From: Methylotenera versatilis 7
Lineage (GTDB): Bacteria > Pseudomonadota > Gammaproteobacteria > Burkholderiales > Methylophilaceae
Direction: 5' to 3'
DNA length: 64,000 nucleotides
NCBI RefSeq assembly: GCF_000799165.1
Contig: NZ_JUGF01000002.1
Coordinates: forward strand, 124,001-188,000
The position numbers were made by a program, and so were the translations under genes. Below are positions 1-64,000 of the stretch, piece after piece. Numbering within the stretch: position 1 is the first letter of the stretch; every line of letters starts with the position of its first letter. Under the pieces are notes generated by a model that saw nothing but the letters and a program-made list of their open reading frames with translations, did no database searches and had not been told where the DNA came from.

Positions 1-1
1 T

Positions 2-289
2 GAAACGGAAGCGATTATTATGGTGGGTGAAATCGGTGGTTCTGACGAAGAAGCCGCGGCTGACTTTATCAAACACCATGTCACTAAACCGGTTGCGGCC
101 TATATTGCAGGCTTAACCGCACCCGCAGGCAAGCGCATGGGACATGCTGGGGCGATTATCTCTGGCGGCAGTGGCCGTGCCGAAGATAAGATTTCAGCAT
201 TGGAAAATGCAGGTTGCGTGGTCGCTAGCTCGCCCGCAGGCTTGGGTGAAGCTGTTGCTCAGGCAATACAGTTAAAATCGAAAAGGTAA
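2..289 (+). CDS. sucD: Succinyl-CoA synthetase alpha subunit, C-terminal part (partial)
   Basis: The open frame runs in from the left edge, so only the last 95 residues are present. It is the C-terminal ligase half of the ADP-forming succinyl-CoA synthetase alpha subunit, which makes succinate and ATP from succinyl-CoA in the TCA cycle together with SucB-partner subunit SucC. The piece begins in the family motif [13 protein letters not shown]. It also has the phosphohistidine loop [14 protein letters not shown], whose His is transiently phosphorylated. sucC is expected just outside the window. The following ankyrin gene starts 7 nt after the stop, so the two are probably co-transcribed. Confidence 0.95.
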
Positions 290-296
290 TTAACTC

Positions 297-1253
297 TTGA
301 AGATAAACAATGGTGGAATAACAAGTTTTGTTGCTGGCTTAATATTAAGTCTCGCAACACAATTAAGCTTTGCGGAAGATGTTCCCTACCTATTAACAGC
401 CGCATCCAAAGGTGATGTAGTCACGGTAAAAGCCATGCTGGATGGCGGCGTCAATGCCAATACTAAAGATGAAAATGACATTACGGCACTGATGTACGCT
501 GCACGCAAAGATCGGGCTGATGTGGTTGCAACTTTAATTAATAAAGGTGCAGAGATTAATGCAAAAGACAAAGGTGGCTGGACTGCATTGATGTTTGCAG
601 CCAAAAAAAACCATGTTGCCACAGTAAAAGTATTGCTTGAAAAAGGCGCTGATCCGAAAATTCGCGATGAAAGCGGCTGGAGCGCATTTGGAATGGCGGC
701 AACTTCCGGTTATTCTGAAGTGGTTAACTTAATGATTCAACATGGTGTAGATGCCAATGCCAAAGCAGATGACGGCAAAACTGCACTGATGTATGCAGCA
801 AAAAGTGGTGATATTCCAACTATCGAATCATTAATGACAAAAGGCGCAAAACCCAATACAGGTGACCGATTAGGCACTACGGCTCTCATGTATGCCGCGC
901 GTGAAGGCCATGCGCCAGCGGTTGCTTTTATGTTGGATAAAGGTGCAAATGCAGATTTAGAAGACCAATCGCATTGGACGGCGCTGACTTGGGCAATCAA
1001 AAAATCGCAGTTTGAAACGGCTAAAGTACTGATTGAAAAAGGCGCCGACGTAAACCATCAAGACTCTGAAGGCACACCACTCTTACAATTGGCGGTCGAT
1101 ATTGGCTCTGCAGAATTGGTAAAACTATTACTTGCACATAAAGCCAATATAAAAGCGCGCGATAAATACGGCTTAACTGCTTACGTTTACGCGCTCAAAA
1201 AAGGTGATAGCGAAATAGTTAAGCTAATCAAAGATGCAGGCGGCAAATATTAA
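297..1253 (+). CDS. Exported ankyrin-repeat protein
   Basis: The protein has 318 residues. A hydrophobic N-terminus of about 26 residues ending near LSFAED looks like a Sec signal peptide. About eight or nine ankyrin repeats follow (recurrent TALMYAA, LLEKGAD and VKLLL patterns) and fill the rest. It is therefore likely a periplasmic or surface protein-interaction module with no catalytic domain. The start is TTG, preceded by AAAGG about 11 nt upstream. No downstream ATG would keep the signal peptide. It sits between sucD and nadE with very short gaps, so it is probably read from the sucCD promoter. The partner is unknown. Confidence 0.85.
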   Translation: MKINNGGITSFVAGLILSLATQLSFAEDVPYLLTAASKGDVVTVKAMLDGGVNANTKDENDITALMYAARKDRADVVATLINKGAEINAKDKGGWTALMFAAKKNHVATVKVLLEKGADPKIRDESGWSAFGMAATSGYSEVVNLMIQHGVDANAKADDGKTALMYAAKSGDIPTIESLMTKGAKPNTGDRLGTTALMYAAREGHAPAVAFMLDKGANADLEDQSHWTALTWAIKKSQFETAKVLIEKGADVNHQDSEGTPLLQLAVDIGSAELVKLLLAHKANIKARDKYGLTAYVYALKKGDSEIVKLIKDAGGKY

Positions 1254-1271
1254 CGCGCTCAATCCTTCAAA

Positions 1272-2876
1272 ATGAAAATCGCTTTAGCGCAAATTAATTG
1301 TATTGTTGGCGATATTGCTGGCAACACCAATAAAATCATAGATTACGCCAACCGTGCGCATGCTGCCGGTGCGAGTTTGATCATTACGCCAGAACTGGCC
1401 TTGTGCGGTTACCCACCAGAAGATCTATTATTTAGGGATGATTTTAATGTTGCGTGCGAACGTGCATTACAAAAAATCGCTCACTCTTTACCCAATATCA
1501 CGCTATTAATTGGTCACCCCAAACAAGAAAATGGGAGTCTTTTTAACGCGGCTTCTATTCTTGAAAATGGCAAAATTACCGCTACTTACCACAAACAATG
1601 CTTGCCCAATTACAGCGTATTTGATGAAGAGCGTTATTTTGAGGCAGGAAATACGCCCTTAGTTTTTGAGCATTCAGGCACAAAAATTGGCGTGATAATT
1701 TGTGCCGATGGGTGGGAATCCAACCCAGCCATCCGTGCCAAACAAGCTGGCGCAGAGATTTTATTGTCACTCAACGCATCACCTTACCACATGGATAAAT
1801 TGCAAACTCGCTACGAAGTACTTGCAGAGCGCGTAAGCGAAACAGGTCTGAGTGTAGTGTATGTCAATCTAGTTGGGGGACAAGATGAATTGGTGTTTGA
1901 TGGTGGCTCATTTGTGCTGGATAACACCGGCAAAGTAACGCACCAATTACCTAACTTTATTGAAGCATTAAGTTTTGTAGAGTTTGTGAATCACCAACCG
2001 CAACCAAGCACACTAAGTCCGCAACTCAGTCTTGAAGCAACTGTATATCACGCGCTCAAATTAGGTTTGCAAGATTATGTGAATAAAAATAGCTTCCCCA
2101 GCGTTGTATTAGGTTTATCTGGCGGCATCGACTCTGCGTTGACACTGGCAGTTGCGGTAGATGCCCTGGGCAGTGATCGCGTAAAAGTCGTCATGATGTC
2201 ATCCGAATTTACCGCTAATATCAGCGTAGACGATGCCATCGAAATGGCTAATTTGGTCGGCGTTAAATATAGCCAGATTCCCATTAAAGATTTATTTAAC
2301 TTATTTTGCGATACGCTTGCGCCGGAATTTGGCGATTTACCGTTTGATACCGCAGAAGAAAATTTACAAGCACGTATTCGTGGCATGCTGTTAATGGCAC
2401 TTTCCAACAAATTTGGCAGCATCGTCCTCACTACTGGTAATAAATCCGAAATGGCAGTTGGTTACAGTACTTTATATGGTGATATGGCTGGCGGCTTTTC
2501 ACTGCTGAAGGATGTGCCAAAAACGCTGGTATATAAACTGGCAGAATACCGCAACAGCATTTCGCCAGTGATTCCAACGCGCATCATTACCCGTGCGCCA
2601 AGTGCAGAACTGCGCGCGAATCAGACAGACCAAGACAGCTTGCCCGCATACGAAATTTTAGATGCCATTATGCAAGCGTATGTAGAAGACGATTTAAGCC
2701 GCAATGCGATTATGCAATTGGGATTCAGCGAAAAAGATGTGTTTAAAGTCACCAATTTGATTGATCGCAATGAATATAAACGTCGCCAAGCGCCAGTTGG
2801 CGTTAGAATTACCCAGCGCGGATTTGGCAAAGACAGACGCTACCCTATTACCGCCAAATTAAAATTTGATGCTTGA
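1272..2876 (+). CDS. nadE: Glutamine-dependent NAD+ synthase
   Basis: This 534-residue two-domain enzyme performs the last step of NAD synthesis, turning deamido-NAD, ATP and glutamine into NAD. The N-terminal nitrilase-type glutaminase domain (about 1-260) shows the E41, K108, C144 triad in TPELALCGYPPE, YHKQCLPNY and VIICADGWE. The C-terminal synthetase domain carries the ATP PP-loop SGGIDSA at about 283-289 and TTGNKSEMAVGYSTLYGD. Length fits the glutaminase-fused form rather than the short ammonia-dependent form. It begins 18 nt after the ankyrin gene and is followed by glnB, an arrangement I recall as common in betaproteobacteria. Confidence 0.96.
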   Translation: MKIALAQINCIVGDIAGNTNKIIDYANRAHAAGASLIITPELALCGYPPEDLLFRDDFNVACERALQKIAHSLPNITLLIGHPKQENGSLFNAASILENGKITATYHKQCLPNYSVFDEERYFEAGNTPLVFEHSGTKIGVIICADGWESNPAIRAKQAGAEILLSLNASPYHMDKLQTRYEVLAERVSETGLSVVYVNLVGGQDELVFDGGSFVLDNTGKVTHQLPNFIEALSFVEFVNHQPQPSTLSPQLSLEATVYHALKLGLQDYVNKNSFPSVVLGLSGGIDSALTLAVAVDALGSDRVKVVMMSSEFTANISVDDAIEMANLVGVKYSQIPIKDLFNLFCDTLAPEFGDLPFDTAEENLQARIRGMLLMALSNKFGSIVLTTGNKSEMAVGYSTLYGDMAGGFSLLKDVPKTLVYKLAEYRNSISPVIPTRIITRAPSAELRANQTDQDSLPAYEILDAIMQAYVEDDLSRNAIMQLGFSEKDVFKVTNLIDRNEYKRRQAPVGVRITQRGFGKDRRYPITAKLKFDA

Positions 2877-2996
2877 TTTTAAATGCATCAAATTGATTTA
2901 AAAACTATATAAAATAAAACGATTGTTTAGTTAAAATCAGATTTACTAAGAATCGCACCAGAACTAAAAACAGATTCAAAATAAGTACCAAACTAA

Positions 2997-3350
<354 letters not shown>

Positions 3351-3449
3351 TCTTCATCACAGACACAATCAACGAATAGCGTGCAGGTTAATTAATTCAG
3401 TTTGTTAATTTGTGTGCATTTTTCCATTCCAAGATTGCATTTCTTATAA

Positions 3450-3797
3450 ATGCCAGCAATCCTAAAAACCATTCTATTGCTCACAGTCGCAAACGTCTTT
3501 ATGTCATTTGCCTGGTATGCGCATCTCAAAGAACTTAACAATAAACCTTGGATAATTGCCGCGCTGGCTAGTTGGGGCATTGCGTTAATGGAATACTTGT
3601 TTCAAGTGCCAGCTAACCGCATCGGCTTTACTGTACTATCGCTGGCACAACTTAAAATACTGCAAGAAGTGATTACCTTAAGTGTATTTGTGCCATTTGC
3701 GGTTTTTTACATGCACCAACCGCTTAAGCTGGATTTTTTATGGGCGGGTTTGTGTTTGCTGGGTGCGGTTTATTTTATGTTTCGGACAAACACTTAA
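3450..3797 (+). CDS. DUF486/DMT-family small membrane protein
   Basis: This 115-residue, very hydrophobic protein has about four predicted transmembrane helices (near 5-22, 33-50, 60-80 and 92-110). It resembles the DUF486 family of four-helix proteins distantly related to drug/metabolite transporters: N-terminal LLTVANVFMSFAWYAHLK, central LASWGIALMEYLFQVPANR and a C-terminal FRTNT tail. The substrate is unknown. It stands alone on the plus strand, facing kdsB tail to tail. The only usable start is the ATG at 3450, and no strong ribosome site precedes it. Confidence 0.8.
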   Translation: MPAILKTILLLTVANVFMSFAWYAHLKELNNKPWIIAALASWGIALMEYLFQVPANRIGFTVLSLAQLKILQEVITLSVFVPFAVFYMHQPLKLDFLWAGLCLLGAVYFMFRTNT

Positions 3798-3832
3798 TGA
3801 GTGTATTTGGTTTTATTAATGCATTTAATGTA

Positions 3833-4573
3833 TTAAATTAAAAATAAACGCCTTACGTAATCCAGATCTTCTTGCGTATCCACACCACTCGCTGGTGCAT
3901 TTCTAGTAATTGTCACACCGATTTTATAGCCATGATGCAGTACGCGCAGTTGCTCTAAACTCTCGATTTTTTCCAGTTCTGTACTGGCTAGCTCTGCATA
4001 TTGCTTTAAAAATCCCACGCGGTATGCGTAAATGCCAATATGGCGATAGGCTTGAATGTTGTTTTTATAAACGTCATCACGCGGATATGGGATTGGTGCG
4101 CGGCTAAAATACAAGGCGTTGCCATGGGCATCTATTACCACTTTAACGATATTGGAGTTTAGCAACGCAGCTTCATCGTGAATCGCATGGCAAGCGGTCG
4201 CCATCACGGCATCTTTACTATTGGCCAAATGTTGCGCTACTTCGGCAATTAATGCAGGCTCAATCAGTGGCTCGTCACCCTGCACATTCACCACAATATC
4301 GCCATCTGACCAACTAAGCTTTTGTGCAACCTCCGCGATTCTTTCGGTGCCAGAAGCATGATCGATATGCGTCATCACGGCTTTAATATCGTGCTGAGCG
4401 GCAACTTGGCTGATTTTTTCAAAGTCAGTGGCAATCACAATTTCACTTGCGCCACTTTTTGCCGCTTGTTCGGCCACGCGTATCACCATCGGCTTGCCAG
4501 CAATATCCAGCAATGGCTTGCCGGGCAAACGCGTACTGGCATAACGCGCAGGAATCACAACTTTAAATGTCAC
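3833..4573 (-). CDS. kdsB: 3-deoxy-manno-octulosonate cytidylyltransferase (CMP-KDO synthetase)
   Basis: The 246-residue cytoplasmic enzyme activates KDO with CTP to CMP-KDO for the inner core of lipopolysaccharide. The nucleotide-binding motif PARYASTRLPGKPL lies at about 8-21. VNVQGDEPLIEP and the late DTQEDLDYVR element are also typical, and length matches E. coli KdsB (248). The start is GTG at 4573 with a weak GCGGAT upstream. It is the last gene of the minus-strand envelope cluster and follows the Trm112-like gene by 33 nt, the usual lpxK-ycaR-kdsB order. Confidence 0.96.
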   Translation of the reverse strand: MTFKVVIPARYASTRLPGKPLLDIAGKPMVIRVAEQAAKSGASEIVIATDFEKISQVAAQHDIKAVMTHIDHASGTERIAEVAQKLSWSDGDIVVNVQGDEPLIEPALIAEVAQHLANSKDAVMATACHAIHDEAALLNSNIVKVVIDAHGNALYFSRAPIPYPRDDVYKNNIQAYRHIGIYAYRVGFLKQYAELASTELEKIESLEQLRVLHHGYKIGVTITRNAPASGVDTQEDLDYVRRLFLI

Positions 4574-4606
4574 TTAAATTATCCGCAGATTTAATCGTTA
4601 AGTATT

Positions 4607-4810
4607 TTACTCAGCCGCTTTTTCGTCAGTGCCAATTTTCTCATCTGGGCCGATTTTTCGTGCTTCTTCCTGCAACATTACCGGAATACCATCGCGAATG
4701 GGATAAGCAAGCCGCGCAGACTTGGAAATAAGCTCATTGTTTTTTTTATCAAGAATCAATGGGCCTTTGGTCACAGGACAGACCAGGATATTCAGTAATT
4801 TAGAATCCAT
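4607..4810 (-). CDS. ycaR: Trm112/YcaR family small protein
   Basis: This 67-residue protein has the family core [14 protein letters not shown], then a basic stretch and [12 protein letters not shown]. In gammaproteobacteria the same gene lies between lpxK and kdsB. Homologues resemble the eukaryotic methyltransferase activator Trm112, but only one Cys of the zinc-finger set is left here (C11), so zinc binding is unlikely. Its function in bacteria is not established. An AAGG ribosome site precedes the ATG. The C-terminal tail (about 52-67) is charged and repetitive ([12 protein letters not shown]). Confidence 0.88.
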
Positions 4811-4891
4811 GTTGATGCCTTTTTATATCAGTTTGATATTGAATTTAATATACATAATACTCGGAACTAGAATTCATTGAGCATTAAGGGT

Positions 4892-5914
4892 TTAATGTTT
4901 CCGATTTTGCATTTTTTGCAAAACCAGTTGCATCAAATCACCTTCAATCTTTGCCTCTATGGGTAATACCCAATGATGTGGTTTAGCAAAGGATTTACAT
5001 TTTACGGCATCTTTTTCAGTCATCAGCAGAACATCACATTCCATTTTAGCTAAATCCAATGCTGTAAACGGATGATGATCATCAAAACTGGATGAAGAAA
5101 AGTTTAAACCCAACTGGCGCAAATGCTCAAAAAAACGTGCTGGATGACCAATCCCGGCCAGCGCCTTAATACTTTTACGCTTAAAGTCTACAGCCGTGGC
5201 TTTTAAAGTAGGCTTAGCTAAGTTGTAGAATTCTGATCCAGTTAACTGCATTAAGTAAGCATTTGTCACACTAGCTGGATGATGAACTTCTGCACTCACT
5301 TGCCCATTTTTAATCACAGCATCCACCGTTTGCAAACGACTGATGGATTCCCTTAACGAACCAGCAGGCAGCAAATTGGCGTTGTTTAAATAATTTTCGG
5401 CATCAATCACCGCAATTTCCATATCACGTTGTAAGCGATAATGCTGCAAACCGTCATCGCTGATAATCACGTTGCAATCTGGATGTGCCTTTAGCAATTC
5501 AAGCCCGACGCGTGCGCGATCTGCACCAACCCATATCGGGCAATCACAGCGATTTGCAATCAGCACAGGCTCATCGCCTACTATTTTTGGGTTGCTATTC
5601 GCATTAACGGCAGTCGGCAATTTTGCACTGCCACCATAGCCGCGACTAATAACAGCAGGATGATAACCCTGTTGTTTTAATTGCTCTACCAGCCAAACAA
5701 CAACAGGAGTTTTGCCGCTACCGCCAATGTGGATATTACCAACAATAATGACAGGAACCGGTAATTGGTGAGACTTCAGAACGCCAAGACGGTAAGCCCA
5801 GCGCCTGAGTAAAGTCAACAGTGCGAAAAGCCATGAAAGCGGTACCAAAACCCAGTAAAAAAGTGCATTTCTTTTGCGCCAGGCTTGCTGAATAATCTCT
5901 TGAGTGAACGTCAT
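4892..5914 (-). CDS. lpxK: Tetraacyldisaccharide 4'-kinase
   Basis: The 340-residue inner-membrane enzyme phosphorylates the 4' position of the lipid A disaccharide, the sixth step of the Raetz pathway. An N-terminal membrane segment lies at about 18-37. A P-loop follows at 64-70 (GGSGKTP), then VISRGYGG and the ISDDGLQHYRL motif characteristic of LpxK. It starts 19 nt after msbA, so the kinase and the lipid A flippase are probably made from one transcript. Confidence 0.96.
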   Translation of the reverse strand: MTFTQEIIQQAWRKRNALFYWVLVPLSWLFALLTLLRRWAYRLGVLKSHQLPVPVIIVGNIHIGGSGKTPVVVWLVEQLKQQGYHPAVISRGYGGSAKLPTAVNANSNPKIVGDEPVLIANRCDCPIWVGADRARVGLELLKAHPDCNVIISDDGLQHYRLQRDMEIAVIDAENYLNNANLLPAGSLRESISRLQTVDAVIKNGQVSAEVHHPASVTNAYLMQLTGSEFYNLAKPTLKATAVDFKRKSIKALAGIGHPARFFEHLRQLGLNFSSSSFDDHHPFTALDLAKMECDVLLMTEKDAVKCKSFAKPHHWVLPIEAKIEGDLMQLVLQKMQNRKH

Positions 5915-5933
5915 CTAAACTATATAAACGTTG

Positions 5934-7688
5934 TTAATCAAACTCTTTTTGATACAACTTACTGTAATAGCCATTTTTACCGATTAAATCTTGATGCGAA
6001 CCTGATTCGACAATTTTGCCATGATCCATCACTAAAATTCTATCGGCATTTTCAATGGTACTTAATCGATGTGCAATCACAATTGTAGTGCGACCTTGCA
6101 TTAAAGTGTCCAAAGCAGCTTGCACAAACTGTTCAGATTCCGTATCCAGCGCACTGGTGGCCTCATCTAGCAATAGAATGGGCGCATTTTTGAGTATGGC
6201 GCGGGCGATTGCAATCCGTTGGCGCTGCCCGCCCGAAAGCCGCACACCTCTATCGCCAATCTCATTTTGTAAACCATCAGGCAATTGCTGAATAAACTCC
6301 CAAGCATGCGCTGCTTTAGCCGCTTCAATCACTTCTTCTTCAGTCGAGTTCCGCAATGCACCATAAGCAATATTGTTAAAAATGGTGTCGTTAAACAGTA
6401 CAATATCTTGGCTGACTAATGAAAACTGGCTGCGCAGATTCTTTAATTCCAGCGCGCGAATATCTACGCCGTCCAGCAAAACTAAGCCTTGTTGTAACTC
6501 GTAAAAACGTGGCAACAAATTCACCATCGTCGTTTTACCACCGCCAGAGCGCCCGACTAAAGCGAGCTTTTCACCCGGCTGAATTGTAAAGTTAAGATTA
6601 TCTAATGCGAGTTTTTTGGCATTGGCATAACGTAAACTGACGTTTCTGAACTCAATTCCACCTTTGGCGCGTTGAATGGTTTTTTCGCCATCATTGACTT
6701 CAATAGGGCTATCTATCACCTGAAAGACACTTTGCGCTGCAGCCAAACCAATCTGAAACTCTTCATTAGCTGCCGTTAAATGTTTAATTGGCGCAATTAA
6801 CATGAGTAAAGCACCAACAAATGCAGCAAACTCACCCGCGCTGAACTTGCCTACGGCGTAATAAACCACTAAACCCAGTGCAATTGCTGCCAGTATTTCA
6901 ATCACAAAGCTATTTAGGCCAGAAATACGTGTTAAGCGTAATTCAATATGGCGATTATTGCCTACGATTTTGCCAAATCGGTTCGTTTCATATTCACCTG
7001 CGCCAAAAATCTTAACGATGCGCTGCCCTGCAATTGCCTCCTCAGCCGCTTTGGTCATATCTCCCATGGATTCTTGCACACGTTTGGCACTAGCTCGTAA
7101 CCTTGGGGTCATTTTGCGTAAATAAAGCGCCATTAAGGGGGTAATAACTACAAAAATAAGTGTCAATTTCCAATCTAAATACAGCATATAACCCAGCAAG
7201 CCAATTGCGGTTAACGCATCCTGAATGACGGATAATGCGACACGTGTTGAAACAGTAGAAAGTCGCTCTGTATCGTAAGTGAGTTTAGAAACCGTTACGC
7301 TGGAAGAGCCCGCATCAAAATAACTGACAGGTAATAACATGAGCTTACTAAAAGCTTCGTTTCTAATGACTTCGACCACATGGCGCGCTATCCAGCGCAT
7401 GTAATACATCGAAACGAAACCAGCGAGCGCTCTAATCGCCATTAAACCGAATAACATGAGTGGCAATATATAGACTTTATCTGGAGACCGTTGAACAAAG
7501 CCTTCATCAGTCACTTTTTTAATCAATGCCAAAAAGCCAGTATTACTAGCTGACAATACGACGAGCGCAAAAATGCTGATTAGAAAGTAAACTTTGTAGC
7601 GCCAGGCGTAGCGAAACAGACGCAAATACAGTAATTTTGCGTTTGCAACGTGCGGAATAGCTTCTTTTCTACGTGAGGATTTCGACAT
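5934..7688 (-). CDS. msbA: Lipid A export ABC transporter MsbA
   Basis: This is a half-size ABC exporter of 584 residues with an N-terminal six-helix membrane domain and a C-terminal ATPase. It flips lipid A-core across the inner membrane as a homodimer. The ATPase shows Walker A GRSGGGKTT at about 379-387, signature LSGGQRQR near 485, and Walker B ILLLDEATSALD. I chose the ATG at 7688. An in-frame TTG at 7715 would add nine residues but has no ribosome site and exceeds the usual 580-585 residue length. Position directly before lpxK supports MsbA rather than another ABC exporter. Confidence 0.94.
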   Translation of the reverse strand: MSKSSRRKEAIPHVANAKLLYLRLFRYAWRYKVYFLISIFALVVLSASNTGFLALIKKVTDEGFVQRSPDKVYILPLMLFGLMAIRALAGFVSMYYMRWIARHVVEVIRNEAFSKLMLLPVSYFDAGSSSVTVSKLTYDTERLSTVSTRVALSVIQDALTAIGLLGYMLYLDWKLTLIFVVITPLMALYLRKMTPRLRASAKRVQESMGDMTKAAEEAIAGQRIVKIFGAGEYETNRFGKIVGNNRHIELRLTRISGLNSFVIEILAAIALGLVVYYAVGKFSAGEFAAFVGALLMLIAPIKHLTAANEEFQIGLAAAQSVFQVIDSPIEVNDGEKTIQRAKGGIEFRNVSLRYANAKKLALDNLNFTIQPGEKLALVGRSGGGKTTMVNLLPRFYELQQGLVLLDGVDIRALELKNLRSQFSLVSQDIVLFNDTIFNNIAYGALRNSTEEEVIEAAKAAHAWEFIQQLPDGLQNEIGDRGVRLSGGQRQRIAIARAILKNAPILLLDEATSALDTESEQFVQAALDTLMQGRTTIVIAHRLSTIENADRILVMDHGKIVESGSHQDLIGKNGYYSKLYQKEFD

Positions 7689-7835
7689 TAATTCATCAGC
7701 CGAATTGGGGTACAAAAATAAGAGTGCTTAAAATCAATGCAGGACAATATAAGGTAAGGCAATGGAATATAAACCAATATGGTGACTAATAAAATTCAAC
7801 GACAGCATCTAAAAAAACAACTAAAGCAAATCTAG

Positions 7836-8258
7836 CTAGCTACCCGAGCTAAGCTGGGTTGCAAAAGTAATATGCGTGTAATTAGCCAATCTGGATGCCT
7901 CCATCACATTCACAACCGATTGATGTGTGGCTTTTGCGTCAGCATTAATCACAATTGTAGGCTCTTTACCGCTACCCACGGCTTTGATCAGTGCGGCAGA
8001 AATCTCATCCACACCACCACCACCAACTTCATTACCATTAACCAGATAGTGTCCGCTCGCATCAACTTCTACCGTAATAATGAGTGGCTTTTCTTGCGGA
8101 GTACTGGCCTCTGCCGTTGGTAAATTGATTTGCAGTTCGCTAGTGCGCGCAAAAGTTGCACTGACCACCAGGAAAATGATAATAACCAAGAGCACATCGA
8201 TTAAAGGCACCAGGTTCATCTCTAGCTCTTCGTGCCGCTTACCACGTTGAAAATTCAT
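7836..8258 (-). CDS. exbD: Biopolymer transport protein ExbD/TolR
   Basis: This 140-residue protein has one N-terminal membrane helix (about 16-36) and a periplasmic domain. It couples the proton gradient to TonB or TolA with its ExbB partner. The essential membrane Asp is D21 in NLVPLIDVLLV. An AAAAGG ribosome site lies about 8 nt before the ATG. The gene is separated from exbB by 155 nt that hold two unusual palindromes. Placement between comEC and msbA/lpxK is a recurrent betaproteobacterial arrangement. Whether it serves TonB or an envelope-integrity role cannot be told from sequence. Confidence 0.93.
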   Translation of the reverse strand: MNFQRGKRHEELEMNLVPLIDVLLVIIIFLVVSATFARTSELQINLPTAEASTPQEKPLIITVEVDASGHYLVNGNEVGGGGVDEISAALIKAVGSGKEPTIVINADAKATHQSVVNVMEASRLANYTHITFATQLSSGS

Positions 8259-8282
8259 GTTTAACCTTTTAAATCAAATGAT

Positions 8283-8300
8283 TAAGTAACCGGTTACTTA
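8283..8300. repeat. Perfect 18-bp palindrome upstream of exbD
   Basis: TAAGTAACCGGTTACTTA reads the same on both strands. It lies 24 nt before the exbD start codon, inside the exbB-exbD gap. It could be an operator for a dimeric repressor or a short RNA hairpin affecting exbD expression. No T-tract follows, so it is not a terminator. Confidence 0.6.
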
Positions 8301-8316
8301 TAGCATAATTTGCTTT

Positions 8317-8398
8317 AAATCACGCTAAGACAAGGCATTTTTTCATAGGTAGTACTTATTGTACGACAAGAAAAAACAACGCCGTATTAGCGTGATTT
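8317..8398. repeat. 82-nt long-arm inverted repeat between exbB and exbD (palindrome family, copy C)
   Basis: Outer arms AAATCACGCTAA (8317-8328) and TTAGCGTGATTT (8387-8398) are exact complements 58 nt apart. Inside are AT-tracts that pair partly, then a short GTAC...GTAC hairpin around 8352-8364. Read on the minus strand it begins with GGCGTTG and ends with GCCTTGT. The element between nrdA and nrdB (50044-50164) has the same two heptamers in the same places, so this is probably a divergent member of that family. Confidence 0.55.
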
Positions 8399-8413
8399 TA
8401 AGTGAATTACTAA

Positions 8414-9019
8414 TTACTTGCGTTCGTTGTGTAGAATTTCTACCAACTTAATCGCTTGTTGTTCCATATCCACTAGCAAACCATCTACTTTTGCACGGAA
8501 GTAGCGGTAGGCAATCATCGCAGGCACCGCAACGACAATACCGGCTGCCGTATTATAAAGTGCCACTGAAATACCGCGTGCAAATTGTGCAACATCGTGA
8601 CCGCTGCTGGTGAAAGAACCGAACAGCTCAACCATACCGATTACCGTACCAAGTAAACCCAGCAACGGTGCCACGGTGGCAATCGTTCCTAAAGTTGGCA
8701 GATAACGCTCTAATTTATGCGCTACTGCGCGGCCGGTTTCTTCAATAGCTTCTTTGGTAATCTCACGTGAGTTTTTAGCATTGGCTAGAGCACTGGCAAA
8801 CACTTCGCCAAGCAAAGAGTGTTTTTCAAGTTTAACTAAGGTTTCTCTGGTTACGCCGCCTTGATTTAACCATTTTTGTACTTCTGGTAACAAATTAGCG
8901 GGAGTTACCGCCTCGTTTCGCAAGGCCCAGGAACGTTCGCCTATAATAGCTAATGCGATAATTGAAGCGATAATCAATGGCCAAATTGGCCAGCCAGCGG
9001 CCAGAATAATTTCCCACAC
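8414..9019 (-). CDS. exbB: MotA/TolQ/ExbB proton channel protein
   Basis: The 201-residue inner-membrane protein has three predicted helices: near residues 12-28, and a pair near 110-135 and 145-170. It forms the proton channel with ExbD and energises TonB-type transport. The family signature is visible in the segment containing TIATVAPLLGLLGTVIGM. The start is GTG at 9019, with GGAG seven bases upstream. The TonB receptor at 34-38 kb would need such an energiser. Confidence 0.93.
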   Translation of the reverse strand: MWEIILAAGWPIWPLIIASIIALAIIGERSWALRNEAVTPANLLPEVQKWLNQGGVTRETLVKLEKHSLLGEVFASALANAKNSREITKEAIEETGRAVAHKLERYLPTLGTIATVAPLLGLLGTVIGMVELFGSFTSSGHDVAQFARGISVALYNTAAGIVVAVPAMIAYRYFRAKVDGLLVDMEQQAIKLVEILHNERK

Positions 9020-9095
9020 AGCAAAACTCCTTATGTTTTAAAAAAACTGCTGCTACTTTAGCTTGAAGCTAGATTTTCGGCAAGTTCCAGTTTTG

Positions 9096-11573
9096 TTAAT
9101 TTTGTGCCTTTAAATCAGCGCCCTCGTATCTATCATGCCAATATCGCGGCTGCACCTGCCGCCAAGTATCAATTTTTAATGGCTTACCCGCCATAAAATC
9201 CAGCAAAACGGCACCATTGTAATCTGAGCGATAAACCACTGCACCTGCGTCAACATGCCGTTTTTCAATCACATCTTTCGGATGCTTGAATCGGTTTAAA
9301 TAACCCACAGTAAATATGGCATGTTTTGCACCAACTGCTTGAATGAAAGCTAAGGTTGAGGATGTTTTGCTACCATGATGCGGCACAATCAAGACATCGC
9401 TTGCAAGCTGGCTTGGATACATTCTTAGTAACTCTGCTTCTGCTTTTTTTTCGATATCGCCTGCCAATAACAGACTACCGAATGCGCTGTTAACTCGAAT
9501 GACACAACTTCTATTATTGTCTGTTATTTCCAGATGTTGATAGCTTTCCCTGCTTGGATATAACACCTGAAAATCCACGCCATCCCACCGCCAGCGTTGA
9601 CCCGCAAAACACTTCAAGTGTTTTTTAACTCGCGAATCTGCGTCAAAATCAGCTGGTACCATATCAGTCGCCACATCAAAAGAAGTTGCTAACCAACCAA
9701 CTGGTATTTGCGTCAAAACAGAGGCTGCGCCACCGCTATGGTCCGTATCATTGTGGCTCACCACAAAACCATTTAATTTTGCTACACCCATACTGCGCAA
9801 GTAAGGCACAACAATACGGCTACCTGCATTACTTTGTGCGGAATAGCGGCTACCCGCATCATACAAAAAAGTATGATTTGCCGTTTTAATCACCACACTT
9901 AATCCCTGCCCTACATCCAACACGCTCACTTGCATTTCGCCACTATTCAGCACTACTGGTTTTACAAAAAACAAAGGTAAGAACAAGACCAGACCCAGCC
10001 AGCGCTGCGGAAAACCACGTGGTAGCAGTAACCACAATGCACCAAGCACGGCAACAAGTATCGCCCAAGCAGGTGGCGTAGATTGCTGCCAAACCGCCAT
10101 CGGCAAATTTGCCAGCCAATGCAAGCCGTGCATACAAATATCCAGCACCCAATGCGCTGCTTGCAATACAAAATCAATAGGCAACAGGCTGCCAACAATG
10201 CTTAAGGGCACGACAATTAAGCTGATAACAGGAATAGCCAGTGCATTGGCTAGCGGTGAAATAATGGAAGCCTGACCGAACATAGCGATTAACAGTGGCA
10301 ATAAACCCAAGGTAATGGCCCATTGCGTTCTCACCGCTTCCACTAACCAATGTTGCGTTTTTAATCTGCCAACACTCACATAAGCGATCAGTACCACTGC
10401 GGAAAATGACAACCAAAAACCCGGCGCAATGACTGCCCATGGATCAATCAGCACAACCACGACCAGCGCAATGGACAAGGCACGCGAAATGGCTAAATTG
10501 CGTCCTAATAATAACGCCAAGGCAAATGTCATGAGCATAAACAAGGTACGTTGCGTGGGGACGGACAGGCCAGCCAAGCATGCATACAATACCGCGATGA
10601 TTAACCCGGCAATTGTCGCCGCTTTTCGCGTGGGGAAATACATCACCAACCTTGGTACTCGCCGCCAAACAAAAGCTGTTACTGCAAAAGCCAGACCAGC
10701 CAGCATGGTGATATGCAGTCCAGAAATACTCATCAAATGATTGGTGCCTGTGCGTAAGTACACATTCCAATCGGCAGGTGAAATCTGGCTATCATCACCC
10801 ACGACCAGCGCGCGAATTACACCGGCATAGGGTTGATTGATTAAAGCATTCGAAATGCGATTGCCGACTTTTTCGCGAAAGTGCTCAACAATATAATTAG
10901 GCTTAAATACAAAGTTACTTAATTTTTTATGATTACTTTTCTGGTTAATGCTGCCAGTGGCACGCATATTTTCACTTAAAGCCCACGCCTCAAAATCGAA
11001 ACCATGCGGGTTATAAGTGGTGTGTGGGCGCTTTAGTTTCACGGTAAATTGCCAACGTTCACCTGCATGAAAATAATTATTTGCGCCAGTATTTTCTGGC
11101 GGATTACTTTCTGGGGTTGCCGTTTTATTATTGCGATAAAAATTAAGTGAAATATGCGCAGGGACTTTTAAGCTGTTAGTGGCGTCTTCAGTTAACACTT
11201 TTTCAACATCAAACTTAAATCGCTCACCACGCTCGGTCACTTCTGGCAACGAGGCAATCACGCCAATCAGCTCGATACTTTTTTGCTGCCATTCTTTGGG
11301 CAACTCATCGCTTAATCGTAAACTGGCAGAACCAGCCGCCCAATAAAAACCGAGCAAAATTGCGCAGATAAAAAGACTTAACTTTTTTAAAAACTGAGTA
11401 ATTTGTGAATTAAATAACGACTCGCGCTGAATAAGTAAGAGTTGAGTTGTGGCTATTCTAAAAGTCAAAAAAGCCATTGGTAGAATGGCTAAATAGACAT
11501 ATGTACTGGGCAATGCCGGCTGTTGTTGCAGCAACCAAGCTCCTAACACAAAGCCAATTGCAAACAGGTTCAT
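9096..11573 (-). CDS. comEC: DNA internalization / competence protein ComEC (Rec2)
   Basis: This 825-residue polytopic membrane protein forms the inner-membrane channel for single-stranded DNA uptake during transformation. N-terminal helices lead into a soluble DUF4131 region, then the ComEC competence domain with many helices (about 230-500; start of motif HLMSISGLHITMLAGLAF). A C-terminal metallo-beta-lactamase-like domain carries HNDTDHSGG at about 607-615 and VPHHGSKTSS near 731-740. Full length with intact motifs suggests a working gene. It starts 22 nt after lolD. The pilT, pilU and pilA genes elsewhere in the window supply other parts of a DNA-uptake pilus. Confidence 0.94.
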   Translation of the reverse strand: MNLFAIGFVLGAWLLQQQPALPSTYVYLAILPMAFLTFRIATTQLLLIQRESLFNSQITQFLKKLSLFICAILLGFYWAAGSASLRLSDELPKEWQQKSIELIGVIASLPEVTERGERFKFDVEKVLTEDATNSLKVPAHISLNFYRNNKTATPESNPPENTGANNYFHAGERWQFTVKLKRPHTTYNPHGFDFEAWALSENMRATGSINQKSNHKKLSNFVFKPNYIVEHFREKVGNRISNALINQPYAGVIRALVVGDDSQISPADWNVYLRTGTNHLMSISGLHITMLAGLAFAVTAFVWRRVPRLVMYFPTRKAATIAGLIIAVLYACLAGLSVPTQRTLFMLMTFALALLLGRNLAISRALSIALVVVVLIDPWAVIAPGFWLSFSAVVLIAYVSVGRLKTQHWLVEAVRTQWAITLGLLPLLIAMFGQASIISPLANALAIPVISLIVVPLSIVGSLLPIDFVLQAAHWVLDICMHGLHWLANLPMAVWQQSTPPAWAILVAVLGALWLLLPRGFPQRWLGLVLFLPLFFVKPVVLNSGEMQVSVLDVGQGLSVVIKTANHTFLYDAGSRYSAQSNAGSRIVVPYLRSMGVAKLNGFVVSHNDTDHSGGAASVLTQIPVGWLATSFDVATDMVPADFDADSRVKKHLKCFAGQRWRWDGVDFQVLYPSRESYQHLEITDNNRSCVIRVNSAFGSLLLAGDIEKKAEAELLRMYPSQLASDVLIVPHHGSKTSSTLAFIQAVGAKHAIFTVGYLNRFKHPKDVIEKRHVDAGAVVYRSDYNGAVLLDFMAGKPLKIDTWRQVQPRYWHDRYEGADLKAQN

Positions 11574-11595
11574 CGCCTTAATTAATCACTTAACA

Positions 11596-12270
11596 TCAAT
11601 CAAGCGTCTGCAGCTTACCATCCACCAAGCGGTACTGGCGTTGCATTTTTGCGGCCAAACTTAAATCGTGCGTAACCACGACCAGGCTAGTATTTTGCGC
11701 TTTATTGATTTCCAGCAACAAATCAAACACCAGATTAGCCGTCACCCTGTCCAAATTACCCGTTGGTTCATCCGCCAAGATGCAAGCAGGCTTTGTCACT
11801 AAAGCACGCGCAAGCGCGGCACGTTGACGTTCACCACCAGAAAGTTCACCTGGCATGTGTTCTAAACGATGAGTTAACCCTACTTTATCGAGAATTTCTT
11901 TTGCAGTGGCTAATGCTTCAGCGCGATGAACGCGGCGAATCAGCAAAGGCATAGCGACGTTTTCGATTGCGGTAAACTCTGGCAATAGATGATGAAACTG
12001 ATACACAAAACCCAAGCTTTGATTACGCAATTGGCCCTTTTGAGTTTCGGATAATTGACTTAAGTTTTTCCCCATCAACTCAACTGCGCCGCTAGTTGGC
12101 GCATCTAAGCCACCCAGCAAATGTAACAAGGTACTTTTGCCCGAACCCGATGTACCGACAATGGCGATTTGCTCACCTGTATGCACACTTAAATCAATGC
12201 CATTTAATACGGCAACATCTAAACCGGTATAGGTTTTAGTTAAGGCATTGCATTGAATAATATTACTCAT
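11596..12270 (-). CDS. lolD: Lipoprotein-releasing ABC transporter ATPase LolD
   Basis: The 224-residue ATPase drives release of outer-membrane lipoproteins from the inner membrane to LolA. Walker A is GTSGSGKST at 39-47, followed by the signature [15 protein letters not shown] and Walker [13 protein letters not shown]. The MacB/LolD-type [19 protein letters not shown] stretch distinguishes it from importers. It overlaps the end of lolC by 8 nt, so translation is coupled. Confidence 0.96.
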
Positions 12271-13558
12271 ATCTTAACGCCTCGGCAGGGTTGATTTTAG
12301 AGGCTTTATAGCTGGGGTACAGTGTTGCCAGCAGGCTTAACACAAAAGACATCACAATAATGGTGGACACATCCGACCACTCTACTTTGGACGGCAAATC
12401 GCTGATGTAATAGACATCTTTGGCTAAAAACTGTACCTGAAACACACGCTCTATAAATGGCACAATAGTGTCAATATTCAAGGCAATCAGCACGCCTGAC
12501 GCTGCACCCAGTACAGTACCAATCATCCCAATTAGTGCGCCTTGCACAATAAAAATCCGCATGATGCTGCCAGGACTGGCGCCAAAAGTACGCATGATGG
12601 CAACATCGGCGCGCTTATCCGTCACCGCCATCACCAAAGTAGACACGATATTAAAGGCCGCAACCGCCACAATTAAAGTCAGAATAATAAACATCACGCG
12701 TTTTTCTAATTGCACTGCTTTAAAGAAATTGGCATGCTGCTGCGTCCAATCGGTCACAAAATAGCTGCTGGCGCCGTCTTTGCTTAAATCTTGAGTCAGC
12801 TGGTAAGACATCGCAGGCGCATCGAATAAATCATCCAGCTTTAAGCGCAAGCCCGATACATTGTTGCCCATGCGATACAGCTTTGATGCATCGTCGATAT
12901 GAATCAAGGCTAAACCGGCATCGTACTCATACATCCCAATCTGGAACAATCCGACTACCCTAAACTGCTTGATGCGTGGCACAACACCAGTCGGCGTAAA
13001 TTGCCCTTGCGGTGCCATTAACACCACTTTTTCGCCGACACCTACGCCTAATAACTGTGCTAAATCGGTACCTAATACAATATTGAATTCGCCCGCGCGC
13101 AAATCATCCAGACTGCCCACTTTCATGTGGCGACCTAAATCCGCCACACCATCTTCCAGCTTAGGCAATACGCCACGCACAATGGCGCCCTGCACGCCTT
13201 GACCGTAACTCAGCATGCCCTGTGCCATCACATAAGGCGCACTGGCTTTTACTTTTGGGTTAGCTTTCACTTGGCTTGCCAATGCGGGCCAATCGCTTAA
13301 CTGATTATTAGCGCCAGTAATTTCCAAATGTGAAGCCACACCTAAAATGCGGTTGCGTAGCTCTGCCTGAAAACCGTTCATCACCGACAGCACGACGATT
13401 AGCGCAGCGACACCCAGCGCAATGCCGACCATACTAGTCAATGAAATAAACGAAATAAAATGATTTTTGCGCTTGGCTTTGGTGTAGCGCAGACCAACAA
13501 ACAGTTCAAATGGTAATTTTGATTCGATCGTTGATAACACGGTTGAGATGAGTGACAT
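12263..13558 (-). CDS. lolC: Lipoprotein-releasing system transmembrane protein LolC/LolE
   Basis: This 431-residue membrane partner of LolD has an N-terminal helix (about 40-63), a large periplasmic MacB-like domain, and three C-terminal helices within a FtsX domain. The motif [20 protein letters not shown] is the LolC/E signature. Only one membrane subunit is encoded, so the transporter may be a LolF-type homodimer rather than LolC plus LolE. It is the first gene of the lolC-lolD-comEC run. Confidence 0.94.
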
Positions 13559-13708
13559 AGGCTGAATCTTAGCAGTTAATGCAATTAAGATTGCAATTTT
13601 AGCCGGCTATTTTTAACAGCCTGATTGGATTTAGATTAAAAAATCTAAGCTAGAATTTAATAAAGCCAGAAAAAATTAGCTTAACTTAATAATATTAAGC
13701 AGAGTGAC

Positions 13709-15385
13709 TTAAATAGTGATTGCTACACTCACCCAGTCGCGCTGTTTTCGCTCTAACACGCCTGCTTGTACAAGTTTATCTTCACCATCTATATGAATCA
13801 AATACTGGCTGCCGCGCTTATATTCGCTTCTAGGCAGGATTAATGACGCATGCGGTTTATTTATCGGAGTATGTTCTTTTGCAACCCATATGCCAGAAAA
13901 TACGTTTAGCTGACTAAAATTCACTGGGCGATTGTCGTCGCTATCATCGACAAAATAACCGCTGCATGTCTCATGCTCATGATTCATATCAACAAGCGCC
14001 ACTTTCATACAGGCAGATTGCACACCCAACACCTCAAGCCCGGCTCTGAATGTACCATTTACTTGCTTACGCACACTTCTGATTTCGGCGATGACCAATG
14101 TATTCTTATCATCAACCGTGGTGTAACCCACTAGCGTACCTGGCTCGACCCATTGATTAAATTCCTTGCCTAAATCCACCGCAAACCCACCATTGCTTTC
14201 ATCCACCATCCACCAATTTTCGCTACCCAAATAATGCATGTGTGTATGAGTATTCACGCGTGGCGAGATATTATTTCTGCGTTGCTGTGCCAACTTAAAG
14301 TCCAGCTCATCACTACTTGCGATTGTGCTGGCACTAATGGCTCTTAAGCGCGTACAAATATCCTCTAAACCATGACTAACATTTAATAACTTGCTACCTT
14401 TATGTCGCGCTTCTTTTCTGCGTTGTCGCTCAAAACCCTCTACACACCATTCTGCACGTAATTTTTTAAACAGCTTAAGCACCACGGATGGTGGCGCGAC
14501 TTTATCCAAACCAAATTCCGTCAGTGTTTTTTTTGTATCTACCGCACACAAATACGCTTCAATTTTATCCACAAGACGTGTCGTTTTCCAAAAGCGATAT
14601 TCCGCATACTTTTCTACTGTGCGGATTCTTTCTGGCCCTTTATCACCCTCTAATGGGATAAAAAACTGCACCTTATCCTGACGGTATTTATTCAAAATCA
14701 ATGGATTAGATGCCCAAATCTTTAACACTTGCTCTGTTAACTGAATTTGCAGGCGACTATAGTTACCTTTCTGCAAGGTATCCATCATAAAACCCTGTTT
14801 TAGAATGGCCGCAATGCTGGTTTCTTTTCGATGGAAGCTATACAGAAATAAATTCCTGTTCATCATCGCCAAATTTTCAGCAAGTCTGATGACATTATGA
14901 ACAGTCGACCATGTGCCGGTTGGCGCAGGCTGATCATCAAAATAGCGCCATTTAGCCATTGAAAAAGCCGCATTTAATAATCGGCATAAAATCAAATTAA
15001 TTTTTTCTTCAGCCAAAACAACCTTACCTTGGCTTTGATAGCACGCTAAAAATTGTGTATACGCCACATATAATTGCCTGTAATACAAATAGGCTGCGTT
15101 ATAAATGCTGGCTTCTAATTTCTTATTTATTTTCAATATAGTCAAATACTTATGCGTTTCTTTCTTGGCATAGCGATAAGTATTTTTATCAATCTGCAAC
15201 ACTAATTCAATCTGATATTCGGCGTCATAGATCGATTCGAATTCAATTTTCGCCAATTGCTGCCTAGTTTCAATCAACACATCCAGCTCTGCCATTGCAG
15301 GCAAAGTATTTAACCAGCCAAGTTCTTTCTGCATATCCTGCTGCTGAAAAATCGACTGAATTTTGTGCATCACCATTGACAACAT
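13709..15385 (-). CDS. Large cytoplasmic protein of unknown function with a PilZ-like C-terminal region
   Basis: The protein has 558 residues, no signal peptide and no membrane helix. Residues 1-360 are mostly helical and unrecognised, with many Tyr, Lys and Gln and a basic segment RQRRKEARHKG (320-330). From about 370 there is a PilZ-like arrangement: arginines in RRNNISPR (369-376), then beta-rich sequence with D395-E-S-N-G-G400 matching the D/NxSxxG half of the cyclic-di-GMP motif. The RxxxR half is not exact, so ligand binding is uncertain. It is transcribed alone, 150 nt from lolC and divergently from ribE. It starts at ATG 15385, with in-frame ATGs at codons 4 and 6. Confidence 0.75.
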   Translation of the reverse strand: MLSMVMHKIQSIFQQQDMQKELGWLNTLPAMAELDVLIETRQQLAKIEFESIYDAEYQIELVLQIDKNTYRYAKKETHKYLTILKINKKLEASIYNAAYLYYRQLYVAYTQFLACYQSQGKVVLAEEKINLILCRLLNAAFSMAKWRYFDDQPAPTGTWSTVHNVIRLAENLAMMNRNLFLYSFHRKETSIAAILKQGFMMDTLQKGNYSRLQIQLTEQVLKIWASNPLILNKYRQDKVQFFIPLEGDKGPERIRTVEKYAEYRFWKTTRLVDKIEAYLCAVDTKKTLTEFGLDKVAPPSVVLKLFKKLRAEWCVEGFERQRRKEARHKGSKLLNVSHGLEDICTRLRAISASTIASSDELDFKLAQQRRNNISPRVNTHTHMHYLGSENWWMVDESNGGFAVDLGKEFNQWVEPGTLVGYTTVDDKNTLVIAEIRSVRKQVNGTFRAGLEVLGVQSACMKVALVDMNHEHETCSGYFVDDSDDNRPVNFSQLNVFSGIWVAKEHTPINKPHASLILPRSEYKRGSQYLIHIDGEDKLVQAGVLERKQRDWVSVAITI

Positions 15386-15545
15386 TTTGCAAACCTTACT
15401 GAGTGTAAAATTACTTAATTGCTTATCTGCAAAATGTGTACCAATTATTTAATGCCGATTTAATGCACGAAATCGCATTAAACAATACCGCTAAAACCAA
15501 TAATTCTAGTTAGCGCTTATTAAGCTGAACTGTTAAAATAAAGCC

Positions 15546-16172
15546 ATGTTTACAGGAATTATTCAAGCAGTCGGGCAGATTGAATCGGCCAGCAAAATGG
15601 GCGATGACATTCAGTTGGTTATCCACGCAGCCGCTTTAGGTTTAGAAGATGTGGACTTAGGCGACAGCATCGCCGTTAATGGTGTGTGTTTAACGGCCAC
15701 TCAGCGCTCCAAAACCCATTTTCACGCACATGTTTCGACAGAAACGCTTAATGTCACTGTCGGCCTGGATCAGCCGCAAGCCGTCAATTTAGAAAAGGCC
15801 TTGCGTTTAAACGATCGTTTAGGTGGGCATTTGGTCAGCGGTCATGTAGATGGCGTGGGCAGCGTTGTGGCTTTTACCGATTTAGGTGATTGCTGGACAT
15901 TGACGATTGAAGCGCCGCGCGCACTATCCAAATACATCGCAAAAAAAGGCTCAATTTGTGTGAATGGCGTGAGCCTAACCGTAAATAGCATCGAAAAAGA
16001 TACGTTTAGCATGAATATCATCCCGCACACTTTACAAAATACTACTTCCCACCAGCTTAAAGTTGGTAGCCGCGTTAATTTAGAAATTGACCAAATTGCG
16101 CGCTATGTTGAGCGCATGACAGAGTGGGCGCAAGAAAATAATGAACAAAAGAATAATGAAAAAGCCAAATAA
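15546..16172 (+). CDS. ribE: Riboflavin synthase
   Basis: The 208-residue enzyme dismutates two 6,7-dimethyl-8-ribityllumazine molecules to riboflavin. Two lumazine-binding repeats are visible: [14 protein letters not shown] from residue 1 and [15 protein letters not shown] near 97. VNGVCLTA and its repeat partner VNGVSLTV confirm the internal duplication. Its stop overlaps the start of the next gene in TAATG, so translation is coupled. No FMN riboswitch is visible upstream. Confidence 0.95.
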
Positions 16173-17272
16173 TGCCACTAGAATCTATTAGCCCTGTCAC
16201 TGACATTATTGCCGACATTAAAGCCGGAAAAATCGTTATTTTGGTCGACGATGAGAACCGTGAAAATGAAGGCGACTTTGTCATCGCGGCAGAATTTGCT
16301 ACTGCCGCACATATTAACTTTATGGCGAAATATGGCCGTGGACTTATCTGCCTAACCTTAACAGAAGCGCGTTGCAGACAATTGAATCTGCCGCCAATGG
16401 TGCAAAAAAATGGCACGCGTTTAGGCACCAACTTTACCGTTTCAATTGAAGCTGCGACTGGCGTGACCACTGGCATTTCCGCCAAAGACCGCGCCACAAC
16501 CGTTGAGGCCGCCGTCGCCAAAGATGCGAATCCCAAAAGTATTATTAGCCCAGGACATATTTTTCCATTAACAGCTTTAGATGGCGGTGTACTGGTGCGC
16601 GCAGGACATACCGAAGCAGGCTGTGATTTAGCATCATTGGCTGGCGTAGAGCCAGCATCGGTTATTTGCGAGATATTAAAAGAAGATGGCGAAATGGCTC
16701 GCTTGCCCGATTTGGTTGAAATCGCGCGCGAACATGGTTTAAAAATTGGTTCGATTGCGGATTTAATTCACTACAGAAGTGAGAATGAGAAACTCATTGA
16801 GCGCGCGGCAGAGCGTATCGTCAGTACGCCTTATGGCCCAATGCGCTTGATTGCCTATTCTGACAAGATTGCCAATGAAACACACTTGGCATTAGTAAAA
16901 GGCGACCCCTCTGCCGAAAAAGAAACTTTGGTGCGTGTGCATGAACCACTATCGGTTTTTGATTTGCTGGATAGCAGCAGCTGTACCCACAGCTGGAATA
17001 TGCTGCAAGCGATGCAAGCCGTTTCCAAATCGGAATGCGGTGTGATTGTCTTATTGCAACATCGTGAAGGCGCGGCCGATTTGGTGGCACGAATTAATCA
17101 CGCGGACGAACCCGCGCGCTATAACCAAGAACTACGCACTTATGGCATCGGCTCACAGATTCTGCTGGATTTGGGTGTGCGAAAAATGCGCTTAATGGCG
17201 ACTCCACGCAAAATGCCAAGCATGATGGGGTTCGGATTAGAGATTACAGGATACTTAGAATCTGAGTCTTAA
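16172..17272 (+). CDS. ribB: 3,4-dihydroxy-2-butanone-4-phosphate synthase fused to a degenerate GTP cyclohydrolase II domain (RibBX type)
   Basis: There are 366 residues. The N-terminal half (1-205) is an intact DHBP synthase, with [11 protein letters not shown] at 26-36 and [10 protein letters not shown] near 143-152. The C-terminal half has the GTP cyclohydrolase II fold but has lost the zinc site: the RVHSEC motif reads RVHEPL (255-260) and CDCG reads CTHS (271-274). The RQEGRGIG-like substrate loop reads HREGAADL. Such RibB-RibX hybrids without cyclohydrolase activity are described in Proteobacteria, so a separate ribA must exist elsewhere. The usual ribH and nusB do not follow. Confidence 0.93.
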
Positions 17273-17361
17273 CAGGCTGAAAAACATTAATATTTGTTAC
17301 CGGCAATCGGCCCCTTAAGGTATTGATTATTTTAAAATAATTCGTGTTAAAATTATAACCA

Positions 17362-17937
17362 TTGGAAAATATTAATCTTACAGGTCAGTTTCTCATCGCG
17401 ATGCCCGCGATGTTAGACCCGCGTTTTTCTAAAACCATCACGTATATATGTACGCATAATCAGGATGGCGCAATGGGCGTGATAGTCAATCGCGCAACAG
17501 ATATTACGCTTACCGACCTGTTCGAACAGATCAAACTCGACTCCAGCTCAACCGCTTTGCTTGAAAAAACTGTGCACTATGGCGGCCCTGTGCAAACAGA
17601 CCGCGGCTTTATTCTGCACACACCGCAAATCGAATACAACTCAACTATCTTGGTCGGCAACACGATTGCGCTCACTACTTCTAAAGACATTTTAGAAGCC
17701 GCTGCAGAAAACAATGGTCCGGAAAAGATGCTAGTTGCTTTAGGTTACGCTGGCTGGACACCCGGACAATTGGAAGAAGAAATGCTCAATAACTCCTGGT
17801 TAAGTTTAGATACAAACAATCTGCATGATATTCACGCTCTTATTTTCGACGCGCCAAACCTTGAAAGATTTGACCTCGCCATGCAGTTAATGGGACTTAA
17901 TTGGGCTAATTTATCGGATGTGGCAGGACATGCGTAA
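17362..17937 (+). CDS. yqgE: YqgE/AlgH family protein
   Basis: The 191-residue cytoplasmic protein belongs to the YqgE/AlgH (DUF179) family of unresolved biochemical function. It has the diagnostic N-terminus NLTGQFLIAMPAMLD and the motifs HNQDGAMGVIVNR, VHYGGPVQ and GYAGWTPGQLEEE. The start is TTG at 17362, and the family N-terminus begins right after it. The yqgE-ruvX-pyrR-pyrB order is the usual one in proteobacteria and suggests a shared transcript. Confidence 0.93.
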   Translation: MENINLTGQFLIAMPAMLDPRFSKTITYICTHNQDGAMGVIVNRATDITLTDLFEQIKLDSSSTALLEKTVHYGGPVQTDRGFILHTPQIEYNSTILVGNTIALTTSKDILEAAAENNGPEKMLVALGYAGWTPGQLEEEMLNNSWLSLDTNNLHDIHALIFDAPNLERFDLAMQLMGLNWANLSDVAGHA

Positions 17938-17967
17938 ATTGAGCATGAATAAGTTTGGGCAGCTTAA

Positions 17968-18462
17968 ATGACACAAAATCCTCAATCTAAAAACAGTTTA
18001 AATCAAAGCCATTTACCCATTCTAGAGCGCAAATATCCTGATATTTCAGGCACGGTATTAGCCTTTGATTTTGGTGAAAAACGCATTGGTGTTGCCGTAG
18101 GCGAAACTCTATTAAAAGTAGCCCATCCTTTAACGACGATTGAATCTGAAACTAACGATGCTCGTTTTAATTGCATTGCCAATCTTATTCAAGAATGGCG
18201 GCCTAGCCTGCTAATCGTTGGCTTACCTACGCATATGGATGGTAGCGAGCACTTAATGACCAGTCTGGCCAAGAAGTTTGCACAGCGGCTGGAAGGCCGC
18301 TTTAATTTGCCGGTGATGATGATTGATGAGCGATTGAGTTCAGCCGATGCAGCGCAAAACCTGAATGCAGCCGGCATTAAAGGCATTAAGCAAAAAGCGT
18401 TAATCGATGCCGTCGCAGCACAAACCATATTACAATCGCATTTTGACGGACTTTCGAATTGA
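17968..18462 (+). CDS. ruvX: Putative pre-16S rRNA nuclease RuvX/YqgF
   Basis: This 164-residue RNase H-fold nuclease processes the 5' end of 16S rRNA precursor. The first beta-strand Asp is in LAFDFGEKRIGVAVG near 34-48. IVGLPTHMDGS and IDERLSSADA carry the remaining catalytic acids. About 28 extra N-terminal residues (Asn, Gln and Ser rich) precede the domain compared with the 138-residue E. coli protein. The gene lies 30 nt after yqgE. Confidence 0.93.
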   Translation: MTQNPQSKNSLNQSHLPILERKYPDISGTVLAFDFGEKRIGVAVGETLLKVAHPLTTIESETNDARFNCIANLIQEWRPSLLIVGLPTHMDGSEHLMTSLAKKFAQRLEGRFNLPVMMIDERLSSADAAQNLNAAGIKGIKQKALIDAVAAQTILQSHFDGLSN

Positions 18463-18517
18463 CAGGGTTTTGAATAGTCAGGCCAGAAATTGACAAACAT
18501 TGAATACAACTTTACCT

Positions 18518-19063
18518 ATGCAACTACCTAATCCAGAAACACTATTAAGTGATATTACCGCCAAGATTCAGGCGCAATTAAACCTTGCGACCAATATTGA
18601 ACATTGCGCCTTTGTAGGTATTCACAGCGGCGGTGTGTGGTTAATGCAACGCATATTGAATACTTTAAAGCTAGATACTCCCTATGGAACATTAGATGCC
18701 GCACTGTATCGTGACGACTATGCGCAACGCGGACTTAAAGCAGAATCAAAACCCTCTAACATTCCTTTTAATGTGCAAGATAAACACATTATTCTAATAG
18801 ATGATATTTTCTACACAGGCCGCACCACGCGCGCTGCTATGAATGAGTTATTTGATTATGGCAGACCAGCCAGCATCACATTGGCGGTCTTAATTAACCG
18901 TGGTGGTGCAGAGTTGCCGATATCACCCAATATTGTAGGGGCGGAAATTTTGCTCAATCACAACCAAAGTTTACAGTTATCACAAGACACCAAAGGCAAA
19001 TTGCATCTTAGTTTAAAAGAGTCTGCCACTGAATATATTCGTTTAGAGCCTAATAATGATTAA
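18518..19063 (+). CDS. pyrR: PyrR bifunctional protein / uracil phosphoribosyltransferase homologue
   Basis: The 181-residue protein has a type I phosphoribosyltransferase fold, with the PRPP loop [15 protein letters not shown] near 93-107. In Bacillus PyrR is an mRNA-binding attenuator. In Gram-negatives the pyrR-pyrB linkage is common but regulation is less clear, and I see no PyrR-type anti-antiterminator loop here. I start at ATG 18518 (MQLPNPE). An in-frame TTG at 18500 would add six residues. It overlaps pyrB by 8 nt. Confidence 0.9.
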
Positions 19064-20027
19064 TCCACAACTTGATTCTGACGGCAATCTTAAACACCTG
19101 CTCACGATTGAGGGCTTGCCTACACGCATCCTTAATCAGATATTGGATACGGCGGAGACCTTTGTCGGCGTGGCTGAACGCGATATCAAAAAAGTACCTT
19201 TATTGCGCGGTAAAACCGTGTGTAATATCTTCTTTGAAAACAGTACACGTACGCGTACCACTTTTGAAATCGCCGCCAAAAGATTATCCGCCGATGTGAT
19301 TAATCTGAATGTTGGCACCTCCAGCCAATCTAAAGGTGAGACGATTTTAGATACGGTAGATAACTTAATCGCCATGCACGCCGACATGTTTGTGGTGCGC
19401 CACAACCAAAGTGGAGCACCACATTTTATTGCACAGCATGTACCAGATCATATCAGTGTGATTAACGCGGGCGATGGTCGCCATGCGCACCCTACGCAAG
19501 GCTTATTGGATGTATTCACCATTCGCCGCTATAAGCCGGATATGCACAATTTGCGTATTGCTTTAGTGGGCGATGTACTGCATTCACGGGTTGCCCGCAG
19601 CGAAATCCACGCATTGACAACACTTGGCGTGCCAGAAGTACGCGTGATTGCGCCCAAAACATTATTGCCGACTGACGTTGAAAAACTGGGCGTACAGGTT
19701 TTTCATGATATGAAAGCGGGATTAAAAGACGTGGATGTTGTTATGATGTTGCGCCTGCAAAATGAACGTATGAATGGTGCGATGCTGCCTTCTGCACAAG
19801 AATACTTTAAAACCTTTGGCTTAACACAAGAGAAACTCCAACTGGCTAAACCAGACGCAATTGTCATGCACCCTGGCCCGATGAATCGCGGCGTAGAAAT
19901 TGACTCCTGTGTTGCAGACGGCAATCAGTCCGTTATATTGCCACAGGTAACTTATGGCATTGCCGTGCGCATGGCGGTTATGGCAATCCTTGGTGGCGGC
20001 AGCGGACAAACAGGGAGTGGCGCATGA
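19056..20027 (+). CDS. pyrB: Aspartate carbamoyltransferase catalytic subunit
   Basis: The 323-residue enzyme makes carbamoyl-aspartate from carbamoyl phosphate and aspartate, the committed step of pyrimidine synthesis. The carbamoyl phosphate loop [15 protein letters not shown] is near 57-71, followed by [14 protein letters not shown] and the aspartate-binding MLRLQ. It is translationally coupled to pyrR (8-nt overlap) and to the pseudo-dihydroorotase (4-nt overlap). No pyrI regulatory gene is present. This is the pattern of the class A dodecameric enzyme of Pseudomonas. Confidence 0.96.
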
Positions 20028-21307
20028 AAATTCATATCAGAAATGGGCGCTTGATTGACCCGAAAAATAAAATTGATGCGCAATGTGATGTTTACATTGC
20101 TGCTGGAAAAATCGTTGGTATTCAACACGCCCCAAAAGATTTCGTTGCCAATCAAACCATTGATGCCAGCGGCTTGATTGTCAGCCCCGGTTTTGTCGAT
20201 TTAAGTGCAAGGCTACGCGAGCCAGGCTCTGAATATAGTGCAACTTTAGTCAGCGAATTAAATGCCGCTGCAGCCGGTGGGGTTACTAGCTTGGCTTGTA
20301 CGCCAGATACACAACCGGTATTAGATGAGCCAGGGTTAGTTGAAATGCTGAAATACCGGGCTAAGCAACTTAATCTGGCGCATGTCTATCCACTGGGCGC
20401 ATTAACTCGACAGTTGGAAGGCAAATTGCTGACCGAAATGTGCAAACTGACTGAAGCAGGCTGTGTTGGTTTTAGTCAGGCAGATCACGCCATTATCGAC
20501 ACTCAAGTGCTATGGCGTGCTTGCGAATATGCATCTACCTTTGGCTTCACCTTGTTTCTACGTGCAGAAGATGATTATCTTGCCAAAAATGGCGTCGCCC
20601 ATGATGGAGAAATAGCCAGCAGGCTTGGCTTGAAAGGTATTCCATCTGCAGCAGAAGGTCTGGCTATTGCCAGCATTTTACGCATTGCACATGAAACCAA
20701 CACCAAAATACACCTGTGCCGATTATCGACCGCTGAAGGCGTTAACCTTGTGCGCGAAGCGAAAAAACAAGGTGTACAAGTCACCGCAGATGTTAGCGCA
20801 CAACACCTGCATCTAACCGATTTAGACATCGGCTATTTCAATGCGCATGCACACCTTAAACCACCATTGCGCTCCATACGCGACAAAGACGCGTTATGCC
20901 AGGGTTTAAAAGACGGCACGATTGATGCAATTTGCTCGGACCATACACCAGTGAATGATGATGCAAAACTTTTACCATTTGCAGAATCTGAAGCCGGCGC
21001 AACCGGCTTAGAGTTACTATTACCGCTGGCACTTAAATGGGCGAACAATCAAAAGCTGGATATTGCCGAAGCGATTGCCAAAATCACTGATCAGTCTGCC
21101 CAAATATTGGGTATCAATAGTGGTCATTTATCCATCGGCAGCGATGCGGACATTACTATATTCAATCCCGATCAAACATGGAAAGTAATGCCAGACCAAC
21201 TAAAAAGCCAAGGCAAAAACACTCCATTTTTGGGTTTAGAGATGACAGGAAAAGTGCAGTACACTTTACTGCATGGGCAGATCACTTACCAAGACGAATC
21301 TAATTAA
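20024..21307 (+). CDS. pyrX: Dihydroorotase-like protein, probably inactive (PyrX / PyrC')
   Basis: The 427-residue protein has the type I dihydroorotase fold (amidohydrolase barrel), but the metal-binding His-x-His is lost. The family motif GFVDLHVHLREPG reads [13 protein letters not shown], with S61 and R63 in place of the two histidines. The later SDHTPV motif is kept. In Pseudomonas an equally inactive PyrC' is a structural partner needed to assemble the aspartate transcarbamoylase dodecamer. The 4-nt overlap with pyrB fits that role. A working dihydroorotase should lie elsewhere in the genome. Confidence 0.9.
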
Positions 21308-21476
21308 ATTCATTCACACGGTGATTTTTTATGAGGCATGAATAACCAAAAGATTAGGCATTTGAAATATTACATACTTGACGTTTTGCCAAAACGCGCA
21401 GATAGTCACCAAGATATAACAGTTTTGTATTAATTTAGCTTTTGTTTCAATTCATCATATTTATTGGGGATTAATA

Positions 21477-22061
21477 ATGAGTGCATTTTTTAGTACGTTA
21501 TCTTGCTGCTGGTTTTGGCTACTCTTAGGCGTTTTAATTGGATGGTTGCTCAATCGCTGGTTATGTAAATGCTGCGCTAACACTAATCATACCGCCCCTA
21601 CTCCTGCTACAAAACCAGACACTACATCTCCTGCAAAAATAGCCGACATACCCACTTCAGCAGCAGTTACGTCTTCCGCTGCAAAGCCGGCACCAAAACC
21701 CGCTACTAAAGCAAAAGCAACGCCCAAACCTGCTGAAAAAATAGCCAGCACAGCAGTTGCCATTGATATTGCCACAGCAAAAGCCGCTGGCTTTAGCATT
21801 AAAAATGCCAATGACCTGACTGTTGTAGAAGGTATTGGCCCCAAAATTAGTGAATTATTTAAAGATAATGGTATTAAAACGTTTGCAGAACTGGCAGTAC
21901 AAACGGTACCGCAATTACGTGCAATTCTAGATAAAGGCGGCGCACGCTATCGCATAGCTAACCCAAGTACTTGGGCAAAACAGGCGGCATTGGCATCGGC
22001 TAACAAATGGGCAGAACTCAAGAAATTGCAGGATGAGCTTTCTGGTGGCGTTAAAAAATAA
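21477..22061 (+). CDS. Membrane-anchored helix-hairpin-helix (COG3743-like) protein
   Basis: There are 194 residues in three parts. An N-terminal membrane helix (about 8-27) is flanked by a Cys-rich turn, WLCKCCAN. A Pro/Ala/Lys/Thr-rich linker of about 75 residues follows. The C-terminal domain contains VVEGIGPKISELFKDNGI, a helix-hairpin-helix of the kind in COG3743 (predicted H3TH nucleic-acid-binding proteins). The function is unknown. A GGGGA ribosome site precedes the ATG. The next gene starts 27 nt later and shares the membrane-anchor-plus-linker plan, so the two are likely an operon. Confidence 0.78.
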   Translation: MSAFFSTLSCCWFWLLLGVLIGWLLNRWLCKCCANTNHTAPTPATKPDTTSPAKIADIPTSAAVTSSAAKPAPKPATKAKATPKPAEKIASTAVAIDIATAKAAGFSIKNANDLTVVEGIGPKISELFKDNGIKTFAELAVQTVPQLRAILDKGGARYRIANPSTWAKQAALASANKWAELKKLQDELSGGVKK

Positions 22062-22088
22062 CTATTAACGACATTAGGAGTAACTGTT

Positions 22089-22892
22089 ATGCAAACCAAT
22101 CAATCTGCGCAACATCAAGCTAGCTACAAGCGCTGGACATGGATAATTGCGCTCATTCTCGCGTTAATATTATTATGGATGCTGCTCACAGGTCGTGGGC
22201 CATCTAGTGCTTGCTGTGAGCCATTAGTTAGCACACCAGTAAATGAAGCTACAATCGCACCAAGCACCGAAATAACGCCAAGTGCGCCAGCCAGCGATGA
22301 ATTTAGCTTTACTGCGACGCAAAGCGATGTGACCAGCACAGGTGACGCAAGCAATGCGGTTTGGTTAGCCCAAGCTGACAAATTGAAAGCTATATTAAGC
22401 GGGGAAGATTTACGTGCGCAAGGTGACGATAAAAAAGTATTGTTATCGGGCATCGTTGATAGTGAGGAAATCAAAAAGCAAAAAGGCGCAGATGCCCAAG
22501 CATTTTTTGGACCAGCCATCACTATTGACAATCAGTTTGTCGTTAAAGCCAGTGGGCCACCAGTTGCAGCATCTTCACCTCCGGCAGCGGTAAAACTGTA
22601 CTTTGCTTCTGGCAAAACCTCACTGCCTGATGATGCCAGCACCAGTCTTGCAGCGATTATCGAATGGTTGAAAGCACATCCTGAATCTACAGCAGTATTG
22701 TCAGGCTATCACGATTCAAGCGGGGATAAGGCGTTTAACCAAAAACTGGCTAAACGCCGCGCCGAATCAGTGGAGGATGCTCTAGAAGATGCGGGCATTG
22801 ATGATGACAGAATAGACAAACGCAAACCTGAAAGTGTAGATGGTGGAGCCGATTTAGCTGAAGCACGACGGGTAGAAATTTCGATAGAATAA
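22089..22892 (+). CDS. Inner-membrane-anchored OmpA-family protein
   Basis: There are 267 residues. A membrane anchor (about 17-34) is followed by CCEP and a Thr/Ser/Pro-rich linker. A middle segment (about 95-155) resembles a BON-type module (LSGIVDSEEIKKQ). The C-terminal OmpA peptidoglycan-binding domain (166-267) has LSGYHDSSGDKAFNQKL, a KRRAESV helix and the closing RRVEI motif. It probably ties the inner membrane to the cell wall. AGGAG lies 9 nt before the ATG. The gene ends 52 nt before a strong bidirectional terminator. Confidence 0.82.
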   Translation: MQTNQSAQHQASYKRWTWIIALILALILLWMLLTGRGPSSACCEPLVSTPVNEATIAPSTEITPSAPASDEFSFTATQSDVTSTGDASNAVWLAQADKLKAILSGEDLRAQGDDKKVLLSGIVDSEEIKKQKGADAQAFFGPAITIDNQFVVKASGPPVAASSPPAAVKLYFASGKTSLPDDASTSLAAIIEWLKAHPESTAVLSGYHDSSGDKAFNQKLAKRRAESVEDALEDAGIDDDRIDKRKPESVDGGADLAEARRVEISIE

Positions 22893-22943
22893 ATATGGAA
22901 TAAATCGCTCATTGAATCAGCCAGTTTAAAATAATTTCCAATA

Positions 22944-22973
22944 AAAAAAGCCGATGCATGCATCGGCTTTTTT
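22944..22973. terminator. Bidirectional rho-independent terminator
   Basis: A perfectly palindromic GC-rich core, AGCCGATGCATGCATCGGCT, is flanked by A6 on the left and T6 on the right. It can stop both the OmpA-family gene on the plus strand and pilU on the minus strand. Confidence 0.9.
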
Positions 22974-23002
22974 ATTTCAATCTTAAAACCCTAACTGTTA
23001 AA

Positions 23003-24142
23003 TTAAACAATTCCTAAATGATCCAATCCTGCAGACAAATCTTTATCATGCGCATCCTTGCCATGCAACTTCACTTTTAAGCGTAAGTCATTCACAGAAT
23101 CTGCATTGCGCAATGCATCTTCATAACTAATTGCACCTGATTCATGTAAGTCAAACAGAGCCTGATCAAAGGTTTGCATACCCAATTCGCGTGAACGGCT
23201 GATAATTTCTTTAATTTCGTGCACATCGCCTTTGAAGATCAAATCTGAAATCAGCGGCGAATTAATCATAATTTCAATCGCAGCAGCGCGACCAATACCA
23301 TCTATTTTAGGAATCAATCGTTGCGAAATAAACGCACGCGTATTCAGCGACAAATCCATCAACAACTGATGACGACGCTCTTCCGGGAAAAAGTTGATAA
23401 TACGATCCAAGGCTTGGTTGGTACTATTAGCATGCAATGTAGCTAGACATAAATGCCCTGTTTCAGCAAAGGCAATCGCATAATCCATGGTTTCACGGTC
23501 GCGAATCTCACCAATCAAAATCACATCTGGCGCCTGGCGCAGCGTATTTTTAAGTGCAATATGCCAATTATCGGTATCTACTCCAACTTCGCGCTGGGTG
23601 ATAATGCAATTTTTATGTTCATGCACAAACTCAACGGGGTCTTCGATAGTAATAATATGCCCATAGCTATTCTCATTGCGGTAACCAACCATAGCTGCCA
23701 AAGAAGTGGATTTTCCAGAACCCGTACCACCGACAAAAATCACTAAACCACGCTTAGTCATGGCGATGTCTTTTAATACTTCAGGCAGACCTAAATCTTC
23801 AAATTTAGGGATTTTGGTGGCGATGGTTCTAAATACCAAGCCCACAGAGCCGCGCTGTACGAAAGCGTTTACCCTGAATCGTGCAGCCCCAGGCAAGCCA
23901 ATCGCAAAATTACACTCATTGCTGGCATCAAACTCAGCTGCTTGTTTGTCGTTCATAATAGAACGCCCGATTTCCCGCGCTTGCTGTGCACTTAATATTT
24001 GCTGACTGACTGGCGTTAATTTGCCATCAACTTTCATCGCAGGTGGAAAACCAGCGGTGATGAACATATCCGATGCTTTTTTGCTAATCATTAAGCGTAG
24101 CAAATCAAATACAAATTTCTCAGCTTGGCCTTTTTCCATCAT
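23003..24142 (-). CDS. pilU: Type IV pilus retraction ATPase PilU
   Basis: The 379-residue hexameric ATPase is an accessory retraction motor of type IV pili. It shows Walker A GGTGSGKSTSL near 135, the Asp box and Walker B region VILIGEIRDRETM, and the His box GHLCLATLHANS. The N-terminus FVFDLLRLMISKKASDMFIT and the C-terminal extension past the PilT length separate it from PilT. It lies 50 nt downstream of pilT, the normal order, and likely shares its transcript. Confidence 0.95.
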   Translation of the reverse strand: MMEKGQAEKFVFDLLRLMISKKASDMFITAGFPPAMKVDGKLTPVSQQILSAQQAREIGRSIMNDKQAAEFDASNECNFAIGLPGAARFRVNAFVQRGSVGLVFRTIATKIPKFEDLGLPEVLKDIAMTKRGLVIFVGGTGSGKSTSLAAMVGYRNENSYGHIITIEDPVEFVHEHKNCIITQREVGVDTDNWHIALKNTLRQAPDVILIGEIRDRETMDYAIAFAETGHLCLATLHANSTNQALDRIINFFPEERRHQLLMDLSLNTRAFISQRLIPKIDGIGRAAAIEIMINSPLISDLIFKGDVHEIKEIISRSRELGMQTFDQALFDLHESGAISYEDALRNADSVNDLRLKVKLHGKDAHDKDLSAGLDHLGIV

Positions 24143-24192
24143 CGAATCCTAATTTAATTTTCTGGTTATTTTTATATTAAATAAAATTATAC

Positions 24193-25236
24193 TTAACCAA
24201 TAATTGAGTCTCTATTCGCAGCTTTGCTACGCGCTTCGTTAGCAGAAATAACATTGCGACGCACCAAATCCTGCAGATTCTGATCTAAGGTCTGCATACC
24301 GATATTTTGGCCTGTTTGAATCGCAGAATACATTTGCGCCACTTTATTTTCACGAATCAAGTTACGAATCGCCGGTGTACCAATCATAATTTCGTGCGCA
24401 GCAACGCGACCCTGCTCATCTTTGGTTTTACATAAAGTTTGCGAGATGACAGAGCGCAATGACTCTGACAGCATGGAACGCACCATTTCTTTTTCTGCCG
24501 CTGGGAATACATCCACAATACGGTCCACCGTTTTGGCAGCAGAGCTGGTGTGCAAGGTCCCAAACACCAAGTGACCTGTTTCTGCCGCGCTTAAAGCTAA
24601 ACGAATCGTTTCCAGATCGCGCATCTCACCCACCAAAATTACATCAGGGTCTTCACGTAGCGCAGAGCGCAACGCATTCTGGAAAGACAAGGTATGTGGC
24701 CCAACCTCACGTTGGTTAATCAAACATTTTTTGGATGTGTGCACAAATTCGATTGGGTCTTCTACGGTTAGAATATGGCCCATTTCGTTTTCATTAATAT
24801 AATCCACCATCGCCGCTAAGGTGGTTGATTTTCCTGAACCTGTAGGTCCTGTTACTAGCACGATACCGCGCGGTGTATTGGCAATTTCCTTAAAAATCGC
24901 AGGGCAATTCAGCTGTTCCAAGGTTAATATTTTAGAAGGAATCGTTCTGAATACTGCACCAGAACCACGATTATGATTAAACGCATTCACACGGAAACGT
25001 GCTAAATTCGGTATCTCAAATGAGAAGTCGCATTCCAGCGTCTCTTCATAAACCTTGCGTTGCCCATCATTCATAATGTCGTAAACCATGCCATGCACTT
25101 GCGTGTGATCCAATGCAGGAACATTGATTTTACGAATGTCGCCATGTACGCGAATCATCGGTGGCAAGCCTGCAGACAAGTGCAAGTCTGATGCTTTATT
25201 CTTAACCGAAAAGGCCAGTAAATCTGAAATATCCAC
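24193..25236 (-). CDS. pilT: Type IV pilus twitching motility ATPase PilT
   Basis: The 347-residue hexameric motor depolymerises pili for twitching and DNA uptake. Motifs are Walker A GPTGSGKSTTL near 129-139, DVILVGEMRDLETIR, GHLVFGTLHTSS and the PilT-specific AIRNLIRENK. It starts with GTG at 25236, with AGGAG six bases upstream. It is divergent from yggS across 91 nt, the usual arrangement. Confidence 0.97.
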   Translation of the reverse strand: MDISDLLAFSVKNKASDLHLSAGLPPMIRVHGDIRKINVPALDHTQVHGMVYDIMNDGQRKVYEETLECDFSFEIPNLARFRVNAFNHNRGSGAVFRTIPSKILTLEQLNCPAIFKEIANTPRGIVLVTGPTGSGKSTTLAAMVDYINENEMGHILTVEDPIEFVHTSKKCLINQREVGPHTLSFQNALRSALREDPDVILVGEMRDLETIRLALSAAETGHLVFGTLHTSSAAKTVDRIVDVFPAAEKEMVRSMLSESLRSVISQTLCKTKDEQGRVAAHEIMIGTPAIRNLIRENKVAQMYSAIQTGQNIGMQTLDQNLQDLVRRNVISANEARSKAANRDSIIG

Positions 25237-25327
25237 TTGCGGCTCCTGCTATAATTTAGGCTTGTGTAAACGATGAAGACGAAACTTCATAAAGTACATT
25301 AAACTAATTGTTTAAAGTGTTTGAATT

Positions 25328-26017
25328 ATGACCATAATTGCCGATTCCTTGCAAGCGATTCAAGCAAATATTCACGCAGCGTTAACAGCGGCGGGTAGAA
25401 AAGATAACGTGCAATTGCTAGCCGTGAGCAAAGCGCAATCGGCCGACAAACTGCGTAACGCATACTTAGCTGGGCAACGTGCATTTGGCGAAAACTATGT
25501 GCAGGAAGCCATTAACAAACAGCAGCAATTAAGCGATTTAAATATCGAATGGCACTTTATTGGCCCTATTCAAAGCAATAAAACCCAACTGATTGCACAA
25601 CATTTTGATTGGGTGCACTCAGTCGATAGACTTAAAATCGCAGAGCGATTATCCAATGCAAGATCACCTTCGTTACCGCCGTTAAATGTGTGTATTCAAA
25701 TCAATAGCAGTGAAGAAGCCACGAAAAGCGGCGCTAGTTTGGCTGAAACAATTGCGCTGGCAAATGCTATTAACACCATGCCGAACTTGATATTGCGCGG
25801 CTTGATGGCAATTCCTGCGCCTGCTAACGATTACGCAACGCAATGTGCGCAATTTAAAATCGTACACACAGCGTTTAAAAACTTGCAGCAACAAGGGTTC
25901 GCAATCGACACACTATCAATCGGTATGTCCGAAGACTATGTTGCAGCGATTCACGAAGGTGCTACCATAGTGCGTATTGGCTCCGCCCTATTTGGGGCAC
26001 GATCTATTCCTGCATGA
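25328..26017 (+). CDS. yggS: PLP-binding YggS/PROSC family protein
   Basis: The 229-residue single-barrel protein binds pyridoxal 5'-phosphate without known catalysis and keeps vitamin B6 and amino-acid pools balanced. The PLP lysine is in LLAVSKAQ (about 31-38). AFGENYVQEA, WHFIGPIQSNK and the phosphate-binding LSIGMSEDY are intact. Its stop region overlaps the first possible start of proC (ATGA at 26014), and the yggS-proC-yggT order is conserved in proteobacteria. Confidence 0.94.
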   Translation: MTIIADSLQAIQANIHAALTAAGRKDNVQLLAVSKAQSADKLRNAYLAGQRAFGENYVQEAINKQQQLSDLNIEWHFIGPIQSNKTQLIAQHFDWVHSVDRLKIAERLSNARSPSLPPLNVCIQINSSEEATKSGASLAETIALANAINTMPNLILRGLMAIPAPANDYATQCAQFKIVHTAFKNLQQQGFAIDTLSIGMSEDYVAAIHEGATIVRIGSALFGARSIPA

Positions 26018-26052
26018 ACAAACTGAATCAACCAACTAATGAGAATCAACGC

Positions 26053-26859
26053 ATGAAATTAGCTTTTATCGGTGGCGGCAACATGGCTTATGCCCTTATT
26101 GTGGGCTTAAAAAATAGACAAGTCGTCATGTCAAACATTCTTGTGATCGAACGTGATGCCAGCAAATGGGGGCAATTAGAGCAACTGGGCGTTCAAGTGA
26201 GTGCAGAACTGGCCGATGTGAGTAATTACGATGTCATTGTGCTGGCGATTAAGCCACAGCAATTGCCAGCATTGGCAAAAACATTGGCACCAATTCTAAC
26301 CACGCAATTGGTGATTTCAATTGCCGCAGGCATTCGTTTAGGCGATTTAAGCCGCTGGCTGGACAATTACCCAACGATTATTCGCGCCATGCCTAACACG
26401 CCAGCACAGATTCAAGAAGGCGTAACGGGTTTGTACGCTTTGCCCGATGTATCCGAAAAACATATTGCGCTGGCTGACCAAATACTCAAGGCAGCAGGTA
26501 GCACACTATGGTTGGATTCCGAGGAAAAACTGGATGCGGTTACGGCAATCTCTGGCAGCGGCCCTGCCTATGTATTTTATTTAATTGAGGCACTGCAAAC
26601 GGCGGCGCTTGAATTGGGTTTAAGCGACGATGAAGCCAAACAATTGAGCATTGCTACCTTCAAAGGTGCAAGCTTACTGGCCGATGCGAGCACAACGCCA
26701 ATCGACATTCTGCGTACACAAGTCACCTCAAAAGGCGGCACTACAGAACAAGGTTTATTGAGCCTGGAAAATTCACAGGTTAAACAAGCGATTACCTTAG
26801 CCGCACAAAAAGCCTATCAACGTGCGAAAACTTTAGGTGATGAGTTAGGTCAGGATTAA
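26053..26859 (+). CDS. proC: Pyrroline-5-carboxylate reductase
   Basis: The 268-residue enzyme performs the NAD(P)H-dependent last step of proline synthesis. The Rossmann motif FIGGGNMAYALIVG opens the protein. IIRAMPNTPA and the C-terminal signature with SGSGPAYVFYLIEAL and TSKGGTTEQGL are present. I start at ATG 26053, preceded by GAGA at about 9 nt, which gives the usual length (E. coli 269). An upstream ATG at 26014 overlapping yggS would add 13 polar residues and cannot be excluded. Confidence 0.93.
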   Translation: MKLAFIGGGNMAYALIVGLKNRQVVMSNILVIERDASKWGQLEQLGVQVSAELADVSNYDVIVLAIKPQQLPALAKTLAPILTTQLVISIAAGIRLGDLSRWLDNYPTIIRAMPNTPAQIQEGVTGLYALPDVSEKHIALADQILKAAGSTLWLDSEEKLDAVTAISGSGPAYVFYLIEALQTAALELGLSDDEAKQLSIATFKGASLLADASTTPIDILRTQVTSKGGTTEQGLLSLENSQVKQAITLAAQKAYQRAKTLGDELGQD

Positions 26860-26928
26860 GTAGTTACAATTTAATAGCCACAGATTTAATATCTATCGAT
26901 TTAACAACCACAACCAAGGCAATTGTTC

Positions 26929-27504
26929 ATGTTAACAACCGCACTCCAGTTTCTACTCAGCACTGTTTTAAATTTACTAACACTGGTATTTTTGCTGCGT
27001 TTTTTTATGCAATTATTAAGAGTACCTTTTGGCAACCCGCTTGGTTTGATGGTGATGACGCTTACAGATTTTGCGGTTAAACCTGCCAGAAAAGTGATTC
27101 CTAGCCTCAAAAAGATTGATTTATCTACGTTGTTTTTAGCCTTCGTCACGCAGTTAATATTGCAGATAAGCTTATTAATGCTGCGCAATTTTCCGTTGCT
27201 TGTGGCCGGCGACGTTGTTTGGATTGGTTTTGTGGGCTTAAGCGTACTTGGAGTATTGCACACCGCTTTGGATGTGTTTTTTTACGCCATTTTATTGCAG
27301 GTCATTTTAAGCTGGGTGAATCCTTATACGCCGATTGCTGGAGTTTTAGATGCTCTGACAAGGCCCATTTTAGCGCCGATACGCAAAGTTATCCCAAGCG
27401 CCAGCGGTATCGATTTTTCGCCATTAGTCGCACTTGTTTTATTGCAAATGATCAATATTTCAGTGTTTAAAACATTAGAAATACAATTGCTCGGGCTTTT
27501 TTAA
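26929..27504 (+). CDS. yggT: YggT family membrane protein
   Basis: The 191-residue integral membrane protein consists of two YggT repeats, each with two helices. Each repeat carries the motif DALTRPILAPIRKVIPS or its counterpart TDFAVKPARKVIPS. The exact role is unknown, though homologues are linked to ion homeostasis and cell shape. ATG 26929 is chosen because AAGG lies 9-10 nt before it; a TTG six bases upstream is too close to that site. Confidence 0.9.
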   Translation: MLTTALQFLLSTVLNLLTLVFLLRFFMQLLRVPFGNPLGLMVMTLTDFAVKPARKVIPSLKKIDLSTLFLAFVTQLILQISLLMLRNFPLLVAGDVVWIGFVGLSVLGVLHTALDVFFYAILLQVILSWVNPYTPIAGVLDALTRPILAPIRKVIPSASGIDFSPLVALVLLQMINISVFKTLEIQLLGLF

Positions 27505-27587
27505 ATCGCTAAATTGTCGCAAGAAAACTGGCAGAAATCACTTGTTAACGTTAAGTCACCTGGGTAACTGTCCTGAGCGGCTTAACG

Positions 27588-29048
27588 CTATATCCAAATA
27601 ATATCAAACGCCTCTCTTGCATATTGGCTATCAGGCTGTAAAGTCACGCGTTTGCTAATAAAATCCGATAGATTCGCCAAACTTTGCGATTCCTCATCCA
27701 GCAGCATATCAATCACTTGCGGGCAAGCGATTACTTTAAACTCTTTGGCATTAAACTGTTTCGATTCGCGTAGCAATTCACGCATAATTTCATAGCAGAT
27801 CGTTTGTGCCGTCTTATGTTCGCCGCGCCCTTGGCACACATCGCAAGGTTCACACAGCAAATGTGCCAAACTCTCTCTGGTGCGTTTACGCGTCATTTCT
27901 ACCAAACCGAGCGAGGTAAAACCATTAACGCTCGTTCGTGCTCGGTCTAGCTCAACCGCTTTTTTAAGCTCTTCCAATACGATTTCACGCTGACTATCTT
28001 CATCCATGTCAATAAAATCTATGATGATGATACCGCCCAAATTGCGCAATCTTAATTGCCGCGCAATACATTGCGTGGCTTCTAAATTGGTTTTAAAAAT
28101 GGTGTCAGATAGATTTTTGCCACTAACGAAGCTACCCGTATTCACATCCACCGTGGTTAACGCTTCTGTTTGGTCGAAAATCAAATAACCACCGGACTTT
28201 AATTCCACTTTGCGCGAAAGAGCACGTTCGATTTCTTTTTCAATATTATAAAAATCAAAAATCGGTCGTTCGCCTTGGTAGTGATACAAAGGCTTAACCG
28301 CTTTGGCTACATATAATTCAGCAAACTCTTTTAACTGATTGTAGGTTTCTTTGGAATCCACGCGAATGCTCACCGTTTGATCATTCACGACGTCTCTTAA
28401 AATACGCCGAGGCAGGCTTAAATCGTAAAAGACCAGTGAGCGTTCACTCGCCGATTGGCTATCTAGCTGAATTTTCGCCCACACTTTTTGCAAGTACTCG
28501 ATATCCGCAAGTAATTCCTGATCAGAAGCCGCTTCTGACATGGTGCGGATAATAAAGCCGCCAGAACGCTTTTCTGGCAACAAACCTAGTAAGCGATTAC
28601 GCAGCATTTCCCGCTCTGTTTCATCTTCAATACGTTGCGACACGCCAATATGTTCTTGATGCGGCAAAAAGACTAAAAAACGCCCTGCAATGCTGACTTC
28701 TGTTGTTAATCGCGCGCCCTTGGTGCCAATCGGCTCTTTAATCACCTGCACAATGATTGATTGGCCTTCGCGCAACACATCCTGAATCGGCCGGTCAGTT
28801 TGAGGTTCACCATCTATATGGCAATCCATAATGTCCGCAGCATGTAAAAAAGCAGCGCGCTGCAAACCAATTTCAACAAACGCAGATTGCATACCTGGCA
28901 ATACACGGCACACTTTACCGCGATACACATTGCCAACAATCCCTAGTGACGAACTGCGCTCAATATGCAACTCCTGAGCGATGCCTTGCTCTAGTACGGC
29001 AACTCGCGTTTCTTGTGGCGTTACGTTAATTAATATCTCTTGTCCCAA
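27588..29048 (-). CDS. rng: Ribonuclease G
   Basis: The 486-residue RNase E/G family endonuclease matures the 16S rRNA 5' end and turns over mRNA. The N-terminal EILINVTPQETRVAVLE leads into an S1 domain (about 36-125). The catalytic metal Asp is in DVNTGSFVSGKN, with a second acid in IIIDFIDM. The zinc-link cysteines are in CDVCQGRG. It lacks the long C-terminal scaffold of RNase E. The start is TTG at 29048, with AAGG seven bases upstream. It is followed on the same strand by maf upstream, a usual pairing. Confidence 0.95.
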   Translation of the reverse strand: MGQEILINVTPQETRVAVLEQGIAQELHIERSSSLGIVGNVYRGKVCRVLPGMQSAFVEIGLQRAAFLHAADIMDCHIDGEPQTDRPIQDVLREGQSIIVQVIKEPIGTKGARLTTEVSIAGRFLVFLPHQEHIGVSQRIEDETEREMLRNRLLGLLPEKRSGGFIIRTMSEAASDQELLADIEYLQKVWAKIQLDSQSASERSLVFYDLSLPRRILRDVVNDQTVSIRVDSKETYNQLKEFAELYVAKAVKPLYHYQGERPIFDFYNIEKEIERALSRKVELKSGGYLIFDQTEALTTVDVNTGSFVSGKNLSDTIFKTNLEATQCIARQLRLRNLGGIIIIDFIDMDEDSQREIVLEELKKAVELDRARTSVNGFTSLGLVEMTRKRTRESLAHLLCEPCDVCQGRGEHKTAQTICYEIMRELLRESKQFNAKEFKVIACPQVIDMLLDEESQSLANLSDFISKRVTLQPDSQYAREAFDIIWI

Positions 29049-29100
29049 TTGCTTACCTTATCTTTTTATTTGTATTTCAAAGTTTATAGAACTCAATCTA

Positions 29101-29700
29101 TTAAAAACCAATTTTATTTAACAGCATCGCCGTTTCGTACACAGGCAAACCCATCACGCCTGTATAACTGCCATCAATGCGTTTAATCCAGTTGCCAGCC
29201 AAGCCTTGTATGGCGTAACTGCCCGCTTTATCGCTGTGTTCGTTAGTCGCGATGTACGCTGCTATCATAGCATCGCTAAGTGGCATCATCTCAACCAAGG
29301 TAGTGTTTAATGCCACTTCAACTTTCTGATTTAAAACCACTGCCACCGCTGTATGCACTTGATGTTGCGTACCAGATAATTGCTTGAGCATCTGTATGGC
29401 ATCCGCATCATTTTCTGGTTTGCCAAAAATCGTGTTTTCTAAAGCCACCGTCGTATCTGCCGCCAGAATAGGCATATTCGCATGTTGCCTATTTAATTTT
29501 TCTAAAATGGCCAGTGCTTTTTCTTTTGCTAAACGCAACACATAATCCGCTGGCATTTCATGCGCAATCTGCGATTCGTCAATATCAGCTGGCATCACGA
29601 TACAATCAATACCCATTTGTTTTAATATCGCCACACGGCGCGGACTTTGCGAGGCGAGTATGACTTGTTTTGAAGGATTAATCTGCATCAACTTACCCAT
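29101..29700 (-). CDS. maf: Maf family nucleotide pyrophosphatase
   Basis: The 199-residue protein hydrolyses non-canonical or pyrimidine nucleoside triphosphates (dTTP/UTP type). It has the Maf signature ASQSPRR near 17-23, then the catalytic ILAADTTVALE and the late KAGSYAIQG and YTGVMGLPVYET blocks. The start is ATG 29700; the in-frame ATG at 29688 is also possible and closer to the usual length of 195-197. It is 52 nt upstream of rng and probably co-transcribed. Confidence 0.93.
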   Translation of the reverse strand: MGKLMQINPSKQVILASQSPRRVAILKQMGIDCIVMPADIDESQIAHEMPADYVLRLAKEKALAILEKLNRQHANMPILAADTTVALENTIFGKPENDADAIQMLKQLSGTQHQVHTAVAVVLNQKVEVALNTTLVEMMPLSDAMIAAYIATNEHSDKAGSYAIQGLAGNWIKRIDGSYTGVMGLPVYETAMLLNKIGF

Positions 29701-29772
29701 TTAATTTAACATACCAGATACTAACAAAGGCTTTAACATTCACAAACGCCAAAACACTTACGATTGATTGAA

Positions 29773-30426
29773 ATGATAGATTTACTTAGTCAGGATTTTA
29801 CTTATTTACTCAAAATCACCATTGCATTGCTGGCAATTGTGAATCCCATTGGCTGTTTGCCGATTTTCATTAGCGCAACCGATGGCTGGAGCAAGCCTGA
29901 TCGTGCCAAAACTGCGCGCACGGTGGCAATTACCGTATTCATTGTGTTATGTGCTGCAGCGTTTATTGGCGATGGCATTTTGACTTTTTTCGGTATTTCC
30001 ATTCCATCGTTTCAAGTGGGCGGAGGTATTTTAATCATGCTGATTTCAATTTCCATGATGCATGGTAAACAAGGCGGCACGCGCCAGACCGCTGAGGAAG
30101 CACAAAGTATGGCAGAGCGCGAAGTGATTGCCATTGTGCCGTTAAGTATTCCACTGCTTGCCGGCCCGGGTGCGATTTCCAGCATGATTTTAAGTGCGCA
30201 ACAACAACCTACTTTATTGGGTCACCTTTCATTAGTGATTCCTGTCGCATTGGTCACAACGGTGATTTGGCTAGTACTCAAACTTTCGGATGGCATTACG
30301 CAACGACTTGGCACGATTGGTATCAACATCATCACACGTTTAATGGGGTTGATTTTAGCTGCCATGGCGGTTGAGTTTATCGCACATGGCTTAATCGGTT
30401 TGTTTCCACAATTGGCCATTAGCTAA
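29773..30426 (+). CDS. MarC family integral membrane protein
   Basis: The 217-residue protein has six predicted helices in the MarC/YhgN family. It has the signature LLAIVNPIGCLPIF near the N-terminus and PLSIPLLAGPGAISSMIL in the middle. Despite the name, the family is not a proven multidrug pump and its substrate is unknown. The start is taken as ATG 29773; a TTG nine bases upstream is an alternative. It is a single-gene unit, divergent from maf. Confidence 0.88.
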   Translation: MIDLLSQDFTYLLKITIALLAIVNPIGCLPIFISATDGWSKPDRAKTARTVAITVFIVLCAAAFIGDGILTFFGISIPSFQVGGGILIMLISISMMHGKQGGTRQTAEEAQSMAEREVIAIVPLSIPLLAGPGAISSMILSAQQQPTLLGHLSLVIPVALVTTVIWLVLKLSDGITQRLGTIGINIITRLMGLILAAMAVEFIAHGLIGLFPQLAIS

Positions 30427-30516
30427 ACTTAGAAGCGCTTGAGCTTAATACCCATGATGCTTTTAACGACCAACGTTGCTTTTTTAGGTAAAATAGCCGC
30501 TTAGTTAACACAAAGT

Positions 30517-30975
30517 ATGCTCGTGAAAAAATTGCAATTTAAACCCAATTCAACAGTCGCCGCGATTGTCGAACAAAACGGCAAGTTCTTACTGGTTGAA
30601 GAAACGACCGATCGTGGTAATCGTTTTAATCAGCCCGCTGGTCATCTAGAAGATAACGAGACACTCATTCAAGCCGTGATTCGCGAAACTTTAGAAGAAT
30701 CCGCTTATGATTTTACGCCCACCGCTTTACTTGGCATTTATCATTGGAAACACCCGCACAACGATACGACATATTTGCGCTTTGCCTTTATCGGCAAAGT
30801 TGGCGCGCATTATCCACAGCAACAATTAGATGATGGCATTATTCGTGCGGTATGGATGACGGTTGACGAAATACGCGAAAAGTCTGCCTTGACGCGTAGC
30901 CCGCAAGTGTTAACCTGTATTGAAGATTATTTAAGTGGAACAAGCTATCCGCTGGAAGTGATTACTAACTTATAA
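30517..30975 (+). CDS. nudJ: NUDIX hydrolase, NudJ-like
   Basis: The 152-residue NUDIX enzyme resembles NudJ, which hydrolyses nucleoside and thiamine-pathway pyrophosphates. The Nudix box is GHLEDNETLIQAVIRETLEE with the usual metal-binding glutamates. The Gly after the REUXEE part is replaced by Ala (EESAYD). The nudJ-mnmA order is the same as in E. coli and supports the name. The 133 nt before mnmA hold a long palindrome. Confidence 0.9.
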   Translation: MLVKKLQFKPNSTVAAIVEQNGKFLLVEETTDRGNRFNQPAGHLEDNETLIQAVIRETLEESAYDFTPTALLGIYHWKHPHNDTTYLRFAFIGKVGAHYPQQQLDDGIIRAVWMTVDEIREKSALTRSPQVLTCIEDYLSGTSYPLEVITNL

Positions 30976-30987
30976 ATTACAATAATA

Positions 30988-31108
30988 AAAAATTTAGAGC
31001 TTTAAGTCAGACTAGGCGCGAAGAAAATTGAATCGCGCAGCATATGGGTAATATGTAAGCGATTAAATTTTTGTGAGTAACGAAGTATGACGACAAGGTT
31101 TAAATTTT
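30988..31108. repeat. Long imperfect palindrome between nudJ and mnmA (family copy A)
   Basis: The 121-nt segment folds back on itself. The outer arms are AT-rich (AAAATTTA... and ...TTTAAATTTT). The centre is CGCGCAGCATAT-GGGTA-ATATGTAAGCG (31034-31060), flanked by AAAATT tracts. The reverse complement of 50044-50164 shares GCAGCATA, ATGTAAGCGA and the A/T tracts in the same order, so the two are copies of one element in opposite orientation. The right arm carries the AAGG that serves as the mnmA ribosome site. Confidence 0.75.
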
Positions 31109-32203
31109 ATGAGTAAAAAAAGAGTTGTTGTAGGTCTATCAGGTGGCGTCGATTCCTCCGTCACCGCCCTGTTACTAAAACAACAGGGCTATGATGTGGT
31201 TGGTCTTTTCATGAAAAACTGGGAGGACGACGACAATGATGAATACTGCTCATCCAAGCAAGATTTAATTGATGCGGTTTCAATCGCAGACAAAATCGGC
31301 ATTGATATCGAAGCCGTGAATTTTAGTGCCGAATACAAAGACCGCGTATTTGCCAACTTTTTAAGCGAATATGAAGCGGGCCGCACACCAAACCCCGATA
31401 TTTTATGCAATGCCGAGATTAAATTTAAAGCATTTTTGGACCATGCCATGAGCTTAGGTGCCGATTTAATCGCCACCGGCCATTACGCACAAGTGCGCGA
31501 AAACCCGTTAAAACCTGGCTTATTCCAATTACTGAAAGCCGATGACGGCAGCAAAGACCAAAGCTATTTTTTGTATCGTCTTAACCAAGCACAATTAAGC
31601 AAAACGTTGTTCCCACTGGGTAAATATTTAAAACGCGAAGTGCGTGAGATTGCCCGTCAAGCAGGCTTAATCAATGCAGAGAAGAAAGATTCAACGGGTA
31701 TTTGTTTTATTGGCGAACGACCGTTTCAAGAGTTTTTACAACGCTATCTACCCAAAAAACCCGGCGACATCAAAACGCCAGAAGGTAAACTAGTCGGTCA
31801 GCATGAGGGCTTGATGTACTACACGCTTGGCCAACGCCAAGGCTTAAAAATCGGTGGCAGCCGCGACAGCAATGGTGAGCCTTGGTTTGTTACGGCAAAA
31901 GACATGCTTAAAAATGAGTTGATTGTGGTGCAAGGTCACGAACATCCGTTATTGCTTAACGATGGCTTAAAAGCCAGCCAACTGACTTGGATAGACGATG
32001 AAGAGCCCATCACAAACTGGGTTTACGCTGCCAAAACACGTTATCGCCAACCAGATGCGCCTTGTGAGATTGATGCCTTAAACAGTGAAGAAGTAACGGT
32101 TAAATTTGGCCAAAAACAATGGGCGATTACCCCGGGCCAATCTGCGGTGGTGTATGAAAGCAATGTTTGCCTAGGTGGTGGGATTATTACCAGCTCGATT
32201 TAA
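31109..32203 (+). CDS. mnmA: tRNA-specific 2-thiouridylase MnmA
   Basis: The 364-residue enzyme transfers sulfur to U34 of tRNA Glu, Gln and Lys using sulfur relayed from IscS. The PP-loop is [15 protein letters not shown] near 9-23. The catalytic cysteines are in [12 protein letters not shown] and [13 protein letters not shown]. Length and motifs are normal. The AAGG at 31095-31098 lies in the right arm of the preceding palindrome, so folding of the leader could affect translation. Confidence 0.96.
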
Positions 32204-32498
32204 TTAAGAAGTTCGGGGAATTTCATTACTGGTGCAATATAGTTAGTCTGCAATCATTTGAAAATTCTGCTGCTCTACTGTCACTGTAATTTTTAAAAAT
32301 CCATATTAAATGTGATTTAACCCAAAACTTTATTTTGGCTGTAATTAGCCATACAGTTGGTTCATTGCAACCAATTTAAAATCCAGCAATAAAAAAATAT
32401 TAAAAATAACATTATTAATCAACAGGTTACTTTAAAATCTTTACTAGCACAATTATTGCTTTAGTTAAATATATTTAGCTAAATGGTTTTGTCATGCA

Positions 32499-33050
32499 AT
32501 GATAGCGCTATCACCATCAAATAAAACATCCTTCTGGTATGGTTTGGATTTACGCTGGGTTTACACGGATTTACTCAAGCACATATTCTTTCACACCAAA
32601 TGTATACACGCCGCGCAAGATGTTTTGCACGATGCGTTATTGCGCTTCGCTTTTAGCAGGCATGGCTCACATGCGGATGAACCGCATGCTTACTTACGTA
32701 CAGTCGTCAAAAACTTGCTGACGGATAACTTTCAACTGTCATCCAGATTCGTCACGCTTTCCAACTCTGCAGATGATCAAACAATTGAGCTGCATTTGGC
32801 TGATTACTCAGATGCCAATTGGGCATTATCACCTGAAAAAATATTGGATATTCAGCAGCGCCTGCAATCCATTCAGCAAATCATTAATTGCCTACCACCT
32901 AAATGCAGAGAAGTATTTTGGCTATTTAGAATAGAAGGTCTGCGCCAAGCGGAAATTGCGGTGCAGTTGAATATTAGCGTTAACATGGTAGAACGCCATG
33001 TGATTCGTGCGTTGATTGATATTCGCGCCGCACGTGAGAAATTAGCCTGA
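32499..33050 (+). CDS. FecI-type ECF RNA polymerase sigma factor
   Basis: This 183-residue extracytoplasmic-function sigma factor has region 2 at about 20-80 (HAAQDVLHDALLRFAF, AYLRTVVKNLLTDN) and region 4 at about 125-180 (LPPKCREVFWLFRIEGLRQ, AEIAVQLNISVNMVERHV). With the FecR and STN-domain TonB receptor that follow, it should respond to a ligand at the outer membrane and transcribe the receptor gene. No Fur-like site is evident in the 295 nt upstream, which hold only a small TTGGTT/AACCAA hairpin at 32357-32374. Confidence 0.92.
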   Translation: MIALSPSNKTSFWYGLDLRWVYTDLLKHIFFHTKCIHAAQDVLHDALLRFAFSRHGSHADEPHAYLRTVVKNLLTDNFQLSSRFVTLSNSADDQTIELHLADYSDANWALSPEKILDIQQRLQSIQQIINCLPPKCREVFWLFRIEGLRQAEIAVQLNISVNMVERHVIRALIDIRAAREKLA

Positions 33051-33090
33051 ATATGCTCATCATTAATAACACGCATCCAAACAGCGAATC

Positions 33091-34083
33091 ATGCTGAACA
33101 AGCATCAACAAATTCGTAAAGAAGCCGCCAAATGGTTTGCGCGTATGCAATATGCCGAGGCAGATCACCCAGAGCGCTCAACATTTGAAGCTTGGCTGAT
33201 GCAAAGCCATGTGCACGCAGATGAGTATTTGGCTATCAGCGCAGCGTGGAATGACTTTGATTCATCCAGCAGAATCAATGCCCTCGCCCAAGCCATGTTG
33301 CGCAAAAAAGATAACGCGCAAGCAAGCCGTAAAAAATTAATGCGAATAGCGGGCAAATCACTGGCAATAGCCGCTATCGGTTTATTCAGTTTTTTTGGCT
33401 ATCAAGCTTGGCAATCTCAACCCATCATGAATTTGGCAAGCAACACGCCAGTAGGCCGAATCAATCAGCAGGCGCTGGAAGATGGCAGCAAATTGACCTT
33501 GAACGCCAATACTGATGTAGAAGTCATCTATTATCGCAACAAGCGCCTGGTTAAACTCAAGCGCGGCGAAGCGATTTTTGATGTCGTTAAAGATGTTAAT
33601 CGCCCCTTTATTGTGGAGTCGCAGTTTGCGCGCGTAACAGTACTGGGCACGCGTTTTGTGGTGAATCAGATTGATGGTCGCGTGATTGTCAGTGTCGACC
33701 ACGGCAAGGTAAAAGTGGAAAACCTGAATGCCACAGATACCGTGCCAGTTTTAATCACCAATGGCCAGGTTGCAGAAATAAAATCAGGCACTCAAGCCAT
33801 AAAACTTAATCGCAATGCTGCAGATGCGTTTGCATTCTTGGATGGCAAACTTATTTTTAATGCCGCATCGCTGAATGAAATTGCCGAAAGTTTATCGCGT
33901 TATCGCAAAAAACCGATTGTTGCCGCTCAACAAGCAGATTCACCACAAGCAGGCATGCAACCGCACATCACCGCCGTTTTAGACATTGCGGAAATGGAAA
34001 ACTTCTTAAAATTAATGCCGCAGATAGCTGCAGTTCACGTTAAAAATACCCCAGAAAAAACAGAACTTTCAGCCAAAAACTAA
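33091..34083 (+). CDS. FecR-family anti-sigma/sigma regulator
   Basis: There are 330 residues. The N-terminal cytoplasmic DUF4880 segment (about 7-55: AAKWFARMQYAEADHPERS) binds the sigma factor. A single membrane helix lies near 87-107 (SLAIAAIGLFSFFGYQAW). The periplasmic FecR domain follows (about 120-215, with FIVESQFARVTVLGTRFVV) and then a C-terminal STN-contacting region. It carries the signal from the receptor to the FecI-type factor encoded 40 nt upstream. Confidence 0.92.
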   Translation: MLNKHQQIRKEAAKWFARMQYAEADHPERSTFEAWLMQSHVHADEYLAISAAWNDFDSSSRINALAQAMLRKKDNAQASRKKLMRIAGKSLAIAAIGLFSFFGYQAWQSQPIMNLASNTPVGRINQQALEDGSKLTLNANTDVEVIYYRNKRLVKLKRGEAIFDVVKDVNRPFIVESQFARVTVLGTRFVVNQIDGRVIVSVDHGKVKVENLNATDTVPVLITNGQVAEIKSGTQAIKLNRNAADAFAFLDGKLIFNAASLNEIAESLSRYRKKPIVAAQQADSPQAGMQPHITAVLDIAEMENFLKLMPQIAAVHVKNTPEKTELSAKN

Positions 34084-34160
34084 CTATTTTTGCGCGTTAA
34101 CATCAGGATTTTATTTCCCAAACAGTCATATCAGTATCAACCGACTGTTTGAGGCTATCT

Positions 34161-37100
34161 ATGCAAAGTTTTAATTTTAGGCAAACTTCCACTTTTCGCG
34201 TGAATAAAACGCACCACTTAATCTCGCTGGCATTACTCACTTTTTGTATCAATGCCTATGCCGAGCCGCTTAATACCAGCCTACCTATCACCATTGATTT
34301 ACCCATGCAGCCGCTGGCAGAATCATTAAAACAATTCTCAAAAAAATCCGGCTTTAATATCGCGGTAGATAGTGAATTAGTTAAAGACAAAATGGCACCT
34401 GCGGTAAAAGGTAACTACGAATCAAACGAAGCGCTAAAAAAAATATTAAATGACAGTGGGCTGGAAGCCAATATGGAAGGCACAACCGCTATTATCAAGC
34501 GCGAGCGCGTTGCCCCCACCAAAACCGAAGCTATCCAGCTAGACCAAGTACAAGTCCGTGCCAAACGTTTTTACGAAATAGGCCCTTTGCCAGGTTTAGG
34601 TTTAACTAAAGAACAAATCCCCGGCAACGTACAAAGCATCACTGCCAAAGAGATCAAGGAATCTCACTCATTAAGCATTACCGACTTAATGAACAAGAAG
34701 TTGCAATCCGTCACCGTCAACGACTACCAAGGCAACCCTTTTCAAATGGACGTGCAATACAGAGGCTTTACCGCAGGTCCACAAATTGGCACACCACAAG
34801 GTCTATCAGTGTTCTTTGACGGTATCCGTGTCAATGAACCCTTTGGAGATGTCGTCAACTGGGACATGATTCCCATGAACGCATTAGCCAGTGTCGATGT
34901 GTTCCCAGGATCCAATCCCATATTTGGATTAAACACATTAGGTGGTGCTTTTACGGTTAAAACCAAAGATGGTTTTAATCATGAAGGTTTTGATGCAGAA
35001 GTATTAAGCGGCTCATTTGGCCGTAAACAACTACAAGTAGAAGGTGGTTGGAACAATGGTACGGTTGCTTTGTTTGGCGCAGGCAACTTATTTTTAGAAG
35101 ATGGCTGGCGTGATAATTCACCGAGTAAGGTGAATCAATTTTTTGGTAAAGCCAGCTACCGAGGTGACAAGCTAGATTTAAGCTTTAGCAGCTTAATTGT
35201 AGGCACAGACTTAACTGGTAACGGCTTACTACCGAGTGAAGAGTATGCCAGAGATCCAACCAGTGTATTTACTGGCCCAGATGAAACGAAAAACAGGCTA
35301 CAGCAATTTCAGCTTAGCAGTAGCTACTTCGTCAATGACAATTTCACCATCACGGGTCAAGTGTATAGGAGAAACAGTGACCGTAAACAGGTGGGTGCTG
35401 ACGTTTTTACCGATTATGGTGAGGAGCTTGAGACGATGCCGCGCACTTTGGGCGCTGGTGAGCGAACATGTTTGTTTGCGAGTACTGGCCCTAATAAAGG
35501 TGTTCCGGACTATTATGTTATCCCTATAGCTGCTGATGCCAATGGTAATGCAGATATTTCTACTTCAGCGTTTTATGATGACCTTCTTAATAATTACTCA
35601 AGCGACCCAAATTATCCAGACGGCAGAATTTACATAGACCCGGCAGCCTATCAGGGCTTTAAAAATGCGTTTTTACCCAATGCCTATGTTACTAATATTC
35701 TGCAATGGATAAGTCACGGGAAAAACTACAAAGAAACAAGCAATTATAACCGAGCTGCGATTGAGCCGCCCTCAACTGGCCCTGCACTATTAGATTCTGC
35801 TGGTAACCCTGTGTTAGATAATAGCGGAATACCCATCCCCACTTATAGCGGGGGTCTATTTTTCCTTGAACAGCTACCTGTAGATATGCCAGGTAGCAAT
35901 ATTCTTTTGGCTACTGTAGACCCGCTCTATTATTATTCATTCGCTGATGATAATACATTCACTACAAATGGCTTTCAGATCCCACCAGGTACGTTGGTTA
36001 AAAACTTTGTGGTTTTACAAGCCCCTACCAATAATGAAGCCTGCGCTGCAGGTGCTGCTGCAATTAATCAATATAAAGCTGATTTAGGCATGAACCAATA
36101 TGTAGATGGCATATATGGCGGTTTTGACCCTGTTACGGGGAAAAGTTACCCAGGCATAGTAGAGGGAACCCCTACCGCTATTTTTAACAACAACAAAATT
36201 ACTCAAATTGTCGATGGCGCGTCTATCCAGTTTAACTGGAATCTTGAAAAGCATAAATTCATGGTCGGCGCGTCTATCGATGCTGCTAGTGCTGAATACA
36301 AAAATACAAGCCAGTTAGGCTTTCTCACGATAGATCGAGAGGCATATTTAGATCCTGCACAAGCGCATCCGATGTTTGCTGGTGCTTTCCAAACGATCAG
36401 TAATAATGATTTTAGTGGTACCAATACTACGAAAAGTATTTACTTTAGCGAAACTTGGACACCTGTAGACAATTGGAACTTTAGCGCCTCTGGGCGTTAT
36501 AACGAGACTAAAACTAAAAACAAAATTGCCGCGCGCTATGGTATTGCGGCTTTCGCAATAGGTGATGTCATTAGCTACCCTGATGATTACAACGTGTGTG
36601 ATGGGGATTGCAGTACCAATAAACCGCCAACTTATATCAGGCCTTCAAATCTCTTTAATGCTTTGAATAAAGCGGAGACTGAGAAATTTAGTTTCAATTC
36701 ATTTAATCCATCCTTGGGCGCGACTTGGCAAGCCAAAGAGAGTTTGAATATATTTGCTAACTGGGCTAAAGGTACACGCACGCCAAGTGTGATCGAGTTG
36801 GGCTGTGCGTTTGATAGAACCCCAGTGTTTACTCGATTCTCAGACCCAGATGGTGATGGCGTGGTAGACACTCCTAACTTTATGCCGAAAAGTATTCTTG
36901 AGAATCGCCAATGTACACTCCCCACCACTCTTTCTGGTGACCCGTTTTTACCTCAAATTAAAGCTACTACTTATGATCTAGGCATGCGTGGCACTTTAAA
37001 TAGTTTCTTGGGGGCCACTGATCTGCAATGGAATTTAGGCGCTTATCAAACTGATTTAAAAGACGATATTTATTTTGTGGCTGTCGGTAATGGAGCAGGA

Positions 37101-37793
37101 TTTTTTGACAGTATTGGCAACACCCGCCGTCGTGGTATTGAGGCAGGCTTGTCCGGTAGAAAAGATAAATGGGGCTTTAGTCTCAACTACGGCCTCACGG
37201 ATGCTACCTTTCAAGATAGTTTTTTAATGCTTAATGAAGACAATAGTAGTAGTCAGTTTGTAAATGGTTATGGAAATGCAATTCAAGTGAAAAAAGGCAA
37301 TCGTATGCCAGGTGTATCGCTACATAACCTGAATGCCAGCGTAAGTTATGAAGTGACACCTAAATGGCAAGTGGGTTTAAGTGCTGTACTTCATTCCGAT
37401 AGTTTTGTGCGTGGAAATGAAAATAATGAGCACAGAAAAGGTGCCCTTGTTCCAGGCAGGGATAATATCGGTCCGGTAGGCAATGCACTGCTTCAACCTG
37501 CTGGCAATCCAGGCACAGTGCCAGGCTATGCTGTCTTTAATTTCCAAACCAGCTATAAATTCAACACAGAATGGACAGCGAGCATGCTGGTGAATAACGT
37601 ATTTGATACAGAATATTTTACCGCTGGGCGCTTAGGCCGTAATCCATTTTCACCATCAATCAATGGTGCAATTGGGCCAGATGGTTATAACCATAACTCT
37701 AGCGATTGGCGTAGTACTAACTTTATTTCACCCAGTGCACCACGCGGAGTTTGGTTTAGTTTGAACTGGCGGTTTGACCCGAATAAGAAGTAA
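34161..37793 (+). CDS. TonB-dependent outer-membrane transducer/receptor with STN domain
   Basis: There are 1210 residues. After a signal peptide ending near NAYAEP comes an STN domain (about 40-115: LPMQPLAESLKQFSKKSG), which contacts FecR. The plug begins with IPGNVQSITAKEI and continues with FDGIRVNEPFGDVVNW and FGLNTLGGAF. A large 22-strand barrel ends in Phe-rich LNWRFDPNKK. At 1210 residues it exceeds typical receptors (700-900), with extra loops at about 400-640. The ligand is not known; FecIR linkage suggests an iron chelate or another scarce nutrient. ATG 34161 follows GAGG by six bases; a TTG at 34149 is less likely. Confidence 0.92.
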   Translation: MQSFNFRQTSTFRVNKTHHLISLALLTFCINAYAEPLNTSLPITIDLPMQPLAESLKQFSKKSGFNIAVDSELVKDKMAPAVKGNYESNEALKKILNDSGLEANMEGTTAIIKRERVAPTKTEAIQLDQVQVRAKRFYEIGPLPGLGLTKEQIPGNVQSITAKEIKESHSLSITDLMNKKLQSVTVNDYQGNPFQMDVQYRGFTAGPQIGTPQGLSVFFDGIRVNEPFGDVVNWDMIPMNALASVDVFPGSNPIFGLNTLGGAFTVKTKDGFNHEGFDAEVLSGSFGRKQLQVEGGWNNGTVALFGAGNLFLEDGWRDNSPSKVNQFFGKASYRGDKLDLSFSSLIVGTDLTGNGLLPSEEYARDPTSVFTGPDETKNRLQQFQLSSSYFVNDNFTITGQVYRRNSDRKQVGADVFTDYGEELETMPRTLGAGERTCLFASTGPNKGVPDYYVIPIAADANGNADISTSAFYDDLLNNYSSDPNYPDGRIYIDPAAYQGFKNAFLPNAYVTNILQWISHGKNYKETSNYNRAAIEPPSTGPALLDSAGNPVLDNSGIPIPTYSGGLFFLEQLPVDMPGSNILLATVDPLYYYSFADDNTFTTNGFQIPPGTLVKNFVVLQAPTNNEACAAGAAAINQYKADLGMNQYVDGIYGGFDPVTGKSYPGIVEGTPTAIFNNNKITQIVDGASIQFNWNLEKHKFMVGASIDAASAEYKNTSQLGFLTIDREAYLDPAQAHPMFAGAFQTISNNDFSGTNTTKSIYFSETWTPVDNWNFSASGRYNETKTKNKIAARYGIAAFAIGDVISYPDDYNVCDGDCSTNKPPTYIRPSNLFNALNKAETEKFSFNSFNPSLGATWQAKESLNIFANWAKGTRTPSVIELGCAFDRTPVFTRFSDPDGDGVVDTPNFMPKSILENRQCTLPTTLSGDPFLPQIKATTYDLGMRGTLNSFLGATDLQWNLGAYQTDLKDDIYFVAVGNGAGFFDSIGNTRRRGIEAGLSGRKDKWGFSLNYGLTDATFQDSFLMLNEDNSSSQFVNGYGNAIQVKKGNRMPGVSLHNLNASVSYEVTPKWQVGLSAVLHSDSFVRGNENNEHRKGALVPGRDNIGPVGNALLQPAGNPGTVPGYAVFNFQTSYKFNTEWTASMLVNNVFDTEYFTAGRLGRNPFSPSINGAIGPDGYNHNSSDWRSTNFISPSAPRGVWFSLNWRFDPNKK

Positions 37794-37817
37794 TATTGCT
37801 TAATAAAGCTCTTAAAT

Positions 37818-38066
37818 ATGTTAATAAAAAATATAAAAACATCAAAAGATTTAAACCCATCAGAGCCTGCTGACCTTGCCACTATTGTGCGTGAGGTAAA
37901 GCAGCATGGGTTTTATTCAGCATTTTGTACTAACTTAGTGCCAGATATTGCTGACCATGATGTGTTAATGAGTGAGATTAAAAAGCTGGCAATCCGCGCA
38001 CAATTGCAGGTGACGTTTAATGCAGAGGAAAGTATTTGTATTTTTGAGGCTGATGATAAGGCTTGA
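37818..38066 (+). CDS. Small hypothetical protein
   Basis: This 82-residue, mildly acidic protein has no signal peptide or membrane helix. I do not recognise it. It starts 24 nt after the TonB receptor and ends 15 nt before the converging META-domain gene. This is consistent with being the last gene of the fecIR-receptor operon. The ribosome site is weak (AAGCTCTTAAAT), so expression is uncertain. Confidence 0.45.
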   Translation: MLIKNIKTSKDLNPSEPADLATIVREVKQHGFYSAFCTNLVPDIADHDVLMSEIKKLAIRAQLQVTFNAEESICIFEADDKA

Positions 38067-38081
38067 TTCATCAAACTTAAG

Positions 38082-38567
38082 TTATTTAGGCTGGCTTTTA
38101 GCCTCAGCCTGAACAGCATCATTAGTCATTAACGTAATCGTTTTGCCGCTTTCGCTAGTGATAATCAATGCGCCAACTTGTGATAACTCCACCTTTTCTG
38201 CCGCGCTTAGTATGGCAATATATTCATTTTCTAGCTGCATTAATGCCGGTGCACACATCATTCTGGTGCTTATCATTGGTGGAATAACGGCTAGTTTATT
38301 ACCGGTTAACGTGTAGCGGCCAGAATAGTTGTTGCAGCCAGATTTACCTGAGATGCGATCATCATCGCCAAACATTAATGTGACGTGTGCGTTATCGATG
38401 ATTCCGTGCTGGTTAATGTCTTCTACTTGCCAAGTTTTGTTGATTATTTGTGCGGGTGATAATGTATTTTGCATAGAAACTGATGTTACGGTGTTTGGTT
38501 TTGCACAGGCGCATAGCATTAAAAATGGCAGCATTGCCAGGTAAACAGTTTTGGGCCTTATCATCAC
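38082..38567 (-). CDS. META-domain lipoprotein (HslJ-like)
   Basis: There are 161 residues. A lipoprotein signal ends in FLMLCACAK, with C19 or C21 as the lipidated residue. A META (DUF306) domain follows, with the diagnostic pattern TWQVEDIN, LMFGDDDRISGKSGCNNYSG and TRMMCAP. E. coli HslJ of this family affects novobiocin resistance; the molecular role is unknown. It lies 74 nt downstream of another lipoprotein gene on the same strand. Confidence 0.85.
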   Translation of the reverse strand: MMIRPKTVYLAMLPFLMLCACAKPNTVTSVSMQNTLSPAQIINKTWQVEDINQHGIIDNAHVTLMFGDDDRISGKSGCNNYSGRYTLTGNKLAVIPPMISTRMMCAPALMQLENEYIAILSAAEKVELSQVGALIITSESGKTITLMTNDAVQAEAKSQPK

Positions 38568-38641
38568 TTATCTCGATTCTGTGTTTTTTTAGAAATACGA
38601 ATTGTAGTGCGTTGTTCAACCCGCGCTTAGACTACAGCCAA

Positions 38642-39265
38642 TTAGTTACAACCCTCTACATAATATACTTGCGGCTCTACGCCAATACGCCAGTTGATCA
38701 CGATATTATTTGCGTCCGTTTCAAATATCAAGCGCGCACTGCTTGGTTTGTTTTCTGCCCCAGCTTGAGTTGGTGTCACGATTAAGGTATGTGCGCCATC
38801 AATATATTTGTGCGGTTGATTTTCAACATGACCAGCGTGGGCTTGCATCACTTTTTCCATGGTATCGCCCACCACAATATTGCCTGGTGCGACCCATTTT
38901 GGATCATCAACATCGTAGCGCACAAACTGGCCATCCTCCAGCATAAAAGCAATGCCTTGTTGCGGCTTAGGCAACGGATCTAAGCGTAAATAATAGCAAG
39001 TCGCACCAACGGCAGGTTTGTCAGCATTAAGCGGACGACCCCATGACATACGTACAGACTCTTCATTATCACCAAATTTTGCGGGACCAAAGCCTTCAAA
39101 GTTAATCACTTCTGGGGTGTAATTTTTTTCAGGCAGGCTTGCTGCCGAATTGGCGTTAGGCGATTGCGCGGTCGGTTCAGTCTCAGGCTCTTTGGCCTTA
39201 TCACAGGCGGCAAGCAAGGCTGTAAGCAGTAATGTGAAAACGATATATTTGCTGGGGCGTTGCAT
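38642..39265 (-). CDS. Lipoprotein of unknown function
   Basis: There are 207 residues. The signal peptide ends with lipobox LLAACDKA (C21), and a flexible Glu/Thr/Pro/Asn-rich linker follows (about 22-48). A compact domain contains two regions resembling each other (GFGPAKFGDNEESVRMSWGR and VVGDTMEKVMQAHAG), as in small periplasmic proteins with duplicated beta-alpha units. The two late-domain cysteines (C89-type GATCYYL and C206) may form a disulfide. No function is recognised. Confidence 0.75.
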   Translation of the reverse strand: MQRPSKYIVFTLLLTALLAACDKAKEPETEPTAQSPNANSAASLPEKNYTPEVINFEGFGPAKFGDNEESVRMSWGRPLNADKPAVGATCYYLRLDPLPKPQQGIAFMLEDGQFVRYDVDDPKWVAPGNIVVGDTMEKVMQAHAGHVENQPHKYIDGAHTLIVTPTQAGAENKPSSARLIFETDANNIVINWRIGVEPQVYYVEGCN

Positions 39266-39378
39266 GGCGAATTTACTTTTTGTTTTTTTGCAATGTAATA
39301 CTGAAGTGTAATCCCATTTGATTTACATATAAAGTTTTAGATTACAAGCATAGCTGACCACTCGTAACTTCTATAAAG

Positions 39379-39418
39379 AAGCTGCAAGCACTTGAACGTA
39401 CCAAGCATCTTGCAGCTT
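39379..39418 (-). terminator. Stem-loop downstream of pit
   Basis: Arms AAGCTGCAAG (39379-39388) and CTTGCAGCTT (39409-39418) are exact complements around a 20-nt loop that can pair further (CTTG with CAAG). It lies 20 nt past the pit stop codon. The T-run that follows is weak, so termination may be partial. Confidence 0.55.
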
Positions 39419-39438
39419 TTGCATGACGGTTTTTCTAA

Positions 39439-41046
39439 TTAAATCAGATGTGAGAAAGCCCAATATAAGCTACCGGAAAGTAGCATGGCCATTGGCAGAG
39501 TTAATACCCAAGCAGTCAATAAATTACGAATCGTCGACATTTGCAGACCTGATTTATTTGCCGCCATCGTGCCTGCCACGCCTGAAGAAAGCACATGCGT
39601 GGTCGAAACCGGCAAACCAAATACATCAGCCGCGCCAATCATCGACATGGCGACCAGTTCCGCCGATGCGCCTTGCGCATAGGTGAGATGCGTCTTACCG
39701 ATTTTCTCACCAACGGTAATCACGATACGCTTCCAACCGACCATTGTGCCAAGCCCTAAAGCGATGGCTACTGCAACTTTAACCCAAAGCGGAATAAATT
39801 TTGTGGCGTTATCCAGCTCCTTTTTAAAGGCGGTCAAATTCGCTTTTGTGTCGCCGCTAAACGTTACCGCTTTATCTTTATCTAAAAAGCGGATAGTTTC
39901 TGAAGCCAGATACATATCATTTCTTACGTTGCCAACGACTTCAGCAGGCACGCGTGAAAACGAACCATGCTCTTTTACCTGTGCGCCAATAATGCCTGTT
40001 ACTGCGGCCAAAGCAGGCAACACTTCTGGCGTGACAGTTTTTGTGCGTACATACTCAGATAAAGTGTGGCGAGGATCAGTTGGGGCTGTTGCAGGTGCAA
40101 TACTAATAATGGATTGTTGCGTTACTTGCGCGACCGCCACAAATTGCGTCATCTGGTCTACGGGCATAGCACGGTTCAGCGCATATGCCATTGGCACTGT
40201 ACCAACCAAAATCAGCATAATTAAACCCATCCCTTTTTGTCCGTCATTAGAACCATGTGCGAACGATACGCCAGTACAGGTAAGAATTAACAGGCTGCGA
40301 ATCCAGAGCGGTGGCGGCTTGTTGCCTTTTGGCTCTTCGTACAGCTCTTTGTTTTTAACTAAAACTTTCAGCGCTAACAGTAACAGCGCGGCAATCACAA
40401 AACCAATCACGGGTGATAGTAATAATGAATAGCCGATTTTAGTGGCTTGCGCCCAATCTACGCCACTGGTGCCATCGCGGCCGTGCATCAGCGCGTTTGC
40501 CACGCCAACACCAATAATCGAGCCAATCAATGTGTGCGAAGATGACGCAGGTAAGCCTAGCAGCCACGTACCTAAATTCCAGATAATAGCGGCGATTAAC
40601 AAAGCGAATACCATGGCGAAGCCAGAACCGGCGCCCACTTGTAAAATAAGCTCTACCGGTAGTAAGGCGATAATACCAAAAGCCACAGCACCACTGGAAA
40701 ATAGCACACCTAAGAAGTTAAACACGCCTGACCAAACCACTGCGACATTGGGCGGCATGGAGTGCGTATAAATCACGGTGGCGACTGCATTTGCTGTGTC
40801 ATGAAAGCCATTCACAAATTCAAAAGCCAGCGCAATAACTAATGCAACGCCTAATAAAATGAACGGCAAATAGGTAGTGGTTTTTGCCCCGGTTTCAGAA
40901 ACATCATGCATGAGACTAAAGGCGGTAAATATCAAGCCGCCCATTAGTAAAGTAATAAAAACAAACAAAGTCACCTTACTAGGCTTGCTGTCTAAATTGG
41001 GTCGAGACGGTCTTGCTGTATTTACCGATGAGGCGATTGAGCTCAT
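39439..41046 (-). CDS. pit: Low-affinity inorganic phosphate transporter (Pit/PHO4 family)
   Basis: There are 535 residues with about ten membrane helices. It is a metal-phosphate/proton symporter of the inner membrane. The two PHO4 signature repeats are visible as FVNGFHDTANAVATVIYT near 74-91 and GAADVFGLPVSTTHVLSS near the C-terminus. GLPASSSHTLIGSIIGVGVA and SFAHGSNDGQKGMG also fit. A Pho-box-like repeat is centred about 70 nt before the start, unusual for a Pit transporter. It is downstream of ppk2 on the same strand. Confidence 0.93.
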   Translation of the reverse strand: MSSIASSVNTARPSRPNLDSKPSKVTLFVFITLLMGGLIFTAFSLMHDVSETGAKTTTYLPFILLGVALVIALAFEFVNGFHDTANAVATVIYTHSMPPNVAVVWSGVFNFLGVLFSSGAVAFGIIALLPVELILQVGAGSGFAMVFALLIAAIIWNLGTWLLGLPASSSHTLIGSIIGVGVANALMHGRDGTSGVDWAQATKIGYSLLLSPVIGFVIAALLLLALKVLVKNKELYEEPKGNKPPPLWIRSLLILTCTGVSFAHGSNDGQKGMGLIMLILVGTVPMAYALNRAMPVDQMTQFVAVAQVTQQSIISIAPATAPTDPRHTLSEYVRTKTVTPEVLPALAAVTGIIGAQVKEHGSFSRVPAEVVGNVRNDMYLASETIRFLDKDKAVTFSGDTKANLTAFKKELDNATKFIPLWVKVAVAIALGLGTMVGWKRIVITVGEKIGKTHLTYAQGASAELVAMSMIGAADVFGLPVSTTHVLSSGVAGTMAANKSGLQMSTIRNLLTAWVLTLPMAMLLSGSLYWAFSHLI

Positions 41047-41108
41047 GATGAATGATTCCTAAGAGATTTATTTAATTGGAAAGCCGTTTAACAGTATTTG
41101 TGCTGTTG

Positions 41109-41126
41109 ATGACAAATTGATGACAA
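41109..41126 (-). promoter_or_regulatory. Pho-box-like site upstream of pit
   Basis: On the minus strand the sequence reads TTGTCAT-CAAT-TTGTCAT, two identical heptamers separated by 4 nt. This matches the 7-4-7 spacing of the PhoB box (CTGTCAT-N4-CTGTCAT) with one mismatch per half. The site ends 63 nt before the pit start codon. Confidence 0.65.
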
Positions 41127-41172
41127 CGGCTTAATAGTCGATTGATTGCCTATCGTTTGCATGGTGATCAAC

Positions 41173-42078
41173 TTAATAAACTTCAGGCACAAACATACTC
41201 GGCGGCACCGGCTGACGTACATAGTCGTCATGATGCTCGCGTTGTGGCAACTCAATAATGGGACGCTTTATTTCTTCGTAGGACATTTGATTCAGCAAAT
41301 GGTGAATACAGTTAAGCCGTGCTTTTTTCTTATCAACGGCTTCTACAATATGCCAAGGCGCTTCATCAATATGTGTGCGTTCCAGCATCACTTCTTTGGC
41401 TTTGGTATACAGTTCCCAACGGCGACGCGATTCCAAATCCATCGGGCTGAGTTTCCATTGTTTAAGCGGATCGTGTGCACGGCCTAAAAAGCGCAGATGT
41501 TGTTCTTCATCTGAAATGGAAAACCAGTATTTAATGACCTGAATGCCTGAGCGCACTAGCATTCTTTCAAAGTCTGGCACTGAGCGGAAAAACTCTTCAT
41601 ATTGTGCGTCGTCACAAAACCCCATCACCCGCTCAACGCCCGCACGGTTATACCAGCTGCGGTCAAACAAAACCATTTCGCCAGCGGCGGGTAAATGGGA
41701 AACATAACGCTGAAAATACCATTGCGTGCGTTCACGCTCATTGGGCGCAGGTAATGCGGCAACGCGACAGATGCGCGGATTCAAGCGCTGCGTGATACGC
41801 TTGATCACACCACCCTTGCCCGCTGCATCGCGACCTTCAAAAATAATCACAACTTTGTGGCCGGTGGCTGCAACCCAATCCTGCAATTTCACCAGCTCAG
41901 CTTGCAGGCGAAATAGCTCTTTAAAGTAGATGCGGCGATATTCTTTGCTACGATTTGCATCATTGCCGGAGAGTGAATCTAGGTGATTGTCTTCTAACTC
42001 AAGCTCTAACTCTTCATCCAGATTATCGATCAAGTCATTGTGAATACGCTCCATGACTTCTGCGTCATTTAAATTCAT
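41173..42078 (-). CDS. ppk2: Polyphosphate kinase 2
   Basis: This 301-residue class I PPK2 transfers phosphate between polyphosphate and nucleoside diphosphates, in the direction of NTP synthesis in most studied members. It shows Walker A FEGRDAAGKGGVIKRI near 80-95, the lid-like RYVSHLPAAGEMVLFDRSW region and WYNRAGVERVMGF. It lies 126 nt upstream of pit. Both genes have Pho-box-like sites, which links phosphate uptake and polyphosphate use. Confidence 0.94.
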   Translation of the reverse strand: MNLNDAEVMERIHNDLIDNLDEELELELEDNHLDSLSGNDANRSKEYRRIYFKELFRLQAELVKLQDWVAATGHKVVIIFEGRDAAGKGGVIKRITQRLNPRICRVAALPAPNERERTQWYFQRYVSHLPAAGEMVLFDRSWYNRAGVERVMGFCDDAQYEEFFRSVPDFERMLVRSGIQVIKYWFSISDEEQHLRFLGRAHDPLKQWKLSPMDLESRRRWELYTKAKEVMLERTHIDEAPWHIVEAVDKKKARLNCIHHLLNQMSYEEIKRPIIELPQREHHDDYVRQPVPPSMFVPEVY

Positions 42079-42130
42079 GTTTAATCTCGATATTTAATTA
42101 ACTTAATTAAATACAGAATAGTGATTTTTG

Positions 42131-42148
42131 ATGACGGTTTTGTGACAA
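42131..42148 (-). promoter_or_regulatory. Pho-box-like site upstream of ppk2
   Basis: The minus strand reads TTGTCAC-AAAA-CCGTCAT, the 7-4-7 layout of a PhoB box. The first half has two mismatches to CTGTCAT and the second has one. It lies 53 nt before the ppk2 start codon. Confidence 0.55.
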
Positions 42149-42184
42149 TGCAATTTAATGCCAAAAACTGATGCGTTTAGATCG

Positions 42185-43126
42185 CTACAATAATTTGATG
42201 CCTTGCAATTTTTCTGCACAAACGTCGCGAATAATACGCGCTAAATCTTTGGCATAAGGCCGTGCCATCATTTCATTGGTACCGATTGCATACAGCTCTG
42301 ACCACAAGCCTTTAGCGCCGATTGGTTTAGCCAATACATAATCATGCTCTACATAACTTTGAATACCCCAGCTTGGCAAAGCCGCCAACCCGCGGCGACT
42401 GGCGACTAATTGCATAATCGCAATGGTTAACTCGGCTGTGCGGCGATTGAAGTGAATTTCCGCAGGCTTTAATACTTGTTTGATCACATCAATGCGGTCC
42501 TCTGGCACTGGGTAAGTAATCAAGGTTTCATCACTAAAATCCTGCGCAGTTAATCGTGATTTATTACGCAAAACATGGTCGGTGGGAAGCACGGCCATAA
42601 TCTCAAATTTAAATAATGGCAGATGATTCAATAATTGCGGATGATTTGAGTTGCTGATTTTTTCAGACAGGATATTGGGCAAACCGCCAATCACCACATC
42701 TGCTTTATCCTCACCCAAAAGATGCCACGGATCGCTATGAAACCCAGCCACCAAATCGATTTCCACCTCCGGCCAGGCGCGCCTGAATGCATCCATCACT
42801 GGCGTCAGCCAGTCAAAACAGGTGTGGCATTCTAAAACGATTCTCAACTCACCAGATTGATCGCTTTTTAAGCGAATCAAATCACGCTCTGATTTCTCAA
42901 TTAACGGCAACAATTCATTGGCTAAGTCTAACAGCCGTTGCCCCGCCGGCGTAAAGCGCAAGCCTTGCGCGCTACGCTGAAAAAGCGTGATTGCATAATG
43001 CGCTTCCAGCGCACGTATTTGATGAGAAAGTGCTGATTGCGTTAAAAAGACACGCTCTGCAGCTAAGCCCAACTTGCCTGTTTCTGCGATGGCTTTTAGC
43101 GATTTTAAATGGCGGATTTCTAGCAT
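42185..43126 (-). CDS. metR: LysR-family regulator MetR
   Basis: There are 313 residues. The N-terminal winged helix (MLEIRHLKSLKAIAETGKLG, AAERVFLTQSALSHQIRALE) is typical of LysR regulators. The rest is an effector-binding domain. MetR activates metE and other methionine genes with homocysteine as co-inducer. Divergent placement from metE and a perfect MetR box in the 186-nt gap make the name secure. Confidence 0.94.
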   Translation of the reverse strand: MLEIRHLKSLKAIAETGKLGLAAERVFLTQSALSHQIRALEAHYAITLFQRSAQGLRFTPAGQRLLDLANELLPLIEKSERDLIRLKSDQSGELRIVLECHTCFDWLTPVMDAFRRAWPEVEIDLVAGFHSDPWHLLGEDKADVVIGGLPNILSEKISNSNHPQLLNHLPLFKFEIMAVLPTDHVLRNKSRLTAQDFSDETLITYPVPEDRIDVIKQVLKPAEIHFNRRTAELTIAIMQLVASRRGLAALPSWGIQSYVEHDYVLAKPIGAKGLWSELYAIGTNEMMARPYAKDLARIIRDVCAEKLQGIKLL

Positions 43127-43152
43127 ATTTAACTGACCAAATTTTATTGATA

Positions 43153-43165
43153 TGAATTTAATTCA
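43153..43165. promoter_or_regulatory. MetR binding site
   Basis: TGAATTTAATTCA is an exact match to the MetR consensus TGAA-N5-TTCA. It lies 27 nt before the metR start and about 148 nt before metE, so it can serve both autoregulation and metE activation. Confidence 0.75.
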
Positions 43166-43312
43166 AATTTATCACAAAAACTTTCGCTTTATTAAAAAAT
43201 TTCATCGGGACACAATGCATGCCTTGGTTAATTCGCAGAGCATGACTTAACTATAAAGTTAATTAACAAAATGAGTTAACACAAAAATTTACTGAATATT
43301 TAGGTGGTTAAA

Positions 43313-45607
43313 ATGACAACAAAAACAGTTAAGGCCCATATTTTGGGCTATCCGCGCATTGGCGCAAAACGCGAATTGAAATTTGCGCTGGAATCATTCT
43401 GGCGCCGCGAATCCTCATCTGAAGATTTGCAAAATACCGCAAAAACATTACGAACAGCACATTGGCAAAAACAGCAAGATGCCGATTTGGCATTTGTGAC
43501 CAGTAATGATTTTTCGCAGTATGACCACGTGCTAGATCACACGGTTTTATTTGGTGCACAACCAAAACGTTTCTCTAAATTGCCTTTTGGTGAAAAAAGC
43601 ATTTCGCCTGAAAACGCTTATTTCGCACTGGCGCGCGGCAATTTAGAGCAACCAGCGATGGAAATGACTAAATGGTTCGATACGAATTATCACTATATCG
43701 TGCCGGAATTAAATGCCGATACACAGTTTTCAATCAACGCGCATGATTTCTTAAACCAAATCGACGAAGCGCAAAAGCTTTCCAAAAACGTGAAACCCGT
43801 TCTACTTGGCCCAGTGAGCTTTCTATATTTAAGCAAAGCACGCGGCGTAAACAAGTTAGATTTATTGGATAACTTAGCGCAGCAATATGCGCATTTGCTG
43901 CAAGAGTTGCATGCTAAAAAAATCGAATGGCTGCAGATTGATGAACCGATTTTTGCGCTGGATTTGGATGATGCTTGGCTGAAAGCCTTTGAGCGCGCTT
44001 ATGCATGGTTTAGAACATCACGCCCAAAACTATTGTTAACCACTTATTTTGCCAATGTATCACGTTACCAAGGTCTTATCGCAACCTTGCCTGTAGATGG
44101 CATTCACTTGGATTTAGTGCGCGCGCCTGAGCAATTAGGCCCCTGGGTAAATACGATTCCGAGTTATTGGGTGTTATCGGCTGGCATCATTGATGGCCGC
44201 AATATCTGGCGCACCGATCTGGATAAAGCACTGGCATTGTTAGAGCCTTGGGCACAAAGATTAGGCGAGCGTCTGTGGGTTGCACCAAGTTGCTCACTGC
44301 TGCACACACCAGTGACTTTAGAACATGAAGTTAAATTGGATGCAGAGATTAAATCCTGGTTAGCATTCGCGGATGAAAAACTGGTTGAGCTGAATGTGAT
44401 TGCTAAAGCTTTAAACCACGGCATTGATTCTGTTGCAGCTGAACTTAGCATTTCACGTGCCGCAATCGCCTCACGTAACCATTCAGCGCGTGTGCACAAT
44501 GCCGATGTAAAAGCACGCATCAGCACACTAAACAAAGTGAACGAAAACCGCGAAAGCGCATTTAACGTTCGTCAAATCACACAGCGTACACGTTTGAACT
44601 TACCATTATTACCCACAACGACTATTGGTTCATTCCCGCAAACGCCTGATATTCGCGCCAGCAGAGCAGCGTTCAAAAAAGGCGAAATCAGCCAAACCAA
44701 GTATGATGCAGATATGGAGTCGCACATTGCCTACGCCATCCGCGAGCAAGAAGAGTTGGGCTTGGATGTGCTGGTGCATGGCGAAGCAGAACGTAACGAC
44801 ATGGTGGAATTTTTTGGCGAACAACTGGCTGGTTATGTGTTTACGCAAAATGGCTGGGTGCAAAGCTATGGCTCGCGTTGCGTGAAACCACCGGTTATTT
44901 ATGGCGATGTATACAGACCGCAAGCGATGACAGTAGAAACCGCGCGTTTTGCACAGTCGCTGTCTACACGTCCGGTAAAAGGTATGCTGACTGGCCCGAT
45001 TACCATGTTGCAGTGGTCTTTTGTACGCGATGACCAGCCACGCGAAACGACCGCGTTGCAATTGGCACTGGCGATTCGCGATGAAGTGGATGATTTGCAA
45101 AATGTAGGTATCGCAGTTATTCAGATTGATGAGCCCGCCTTGCGCGAAGGCTTACCGCTACAAAAAGCCGCTTGGGCACATTATTTGGCTTGGGCAGTGC
45201 GTGCATTCAAGCTTTCTGCCAGCGTGGCAAAAGACGATACGCAGATTCACACGCATATGTGTTACGCAGAATTTAACGATATTCTGCCAGCGATTGCTGC
45301 GATGGATGCTGATGTCATCACCATTGAGACTTCACGTTCGGCCATGGAATTATTAGATGGCTTCGGTGAGTTTTCTTATCCAAATGAAATCGGTCCAGGC
45401 GTTTACGATATTCATTCACCACGCGTACCAAGCATAGAGGCGATGGAAAAACTGGTGAAACGTGCTTTTGATGTGATTCCAGCAGAGCGGATTTGGATTA
45501 ACCCTGATTGCGGCCTGAAAACCCGCGGTTGGGATGAAACTAAGCTTGCGTTGCAAAACATGGTGACGGTTGCGAAAAACCTGCGCAAAAGTCTAGTCGC
45601 GGCTTAA
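43313..45607 (+). CDS. metE: Cobalamin-independent methionine synthase
   Basis: The 764-residue two-barrel enzyme methylates homocysteine from methyltetrahydrofolate polyglutamate using zinc. The N-terminal half begins KAHILGYPRIGAKRELKFALE. The catalytic C-terminal half holds LPTTTIGSFPQT, the zinc ligands in THMCYAEFND with a later Cys in NPDCGLKTRGW, and IQIDEPALREG. ATG 43313 is chosen: AGGTGG lies five bases upstream. A GTG at 43304 is inside that ribosome site. It is the B12-free isozyme, like the nrdAB pair further on. Confidence 0.96.
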   Translation: MTTKTVKAHILGYPRIGAKRELKFALESFWRRESSSEDLQNTAKTLRTAHWQKQQDADLAFVTSNDFSQYDHVLDHTVLFGAQPKRFSKLPFGEKSISPENAYFALARGNLEQPAMEMTKWFDTNYHYIVPELNADTQFSINAHDFLNQIDEAQKLSKNVKPVLLGPVSFLYLSKARGVNKLDLLDNLAQQYAHLLQELHAKKIEWLQIDEPIFALDLDDAWLKAFERAYAWFRTSRPKLLLTTYFANVSRYQGLIATLPVDGIHLDLVRAPEQLGPWVNTIPSYWVLSAGIIDGRNIWRTDLDKALALLEPWAQRLGERLWVAPSCSLLHTPVTLEHEVKLDAEIKSWLAFADEKLVELNVIAKALNHGIDSVAAELSISRAAIASRNHSARVHNADVKARISTLNKVNENRESAFNVRQITQRTRLNLPLLPTTTIGSFPQTPDIRASRAAFKKGEISQTKYDADMESHIAYAIREQEELGLDVLVHGEAERNDMVEFFGEQLAGYVFTQNGWVQSYGSRCVKPPVIYGDVYRPQAMTVETARFAQSLSTRPVKGMLTGPITMLQWSFVRDDQPRETTALQLALAIRDEVDDLQNVGIAVIQIDEPALREGLPLQKAAWAHYLAWAVRAFKLSASVAKDDTQIHTHMCYAEFNDILPAIAAMDADVITIETSRSAMELLDGFGEFSYPNEIGPGVYDIHSPRVPSIEAMEKLVKRAFDVIPAERIWINPDCGLKTRGWDETKLALQNMVTVAKNLRKSLVAA

Positions 45608-45632
45608 ACTGTGCTACTTCAATAGTTAAATC

Positions 45633-45667
45633 ATATTTCGGTACAAAATTGATTTGTACCGAAATAT
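45633..45667. terminator. Bidirectional stem-loop between metE and the YjiK-like gene
   Basis: Fifteen-base arms ATATTTCGGTACAAA (45633-45647) and their exact complement (45653-45667) enclose a 5-nt loop. It sits between two converging genes. The AT-rich ends can provide the weak pairing and U-run on either strand. Confidence 0.7.
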
Positions 45668-45672
45668 TGAAA

Positions 45673-46578
45673 TTAATTCTTAATCGTTTGCGGTTTAAAC
45701 GAATAGAATAAATTCGGCTCACTCATAATATAAATTCGGCCATCTGAGCCCACCGTAATACCTTCTGCCTGCGGCACGTGCTCTTTTAAGCCATGGAAAC
45801 CTTTCCACAACGCCAGCGCACCAATCGCTTTTCCATCTTCAGAATACTCTTTAATTAAACGTGATTCGTCGCTCAATAACAATAAATGGCCTGTTCCGTT
45901 GTCGTAAGCGATAGAAGACAAATCTCGCATCGCCCATTTAATGGCGGTTTCAAAAGCTTCTATTCTCTTGATTTCAATATTCAGCGGCTTGCCGATTTCT
46001 GCCTCAAAAAACCCCGTGACAGACATTACGTATTTAGGGTCGCGCTCCTTCACCACTAACAAGCGCTGATGATTATCATCCCAGGAAACGCCTTCAAAAT
46101 TTTTGTTGCCAGAAGGATTAATGCTCAGCTTGAGTTTAGGTACATTTCTCACATCGATATCAACCGAATCATCTTCGATAATGACTAAAATCAATCGATT
46201 ATCGCGCTCATCTGCGATGACATAGCGGTTATCGGCAATATGCGTGATGCCCTCCATATCGTCCACGCCAGTCACATGAATCTTTCTAATCACCTGCCCA
46301 TTCAAATCCAATTCGACTATCTGCGATTCTTGATTAAGCACGGTAAAAAGTGTGTTGGTTTTCGCGTTATGCGTAAAACCAGAGGCGTTCTTCAACTCTG
46401 GAATCACTAGCCCATCGATTTCAACTTGGTAATCTTTCAGGTTATGTGAGTGTGCCTCATGCGGATTTTTAAAAGCATGCCAGTAGTACCAAGCGATTGC
46501 TTCTAATTTCAATACATAAACAGCGATGATTAGCAAAAAAGTTGAAACAAATATCCAAAAAAACTTACTTTTATACAT
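45673..46578 (-). CDS. SdiA-regulated/YjiK-like beta-propeller protein
   Basis: There are 301 residues with an N-terminal membrane anchor or signal (about 5-21: FFWIFVSTFLLIIAVYV). A SdiA-regulated domain propeller follows: ASGFTHNAKTNTLFTVLN, VDDMEGITHIADNRYVIADE and AEGITVGSDGRIYIMSEPN. It is likely periplasmic; the ligand is unknown. ATG 46578 has an AGGA about 12 nt upstream; the longer TTG start at 46599 would include that ribosome site. A Fur-like sequence lies about 56 nt upstream. Confidence 0.85.
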   Translation of the reverse strand: MYKSKFFWIFVSTFLLIIAVYVLKLEAIAWYYWHAFKNPHEAHSHNLKDYQVEIDGLVIPELKNASGFTHNAKTNTLFTVLNQESQIVELDLNGQVIRKIHVTGVDDMEGITHIADNRYVIADERDNRLILVIIEDDSVDIDVRNVPKLKLSINPSGNKNFEGVSWDDNHQRLLVVKERDPKYVMSVTGFFEAEIGKPLNIEIKRIEAFETAIKWAMRDLSSIAYDNGTGHLLLLSDESRLIKEYSEDGKAIGALALWKGFHGLKEHVPQAEGITVGSDGRIYIMSEPNLFYSFKPQTIKN

Positions 46579-46633
46579 GTTAATTTTAAATCCTAACAAT
46601 GTTAATACGCAGTCGCCAGCTTAAAGCATTCAA

Positions 46634-46652
46634 GCGAACGATTCTCATTTTT
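46634..46652 (-). promoter_or_regulatory. Fur-box-like sequence upstream of the YjiK-like gene
   Basis: Read on the minus strand, AAAAATGAGAATCGTTCGC matches the 19-bp Fur consensus at 13 positions. It lies 56-74 nt before the start codon. A single weak match like this can occur by chance. Confidence 0.3.
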
Positions 46653-46773
46653 GCACTAAAAATTAGTGTCCTAAATTGTTTTAAGCTTTAAAAAAACTCA
46701 AAAATTAAATACTTTAAAAACATATATATAGGCAATTTTTGGCAAACATTATCAATATATTGTGTTTTAAGTA

Positions 46774-46803
46774 TTGAATTTATCCTCTATCTTGCGTTAT
46801 AGT
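46774..46803 (+). promoter_or_regulatory. Candidate sigma-70 promoter for nrdAB
   Basis: TTGAAT (46774-46779) is followed 17-18 nt later by TTATAG/TATAGT (46797-46803). Transcription would begin near 46810, right at the 5' edge of the cobalamin aptamer, which supports the choice. Confidence 0.45.
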
Positions 46804-46810
46804 CTATCCA

Positions 46811-47221
46811 CACGGTTTTCAAGTTCATCAACAAACTTGAGATAAAAGGGAATCTGGTGCGGTGCTTGTAAACGCTCAAGCATTAAATCCAGGGCTGCCC
46901 CCGCAACTGTAATCAGAGAGTTATTTGTACGCTATTTATTCATAGCATTCTGCCACTGAACATATTCTGTTTGGGAAGGCTGCAAATGATGATGACCTGA
47001 GAGCCAGGAGACCTGCCGCGTACATTTTTTGCGTCGAATTTAAGGTTAACTTAACCATAAAAATCACGCAAAACTATTTTTTATAACGTTTGAGGCGGGG
47101 TGTCCTCGGCAGATGGAAAGTCATTTTTGATTTTCTGCCATGCTGTTTTTAGTTACGCAACTTTTAAGCAAGCTGCGCTAAGTAAAGCGAACCTGCCCTT
47201 TATTAAAAAGGGAAAACCAAA
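46811..47221 (+). promoter_or_regulatory. Cobalamin (adenosylcobalamin-type) riboswitch in the nrdAB leader
   Basis: The aptamer spans about 46811-47020. Diagnostic parts appear in order: AAAGGGAA with GGTGCGGTGCTTG, the core GCTGCCCCCGCAACTGTAA (46894-46912), and the B12 box AGCCAGGAGACCTGCC (47002-47017). The region from about 47090 to 47221 is the likely expression platform. It holds a GGCAGA/TCTGCC hairpin (47108-47139), then CCCTTT (47196-47201) complementary to AAAGGG (47207-47212), the nrdA ribosome site. Cobalamin binding would be expected to reduce nrdA translation. Apart from the promoter above and this riboswitch, the 643-nt gap 46579-47221 shows nothing else clear. Confidence 0.93.
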
Positions 47222-50044
47222 ATGGATGACATAAGACCATCTCCAACTGCTGATTCAGCACAATCCAGCTTATTACCTACACTGCAAGTGATTCGCCGAA
47301 ATGGCGCTGCTGTCACGTTTAATCTCGATAAAATCTCTATCGCCATCACCAAAGCTTTTTTAGCGGTGGAAGGCAATCAAAGCGCGGCTTCTCAGCGTGT
47401 GCGCGACCAAGTGGTTACTTTAAGCCAACTGGTGAACAACGCACTGATGCGCCGCCTGCCTGCGGGCGGTTCAATCCATATTGAAGACATTCAGGATCAA
47501 GTGGAGTTAGCGCTTATGCGCAATGGCAATCACGATGTAGCGCGTGCATACGTGCTTTACCGTGAAAAACGCAATGCAGAACGTGCTGCCGAAAAAGCCA
47601 GTCATGCCAGTGCAGAATCTCAGCATGCACTTAACGTGAATATCAACGGCACATTAACGCCGTTAAACATCAAAGAACTCAATGCGATGGTTAGCGAGGC
47701 TTGCCTGAATTTGGGGGAGGAAGTAAGTGCTAGCTTAGTGGTAGAGCAAGCCGTGCGTGATTTATACGATGGCATTCCATTTACCGAAGTGTACAAAGCA
47801 CTGATTCTATCGGCGCGTAGTTTGATTGAAACCGAGCCTGCCTACAATTATGTGACAGCCCGTTTGCAACTGTATTTAGTACGCGCCGAAGTATTAGGTG
47901 AGCGTATCAGCCATGCCGAAATGGATGTGCATTACGTAGAATATTTCCCGCGTTATATCAAAATGGGGATTGACGCAGAATTGCTAGACCAGCGTTTAGC
48001 GCAGTTCGATTTAAGCAAATTAGCCGCAGCAATTAGAAAAGAACGCGATTTCCAATTTGGTTATCTAGGTATTCAAACGCTGTATGACCGCTACTTTTTG
48101 CATATTGAAGAGCTCCGTATCGAATTGCCGCAAATCTTCTTTATGCGTGTTGCGATGGGCTTGGCGATAAACGAGATTGACCGCGAAGCGCGTGCGATTG
48201 AATTCTATAACGTATTAAGTACGTTTGATTTTATGAGTTCGACGCCCACATTATTTAATGCTGGTACATTGCATTCACAATTATCCAGCTGCTACCTCAC
48301 CACTGTCAGTGATGATCTTGAAGGCATCTACCAAGGCATTAAAGAAAACGCCTTACTACAAAAATATGCGGGTGGTTTAGGCAACGATTGGACGCCGGTG
48401 CGCTCACTGGGCGCCCGTATCAAAGGCACCAATGGTAAGAGCCAGGGTGTGATTCCATTCTTAAAAGTGGTAAATGATACTGCTGTTGCAGTTAACCAAG
48501 GTGGCAAACGTAAAGGCGCAGTGTGCGGCTATTTAGAAACCTGGCATTTAGATATTGAAGAGTTTTTAGATTTACGTAAAAACACCGGTGATGATCGCCG
48601 TCGCACGCACGACATGAATACTGCACACTGGATTCCAGATCTATTTATGCGCCGCGTGACTGAGGCTGGTGATTGGACATTGTTCTCACCTTCTGACGTT
48701 CCGGATTTGCACGATAAATACGGCAAAGCGTTTGAAACGGCTTACGTGGAATATGAACGCCGTGCTGAAAATGGTGAAATCAAGCTATTCAAGAAAATCC
48801 CTGCCTTACAAATGTGGCGCAAGATGCTTTCTATGCTGTTTGAAACTGGCCATCCGTGGATCACATTCAAAGATCCGTGCAATATTCGTTCGCCTCAGCA
48901 GCATGTTGGCGTGGTGCATAGCTCAAACCTTTGTACTGAAATTACGCTTAACACTTCTGACACTGAAATCGCGGTTTGCAATTTAGGCTCTATAAACTTA
49001 TTGCAACATTTAACCGAAGTTAACGGCAAGTTGGTGTTAGATAACGACAAATTGCAATCGACGATTAAAGTCGGCATGCGTATGCTGGATAACGTGGTTG
49101 ATATCAATTTCTACCCGGTTGGCAAAGCACGCAATGCCAACACACGTCATCGCCCTGTTGGCATGGGCATTATGGGATTCCAGAATTGCCTGCATGCAAT
49201 GCGCATTCCTTACGCCAGCATGGAAGCAGTGGAGTTTGCTGACCGCGCCATGGAAGCGGTTTGCTACAACGCCTACTACGCTTCTACTGTGCTAGCAGAA
49301 GAGCGCGGCGCTTATTCCAGCTTTAAAGGCAGCTTATGGGATCAAGGCATTCTGCCATTAGATACATTGGATTTACTGCTGAGCGAGCGCGGCGGCAATG
49401 TGGAGGTAGACAGAAGCAAAACATTGGATTGGGATGCACTCAGAACGCGCATTCAAAAAGTCGGCATGCGCAACTCAAATTGCGTAGCGATTGCACCAAC
49501 AGCCACGATTTCCAATATTGTTGGCGTATCAGCAAGTATTGAACCCGAATATCAAAACTTGTACGTCAAATCTAACTTGTCAGGCGAATTTACCATTGTG
49601 AATGAGCAATTGGTAAACGATTTGAAAGCACGTGGTTTATGGGATGCAGTGATGGTTTCTGACTTGAAATATTTTGATGGCTCACTGCAAAAAATCGAAC
49701 GCGTACCGGCAGATTTAAAACAGCTTTATGCCACTGCATTTGATGTGGATCCAACATGGTTAATCGAAGCGGCAGCGCGTCGCCAAAAATGGATAGACCA
49801 GGCGCAATCGCTGAATCTGTATTTTGCGGTACCGTCTGGCAAAAAACTGAACGACACTTATCTATTGGCTTGGCAGCGCGGATTAAAAACCACTTACTAT
49901 TTGCGCTCATTAGGCGCGACGGCAGCGGAGAAATCTACTGGCTCAGGCGGTGAATTGAACGCAGTTTCTTCAGGTAGCAACGTGCAGGAAGAAGCGCCAA
50001 AAATGTGCAGTATCGATAACCCTGAATGCGAATCTTGCCAATAG
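47222..50044 (+). CDS. nrdA: Class Ia ribonucleoside-diphosphate reductase, alpha subunit
   Basis: The 940-residue catalytic subunit reduces NDPs to dNDPs under aerobic conditions using a radical from NrdB. An N-terminal ATP cone (about 20-110, VIRRNGAAVTFNLDKI) is followed by a second cone-like stretch (about 138-225). The barrel contains NLCTEITLN, GSINLLQ and PTATISNIVG (phosphate loop). The redox-active C-terminal cysteines are in PECESCQ. Length is above the E. coli protein (761) because of the doubled cone region. The B12 riboswitch upstream implies that a cobalamin-dependent class II reductase is encoded elsewhere. Confidence 0.95.
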   Translation: MDDIRPSPTADSAQSSLLPTLQVIRRNGAAVTFNLDKISIAITKAFLAVEGNQSAASQRVRDQVVTLSQLVNNALMRRLPAGGSIHIEDIQDQVELALMRNGNHDVARAYVLYREKRNAERAAEKASHASAESQHALNVNINGTLTPLNIKELNAMVSEACLNLGEEVSASLVVEQAVRDLYDGIPFTEVYKALILSARSLIETEPAYNYVTARLQLYLVRAEVLGERISHAEMDVHYVEYFPRYIKMGIDAELLDQRLAQFDLSKLAAAIRKERDFQFGYLGIQTLYDRYFLHIEELRIELPQIFFMRVAMGLAINEIDREARAIEFYNVLSTFDFMSSTPTLFNAGTLHSQLSSCYLTTVSDDLEGIYQGIKENALLQKYAGGLGNDWTPVRSLGARIKGTNGKSQGVIPFLKVVNDTAVAVNQGGKRKGAVCGYLETWHLDIEEFLDLRKNTGDDRRRTHDMNTAHWIPDLFMRRVTEAGDWTLFSPSDVPDLHDKYGKAFETAYVEYERRAENGEIKLFKKIPALQMWRKMLSMLFETGHPWITFKDPCNIRSPQQHVGVVHSSNLCTEITLNTSDTEIAVCNLGSINLLQHLTEVNGKLVLDNDKLQSTIKVGMRMLDNVVDINFYPVGKARNANTRHRPVGMGIMGFQNCLHAMRIPYASMEAVEFADRAMEAVCYNAYYASTVLAEERGAYSSFKGSLWDQGILPLDTLDLLLSERGGNVEVDRSKTLDWDALRTRIQKVGMRNSNCVAIAPTATISNIVGVSASIEPEYQNLYVKSNLSGEFTIVNEQLVNDLKARGLWDAVMVSDLKYFDGSLQKIERVPADLKQLYATAFDVDPTWLIEAAARRQKWIDQAQSLNLYFAVPSGKKLNDTYLLAWQRGLKTTYYLRSLGATAAEKSTGSGGELNAVSSGSNVQEEAPKMCSIDNPECESCQ

Positions 50045-50164
50045 AAAACTAAAACTTCGTCGCGACAGGGCGTTGCATCAAAAAATTTTATCGCTTACAT
50101 ACTTGATGTATGCTGCGCTCAAAATTTTTCTCACGCCTTGTTTCGCATAGAACTTTTAATTTTC
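50044..50164. repeat. Long imperfect palindrome between nrdA and nrdB (family copy B)
   Basis: The whole gap from the nrdA stop to the nrdB ribosome site folds into one imperfect hairpin of about 120 nt. Outer arms are GAAAACTAAAACTTCG and AACTTTTAATTTTC. Middle arms are GGGCGTTGCATC with an A/T tract, and the facing A/T tract with CTCACGCC. The tip is ATCGCTTACATAC-TTGAT-GTATGCTGCGC. It is the reverse-oriented relative of the element at 30988-31108. Lying inside an operon, it may act on mRNA stability or the NrdA:NrdB ratio. Confidence 0.8.
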
Positions 50165-50197
50165 TAAAGATACGCTGTTAAAAAATAAGGAAAAAAT

Positions 50198-51334
50198 ATG
50201 CTTTCATTTGAAGATGATATTGTTATATCACCAAACAAATCACAAACAACACCAAACTTAACCGTGGTGACTGACGTAGAAATCAAACCTGTAGCTGCCA
50301 ATCAGCCATCGCATTCAGGCCGTGTGAACGCATCAGATAAGCGGATGATTAATGGCCAAACTGACGTCAATCAATTAGTACCGTTTAAATATCACTGGGC
50401 TTGGGATAAATACTTGGCTGGCTGCGCCAATCACTGGATGCCGCAGGAAGTTTCCATGAGCCGCGACATTGCGCAGTGGAAAGACAGCACAGCGCTAACA
50501 GACGATGAGCGTTTAATCGTGAAGCGTAATTTAGGTTTTTTCACTACAGCCGATTCGCTGGCAGCAAATAATATCGTGCTGGGAACCTATCGCCATATTA
50601 CGGCGCCAGAATGCCGTCAATACTTGCTGCGCCAAGGTTTTGAAGAAGCGATTCACACCCACGCTTATCAATATATTGTGGAAAGCCTGGGCTTGGATGA
50701 GTCTGAAGTTTTTAATGCTTATCAAGAAGTCGCAAGTATTAAAGACAAAGACGATTTTCTGATTCCATTTATCAACATTTTAACTGATCCACAATTTAAA
50801 ACTGGTACGCCAGAAGCAGATCAGCAGCTATTACGCTCATTAATCGTATTTGCCTGCATTATGGAAGGCCTGTTTTTCTATGTCGGCTTTGTGCAGATTT
50901 TAGCGCTTGGTCGCCAAAACAAGATGCAGGGCGCGGCAGAGCAATATCAATATATTCTGCGCGATGAATCCATGCACTGCAATTTTGGTATTGACGTGAT
51001 TAACACCATCAAGCTGGAAAATCCACATTTGTGGACAGCTGAATTCCGCGAGGAAATTAAAGGCCTAATGCAACATGGTGTAGAGCTTGAATATCGCTAT
51101 GCAGAAGCAACCATGCCACGCGGCGTGCTGGGCTTGAATGCAACCATGTTTAAAGAATACCTGCGTTTTATCGCAAACCGTCGTTGCCAGCAAATTGGGC
51201 TGGATGTGCTGTACCCAGGCGCAACAAATCCTTTCCCGTGGATGAGCGAAATGATGGATTTGAAAAAAGAGAAAAACTTTTTTGAGACGCGCGTAACGGA
51301 ATATCAAACCGGTGGCGCATTAAGCTGGGATTAA
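50198..51334 (+). CDS. nrdB: Class Ia ribonucleoside-diphosphate reductase, beta subunit
   Basis: The 378-residue diiron radical protein generates the tyrosyl radical for NrdA. Metal ligands are visible in [15 protein letters not shown] (E and H), in the helix [10 protein letters not shown], and in the [13 protein letters not shown] segment. The long N-terminus (about 60 residues, Asn and Thr rich) precedes the core, which starts near [12 protein letters not shown]. An AAGGAAAAA ribosome site precedes the ATG. It is 153 nt downstream of nrdA and presumably on the same riboswitch-controlled transcript. Confidence 0.95.
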
Positions 51335-51441
51335 CATTAGCAAAGCCAGCATGAGTTAATAAGCATTACCAAAATTTTCAGACTGAACAACAAATTAAGC
51401 GCTAAAATCGTCTTAATTTTATTGATTGGTAAAAAATAAAT

Positions 51442-51771
51442 ATGGCTTACGTATTTAAAAATGCAAGCGGCACTGTGATTGCTGCAAGTGAATCTGAGAG
51501 TTTTGGTGATGGCTGGGTATTTGTTGAAGACAATAGCAAAGAATATCTGGAATTTCTAGAGCAGACACTTGCTAAAAACTCATCATTCCGCGAGAGCGAT
51601 ATTCAACTGGCGCGCGTGCTGGAAGACCTGATCAGCATATTAATTGAAGGCAATGTGATTAGATTTACCGATTTTCCAATTGCCGCGCAAAAACGCCTGA
51701 ATGAAAGACAAAGTATGCGTAAAAAAACGCAGCTTTCAACACTGGCAGACGAGATTACCAGTAAAAATTAA
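51442..51771 (+). CDS. Conserved small protein of unknown function
   Basis: The 109-residue acidic cytoplasmic protein has an N-terminal beta-hairpin (AYVFKNASGTVIAAS) and a helical remainder (RVLEDLISILIEGNVIRFTDFP). Similar proteins in betaproteobacteria are often labelled 'tryptophan synthase beta-like', but no PLP site is present and that name should not be read as a function. It follows nrdB by 107 nt on the same strand. Confidence 0.75.
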   Translation: MAYVFKNASGTVIAASESESFGDGWVFVEDNSKEYLEFLEQTLAKNSSFRESDIQLARVLEDLISILIEGNVIRFTDFPIAAQKRLNERQSMRKKTQLSTLADEITSKN

Positions 51772-51816
51772 TTATCCAAATATCGTTTACTCATCAAACA
51801 GTCATTCGAAATAATT

Positions 51817-52425
51817 TTAAATCATAGGCATTGTTTGCTTGAAACTTGGCCGTTTAATTAACACGCTGTAATGCTTGGCCAGGTTAGGAAAATTATCTTG
51901 CCAATTGAGCTGTTTAAAGCGCAAATCAACGTAACCTAACATGCAGCCCACGGCAATATCTGCCAGACTGAAAGTCTCATTCACACACCATTTTTTCTTG
52001 GTGATATCCAAGTTAAGCACTTCTAAGCCGAGCAATACTTTAGCAATTTGCTTATCAATATTGGCTTGTATCTGCTGCTCTGGCGGCCGGCGACTTTCCA
52101 TCGTCGCAGCTACAGCAGCATCACAAATGCCATCAGCAAGCGACTCCCAACGGCGCACCCAAATCTTGCTACTATGGTCAATCGGAATTAAATGCGCCAG
52201 CGGTGTACGGTTATCCAAGTATTCGACAATCACTTTTGAGTCGTACAAACTATCGCCATCATCCAAAACCAGCACTGGCACTTTACCTAATGGATTATGA
52301 TTCTTAACGGGGCAATCAGGGTCAGCCAATACCACTTCCTGTAAATCTATATCAATATGTTTTTCAAGTGCAACAATTCGCACCTTGCGTGCGTAAGGGC
52401 TATTAACTGTGTATAAAAGCTTCAT
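51817..52425 (-). CDS. Glutathione S-transferase family protein
   Basis: This 202-residue protein has a thioredoxin-like N-terminal domain (1-78: MKLLYTVNSPYARKVRIVAL) and an all-alpha C-terminal domain. The glutathione-binding cis-Pro segment VPVLVLDDGDSLYDSKVI is clear. The catalytic position is Ser9 in VNSPYARKV. The substrate is unknown. It is divergent from nadC, with only 45 nt between the start codons. Confidence 0.9.
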   Translation of the reverse strand: MKLLYTVNSPYARKVRIVALEKHIDIDLQEVVLADPDCPVKNHNPLGKVPVLVLDDGDSLYDSKVIVEYLDNRTPLAHLIPIDHSSKIWVRRWESLADGICDAAVAATMESRRPPEQQIQANIDKQIAKVLLGLEVLNLDITKKKWCVNETFSLADIAVGCMLGYVDLRFKQLNWQDNFPNLAKHYSVLIKRPSFKQTMPMI

Positions 52426-52470
52426 TATGGGTGTACTTTGTTTGTCGATGTCTGCATTATAATAGAAATT

Positions 52471-53352
52471 ATGTTATCACCTCTATTTACACAACAGTAT
52501 CCGCATGATTCAGCTGCTTTTAATTCGCTGGTTGAGCAAGATGTTAAACGTGCAATCGCCGAAGACATTGGCAGTGGCGACCTGACTGCTTCGCTGATTC
52601 CCGCTGATAAGCAAGCGCATGCCACGATTATTACACGTGAAGATGCCGTTATTTGTGGTATCGACTGGGTAAACGCCTGTTTTAAGCAGGTGGATGCAAA
52701 TATTAAAATCAAATGGCTGGTAAACGAAGGTGAGAAGATTTCTGCCAACCAGTTATTATGCGAAATCCGGGGCAATGCGCGCGCATTGCTGACTGCCGAG
52801 CGTTGCGCGTTGAATTTTTTGCAATTGCTATCCGCTGTCGCAACCCAAACGCGCAAATTTGTCATGGCGGTTTCTGGCACAAAAGCACAAATTCTAGATA
52901 CCCGAAAAACCATTCCAGGCTTACGCTTAGCGCAAAAATATGCAGTTACCGTCGGTGGTGGCGCCAATCAACGACTGGCGCTTTATGATGGCATTTTGAT
53001 CAAAGAAAACCATATTGCAGCCGCAGGTAGCATTCATGCGGCTTTAGCACAAGCTATTGCGCAGCATCCAGACACCAGCATTCAAATAGAAGTTGAAAAC
53101 TGCGATCAGCTCAAACAGGCATTGGATGCAGGCGCCACCAGTATTCTGCTAGATAACTTTGGTTTAAAAGAGATGGAAAAAGCAGTAGGAATTAACAAAG
53201 CAATAAACCTTGGCCACGCAAAACTGGAAGCGTCTGGCGGCGTTGATTTAAGCGCTGCCCGCGCGATTGCATTAACAGGTGTTGATCGCATTTCAATTGG
53301 CAGCTTAACAAAAAATATACGTGCCATTGATTTATCATTAAGAATAAAATAA
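52471..53352 (+). CDS. nadC: Nicotinate-nucleotide pyrophosphorylase (carboxylating)
   Basis: The 293-residue enzyme forms nicotinate mononucleotide from quinolinate and PRPP in de novo NAD synthesis. It shows EDIGSGDLTASLIPAD, the PRPP-site Arg/Lys in LDTRKTIPGLRLAQKYAV, GGGANQRLALYDGILIKENH and ILLDNFGLKEM. ATG 52471 is chosen, giving the usual length; a TTG at 52438 would add 11 residues but a TATAAT (52458-52463) lies within that extension. It complements nadE at the left end of the window. Confidence 0.94.
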   Translation: MLSPLFTQQYPHDSAAFNSLVEQDVKRAIAEDIGSGDLTASLIPADKQAHATIITREDAVICGIDWVNACFKQVDANIKIKWLVNEGEKISANQLLCEIRGNARALLTAERCALNFLQLLSAVATQTRKFVMAVSGTKAQILDTRKTIPGLRLAQKYAVTVGGGANQRLALYDGILIKENHIAAAGSIHAALAQAIAQHPDTSIQIEVENCDQLKQALDAGATSILLDNFGLKEMEKAVGINKAINLGHAKLEASGGVDLSAARAIALTGVDRISIGSLTKNIRAIDLSLRIK

Positions 53353-53433
53353 TGTATGGAATACGACACTAAAACGCTTCGAAATTAAGCAGTTAAACCA
53401 GCAGTCAATTTGATATCGCCAAATAAGGCAAGA

Positions 53434-55302
53434 ATGATTAAACCACCCAATACAGTCACCCATACTGATTCAAACACTCACTCAGAGCTAAGCAGGCATA
53501 CGACGAGTCAGGCAATGAGCAAGTCTTCTGGCGTGGTTAAAGTAGCCGCAAAAGCCAAGCTAAGTTTGGGTGATGTATTACGTATGCTGGTTAACGACGG
53601 CAGATTAGACAAAACCCAAGCCGAAAAACTGTATAAAGACCGCAAGCTTGATAGTTCAAATCTGCATCCAGTCGTGGTGATCGGTGAACAAAAATGGAAA
53701 GATTTACGTTCGCCACACAAGGCGATGACAGCGGATTTTTTAAGTCGCTGGCTGGCAGCACAAACAGGGCTGGATTTTTATCATATCGATCCACTCAAAC
53801 TTGATTTTAGCTCTGCCGCACAGATTGTCTCAAAAGCTTATGCCGAACGGCTAAGAATCATGCCGATTTCTGTGAAAGGCGACGAAGCGACTGTGGCGAC
53901 TTCTGAACCCTATCAAGTGGATTGGATACCCGATTTAGAGCGTATTTTAAATATGCGCATCAAATTGGTTTTTGCTAACCCACTAGAAATTAACCGCTAT
54001 TTACCTGAAATTTATAGTCTGGCATCGTCTATCAATCAGGCTAATTTAGCCAAAGCAGGCCAGATTGTTGGTGTACAAAATTTTGAGCAATTGGTTGAAC
54101 TGGGTAAAGATAAAAACTTAGACGCCAATGAACAGCACGTAGTGAATATTGTGGATTGGCTGTTTAAATACGCTTTTGAGCAACGCGCCAGTGACATTCA
54201 TCTGGAACCTCGTCGCAACATGGGCACGATGCGCTTCCGCATTGATGGCGTTTTACACCAAGTGTATCAATTGCCTTCAAATATCATGAATGCGATTACC
54301 AGCCGCATTAAGCTGTTAGGCCGCATGGATATGGTGGAAAAGCGCCGCCCGCAAGACGGTCGCATCAAAACTGTCAGTAATACAGGCACTGAAATTGAGC
54401 TACGCTTATCCACCATGCCAACCGCCTTTGGTGAAAAGCTGGTGATGCGGATTTTTACGCCCGACGTCATTGTGCAAGATTTTATTCAATTAGGCTTTTC
54501 TAAAAAACAAGCGGATTTATGGGCGCAATGGACAAAATCACCTAATGGCATTATTTTGGTAACAGGTCCAACAGGTTCAGGCAAAACCACCACTTTATAT
54601 TCAACTCTCAAACAATTAGCGACACCAGAAGTGAATGTCAGTACAGTTGAAGATCCGATCGAGATGGTGGAGCCTGCATTCAATCAAATGCAAGTGACCA
54701 CAAATATCGGACTGAATTTTGCCGATGGCATTCGCACATTGATGCGGCAAGATCCAGACATTATTATGGTGGGTGAGATTCGCGATATTGAAACCGCCGA
54801 CATGGCGATACAGGCAGCATTAACCGGCCATCTGGTACTTTCCACCTTACACACAAACGATGCACCCTCTGCCGTTACCCGCTTATTAGATTTGGGCGTG
54901 GCATCATACTTAATTCACTCAACCGTATTAGGCATTATGGCGCAACGACTTGTGCGCACACTCTGCCCTGCCTGCAAGGCACCGCATGAAATTACAGATG
55001 AAGAGTGGAAATCCATCACGCATCCGTTCAAGGCAAACAAACCTACCGGCACAATGAAAGCTGTTGGCTGTGTTGAATGCCGCAATACTGGTTTCCGCGG
55101 CCGTAGCGGCATTTATGAAATGCTCACCATCACGCCAAAACTACGCAAATTAATCACACATGATACCGATTTACCAATGCTCAGAAATTTGGCTTACCAA
55201 GAAGGCATGCAACCTTTGATGCTGAATGGCGCAGAAAAGGTGGCCGCTGGCTTAACAACCATTGAAGAATTATTAAAAGTAGCGCCGCCTCTAGATTCTT
55301 AG
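53434..55302 (+). CDS. GspE/PilB-family secretion ATPase
   Basis: There are 622 residues. An N-terminal T2SSE-N domain (about 45-200) precedes the hexameric ATPase: Walker A GPTGSGKTTT near 378-387, Asp box SDIHLEP, Walker B region DIIMVGEIRDIETAD, and His box GHLVLSTLHTND. A zinc tetracysteine motif follows (CPACKAP with CVECRNTGFRG). It powers assembly of a type IV pilus or type II secretion pseudopilus. It lies next to nadC, without pilC, pilD or other gsp genes, so the machine it serves is open. ATG 53434 follows TAAGG by five bases; a TTG at 53410 would include it. Confidence 0.9.
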   Translation: MIKPPNTVTHTDSNTHSELSRHTTSQAMSKSSGVVKVAAKAKLSLGDVLRMLVNDGRLDKTQAEKLYKDRKLDSSNLHPVVVIGEQKWKDLRSPHKAMTADFLSRWLAAQTGLDFYHIDPLKLDFSSAAQIVSKAYAERLRIMPISVKGDEATVATSEPYQVDWIPDLERILNMRIKLVFANPLEINRYLPEIYSLASSINQANLAKAGQIVGVQNFEQLVELGKDKNLDANEQHVVNIVDWLFKYAFEQRASDIHLEPRRNMGTMRFRIDGVLHQVYQLPSNIMNAITSRIKLLGRMDMVEKRRPQDGRIKTVSNTGTEIELRLSTMPTAFGEKLVMRIFTPDVIVQDFIQLGFSKKQADLWAQWTKSPNGIILVTGPTGSGKTTTLYSTLKQLATPEVNVSTVEDPIEMVEPAFNQMQVTTNIGLNFADGIRTLMRQDPDIIMVGEIRDIETADMAIQAALTGHLVLSTLHTNDAPSAVTRLLDLGVASYLIHSTVLGIMAQRLVRTLCPACKAPHEITDEEWKSITHPFKANKPTGTMKAVGCVECRNTGFRGRSGIYEMLTITPKLRKLITHDTDLPMLRNLAYQEGMQPLMLNGAEKVAAGLTTIEELLKVAPPLDS

Positions 55303-55403
55303 AAGAGGCAATCGTTTAAGCATTTAGCATGAACAATTGTATTTATGGCTTTATGACGATTAGCATCTAATAACCTCACGTATTTTCAATTGTTTATCAA
55401 TAA

Positions 55404-55444
55404 CCTAAACTTGACCAAATGCGCTCAAAAGGTTAAGGTTTAGG
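55404..55444 (+). promoter_or_regulatory. Leader hairpin upstream of ilvB
   Basis: CCTAAACTTGACC (55404-55416) pairs with GGTTAAGGTTTAGG (55431-55444) around a 14-nt loop, with one wobble and one bulged G. No T-run follows, so it is not a simple terminator. A short frame just upstream (55329-55370, 13 residues, three Ile) could be a leader peptide, but it has no clear ribosome site. Confidence 0.4.
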
Positions 55445-55477
55445 GTTCATCATTTAATCGTAAAAAATCAAGGTTTT

Positions 55478-57250
55478 ATGGATTCACAAAATAATAATCC
55501 GGCGCCCGCCAGTAGAGATCAAATCAATGCAAACCATACCATTACTGGCGCAGAAATTGTCATTCGCTGCTTAAACGAGGAGAAGGTCAAATTTGTATTT
55601 GGCTATCCCGGTGGTGCAGTGCTGCACATTTACGATGAAATTTACAAGCAAAATGGCTTTAAACATATTTTAGTGCGTCACGAGCAGGCGGCCGTACATG
55701 CGGCCGATGCTTACTCACGCGCTACCGGTACGGTTGGTGTTGCCTTGGTTACCAGTGGCCCAGGTGCCACCAACGCGGTAACAGGCATCGCAACCGCCTA
55801 TATGGACTCTATTCCATTGGTTGTCATCAGTGGCCAAGTTCCAGTTCCAGCTATTGGTTTAGACGCTTTTCAAGAAGTGGACATGGTTGGCGTAACGCGC
55901 CCATGTGTTAAGCACAACTTTTTGGTAAAAGATGTTAAAGACATCGCCGCCACAATGAAAAAAGCGTTTTATATCGCAGCTACCGGTCGTCCAGGTCCGG
56001 TTGTTGTGGATATCCCTAAAGATATTACGGCACAATTAGCCGAATATATTTACCCCAAAACAGTGGAAATGCGCTCGTATAGTCCAGTATTAAAAGGCCA
56101 TAGCGGACAAATTAAAAAAGCCATTAAATTATTGCTGGAAGCCAAACGCCCGATGATTTACACAGGGGGCGGCTTGGTATTGGGCGACGGCGCGCCAGAG
56201 TTAGTTAAATTAGCGCGCGCACTTAACTATCCTGTTACCAGTACATTGATGGGTTTAGGCGGATATCCTGCAAGTGACAAGCAGTTTCTTGGTATGTTAG
56301 GCATGCACGGAACGTATGAAGCTAACTTGGCGATGCAGAACTGTGATGTGTTGATTGCGGTTGGCGCCCGTTTTGATGACCGCGTAATCGGTGATCCTCA
56401 AGATTTCTTAAGCAAAAAGCGTACAATCATCCATATCGATGTGGATCCATCCAGTATTTCTAAACGCGTAAAAGTCGATGTGCCGATTGTTGGTCATGTG
56501 CAGTCCGTGTTGACTGAAATGAATGAAGTATTGACCACTGAAAAATCTCAAAATGATATCAGCGCGTGGTGGAAACAAATTGATGAGTGGCGTGGCGTTA
56601 AATCCATGGTGTACAAAAACTCTGACATTTTGATTAAACCACAATATGTCATTGAAAAACTGTGGGAAGTGACCAAGGGCGAAGCTTATGTCACGTCAGA
56701 TGTTGGCCAACACCAAATGTGGGCAGCGCAATATTACAAATTCGATCAGCCACGTCGCTGGATTAACTCTGGTGGCTTAGGCACGATGGGCGTTGGCTTG
56801 CCATATGCAATGGGCTGTCAATTCGCCGATAAAAACGCGCAAGTAGCCTGTGTAACCGGTGAAGGCAGTATTCAAATGAATATTCAAGAGCTTTCTACCT
56901 GTGCGCAATATGGTTTACCGATTAAGGTAATTATGTTGAACAACCGCTACTTGGGCATGGTGCGTCAGTGGCAAGAGTTCTTCTACGATAATCGCTATTC
57001 AGAGTCCTACATGGATAGCTTGCCAGATTTTGTAAAACTGGCTGAATCTTATGGCCATGTTGGTATGAAAATTACCAGCCCTGCTGATGTGGAAGGCGCA
57101 TTAAAAGAAGCATTCGCTAAAAAAGATAAATTCGTGTTTATGGACTTTATTACCGACCAGGACGAAAACGTGTTTCCAATGATTGCAGCGGGTAAAGGCT
57201 TATCAGACATGGTGCTTAAAAAAGACAATAAACATCGGCATGAGGACTAG
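55478..57250 (+). CDS. ilvB: Acetolactate synthase large subunit
   Basis: The 590-residue ThDP-, FAD- and Mg-dependent enzyme makes acetolactate or acetohydroxybutyrate, the first common step of branched-chain amino-acid synthesis. The catalytic Glu is in VRHEQAAVHAADAYSRATG. The ThDP motif is GEGSIQMNIQELSTC ending in NNRYLGMVRQWQ. It is followed after 16 nt by ilvH and then by ilvC, a complete operon for two steps. It is orthologous to the IlvI/IlvB type used in betaproteobacteria (often annotated ilvI). Confidence 0.95.
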   Translation: MDSQNNNPAPASRDQINANHTITGAEIVIRCLNEEKVKFVFGYPGGAVLHIYDEIYKQNGFKHILVRHEQAAVHAADAYSRATGTVGVALVTSGPGATNAVTGIATAYMDSIPLVVISGQVPVPAIGLDAFQEVDMVGVTRPCVKHNFLVKDVKDIAATMKKAFYIAATGRPGPVVVDIPKDITAQLAEYIYPKTVEMRSYSPVLKGHSGQIKKAIKLLLEAKRPMIYTGGGLVLGDGAPELVKLARALNYPVTSTLMGLGGYPASDKQFLGMLGMHGTYEANLAMQNCDVLIAVGARFDDRVIGDPQDFLSKKRTIIHIDVDPSSISKRVKVDVPIVGHVQSVLTEMNEVLTTEKSQNDISAWWKQIDEWRGVKSMVYKNSDILIKPQYVIEKLWEVTKGEAYVTSDVGQHQMWAAQYYKFDQPRRWINSGGLGTMGVGLPYAMGCQFADKNAQVACVTGEGSIQMNIQELSTCAQYGLPIKVIMLNNRYLGMVRQWQEFFYDNRYSESYMDSLPDFVKLAESYGHVGMKITSPADVEGALKEAFAKKDKFVFMDFITDQDENVFPMIAAGKGLSDMVLKKDNKHRHED

Positions 57251-57266
57251 AAGTTAAAAAAACAAG

Positions 57267-57758
57267 ATGAAACATATTATCTCTCTATTAATGGAAAATG
57301 AAGCAGGCGCGCTATCACGCGTTGCCGGCCTATTTTCTGCGCGTGGCTACAATATTGAATCGCTCACTGTTGCCGTAACTGAAGACCCAACCCTATCGCG
57401 CATGACGATTGTGACAACAGGTTCTGACGAGGTAATTGAGCAAATTATCAAACAGCTGAATAAATTAATCGATGTCGTAAAAGTGCTAGATTTGAATGAC
57501 GGAAAATATATCGAACGTGAATTGATGCTGGTTAAAGTGAAAGCAAGTGCTAACTTTAAAGATGAAATGAAGCGTATGTGTGACATTTTCCGCGGCCGAA
57601 TCATTGATGTTGCTGATAACAGCTACACCATTGAACTGACTGGTTCTTGCAGCAAACTGGATGCATTCTTAGAAGCAATCGATAAAACCGCTATTTTAGA
57701 AACGGTACGCACAGGTGCTTCCGGCATTGGGCGTGGCGATAGAATTTTGAAAATATAG
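57267..57758 (+). CDS. ilvH: Acetolactate synthase small (regulatory) subunit
   Basis: The 163-residue regulatory subunit binds valine through an N-terminal ACT domain (HIISLLMENEAGALSRVAGL, ARGYNIESLTVAVTED) and stimulates the large subunit. The C-terminal domain (about 80-160) ends SGASGIGRGDRIL. Length matches IlvH of E. coli. Confidence 0.95.
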   Translation: MKHIISLLMENEAGALSRVAGLFSARGYNIESLTVAVTEDPTLSRMTIVTTGSDEVIEQIIKQLNKLIDVVKVLDLNDGKYIERELMLVKVKASANFKDEMKRMCDIFRGRIIDVADNSYTIELTGSCSKLDAFLEAIDKTAILETVRTGASGIGRGDRILKI

Positions 57759-57827
57759 ATTTAGACTCTTAAAATTTATACTTAAAAACAAGCATTAAAA
57801 CATGTTAAGTAATTCATTAATAAATAA

Positions 57828-58865
<1,038 letters not shown>

Positions 58866-58902
58866 CTTAAATTGTAGGTCAAGTATTAAAACTTAGCGCT
58901 AG

Positions 58903-58940
58903 AAAAAAAGGGGCAAGACGCAAATCGTTTTGCCCTTTTT
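58903..58940 (+). terminator. Rho-independent terminator after ilvC
   Basis: AAAAAAAGGGGCAAGAC is followed by a short loop and GTTTTGCCC-TTTTT. The GGGCAA/TTGCCC stem and T-run are the classic form. The T-run ends only 4 nt before the psd ribosome site. Confidence 0.8.
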
Positions 58941-58956
58941 CATTAAAGGACTTCAA

Positions 58957-59817
58957 TTGCCACTTTCCATTATTTTGCAGTATCTGCTGCCCAAACAAGC
59001 CATTACCATTCTGGCAGGTAAACTTGCCAATTTAGAAGGCGGAAAATTAACCACGGCAGTTATTGCCTGGTTTATCAAACGCTATCAAGTCAACATGGCA
59101 GAAGCTGCTAATCCAGACATTAGCAGTTATGCAACGTTTAATGATTTTTTTACGCGCGCGCTTAAAACTGATGCTCGCCCACTTGCAGAAACCAAACTAA
59201 TTTGCCCGGTAGATGGCGCAATCAGTCAGTTTGGCAATATTGAACAAGACCAGATTTTTCAGGCAAAAAATCACAATTATTCAACATTAACTTTGCTTGC
59301 TGGCAACCAAGCATTGGCCACTAAGTTTGAGAATGGCTATTTTGCATGCCTATATTTAAGCCCCAAAGATTATCATCGCATTCATATGCCATGCGATGGC
59401 ACACTAAAAAATATGGCGTATGTGCCAGGTGATCTATTCTCAGTTAACCCGAGTACTGCTGCCAATGTGCCGAACTTATTTGCTCGCAACGAACGCGTTG
59501 TGTGTGAGTTTGAATCTGAACAGCATGGCAGTTTTGTAATGGTTTTAGTCGGTGCGACTATTGTGGGCAGTATGGCAACTGTTTGGCATGATAGTAAAAA
59601 CAAAGTGATTAACCCGCCACGCAGTCAAAACATCCGCACTTGGTCTTACGCAGATAAAAAAATATCGCTTAAACAGGGCGATGAAATGGGCAGATTTTTG
59701 CTTGGGTCAACCGTTGTTATGTTATTTGAAAATAGCACCACCAAATTTGAAGCGATAAAATTCAATGCCGATTGGCGCCCTGCCCGTGCAATTAAATTGG
59801 GCGAAGTGATGGCTTAA
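58957..59817 (+). CDS. psd: Phosphatidylserine decarboxylase proenzyme
   Basis: The 286-residue membrane-associated proenzyme makes phosphatidylethanolamine. The autocatalytic cleavage and pyruvoyl site is LGST in RFLLGSTVVMLFEN. Upstream are KDYHRIHMPCDG and the HxH-like catalytic region. The start is TTG 58957, with AAAGGA six bases upstream. An earlier in-frame TTG (58930) lies inside the ilvC terminator. The ilvC-psd linkage is common in betaproteobacteria, although pssA is not next here. Confidence 0.93.
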   Translation: MPLSIILQYLLPKQAITILAGKLANLEGGKLTTAVIAWFIKRYQVNMAEAANPDISSYATFNDFFTRALKTDARPLAETKLICPVDGAISQFGNIEQDQIFQAKNHNYSTLTLLAGNQALATKFENGYFACLYLSPKDYHRIHMPCDGTLKNMAYVPGDLFSVNPSTAANVPNLFARNERVVCEFESEQHGSFVMVLVGATIVGSMATVWHDSKNKVINPPRSQNIRTWSYADKKISLKQGDEMGRFLLGSTVVMLFENSTTKFEAIKFNADWRPARAIKLGEVMA

Positions 59818-59903
59818 CTAAACTGTTAATTTAAAACGACTATTTCAATAAAAACACTTTGAAAGTCAACGTTTTAAAAAATCATAACTTTAAAGCTCAA
59901 AAT

Positions 59904-59933
59904 AAAAAAGCCTGCTAATCAGCAGGCTTTTTT
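59904..59933. terminator. Bidirectional rho-independent terminator
   Basis: A6-GCCTGCT, a 4-nt loop AATC, and AGCAGGC-T6 form a perfect stem flanked by A and T runs. It serves psd on the plus strand and rppH on the minus strand. Confidence 0.92.
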
Positions 59934-59947
59934 AGTTTAATCCAGCC

Positions 59948-60451
59948 TTACACGTGCCTAGCTGGATGTGTTTTTATTTTATGATGCAAATGCGTTGCCA
60001 ACTCATTCAATGCAGCTTTATACACATCGCGTTTAAATTCAATCACATCTTCCAGCGGCACCCAGTAATCGCTCCAACGCCACGCATCAAACTCAGGATG
60101 TTCAGAAGCGCGCAAAGAAACATCCGTATCGCGCCCAACCATGCGCAGCAAATACCATATTTGTTTTTGGCCTTTGTAACTGCCGCGCCACTCACGCTTG
60201 ATCCAGCTGGTAGGCACTTCATAACGCAGCCAATCACGCGTACGCCCCAAAATCTCTACGTGCTCTGGCGCCAGACCCACCTCTTCCATCAACTCGCGAT
60301 ACATCGCTTGTTCTGGGCTTTCGCCGTATTTAATACCACCCTGTGGAAACTGCCAAGCATGCTCTCTAATACGCTTGCCCCAAAACACCTGATTTTGAGC
60401 GTTACACAGGATTATCCCAACATTGGGACGGAATCCGTCACGATCTAACAT
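59948..60451 (-). CDS. rppH: RNA pyrophosphohydrolase
   Basis: The 167-residue NUDIX enzyme removes pyrophosphate from the 5' end of mRNA and starts its decay. The Nudix box is [20 protein letters not shown] followed by VGL. The N-terminus [16 protein letters not shown] and the region [10 protein letters not shown] are typical, and length is close to E. coli RppH (176). It is a single gene between the psd terminator and the diverging propeller gene. Confidence 0.95.
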
Positions 60452-60557
60452 ATTGCAACTACCTAAAATATTTAGTGCAATTTTTTCATATTTTTGCCAC
60501 TATTGAAAGCTCGCATTTGCTTAAAACCTAAATTAACCCTCAATTCATCTTATCTTT

Positions 60558-61544
60558 ATGCAAAATTTAAATTTTATTACGCGGTTTTTTCTATTGCTGT
60601 CATTTATAGGCACATTAGCCGCCTGCGCGTCGGCTAATCATGGCAGCAGCTTTGCCTATATTACTAACCAAGGCGATAACACCGTTTCTGTGGTTGATTT
60701 GGCCAAATCTGAAGTTATTAAAACAATTGCCGTTGGCAAAGCGCCTGTTGGCGTAGCGATATCATCCAAATTAAGCCGTGCTTTTATTACCAATGTAGAA
60801 AGCCAAAGTATTTCCGTGATTAATACGGATAACAATACCGTGATTGAAACAATTGCCATTAAAGGCTCACCTGTCGGCATAGCCATTGCACCGGATAGCA
60901 AAACTTTATATGTGGCAGATTGGTACAGCGACCGAATTTTAGCCATTGATACTGGCGACTTTAATGTGCAGCGCGAATTGATTGTCGCAAAAGCACCTGC
61001 TGGGTTAATCGTTAGCGTAGACAGTAAAACGCTGTATGTTGCGGAACGCGATACTAATGAGATTGCAGTCATTGATACCAAAACACTGGCCATTATTAAA
61101 CAGATTAAAGTGGGCAAACATCCATTTGGCTTAACGCTTAGCCCTGATAACAAACACTTATATAGCGTGAACGTGTATGACAATACCGTTTCGATTATTG
61201 ATACCGACACTAATCAAACAACGCAAAACACCATAAAAGTAGGCGAGCATCCTTATTGTGCAGTGCTTAATCCAAACAATAAAACGCTGTATGTATCCAA
61301 CACGCAAGATGACACTGTTTCGGTAATTGATTTAGTCACGCAGAAGCGCATTGCAACTATTGATGTCGGCATGACACCGGAAGGTATTAGCTTTGACGCT
61401 ATTAACAATCAGGTTTTAGTCACCAGTTGGGGTGAGAATCAATTGAGCGTGATTGATGCAGCAACCAACACGGTTAAATCAAACATTAAAACAGGCGATA
61501 AAAGCCGGGCATTTGGTCAGTTTGTGCTGACCAAACCAAGATAG
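60558..61544 (+). CDS. YVTN-family beta-propeller lipoprotein
   Basis: There are 328 residues. The signal peptide ends in lipobox LAACAS (C23). About seven repeats of roughly 42 residues follow, of the type AYITNQGDNTVSVVDLAKSE and LYVSNTQDDTVSVIDL, as in YVTN and PQQ-associated propeller proteins. In methylotrophs such proteins occur beside PQQ methanol-dehydrogenase accessory genes; here the neighbour is MxaD-like. Periplasmic and probably a binding protein; no enzyme motif is seen. Confidence 0.85.
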   Translation: MQNLNFITRFFLLLSFIGTLAACASANHGSSFAYITNQGDNTVSVVDLAKSEVIKTIAVGKAPVGVAISSKLSRAFITNVESQSISVINTDNNTVIETIAIKGSPVGIAIAPDSKTLYVADWYSDRILAIDTGDFNVQRELIVAKAPAGLIVSVDSKTLYVAERDTNEIAVIDTKTLAIIKQIKVGKHPFGLTLSPDNKHLYSVNVYDNTVSIIDTDTNQTTQNTIKVGEHPYCAVLNPNNKTLYVSNTQDDTVSVIDLVTQKRIATIDVGMTPEGISFDAINNQVLVTSWGENQLSVIDAATNTVKSNIKTGDKSRAFGQFVLTKPR

Positions 61545-61742
61545 GTACAATTTATATTACCCAAGCAATAATAAACACAACTCAATATTGCCCCAATAAT
61601 TAAAGACACAGTTTTAAAATTTGCGTCAACGCCTTACACGATTTCGCGTTAAAGCTAAACGTAGGCTTATTCAATCAAGTGATTTATAATATCGCGCTAT
61701 CCTAGTTTAAGTTTATTTATTGTCATTCAACGGAGACCATGC

Positions 61743-62282
61743 ATGAAAAAGTTTTTAACATTATTAGCACTTGCAACATTATCATTTAATGCTGCCGCCC
61801 ACGGCCCATCACCACAAAAAGTAGAAAAAACCGTCGTTATTAAAGCTGCTCCCGCAAAAGTCTGGGCAATGGTAAAAGATTTCGGCAATATGCAAAAATG
61901 GCATCCAGCAATCGAAAGTGTTAAAACCGAGCAAAAGAAAGATGACACCGGCACACTTGCAACATTTAGAACGCTTAACTTAAAAGGCGGCGGTGAGATT
62001 GTAGAAAAACTACGTAGTGCAGACGACGCTGACATGAAATTAAGATATGAGATTGTAAGCGGCGTGGCTCCAGTTGCTGATTACAACGCATTTATGCAAG
62101 TAACTGCAGGCCCAGGCGCTGGCGAAAGTACAGTGACATGGGTTGGTCGCTTTTACCGCACTTACAAGCTAAACCCACCAATTCCAGCTGGCCAAGATGA
62201 CGCAACAGCCGTAAACTTCATTACAGGTGTTTTCGATGGTGGCTTAGCTAACTTAAAAAAGGTACTTGAAAACTCAAAGTAA
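61743..62282 (+). CDS. SRPBCC-fold periplasmic protein, MxaD-like
   Basis: There are 179 residues. The signal peptide ends near FNAAAHG. A START/Bet v1-type (SRPBCC) domain follows: VVIKAAPAKVWAMVKDFGNM, WHPAIESV, and a long C-terminal helix VFDGGLANLKKVLEN. It resembles MxaD, the periplasmic protein that assists electron transfer from methanol dehydrogenase to its cytochrome. Other SRPBCC proteins are equally possible from sequence alone. GGAG lies about 9 nt before the ATG. It is followed by a strong terminator. Confidence 0.78.
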   Translation: MKKFLTLLALATLSFNAAAHGPSPQKVEKTVVIKAAPAKVWAMVKDFGNMQKWHPAIESVKTEQKKDDTGTLATFRTLNLKGGGEIVEKLRSADDADMKLRYEIVSGVAPVADYNAFMQVTAGPGAGESTVTWVGRFYRTYKLNPPIPAGQDDATAVNFITGVFDGGLANLKKVLENSK

Positions 62283-62360
62283 CTGGCCAGGAAGCTGGCG
62301 CAACAAAAAAACCGTGGTGGAAATTTTGGTAATCTAAATATCTTAATTGAGCCACACACA

Positions 62361-62394
62361 AGGGATTGTAAGTTGAACTTACAATCCCTTTTTA
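62361..62394 (+). terminator. Rho-independent terminator after the MxaD-like gene
   Basis: AGGGATTGTAAGT, loop TGA and the exact complement ACTTACAATCCCT are followed by T5. This is a 13-bp stem ending about 108 nt after the stop codon. Confidence 0.88.
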
Positions 62395-62507
62395 TTACAT
62401 CTCGTTTTCATCATTAATATGGATGATGTTATTCACTAAGCTTTAGTGATGTGCTTCTAGTACACTGCGCTAACACTATAAATCGCCAATAATTCAATTA
62501 AAGCAAG

Positions 62508-62541
62508 TGACGAATTTGACAAATACTGACACTTTTTGTCA
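62508..62541. promoter_or_regulatory. Array of TGAC/GTCA half-sites upstream of the pilin promoter
   Basis: TGAC occurs at 62508, 62517 and 62527, and the last pairs with TGTCA (62537-62541) as TGACA-N5-TGTCA. Spacing of 9-10 nt puts them on one DNA face. They lie about 120-150 nt before the sigma-54 promoter, where a PilR-type enhancer-binding protein is expected. The rest of the 483-nt gap 62283-62765 shows only the terminator and promoter listed separately. Confidence 0.55.
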
Positions 62542-62661
62542 CACCGCATTTCTTAAAGCTTAACTAAATATTGGACTTAAACTTATCAAATATCTGCAAA
62601 ATTACAACTTAAAATTACTTATCATATACAAATCATATAGTTAACAAGAAAATCCTTTAAT

Positions 62662-62677
62662 TGGCACAGCAGTTGCT
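62662..62677 (+). promoter_or_regulatory. Sigma-54 (RpoN) promoter of the pilin gene
   Basis: TGGCAC-AGCAG-TTGCT is an exact match to the -24/-12 consensus TGGCAC-N5-TTGCW. Start of transcription is predicted near 62688, leaving a leader of about 78 nt. PilA promoters are commonly RpoN- and PilSR-dependent. Confidence 0.88.
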
Positions 62678-62765
62678 AATACCTTTTCAAGCACTGGTAA
62701 CAATTACTAACGCAGTGTTTTATTATTCGGTGTAAGCAACTTAAAATTTATTAAAGGGGATTTAT

Positions 62766-63179
62766 ATGAACATGAAACAAGTACAAAAAGGTTTTACCTT
62801 AATCGAGTTAATGATTGTGGTAGCAATTATCGGTATTTTGGCTGCAATTGCGATTCCAGCTTATTCTGACTATACTGCAAAATCGAAAGTGACTGCTGCT
62901 TTAGCTGAGGTTTCTGGTTTAAAAACTAAAATTGAAGTATTACTAAACGAAGGCGAAACCCCTGCATTTGGTGCTGGCGCAAACCTTGGTGACAATACTT
63001 CGACTGCAAACTGCACATTAACATATGCTGCTGGTGTTCTAACATGTACATTAGCAAATGAACCTGCACAAATTACTGGTAGTACAGTAGTATTAACTCG
63101 CGCAAACGAAGGTGAATGGGGTTGTACATTAACAGGTGGTGCTAACGTTGCAAAATATGCACCTAAAGGTTGTATCTAA
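62766..63179 (+). CDS. pilA: Type IV major pilin (PilA)
   Basis: This 137-residue prepilin has leader MNMKQVQKG, prepilin peptidase cleavage after G9, and mature N-terminal F10 with E14 (mature Glu5) in [20 protein letters not shown]. The C-terminal half is short, rich in Gly, Ala and Thr, and has four cysteines: C-L-T-Y at about 78, a second Cys about 10 further on, then GEWGCTL near 120 and the terminal GCI, where the last pair can close a D-loop. A strong AAAGGGGA ribosome site and a sigma-54 promoter suggest high expression as the main fibre subunit. Confidence 0.92.
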
Positions 63180-63191
63180 TTTTTAGAAGTA

Positions 63192-63219
63192 AAAAAGCCC
63201 TTCGATTGAAGGGCTTTTT
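63192..63219. terminator. Bidirectional rho-independent terminator
   Basis: AAAAAGCCCTTC, loop GATT and GAAGGGCTTTTT form a perfect 12-bp stem with A and T runs at the ends. It separates pilA from the converging cNMP/rhodanese gene. Confidence 0.92.
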
Positions 63220-63263
63220 AATGCCTGCAACAATTGCATATACTCACTTATGTAACAATCGAA

Positions 63264-64000
63264 TTAATGTCGTTTTGTTCCACCTTCTAACACTTCCGCC
63301 TTTAACCCACACTGCGCAAATATAAATGCGGCCGCACTGCTGCGACGGCCTGTTTGGCAATACACAATATATTCTTTGGCTTTATCTAAACTTTCTGCAA
63401 AAGTACGCAGCTCATGCAATGGTGCATTGATTGCGCCTTCAATATGCTCATGTTTGTATTCGGATGCAAATCGCACGTCTATCCATATTGCGCCTTGATT
63501 CAGCACTTTTTCTTCAGCAGCTTGCCTGCTGATGCTGTTTACAATCGGCGCTTTCAATAGCTCGATAAAATCTACTTTATTTAAACGTAATAATTGACCG
63601 CTGGTTCTCATGGTGACGGTTGCATTACGCTTATTATCAGACGCCAACGCTTCTTCGCCAAAACCTGCTCCAGTTGAAATCTCTGCCAATATAACTGGTG
63701 GCTGACTAATATCCGTTATGCGGCTTACCTCGGCAGTGCCTTGCTGAATGAGATAGTAATAATCGCCTTCTTGCCCTTGTGTAATGATGGTTTGGCCTGC
63801 GGCCACATCAACTGTCGTCATGCGTTTGAACATGGCCTCGATATTGGCGGGTGGCAATCGGCTAAATACGCCATTGTGTACTTTAAACGCATGAAAACTA
63901 TCATCATCCGGTTGCCAGTTGTGTTGTGTAGCATTTGGTCTGGATTTAGTTTGTGCAGGCGGGTATCCAGATAACTGATCCCATGTCATCATAATATCCA
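63264..64000 (-). CDS. Cyclic-nucleotide-binding and rhodanese domain protein (partial at 5' end)
   Basis: The open frame continues past the window edge, so at least 242 residues are visible from the first ATG (63992) and the true start may be outside. A cNMP-binding domain (about 45-150 of the visible part, with GQEGDYYYLIQQGTAEVSR and GAGFGEEALASDNKRNATV) precedes a rhodanese domain. The rhodanese active-site Cys is in VYCQTGRRSS, with WIDVRFASEYKHEHIEGAIN before it. The pair suggests a regulatory sulfur-handling or sensor protein. The function is unknown. Confidence 0.85.
   Translation of the reverse strand, partial: DIMMTWDQLSGYPPAQTKSRPNATQHNWQPDDDSFHAFKVHNGVFSRLPPANIEAMFKRMTTVDVAAGQTIITQGQEGDYYYLIQQGTAEVSRITDISQPPVILAEISTGAGFGEEALASDNKRNATVTMRTSGQLLRLNKVDFIELLKAPIVNSISRQAAEEKVLNQGAIWIDVRFASEYKHEHIEGAINAPLHELRTFAESLDKAKEYIVYCQTGRRSSAAAFIFAQCGLKAEVLEGGTKRH

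Follow-up and report, generated by a model that had tools for sequence, protein, structure and literature searches.

Does the leader of the class Ia ribonucleotide reductase (RNR) operon of Methylotenera versatilis 7 carry a cobalamin riboswitch, as the first-pass annotation of this DNA proposed, and, if so, how would it act? The stretch analysed, which we call the window (64,000 nt), is C1:124001-188000 of a 2.50-Mb genome that is 99.99% complete. When the whole window was scanned against Rfam with cmscan, the cobalamin riboswitch model RF00174 was the sole match at the gathering thresholds, scoring 109.5 bits against a gathering threshold of 31.5 with an E value of 1.6e-26. The match spans positions 1-189 of the 189-position model, and a score of this size over the full model rules out a chance or partial aptamer match. 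The aptamer lies among the following features:

42185-43126, minus strand: LysR-type regulator beside metE, called metR by position only
43304-45607, plus strand: metE, cobalamin-independent methionine synthase, by family match; the upstream neighbour in many relatives
46796-47034, plus strand: aptamer, by the Rfam covariance model (RF00174); recovered in a whole-genome search too
46894-46909, plus strand: conserved core GCTGCCCCCGCAACTG, which by comparison with known structures we take to be the L5 element (5′ half of a kissing loop); complementary to L13 CGGGGTG
47002-47017, plus strand: B12 box AGCCAGGAGACCTGCC, by sequence position
47222-50044, plus strand: nrdA, class Ia RNR large subunit, 940 aa; PRK07207 1691.6 bits, with PF02867, PF00317 and one ATP-cone by Pfam
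50198-51334, plus strand: nrdB, class I RNR small subunit, 378 aa; PRK07209 685.1 bits

The riboswitch claim thus passed its covariance-model check, and the B12 box stands exactly where it had been placed. The core GCCCCCGCAACTG, within the L5 stretch, and the box are both intact in the window, and P1 of the aptamer pairs poorly. The interval originally marked, 46811-47221, begins near the expected transcript start and takes in the aptamer, which by Rfam ends at 47034, together with the expression platform; a spacer of 187 nt separates the aptamer end from the nrdA start. The downstream genes form the class Ia operon that had been read there: both are class I by NCBIfam, and the window NrdA scores 384.3 bits against the NrdJ model TIGR02504, under the cut-off of 399.95. 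No riboswitch of metE's own was found in the window by the Rfam scan at gathering thresholds. Neither Pfam nor NCBIfam matches a 109-aa ORF after nrdB (window 51442-51771); it has a homologue behind nrdB in G022 and another where the G048 flank ends.

A cobalamin switch at this operon had led to the prediction of a class II, B12-dependent reductase in the same genome, and searching the genome with PF02867 returned two RNR large subunits, NrdA and NrdJ. The NrdJ gene lies at C1:651467-653116 on the minus strand (TIGR02504, 566.5 bits); its 725-aa product and a separate TSCPD protein together make up a class II enzyme in split form. An ORF reading like a PQQ methanol dehydrogenase (L006 518-2407) lies about 6 kb away from nrdJ. 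RF00174 matched twice genome-wide, at the nrdA leader and at C1:921623-921852 (91.5 bits). Like the nrdA riboswitch, the second one has the loop CGGGGTG, set in a P13-like hairpin (ACCG-CGGGGTGA-CGGT), but it precedes a btuB-like receptor (TIGR01779, 472 bits, under the cut-off of 599.7) and not an RNR. The receptor is followed by a protein without an NCBIfam match, BluB (237.5 bits) and a cobU-like gene, and cobC-, cobS- and cobT-like genes lie near the locus, these three and the cobU-like gene being named by reading ORFs alone. A look for B12 synthesis or btu genes, advised at the outset, turned up a btuB-like receptor behind its own cobalamin riboswitch and salvage genes; CbiC was not found in the genome, though the lack of a single family argues only thinly against de novo synthesis. 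Scavenging of corrinoids is probable. MetH is present in the genome and MetE in the window, and two enzymes probably each exist in a B12-dependent and a B12-independent version.

The arrangement is widely conserved in the family, which rules out a single-genome oddity. The same 120 Methylophilaceae genomes were searched for RF00174 and for PF02867, with matches in 113 and 114 of them, respectively. By PF02867 score and matched range, the class I nrdA genes were sorted into type A (about 625 bits, like the window's; n = 27) and type B (about 450 bits; n = 18), fragmentary matches (such as those in G028, G039, G051, G061 and G108) being kept outside the classification, and no genome among the 120 holds both types. 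Among the 150 riboswitch matches listed, one lies upstream on the same strand for 27/27 type A and 16/18 type B genes, and for type A the aptamer ends 1154-1344 nt before the start of the domain. For the type B gene of G010, cmscan found a weak riboswitch of 411 nt (61.3 bits), which brings type B to 17/18 and the Methylophilaceae class I nrdA genes with a riboswitch upstream to 44 of 45, with G043 as the exception. In the G010 riboswitch (L144 5367-5777), the stretch from core to B12 box is about 190 nt longer than in its relatives. The possibility that type B, at about 450 bits, is class II or class Ib was rejected on the gene tested, that of G036, which is a class 1a NrdA (PRK09103, 1512.6 bits) with a class Ia NrdB (PRK09101, 736.8 bits); the other 17 were typed by PF02867 score, matched range and place only.

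The 44 other class I genomes have two or more large-subunit matches each by per-genome counts, against one in G043. Among the matches listed, the second large subunit is an NrdJ-score match in 42 of the 44, with none listed for G064 and G073, and TIGR02504 identified NrdJ in G000, G010, G030 and G053. No class I-score match is seen in 69 of the 114 genomes for which PF02867 gave a hit, some of these assemblies being incomplete. For OM43 strain H5P1, PMC9004378 describes only one cobalamin riboswitch, at btuB.

As seen in 20 flanks compared with the window, metE precedes the riboswitch (or, in the case of G043, nrdA) in 9/11 type A and 6/9 type B cases; metR often comes ahead of metE, and other ORFs sometimes intervene (several in G021). 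The flanks of G001, G002, G036, G062 and G081 are arranged differently, metR-metE following nrdB in G002, and no nrdB was recognised in the G011 flank. A ferredoxin-like gene, named from its sequence, follows nrdB in 9/9 type B flanks. Two class Ia types, PRK07207 in the window and PRK09103 in the one type B gene tested, thus take up equivalent positions downstream of the riboswitch.

The exception, G043, has no riboswitch at nrdA by cmscan and no cobalamin match there even at E 10 with Rfam; the low-threshold search of its leader gave two matches, both far under their families' cut-offs and neither of them cobalamin. TIGR02504 found no NrdJ in this genome, and the class I enzyme is the only RNR large subunit found by PF02867, which makes G043 the only one of the 45 class I genomes with a single large subunit. 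Its leader aligns with those of relatives at P13 and the Shine-Dalgarno (SD) region, and the core and box are scrambled, the lost part aligning loosely; a promoter-like and an NrdR-box-like stretch are readable by eye in its upstream sequence. In this one case, decay of the B12 lock and absence of NrdJ go together. The G043 metE (L167 4847-5911) matches MetE residues 11-372 only, and this organism may rely for its methionine on MetH and B12, although its RNR no longer needs B12. G043 looks like a natural knock-out backing the functional reading of the riboswitch.

These observations bear on whether the riboswitch might be a relic without present function. We regard it as highly improbable, because the riboswitch is kept at 44/45 class I nrdA genes of two types, has clearly decayed in the one genome without NrdJ, and has its core and box intact in the window. 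The switching between the two reductases by cobalamin supply that had been predicted is supported by the family conservation and by the lone exception.

Between the aptamer and nrdA, we distinguish the following elements:

47092-47107, plus strand: P13/L13 hairpin GAGG-CGGGGTGT-CCTC, 3′ half of the kissing loop and proposed antisequestor strand; outside the Rfam model
47108-47139, plus strand: P14 (our name), a hairpin that separates P13 from the SD region; its stem sequence changes and mostly stays paired
47192-47197, plus strand: CCTGCC, with which P13/L13 is proposed to pair when no ligand is bound; it runs into the 5′ arm of the SD hairpin
47196-47212, plus strand: predicted SD-sequestering hairpin CCCTTT-attaa-AAAGGG, with the SD AGGGA at 47209-47213

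The P13 5′ arm and L13 together, GAGGCGGGGTG, are found in the window and in 39/39 of the other Methylophilaceae riboswitch leaders fetched (of 43). The loop CGGGGTG is kept with a different stem in L032, L060 (Zoogloea), L063 (Azonexus), L076 and the btuB leader of the window genome. L5 (CCCCCG) is complementary to L13 (CGGGGTG); both are conserved, with hardly any variation in either loop. When RNAalifold was run on the platform alignment, it placed P13 in a register different from GAGG/CCTC, within invariant columns. The SD is predicted to be buried (mean unpaired probability below 0.3) in 38/40 riboswitch leaders, comprising 26/26 of type A and 12/14 of type B, versus 22/71 riboswitch-less nrdA leaders (Mann-Whitney 1.2e-9, with rows that are related and include some near-copies); the control of 71 excludes 2 of 73 leaders without a start having an SD, and its start codons were picked by rule. 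The SD region of the window folds modestly better than shuffles (z −2.0), with mean z values of −1.1 for type A and −0.3 for type B, and the whole window platform is not clearly distinguished from shuffles (z −1.17).

From these features, we consider it likely that the nrdAB leader is a cobalamin OFF riboswitch, most likely for adenosylcobalamin, in which an L5-L13 kissing loop hides the SD and an antisequestor forms when no ligand is bound. When scavenged B12 is plentiful, the aptamer would bind it, L5 would kiss L13 and P13 would be held closed. With P13 closed, the hairpin CCCUUU/AAAGGG would hide the nrdA SD and stop translation of nrdAB, so that the class Ia enzyme would not be made and the B12-dependent class II NrdJ would supply deoxynucleotides. 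When B12 is scarce, the kissing loop would fail and the P13/L13 strand GGCGGG would pair with CCUGCC at 47192-47197; with this pairing the SD hairpin could not form, and nrdAB would be translated.

As to the ligand, full-model matches to RF00174 go with adenosylcobalamin binders, and NrdJ uses adenosylcobalamin, with which the name of TIGR02504 agrees. Both points speak against an aptamer that senses mainly some other corrinoid (methyl- or hydroxocobalamin, or another cobamide), and we think such an aptamer improbable here, even with corrinoid riboswitches described as capable of broad sensitivity (PMC9600662). The sign of regulation that we infer, OFF, fits the known logic by which the B12-independent isozyme is repressed (PMC545781, PMC3766115), isozymes of B12-dependent enzymes being a category of the cobalamin regulon in the latter source.

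The ligand-free antisequestor step is weakly supported by predicted pairing. In 39/41 leaders (5 duplicates dropped), P13/L13 pairs best with a run of pyrimidines lying 25-31 nt ahead of the start codon, CCTGCC in the window. When compared with dinucleotide shuffles, pairing between P13/L13 and this linker is singly significant in 5/41 leaders, all of type B, and gives a combined z of −4.8 over leaders that are related; the window's own pairing is unremarkable (p 0.395). In G043, L13 has become AAGG and is predicted to form 10 pairs with the linker CCTTG (−16.4 kcal/mol). An unaltered P13/L13 would pair with the G043 linker nearly equally (−15.3) through G-U pairs, and G071 has a TCTTG linker alongside an unaltered L13. 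The linker pairing is thus kept in G043, and compensation is not proven.

P14 invites a different account of the same riboswitch and the same logic, in which regulation acts on transcription, the ligand letting the 47108-47139 hairpin and a U-rich tail terminate, either intrinsically or with the aid of Rho. The hairpin is followed by ATGCTGTTTTTAG in the window and by ATGCTGTTTTTTG in L133, and its stem covaries: 6 of 13 predicted pairs are changed on both sides among 21 leaders, with some pairs broken in up to 7. In P. megaterium metE, moreover, a P13 strand has a terminator strand as its alternative partner (PMC10653944). Against this, the terminator scan of 45400-47400 found no site on the plus strand, so that P14 is not a terminator by the scan used; many relatives have GGTCTTTG in place of the U run, and the predicted SD hairpin is kept instead. 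We accordingly view termination as unlikely, and a translational switch at the SD as the preferred reading. P14 is not part of the SD hairpin, and its flanks, CGGCAGAT and GCCATGCTGGTCTTT, are conserved in many type A leaders.

Two further sites stand at the head of the transcript:

46753-46765, minus strand: NrdR-box-like site ACACAATATATTG, 5′ of the promoter; 0 mismatches to the NrdR-box consensus used
46774-46803, plus strand: sigma-70-like promoter TTGAAT-18-TATAGT, by consensus match; similar −10 stretches in most of the relatives' leaders compared

The promoter scan found 3 sites against 4.8 expected from shuffles, so the case for the window promoter is made by the similar stretches in relatives. 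A transcript start is expected near 46810. NrdR-box-like stretches (e.g., CAATATATTGTGTTTT) precede the promoter in most nrdA leaders compared, and the window genome has an NrdR gene (191.8 bits); dual control by NrdR and B12 is plausible on these signs. By eye, a second, weaker NrdR-box-like stretch, AAACATATATATAG, lies about 32 nt upstream of the clear one (window 46719-46765). An NrdR-box-like site with 1 mismatch is also present upstream of nrdJ (L006 10570).

Beyond the family, we sampled 80 named nrdA loci and sought the core and box upstream. Both were found in 7/80 (6/79 without the Methylophilaceae locus L008), and Rfam confirmed 7/7: L008; L007 and L009 of Methylococcaceae methanotrophs; L060 of Zoogloea; L063 of Azonexus; and L032 and L076 of unplaced betaproteobacteria. 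Rescanning 9 of the 73 loci negative for core and box with Rfam gave no riboswitch (L044 and L075 have short upstream DNA), and nothing came of listing the ORFs at L002, a short locus. The threshold for calling NrdJ was set at 450 bits because NrdA also scores near 400. An NrdJ-score match was present in 7/7 riboswitch-bearing genomes (partial in L032) versus 22/43 of the others tested, 50 of the 80 being covered (one-sided Fisher 0.016, by hand, with genomes that are related). Since 22 of the 29 NrdJ genomes in this named set have no riboswitch at nrdA, the riboswitch is not a general need of such genomes.

In a tree of 95 type-A NrdA proteins (quick method, midpoint root), all 22 riboswitch-bearing rows used form one group with an SH-aLRT of 98, and the two methanotroph NrdA proteins branch inside the Methylophilaceae. 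The simplest reading would be that riboswitch and nrdA came together once and that the pair was later transferred to the methanotrophs. The exact 19-nt P13 pattern, sought in 369 genomes of the class, matched in the window genome only, in a sparse multi-family sample that drew no other member of the family.

B12 riboswitches on B12-independent RNRs are already known. In Streptomyces, a B12 riboswitch reportedly precedes nrdABS (Borovok, 2006, cited in PMC5962746), likewise a class Ia operon, in genomes that have a class II NrdJ too; unlike here, the title of that work speaks of transcription control, whereas the present platform looks translational, and the phylum is another. B12-elements also lie upstream of nrdDG in the delta-proteobacteria Desulfovibrio vulgaris and Desulfuromonas, and such control was predicted beyond actinomycetes by 2004; as here, a B12-independent RNR with predicted B12 repression coexists with NrdJ, but the enzyme is NrdDG and not class Ia NrdAB (PMC545781). 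The P. megaterium metE corrinoid riboswitch resembles the scheme proposed here: P13 is stabilised by kissing of L5 and L13, one P13 strand can pair elsewhere in the expression platform, and a B12-independent isozyme is repressed. It differs in controlling metE through a terminator and not nrdA through an SD hairpin, and its P13 pairs alternatively by the 3′ side, whereas we propose the 5′ side and loop (PMC10653944). In the open-licence PMC literature covered, which includes PMC9004378, PMC2864759, PMC6759758, PMC8123684, PMC3766115, PMC4465626, PMC545781, PMC2667541, PMC5962746, PMC6461909 and PMC9600662, we came across no nrdAB operon of Methylophilaceae or methanotrophs with a cobalamin riboswitch; supplementary regulon tables may list one. 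As far as these searches reach, the conservation through the Methylophilaceae, the nrdAB exchange behind the switch, the transfer to methanotrophs and the decay without NrdJ are new.

Taken together, these results suggest a wider picture to which we give roughly even chances. In it, the B12 riboswitch of the Methylophilaceae would be a standing lock on class I RNR that stayed in place, in many cases beside metE at one and the same locus, as one class Ia type of nrdAB was exchanged for another behind it. The lock would travel with nrdAB into methanotrophic gammaproteobacteria, and the aptamer would decay after NrdJ loss, as repressing the sole RNR would be fatal. P13/L13 would serve as a two-way switch, forming either the kissing loop or the antisequestor, and the leader would also be under NrdR. 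The locus offers a clean case, open to testing, in which the supply of a cofactor would decide which isozyme performs an essential step: through one RNA, a probable B12 scavenger would choose between a B12-independent and a B12-dependent RNR. Given how many of the family's genomes show no class I-score match, the locus may mark those methylotrophs able to divide without their neighbours' B12.
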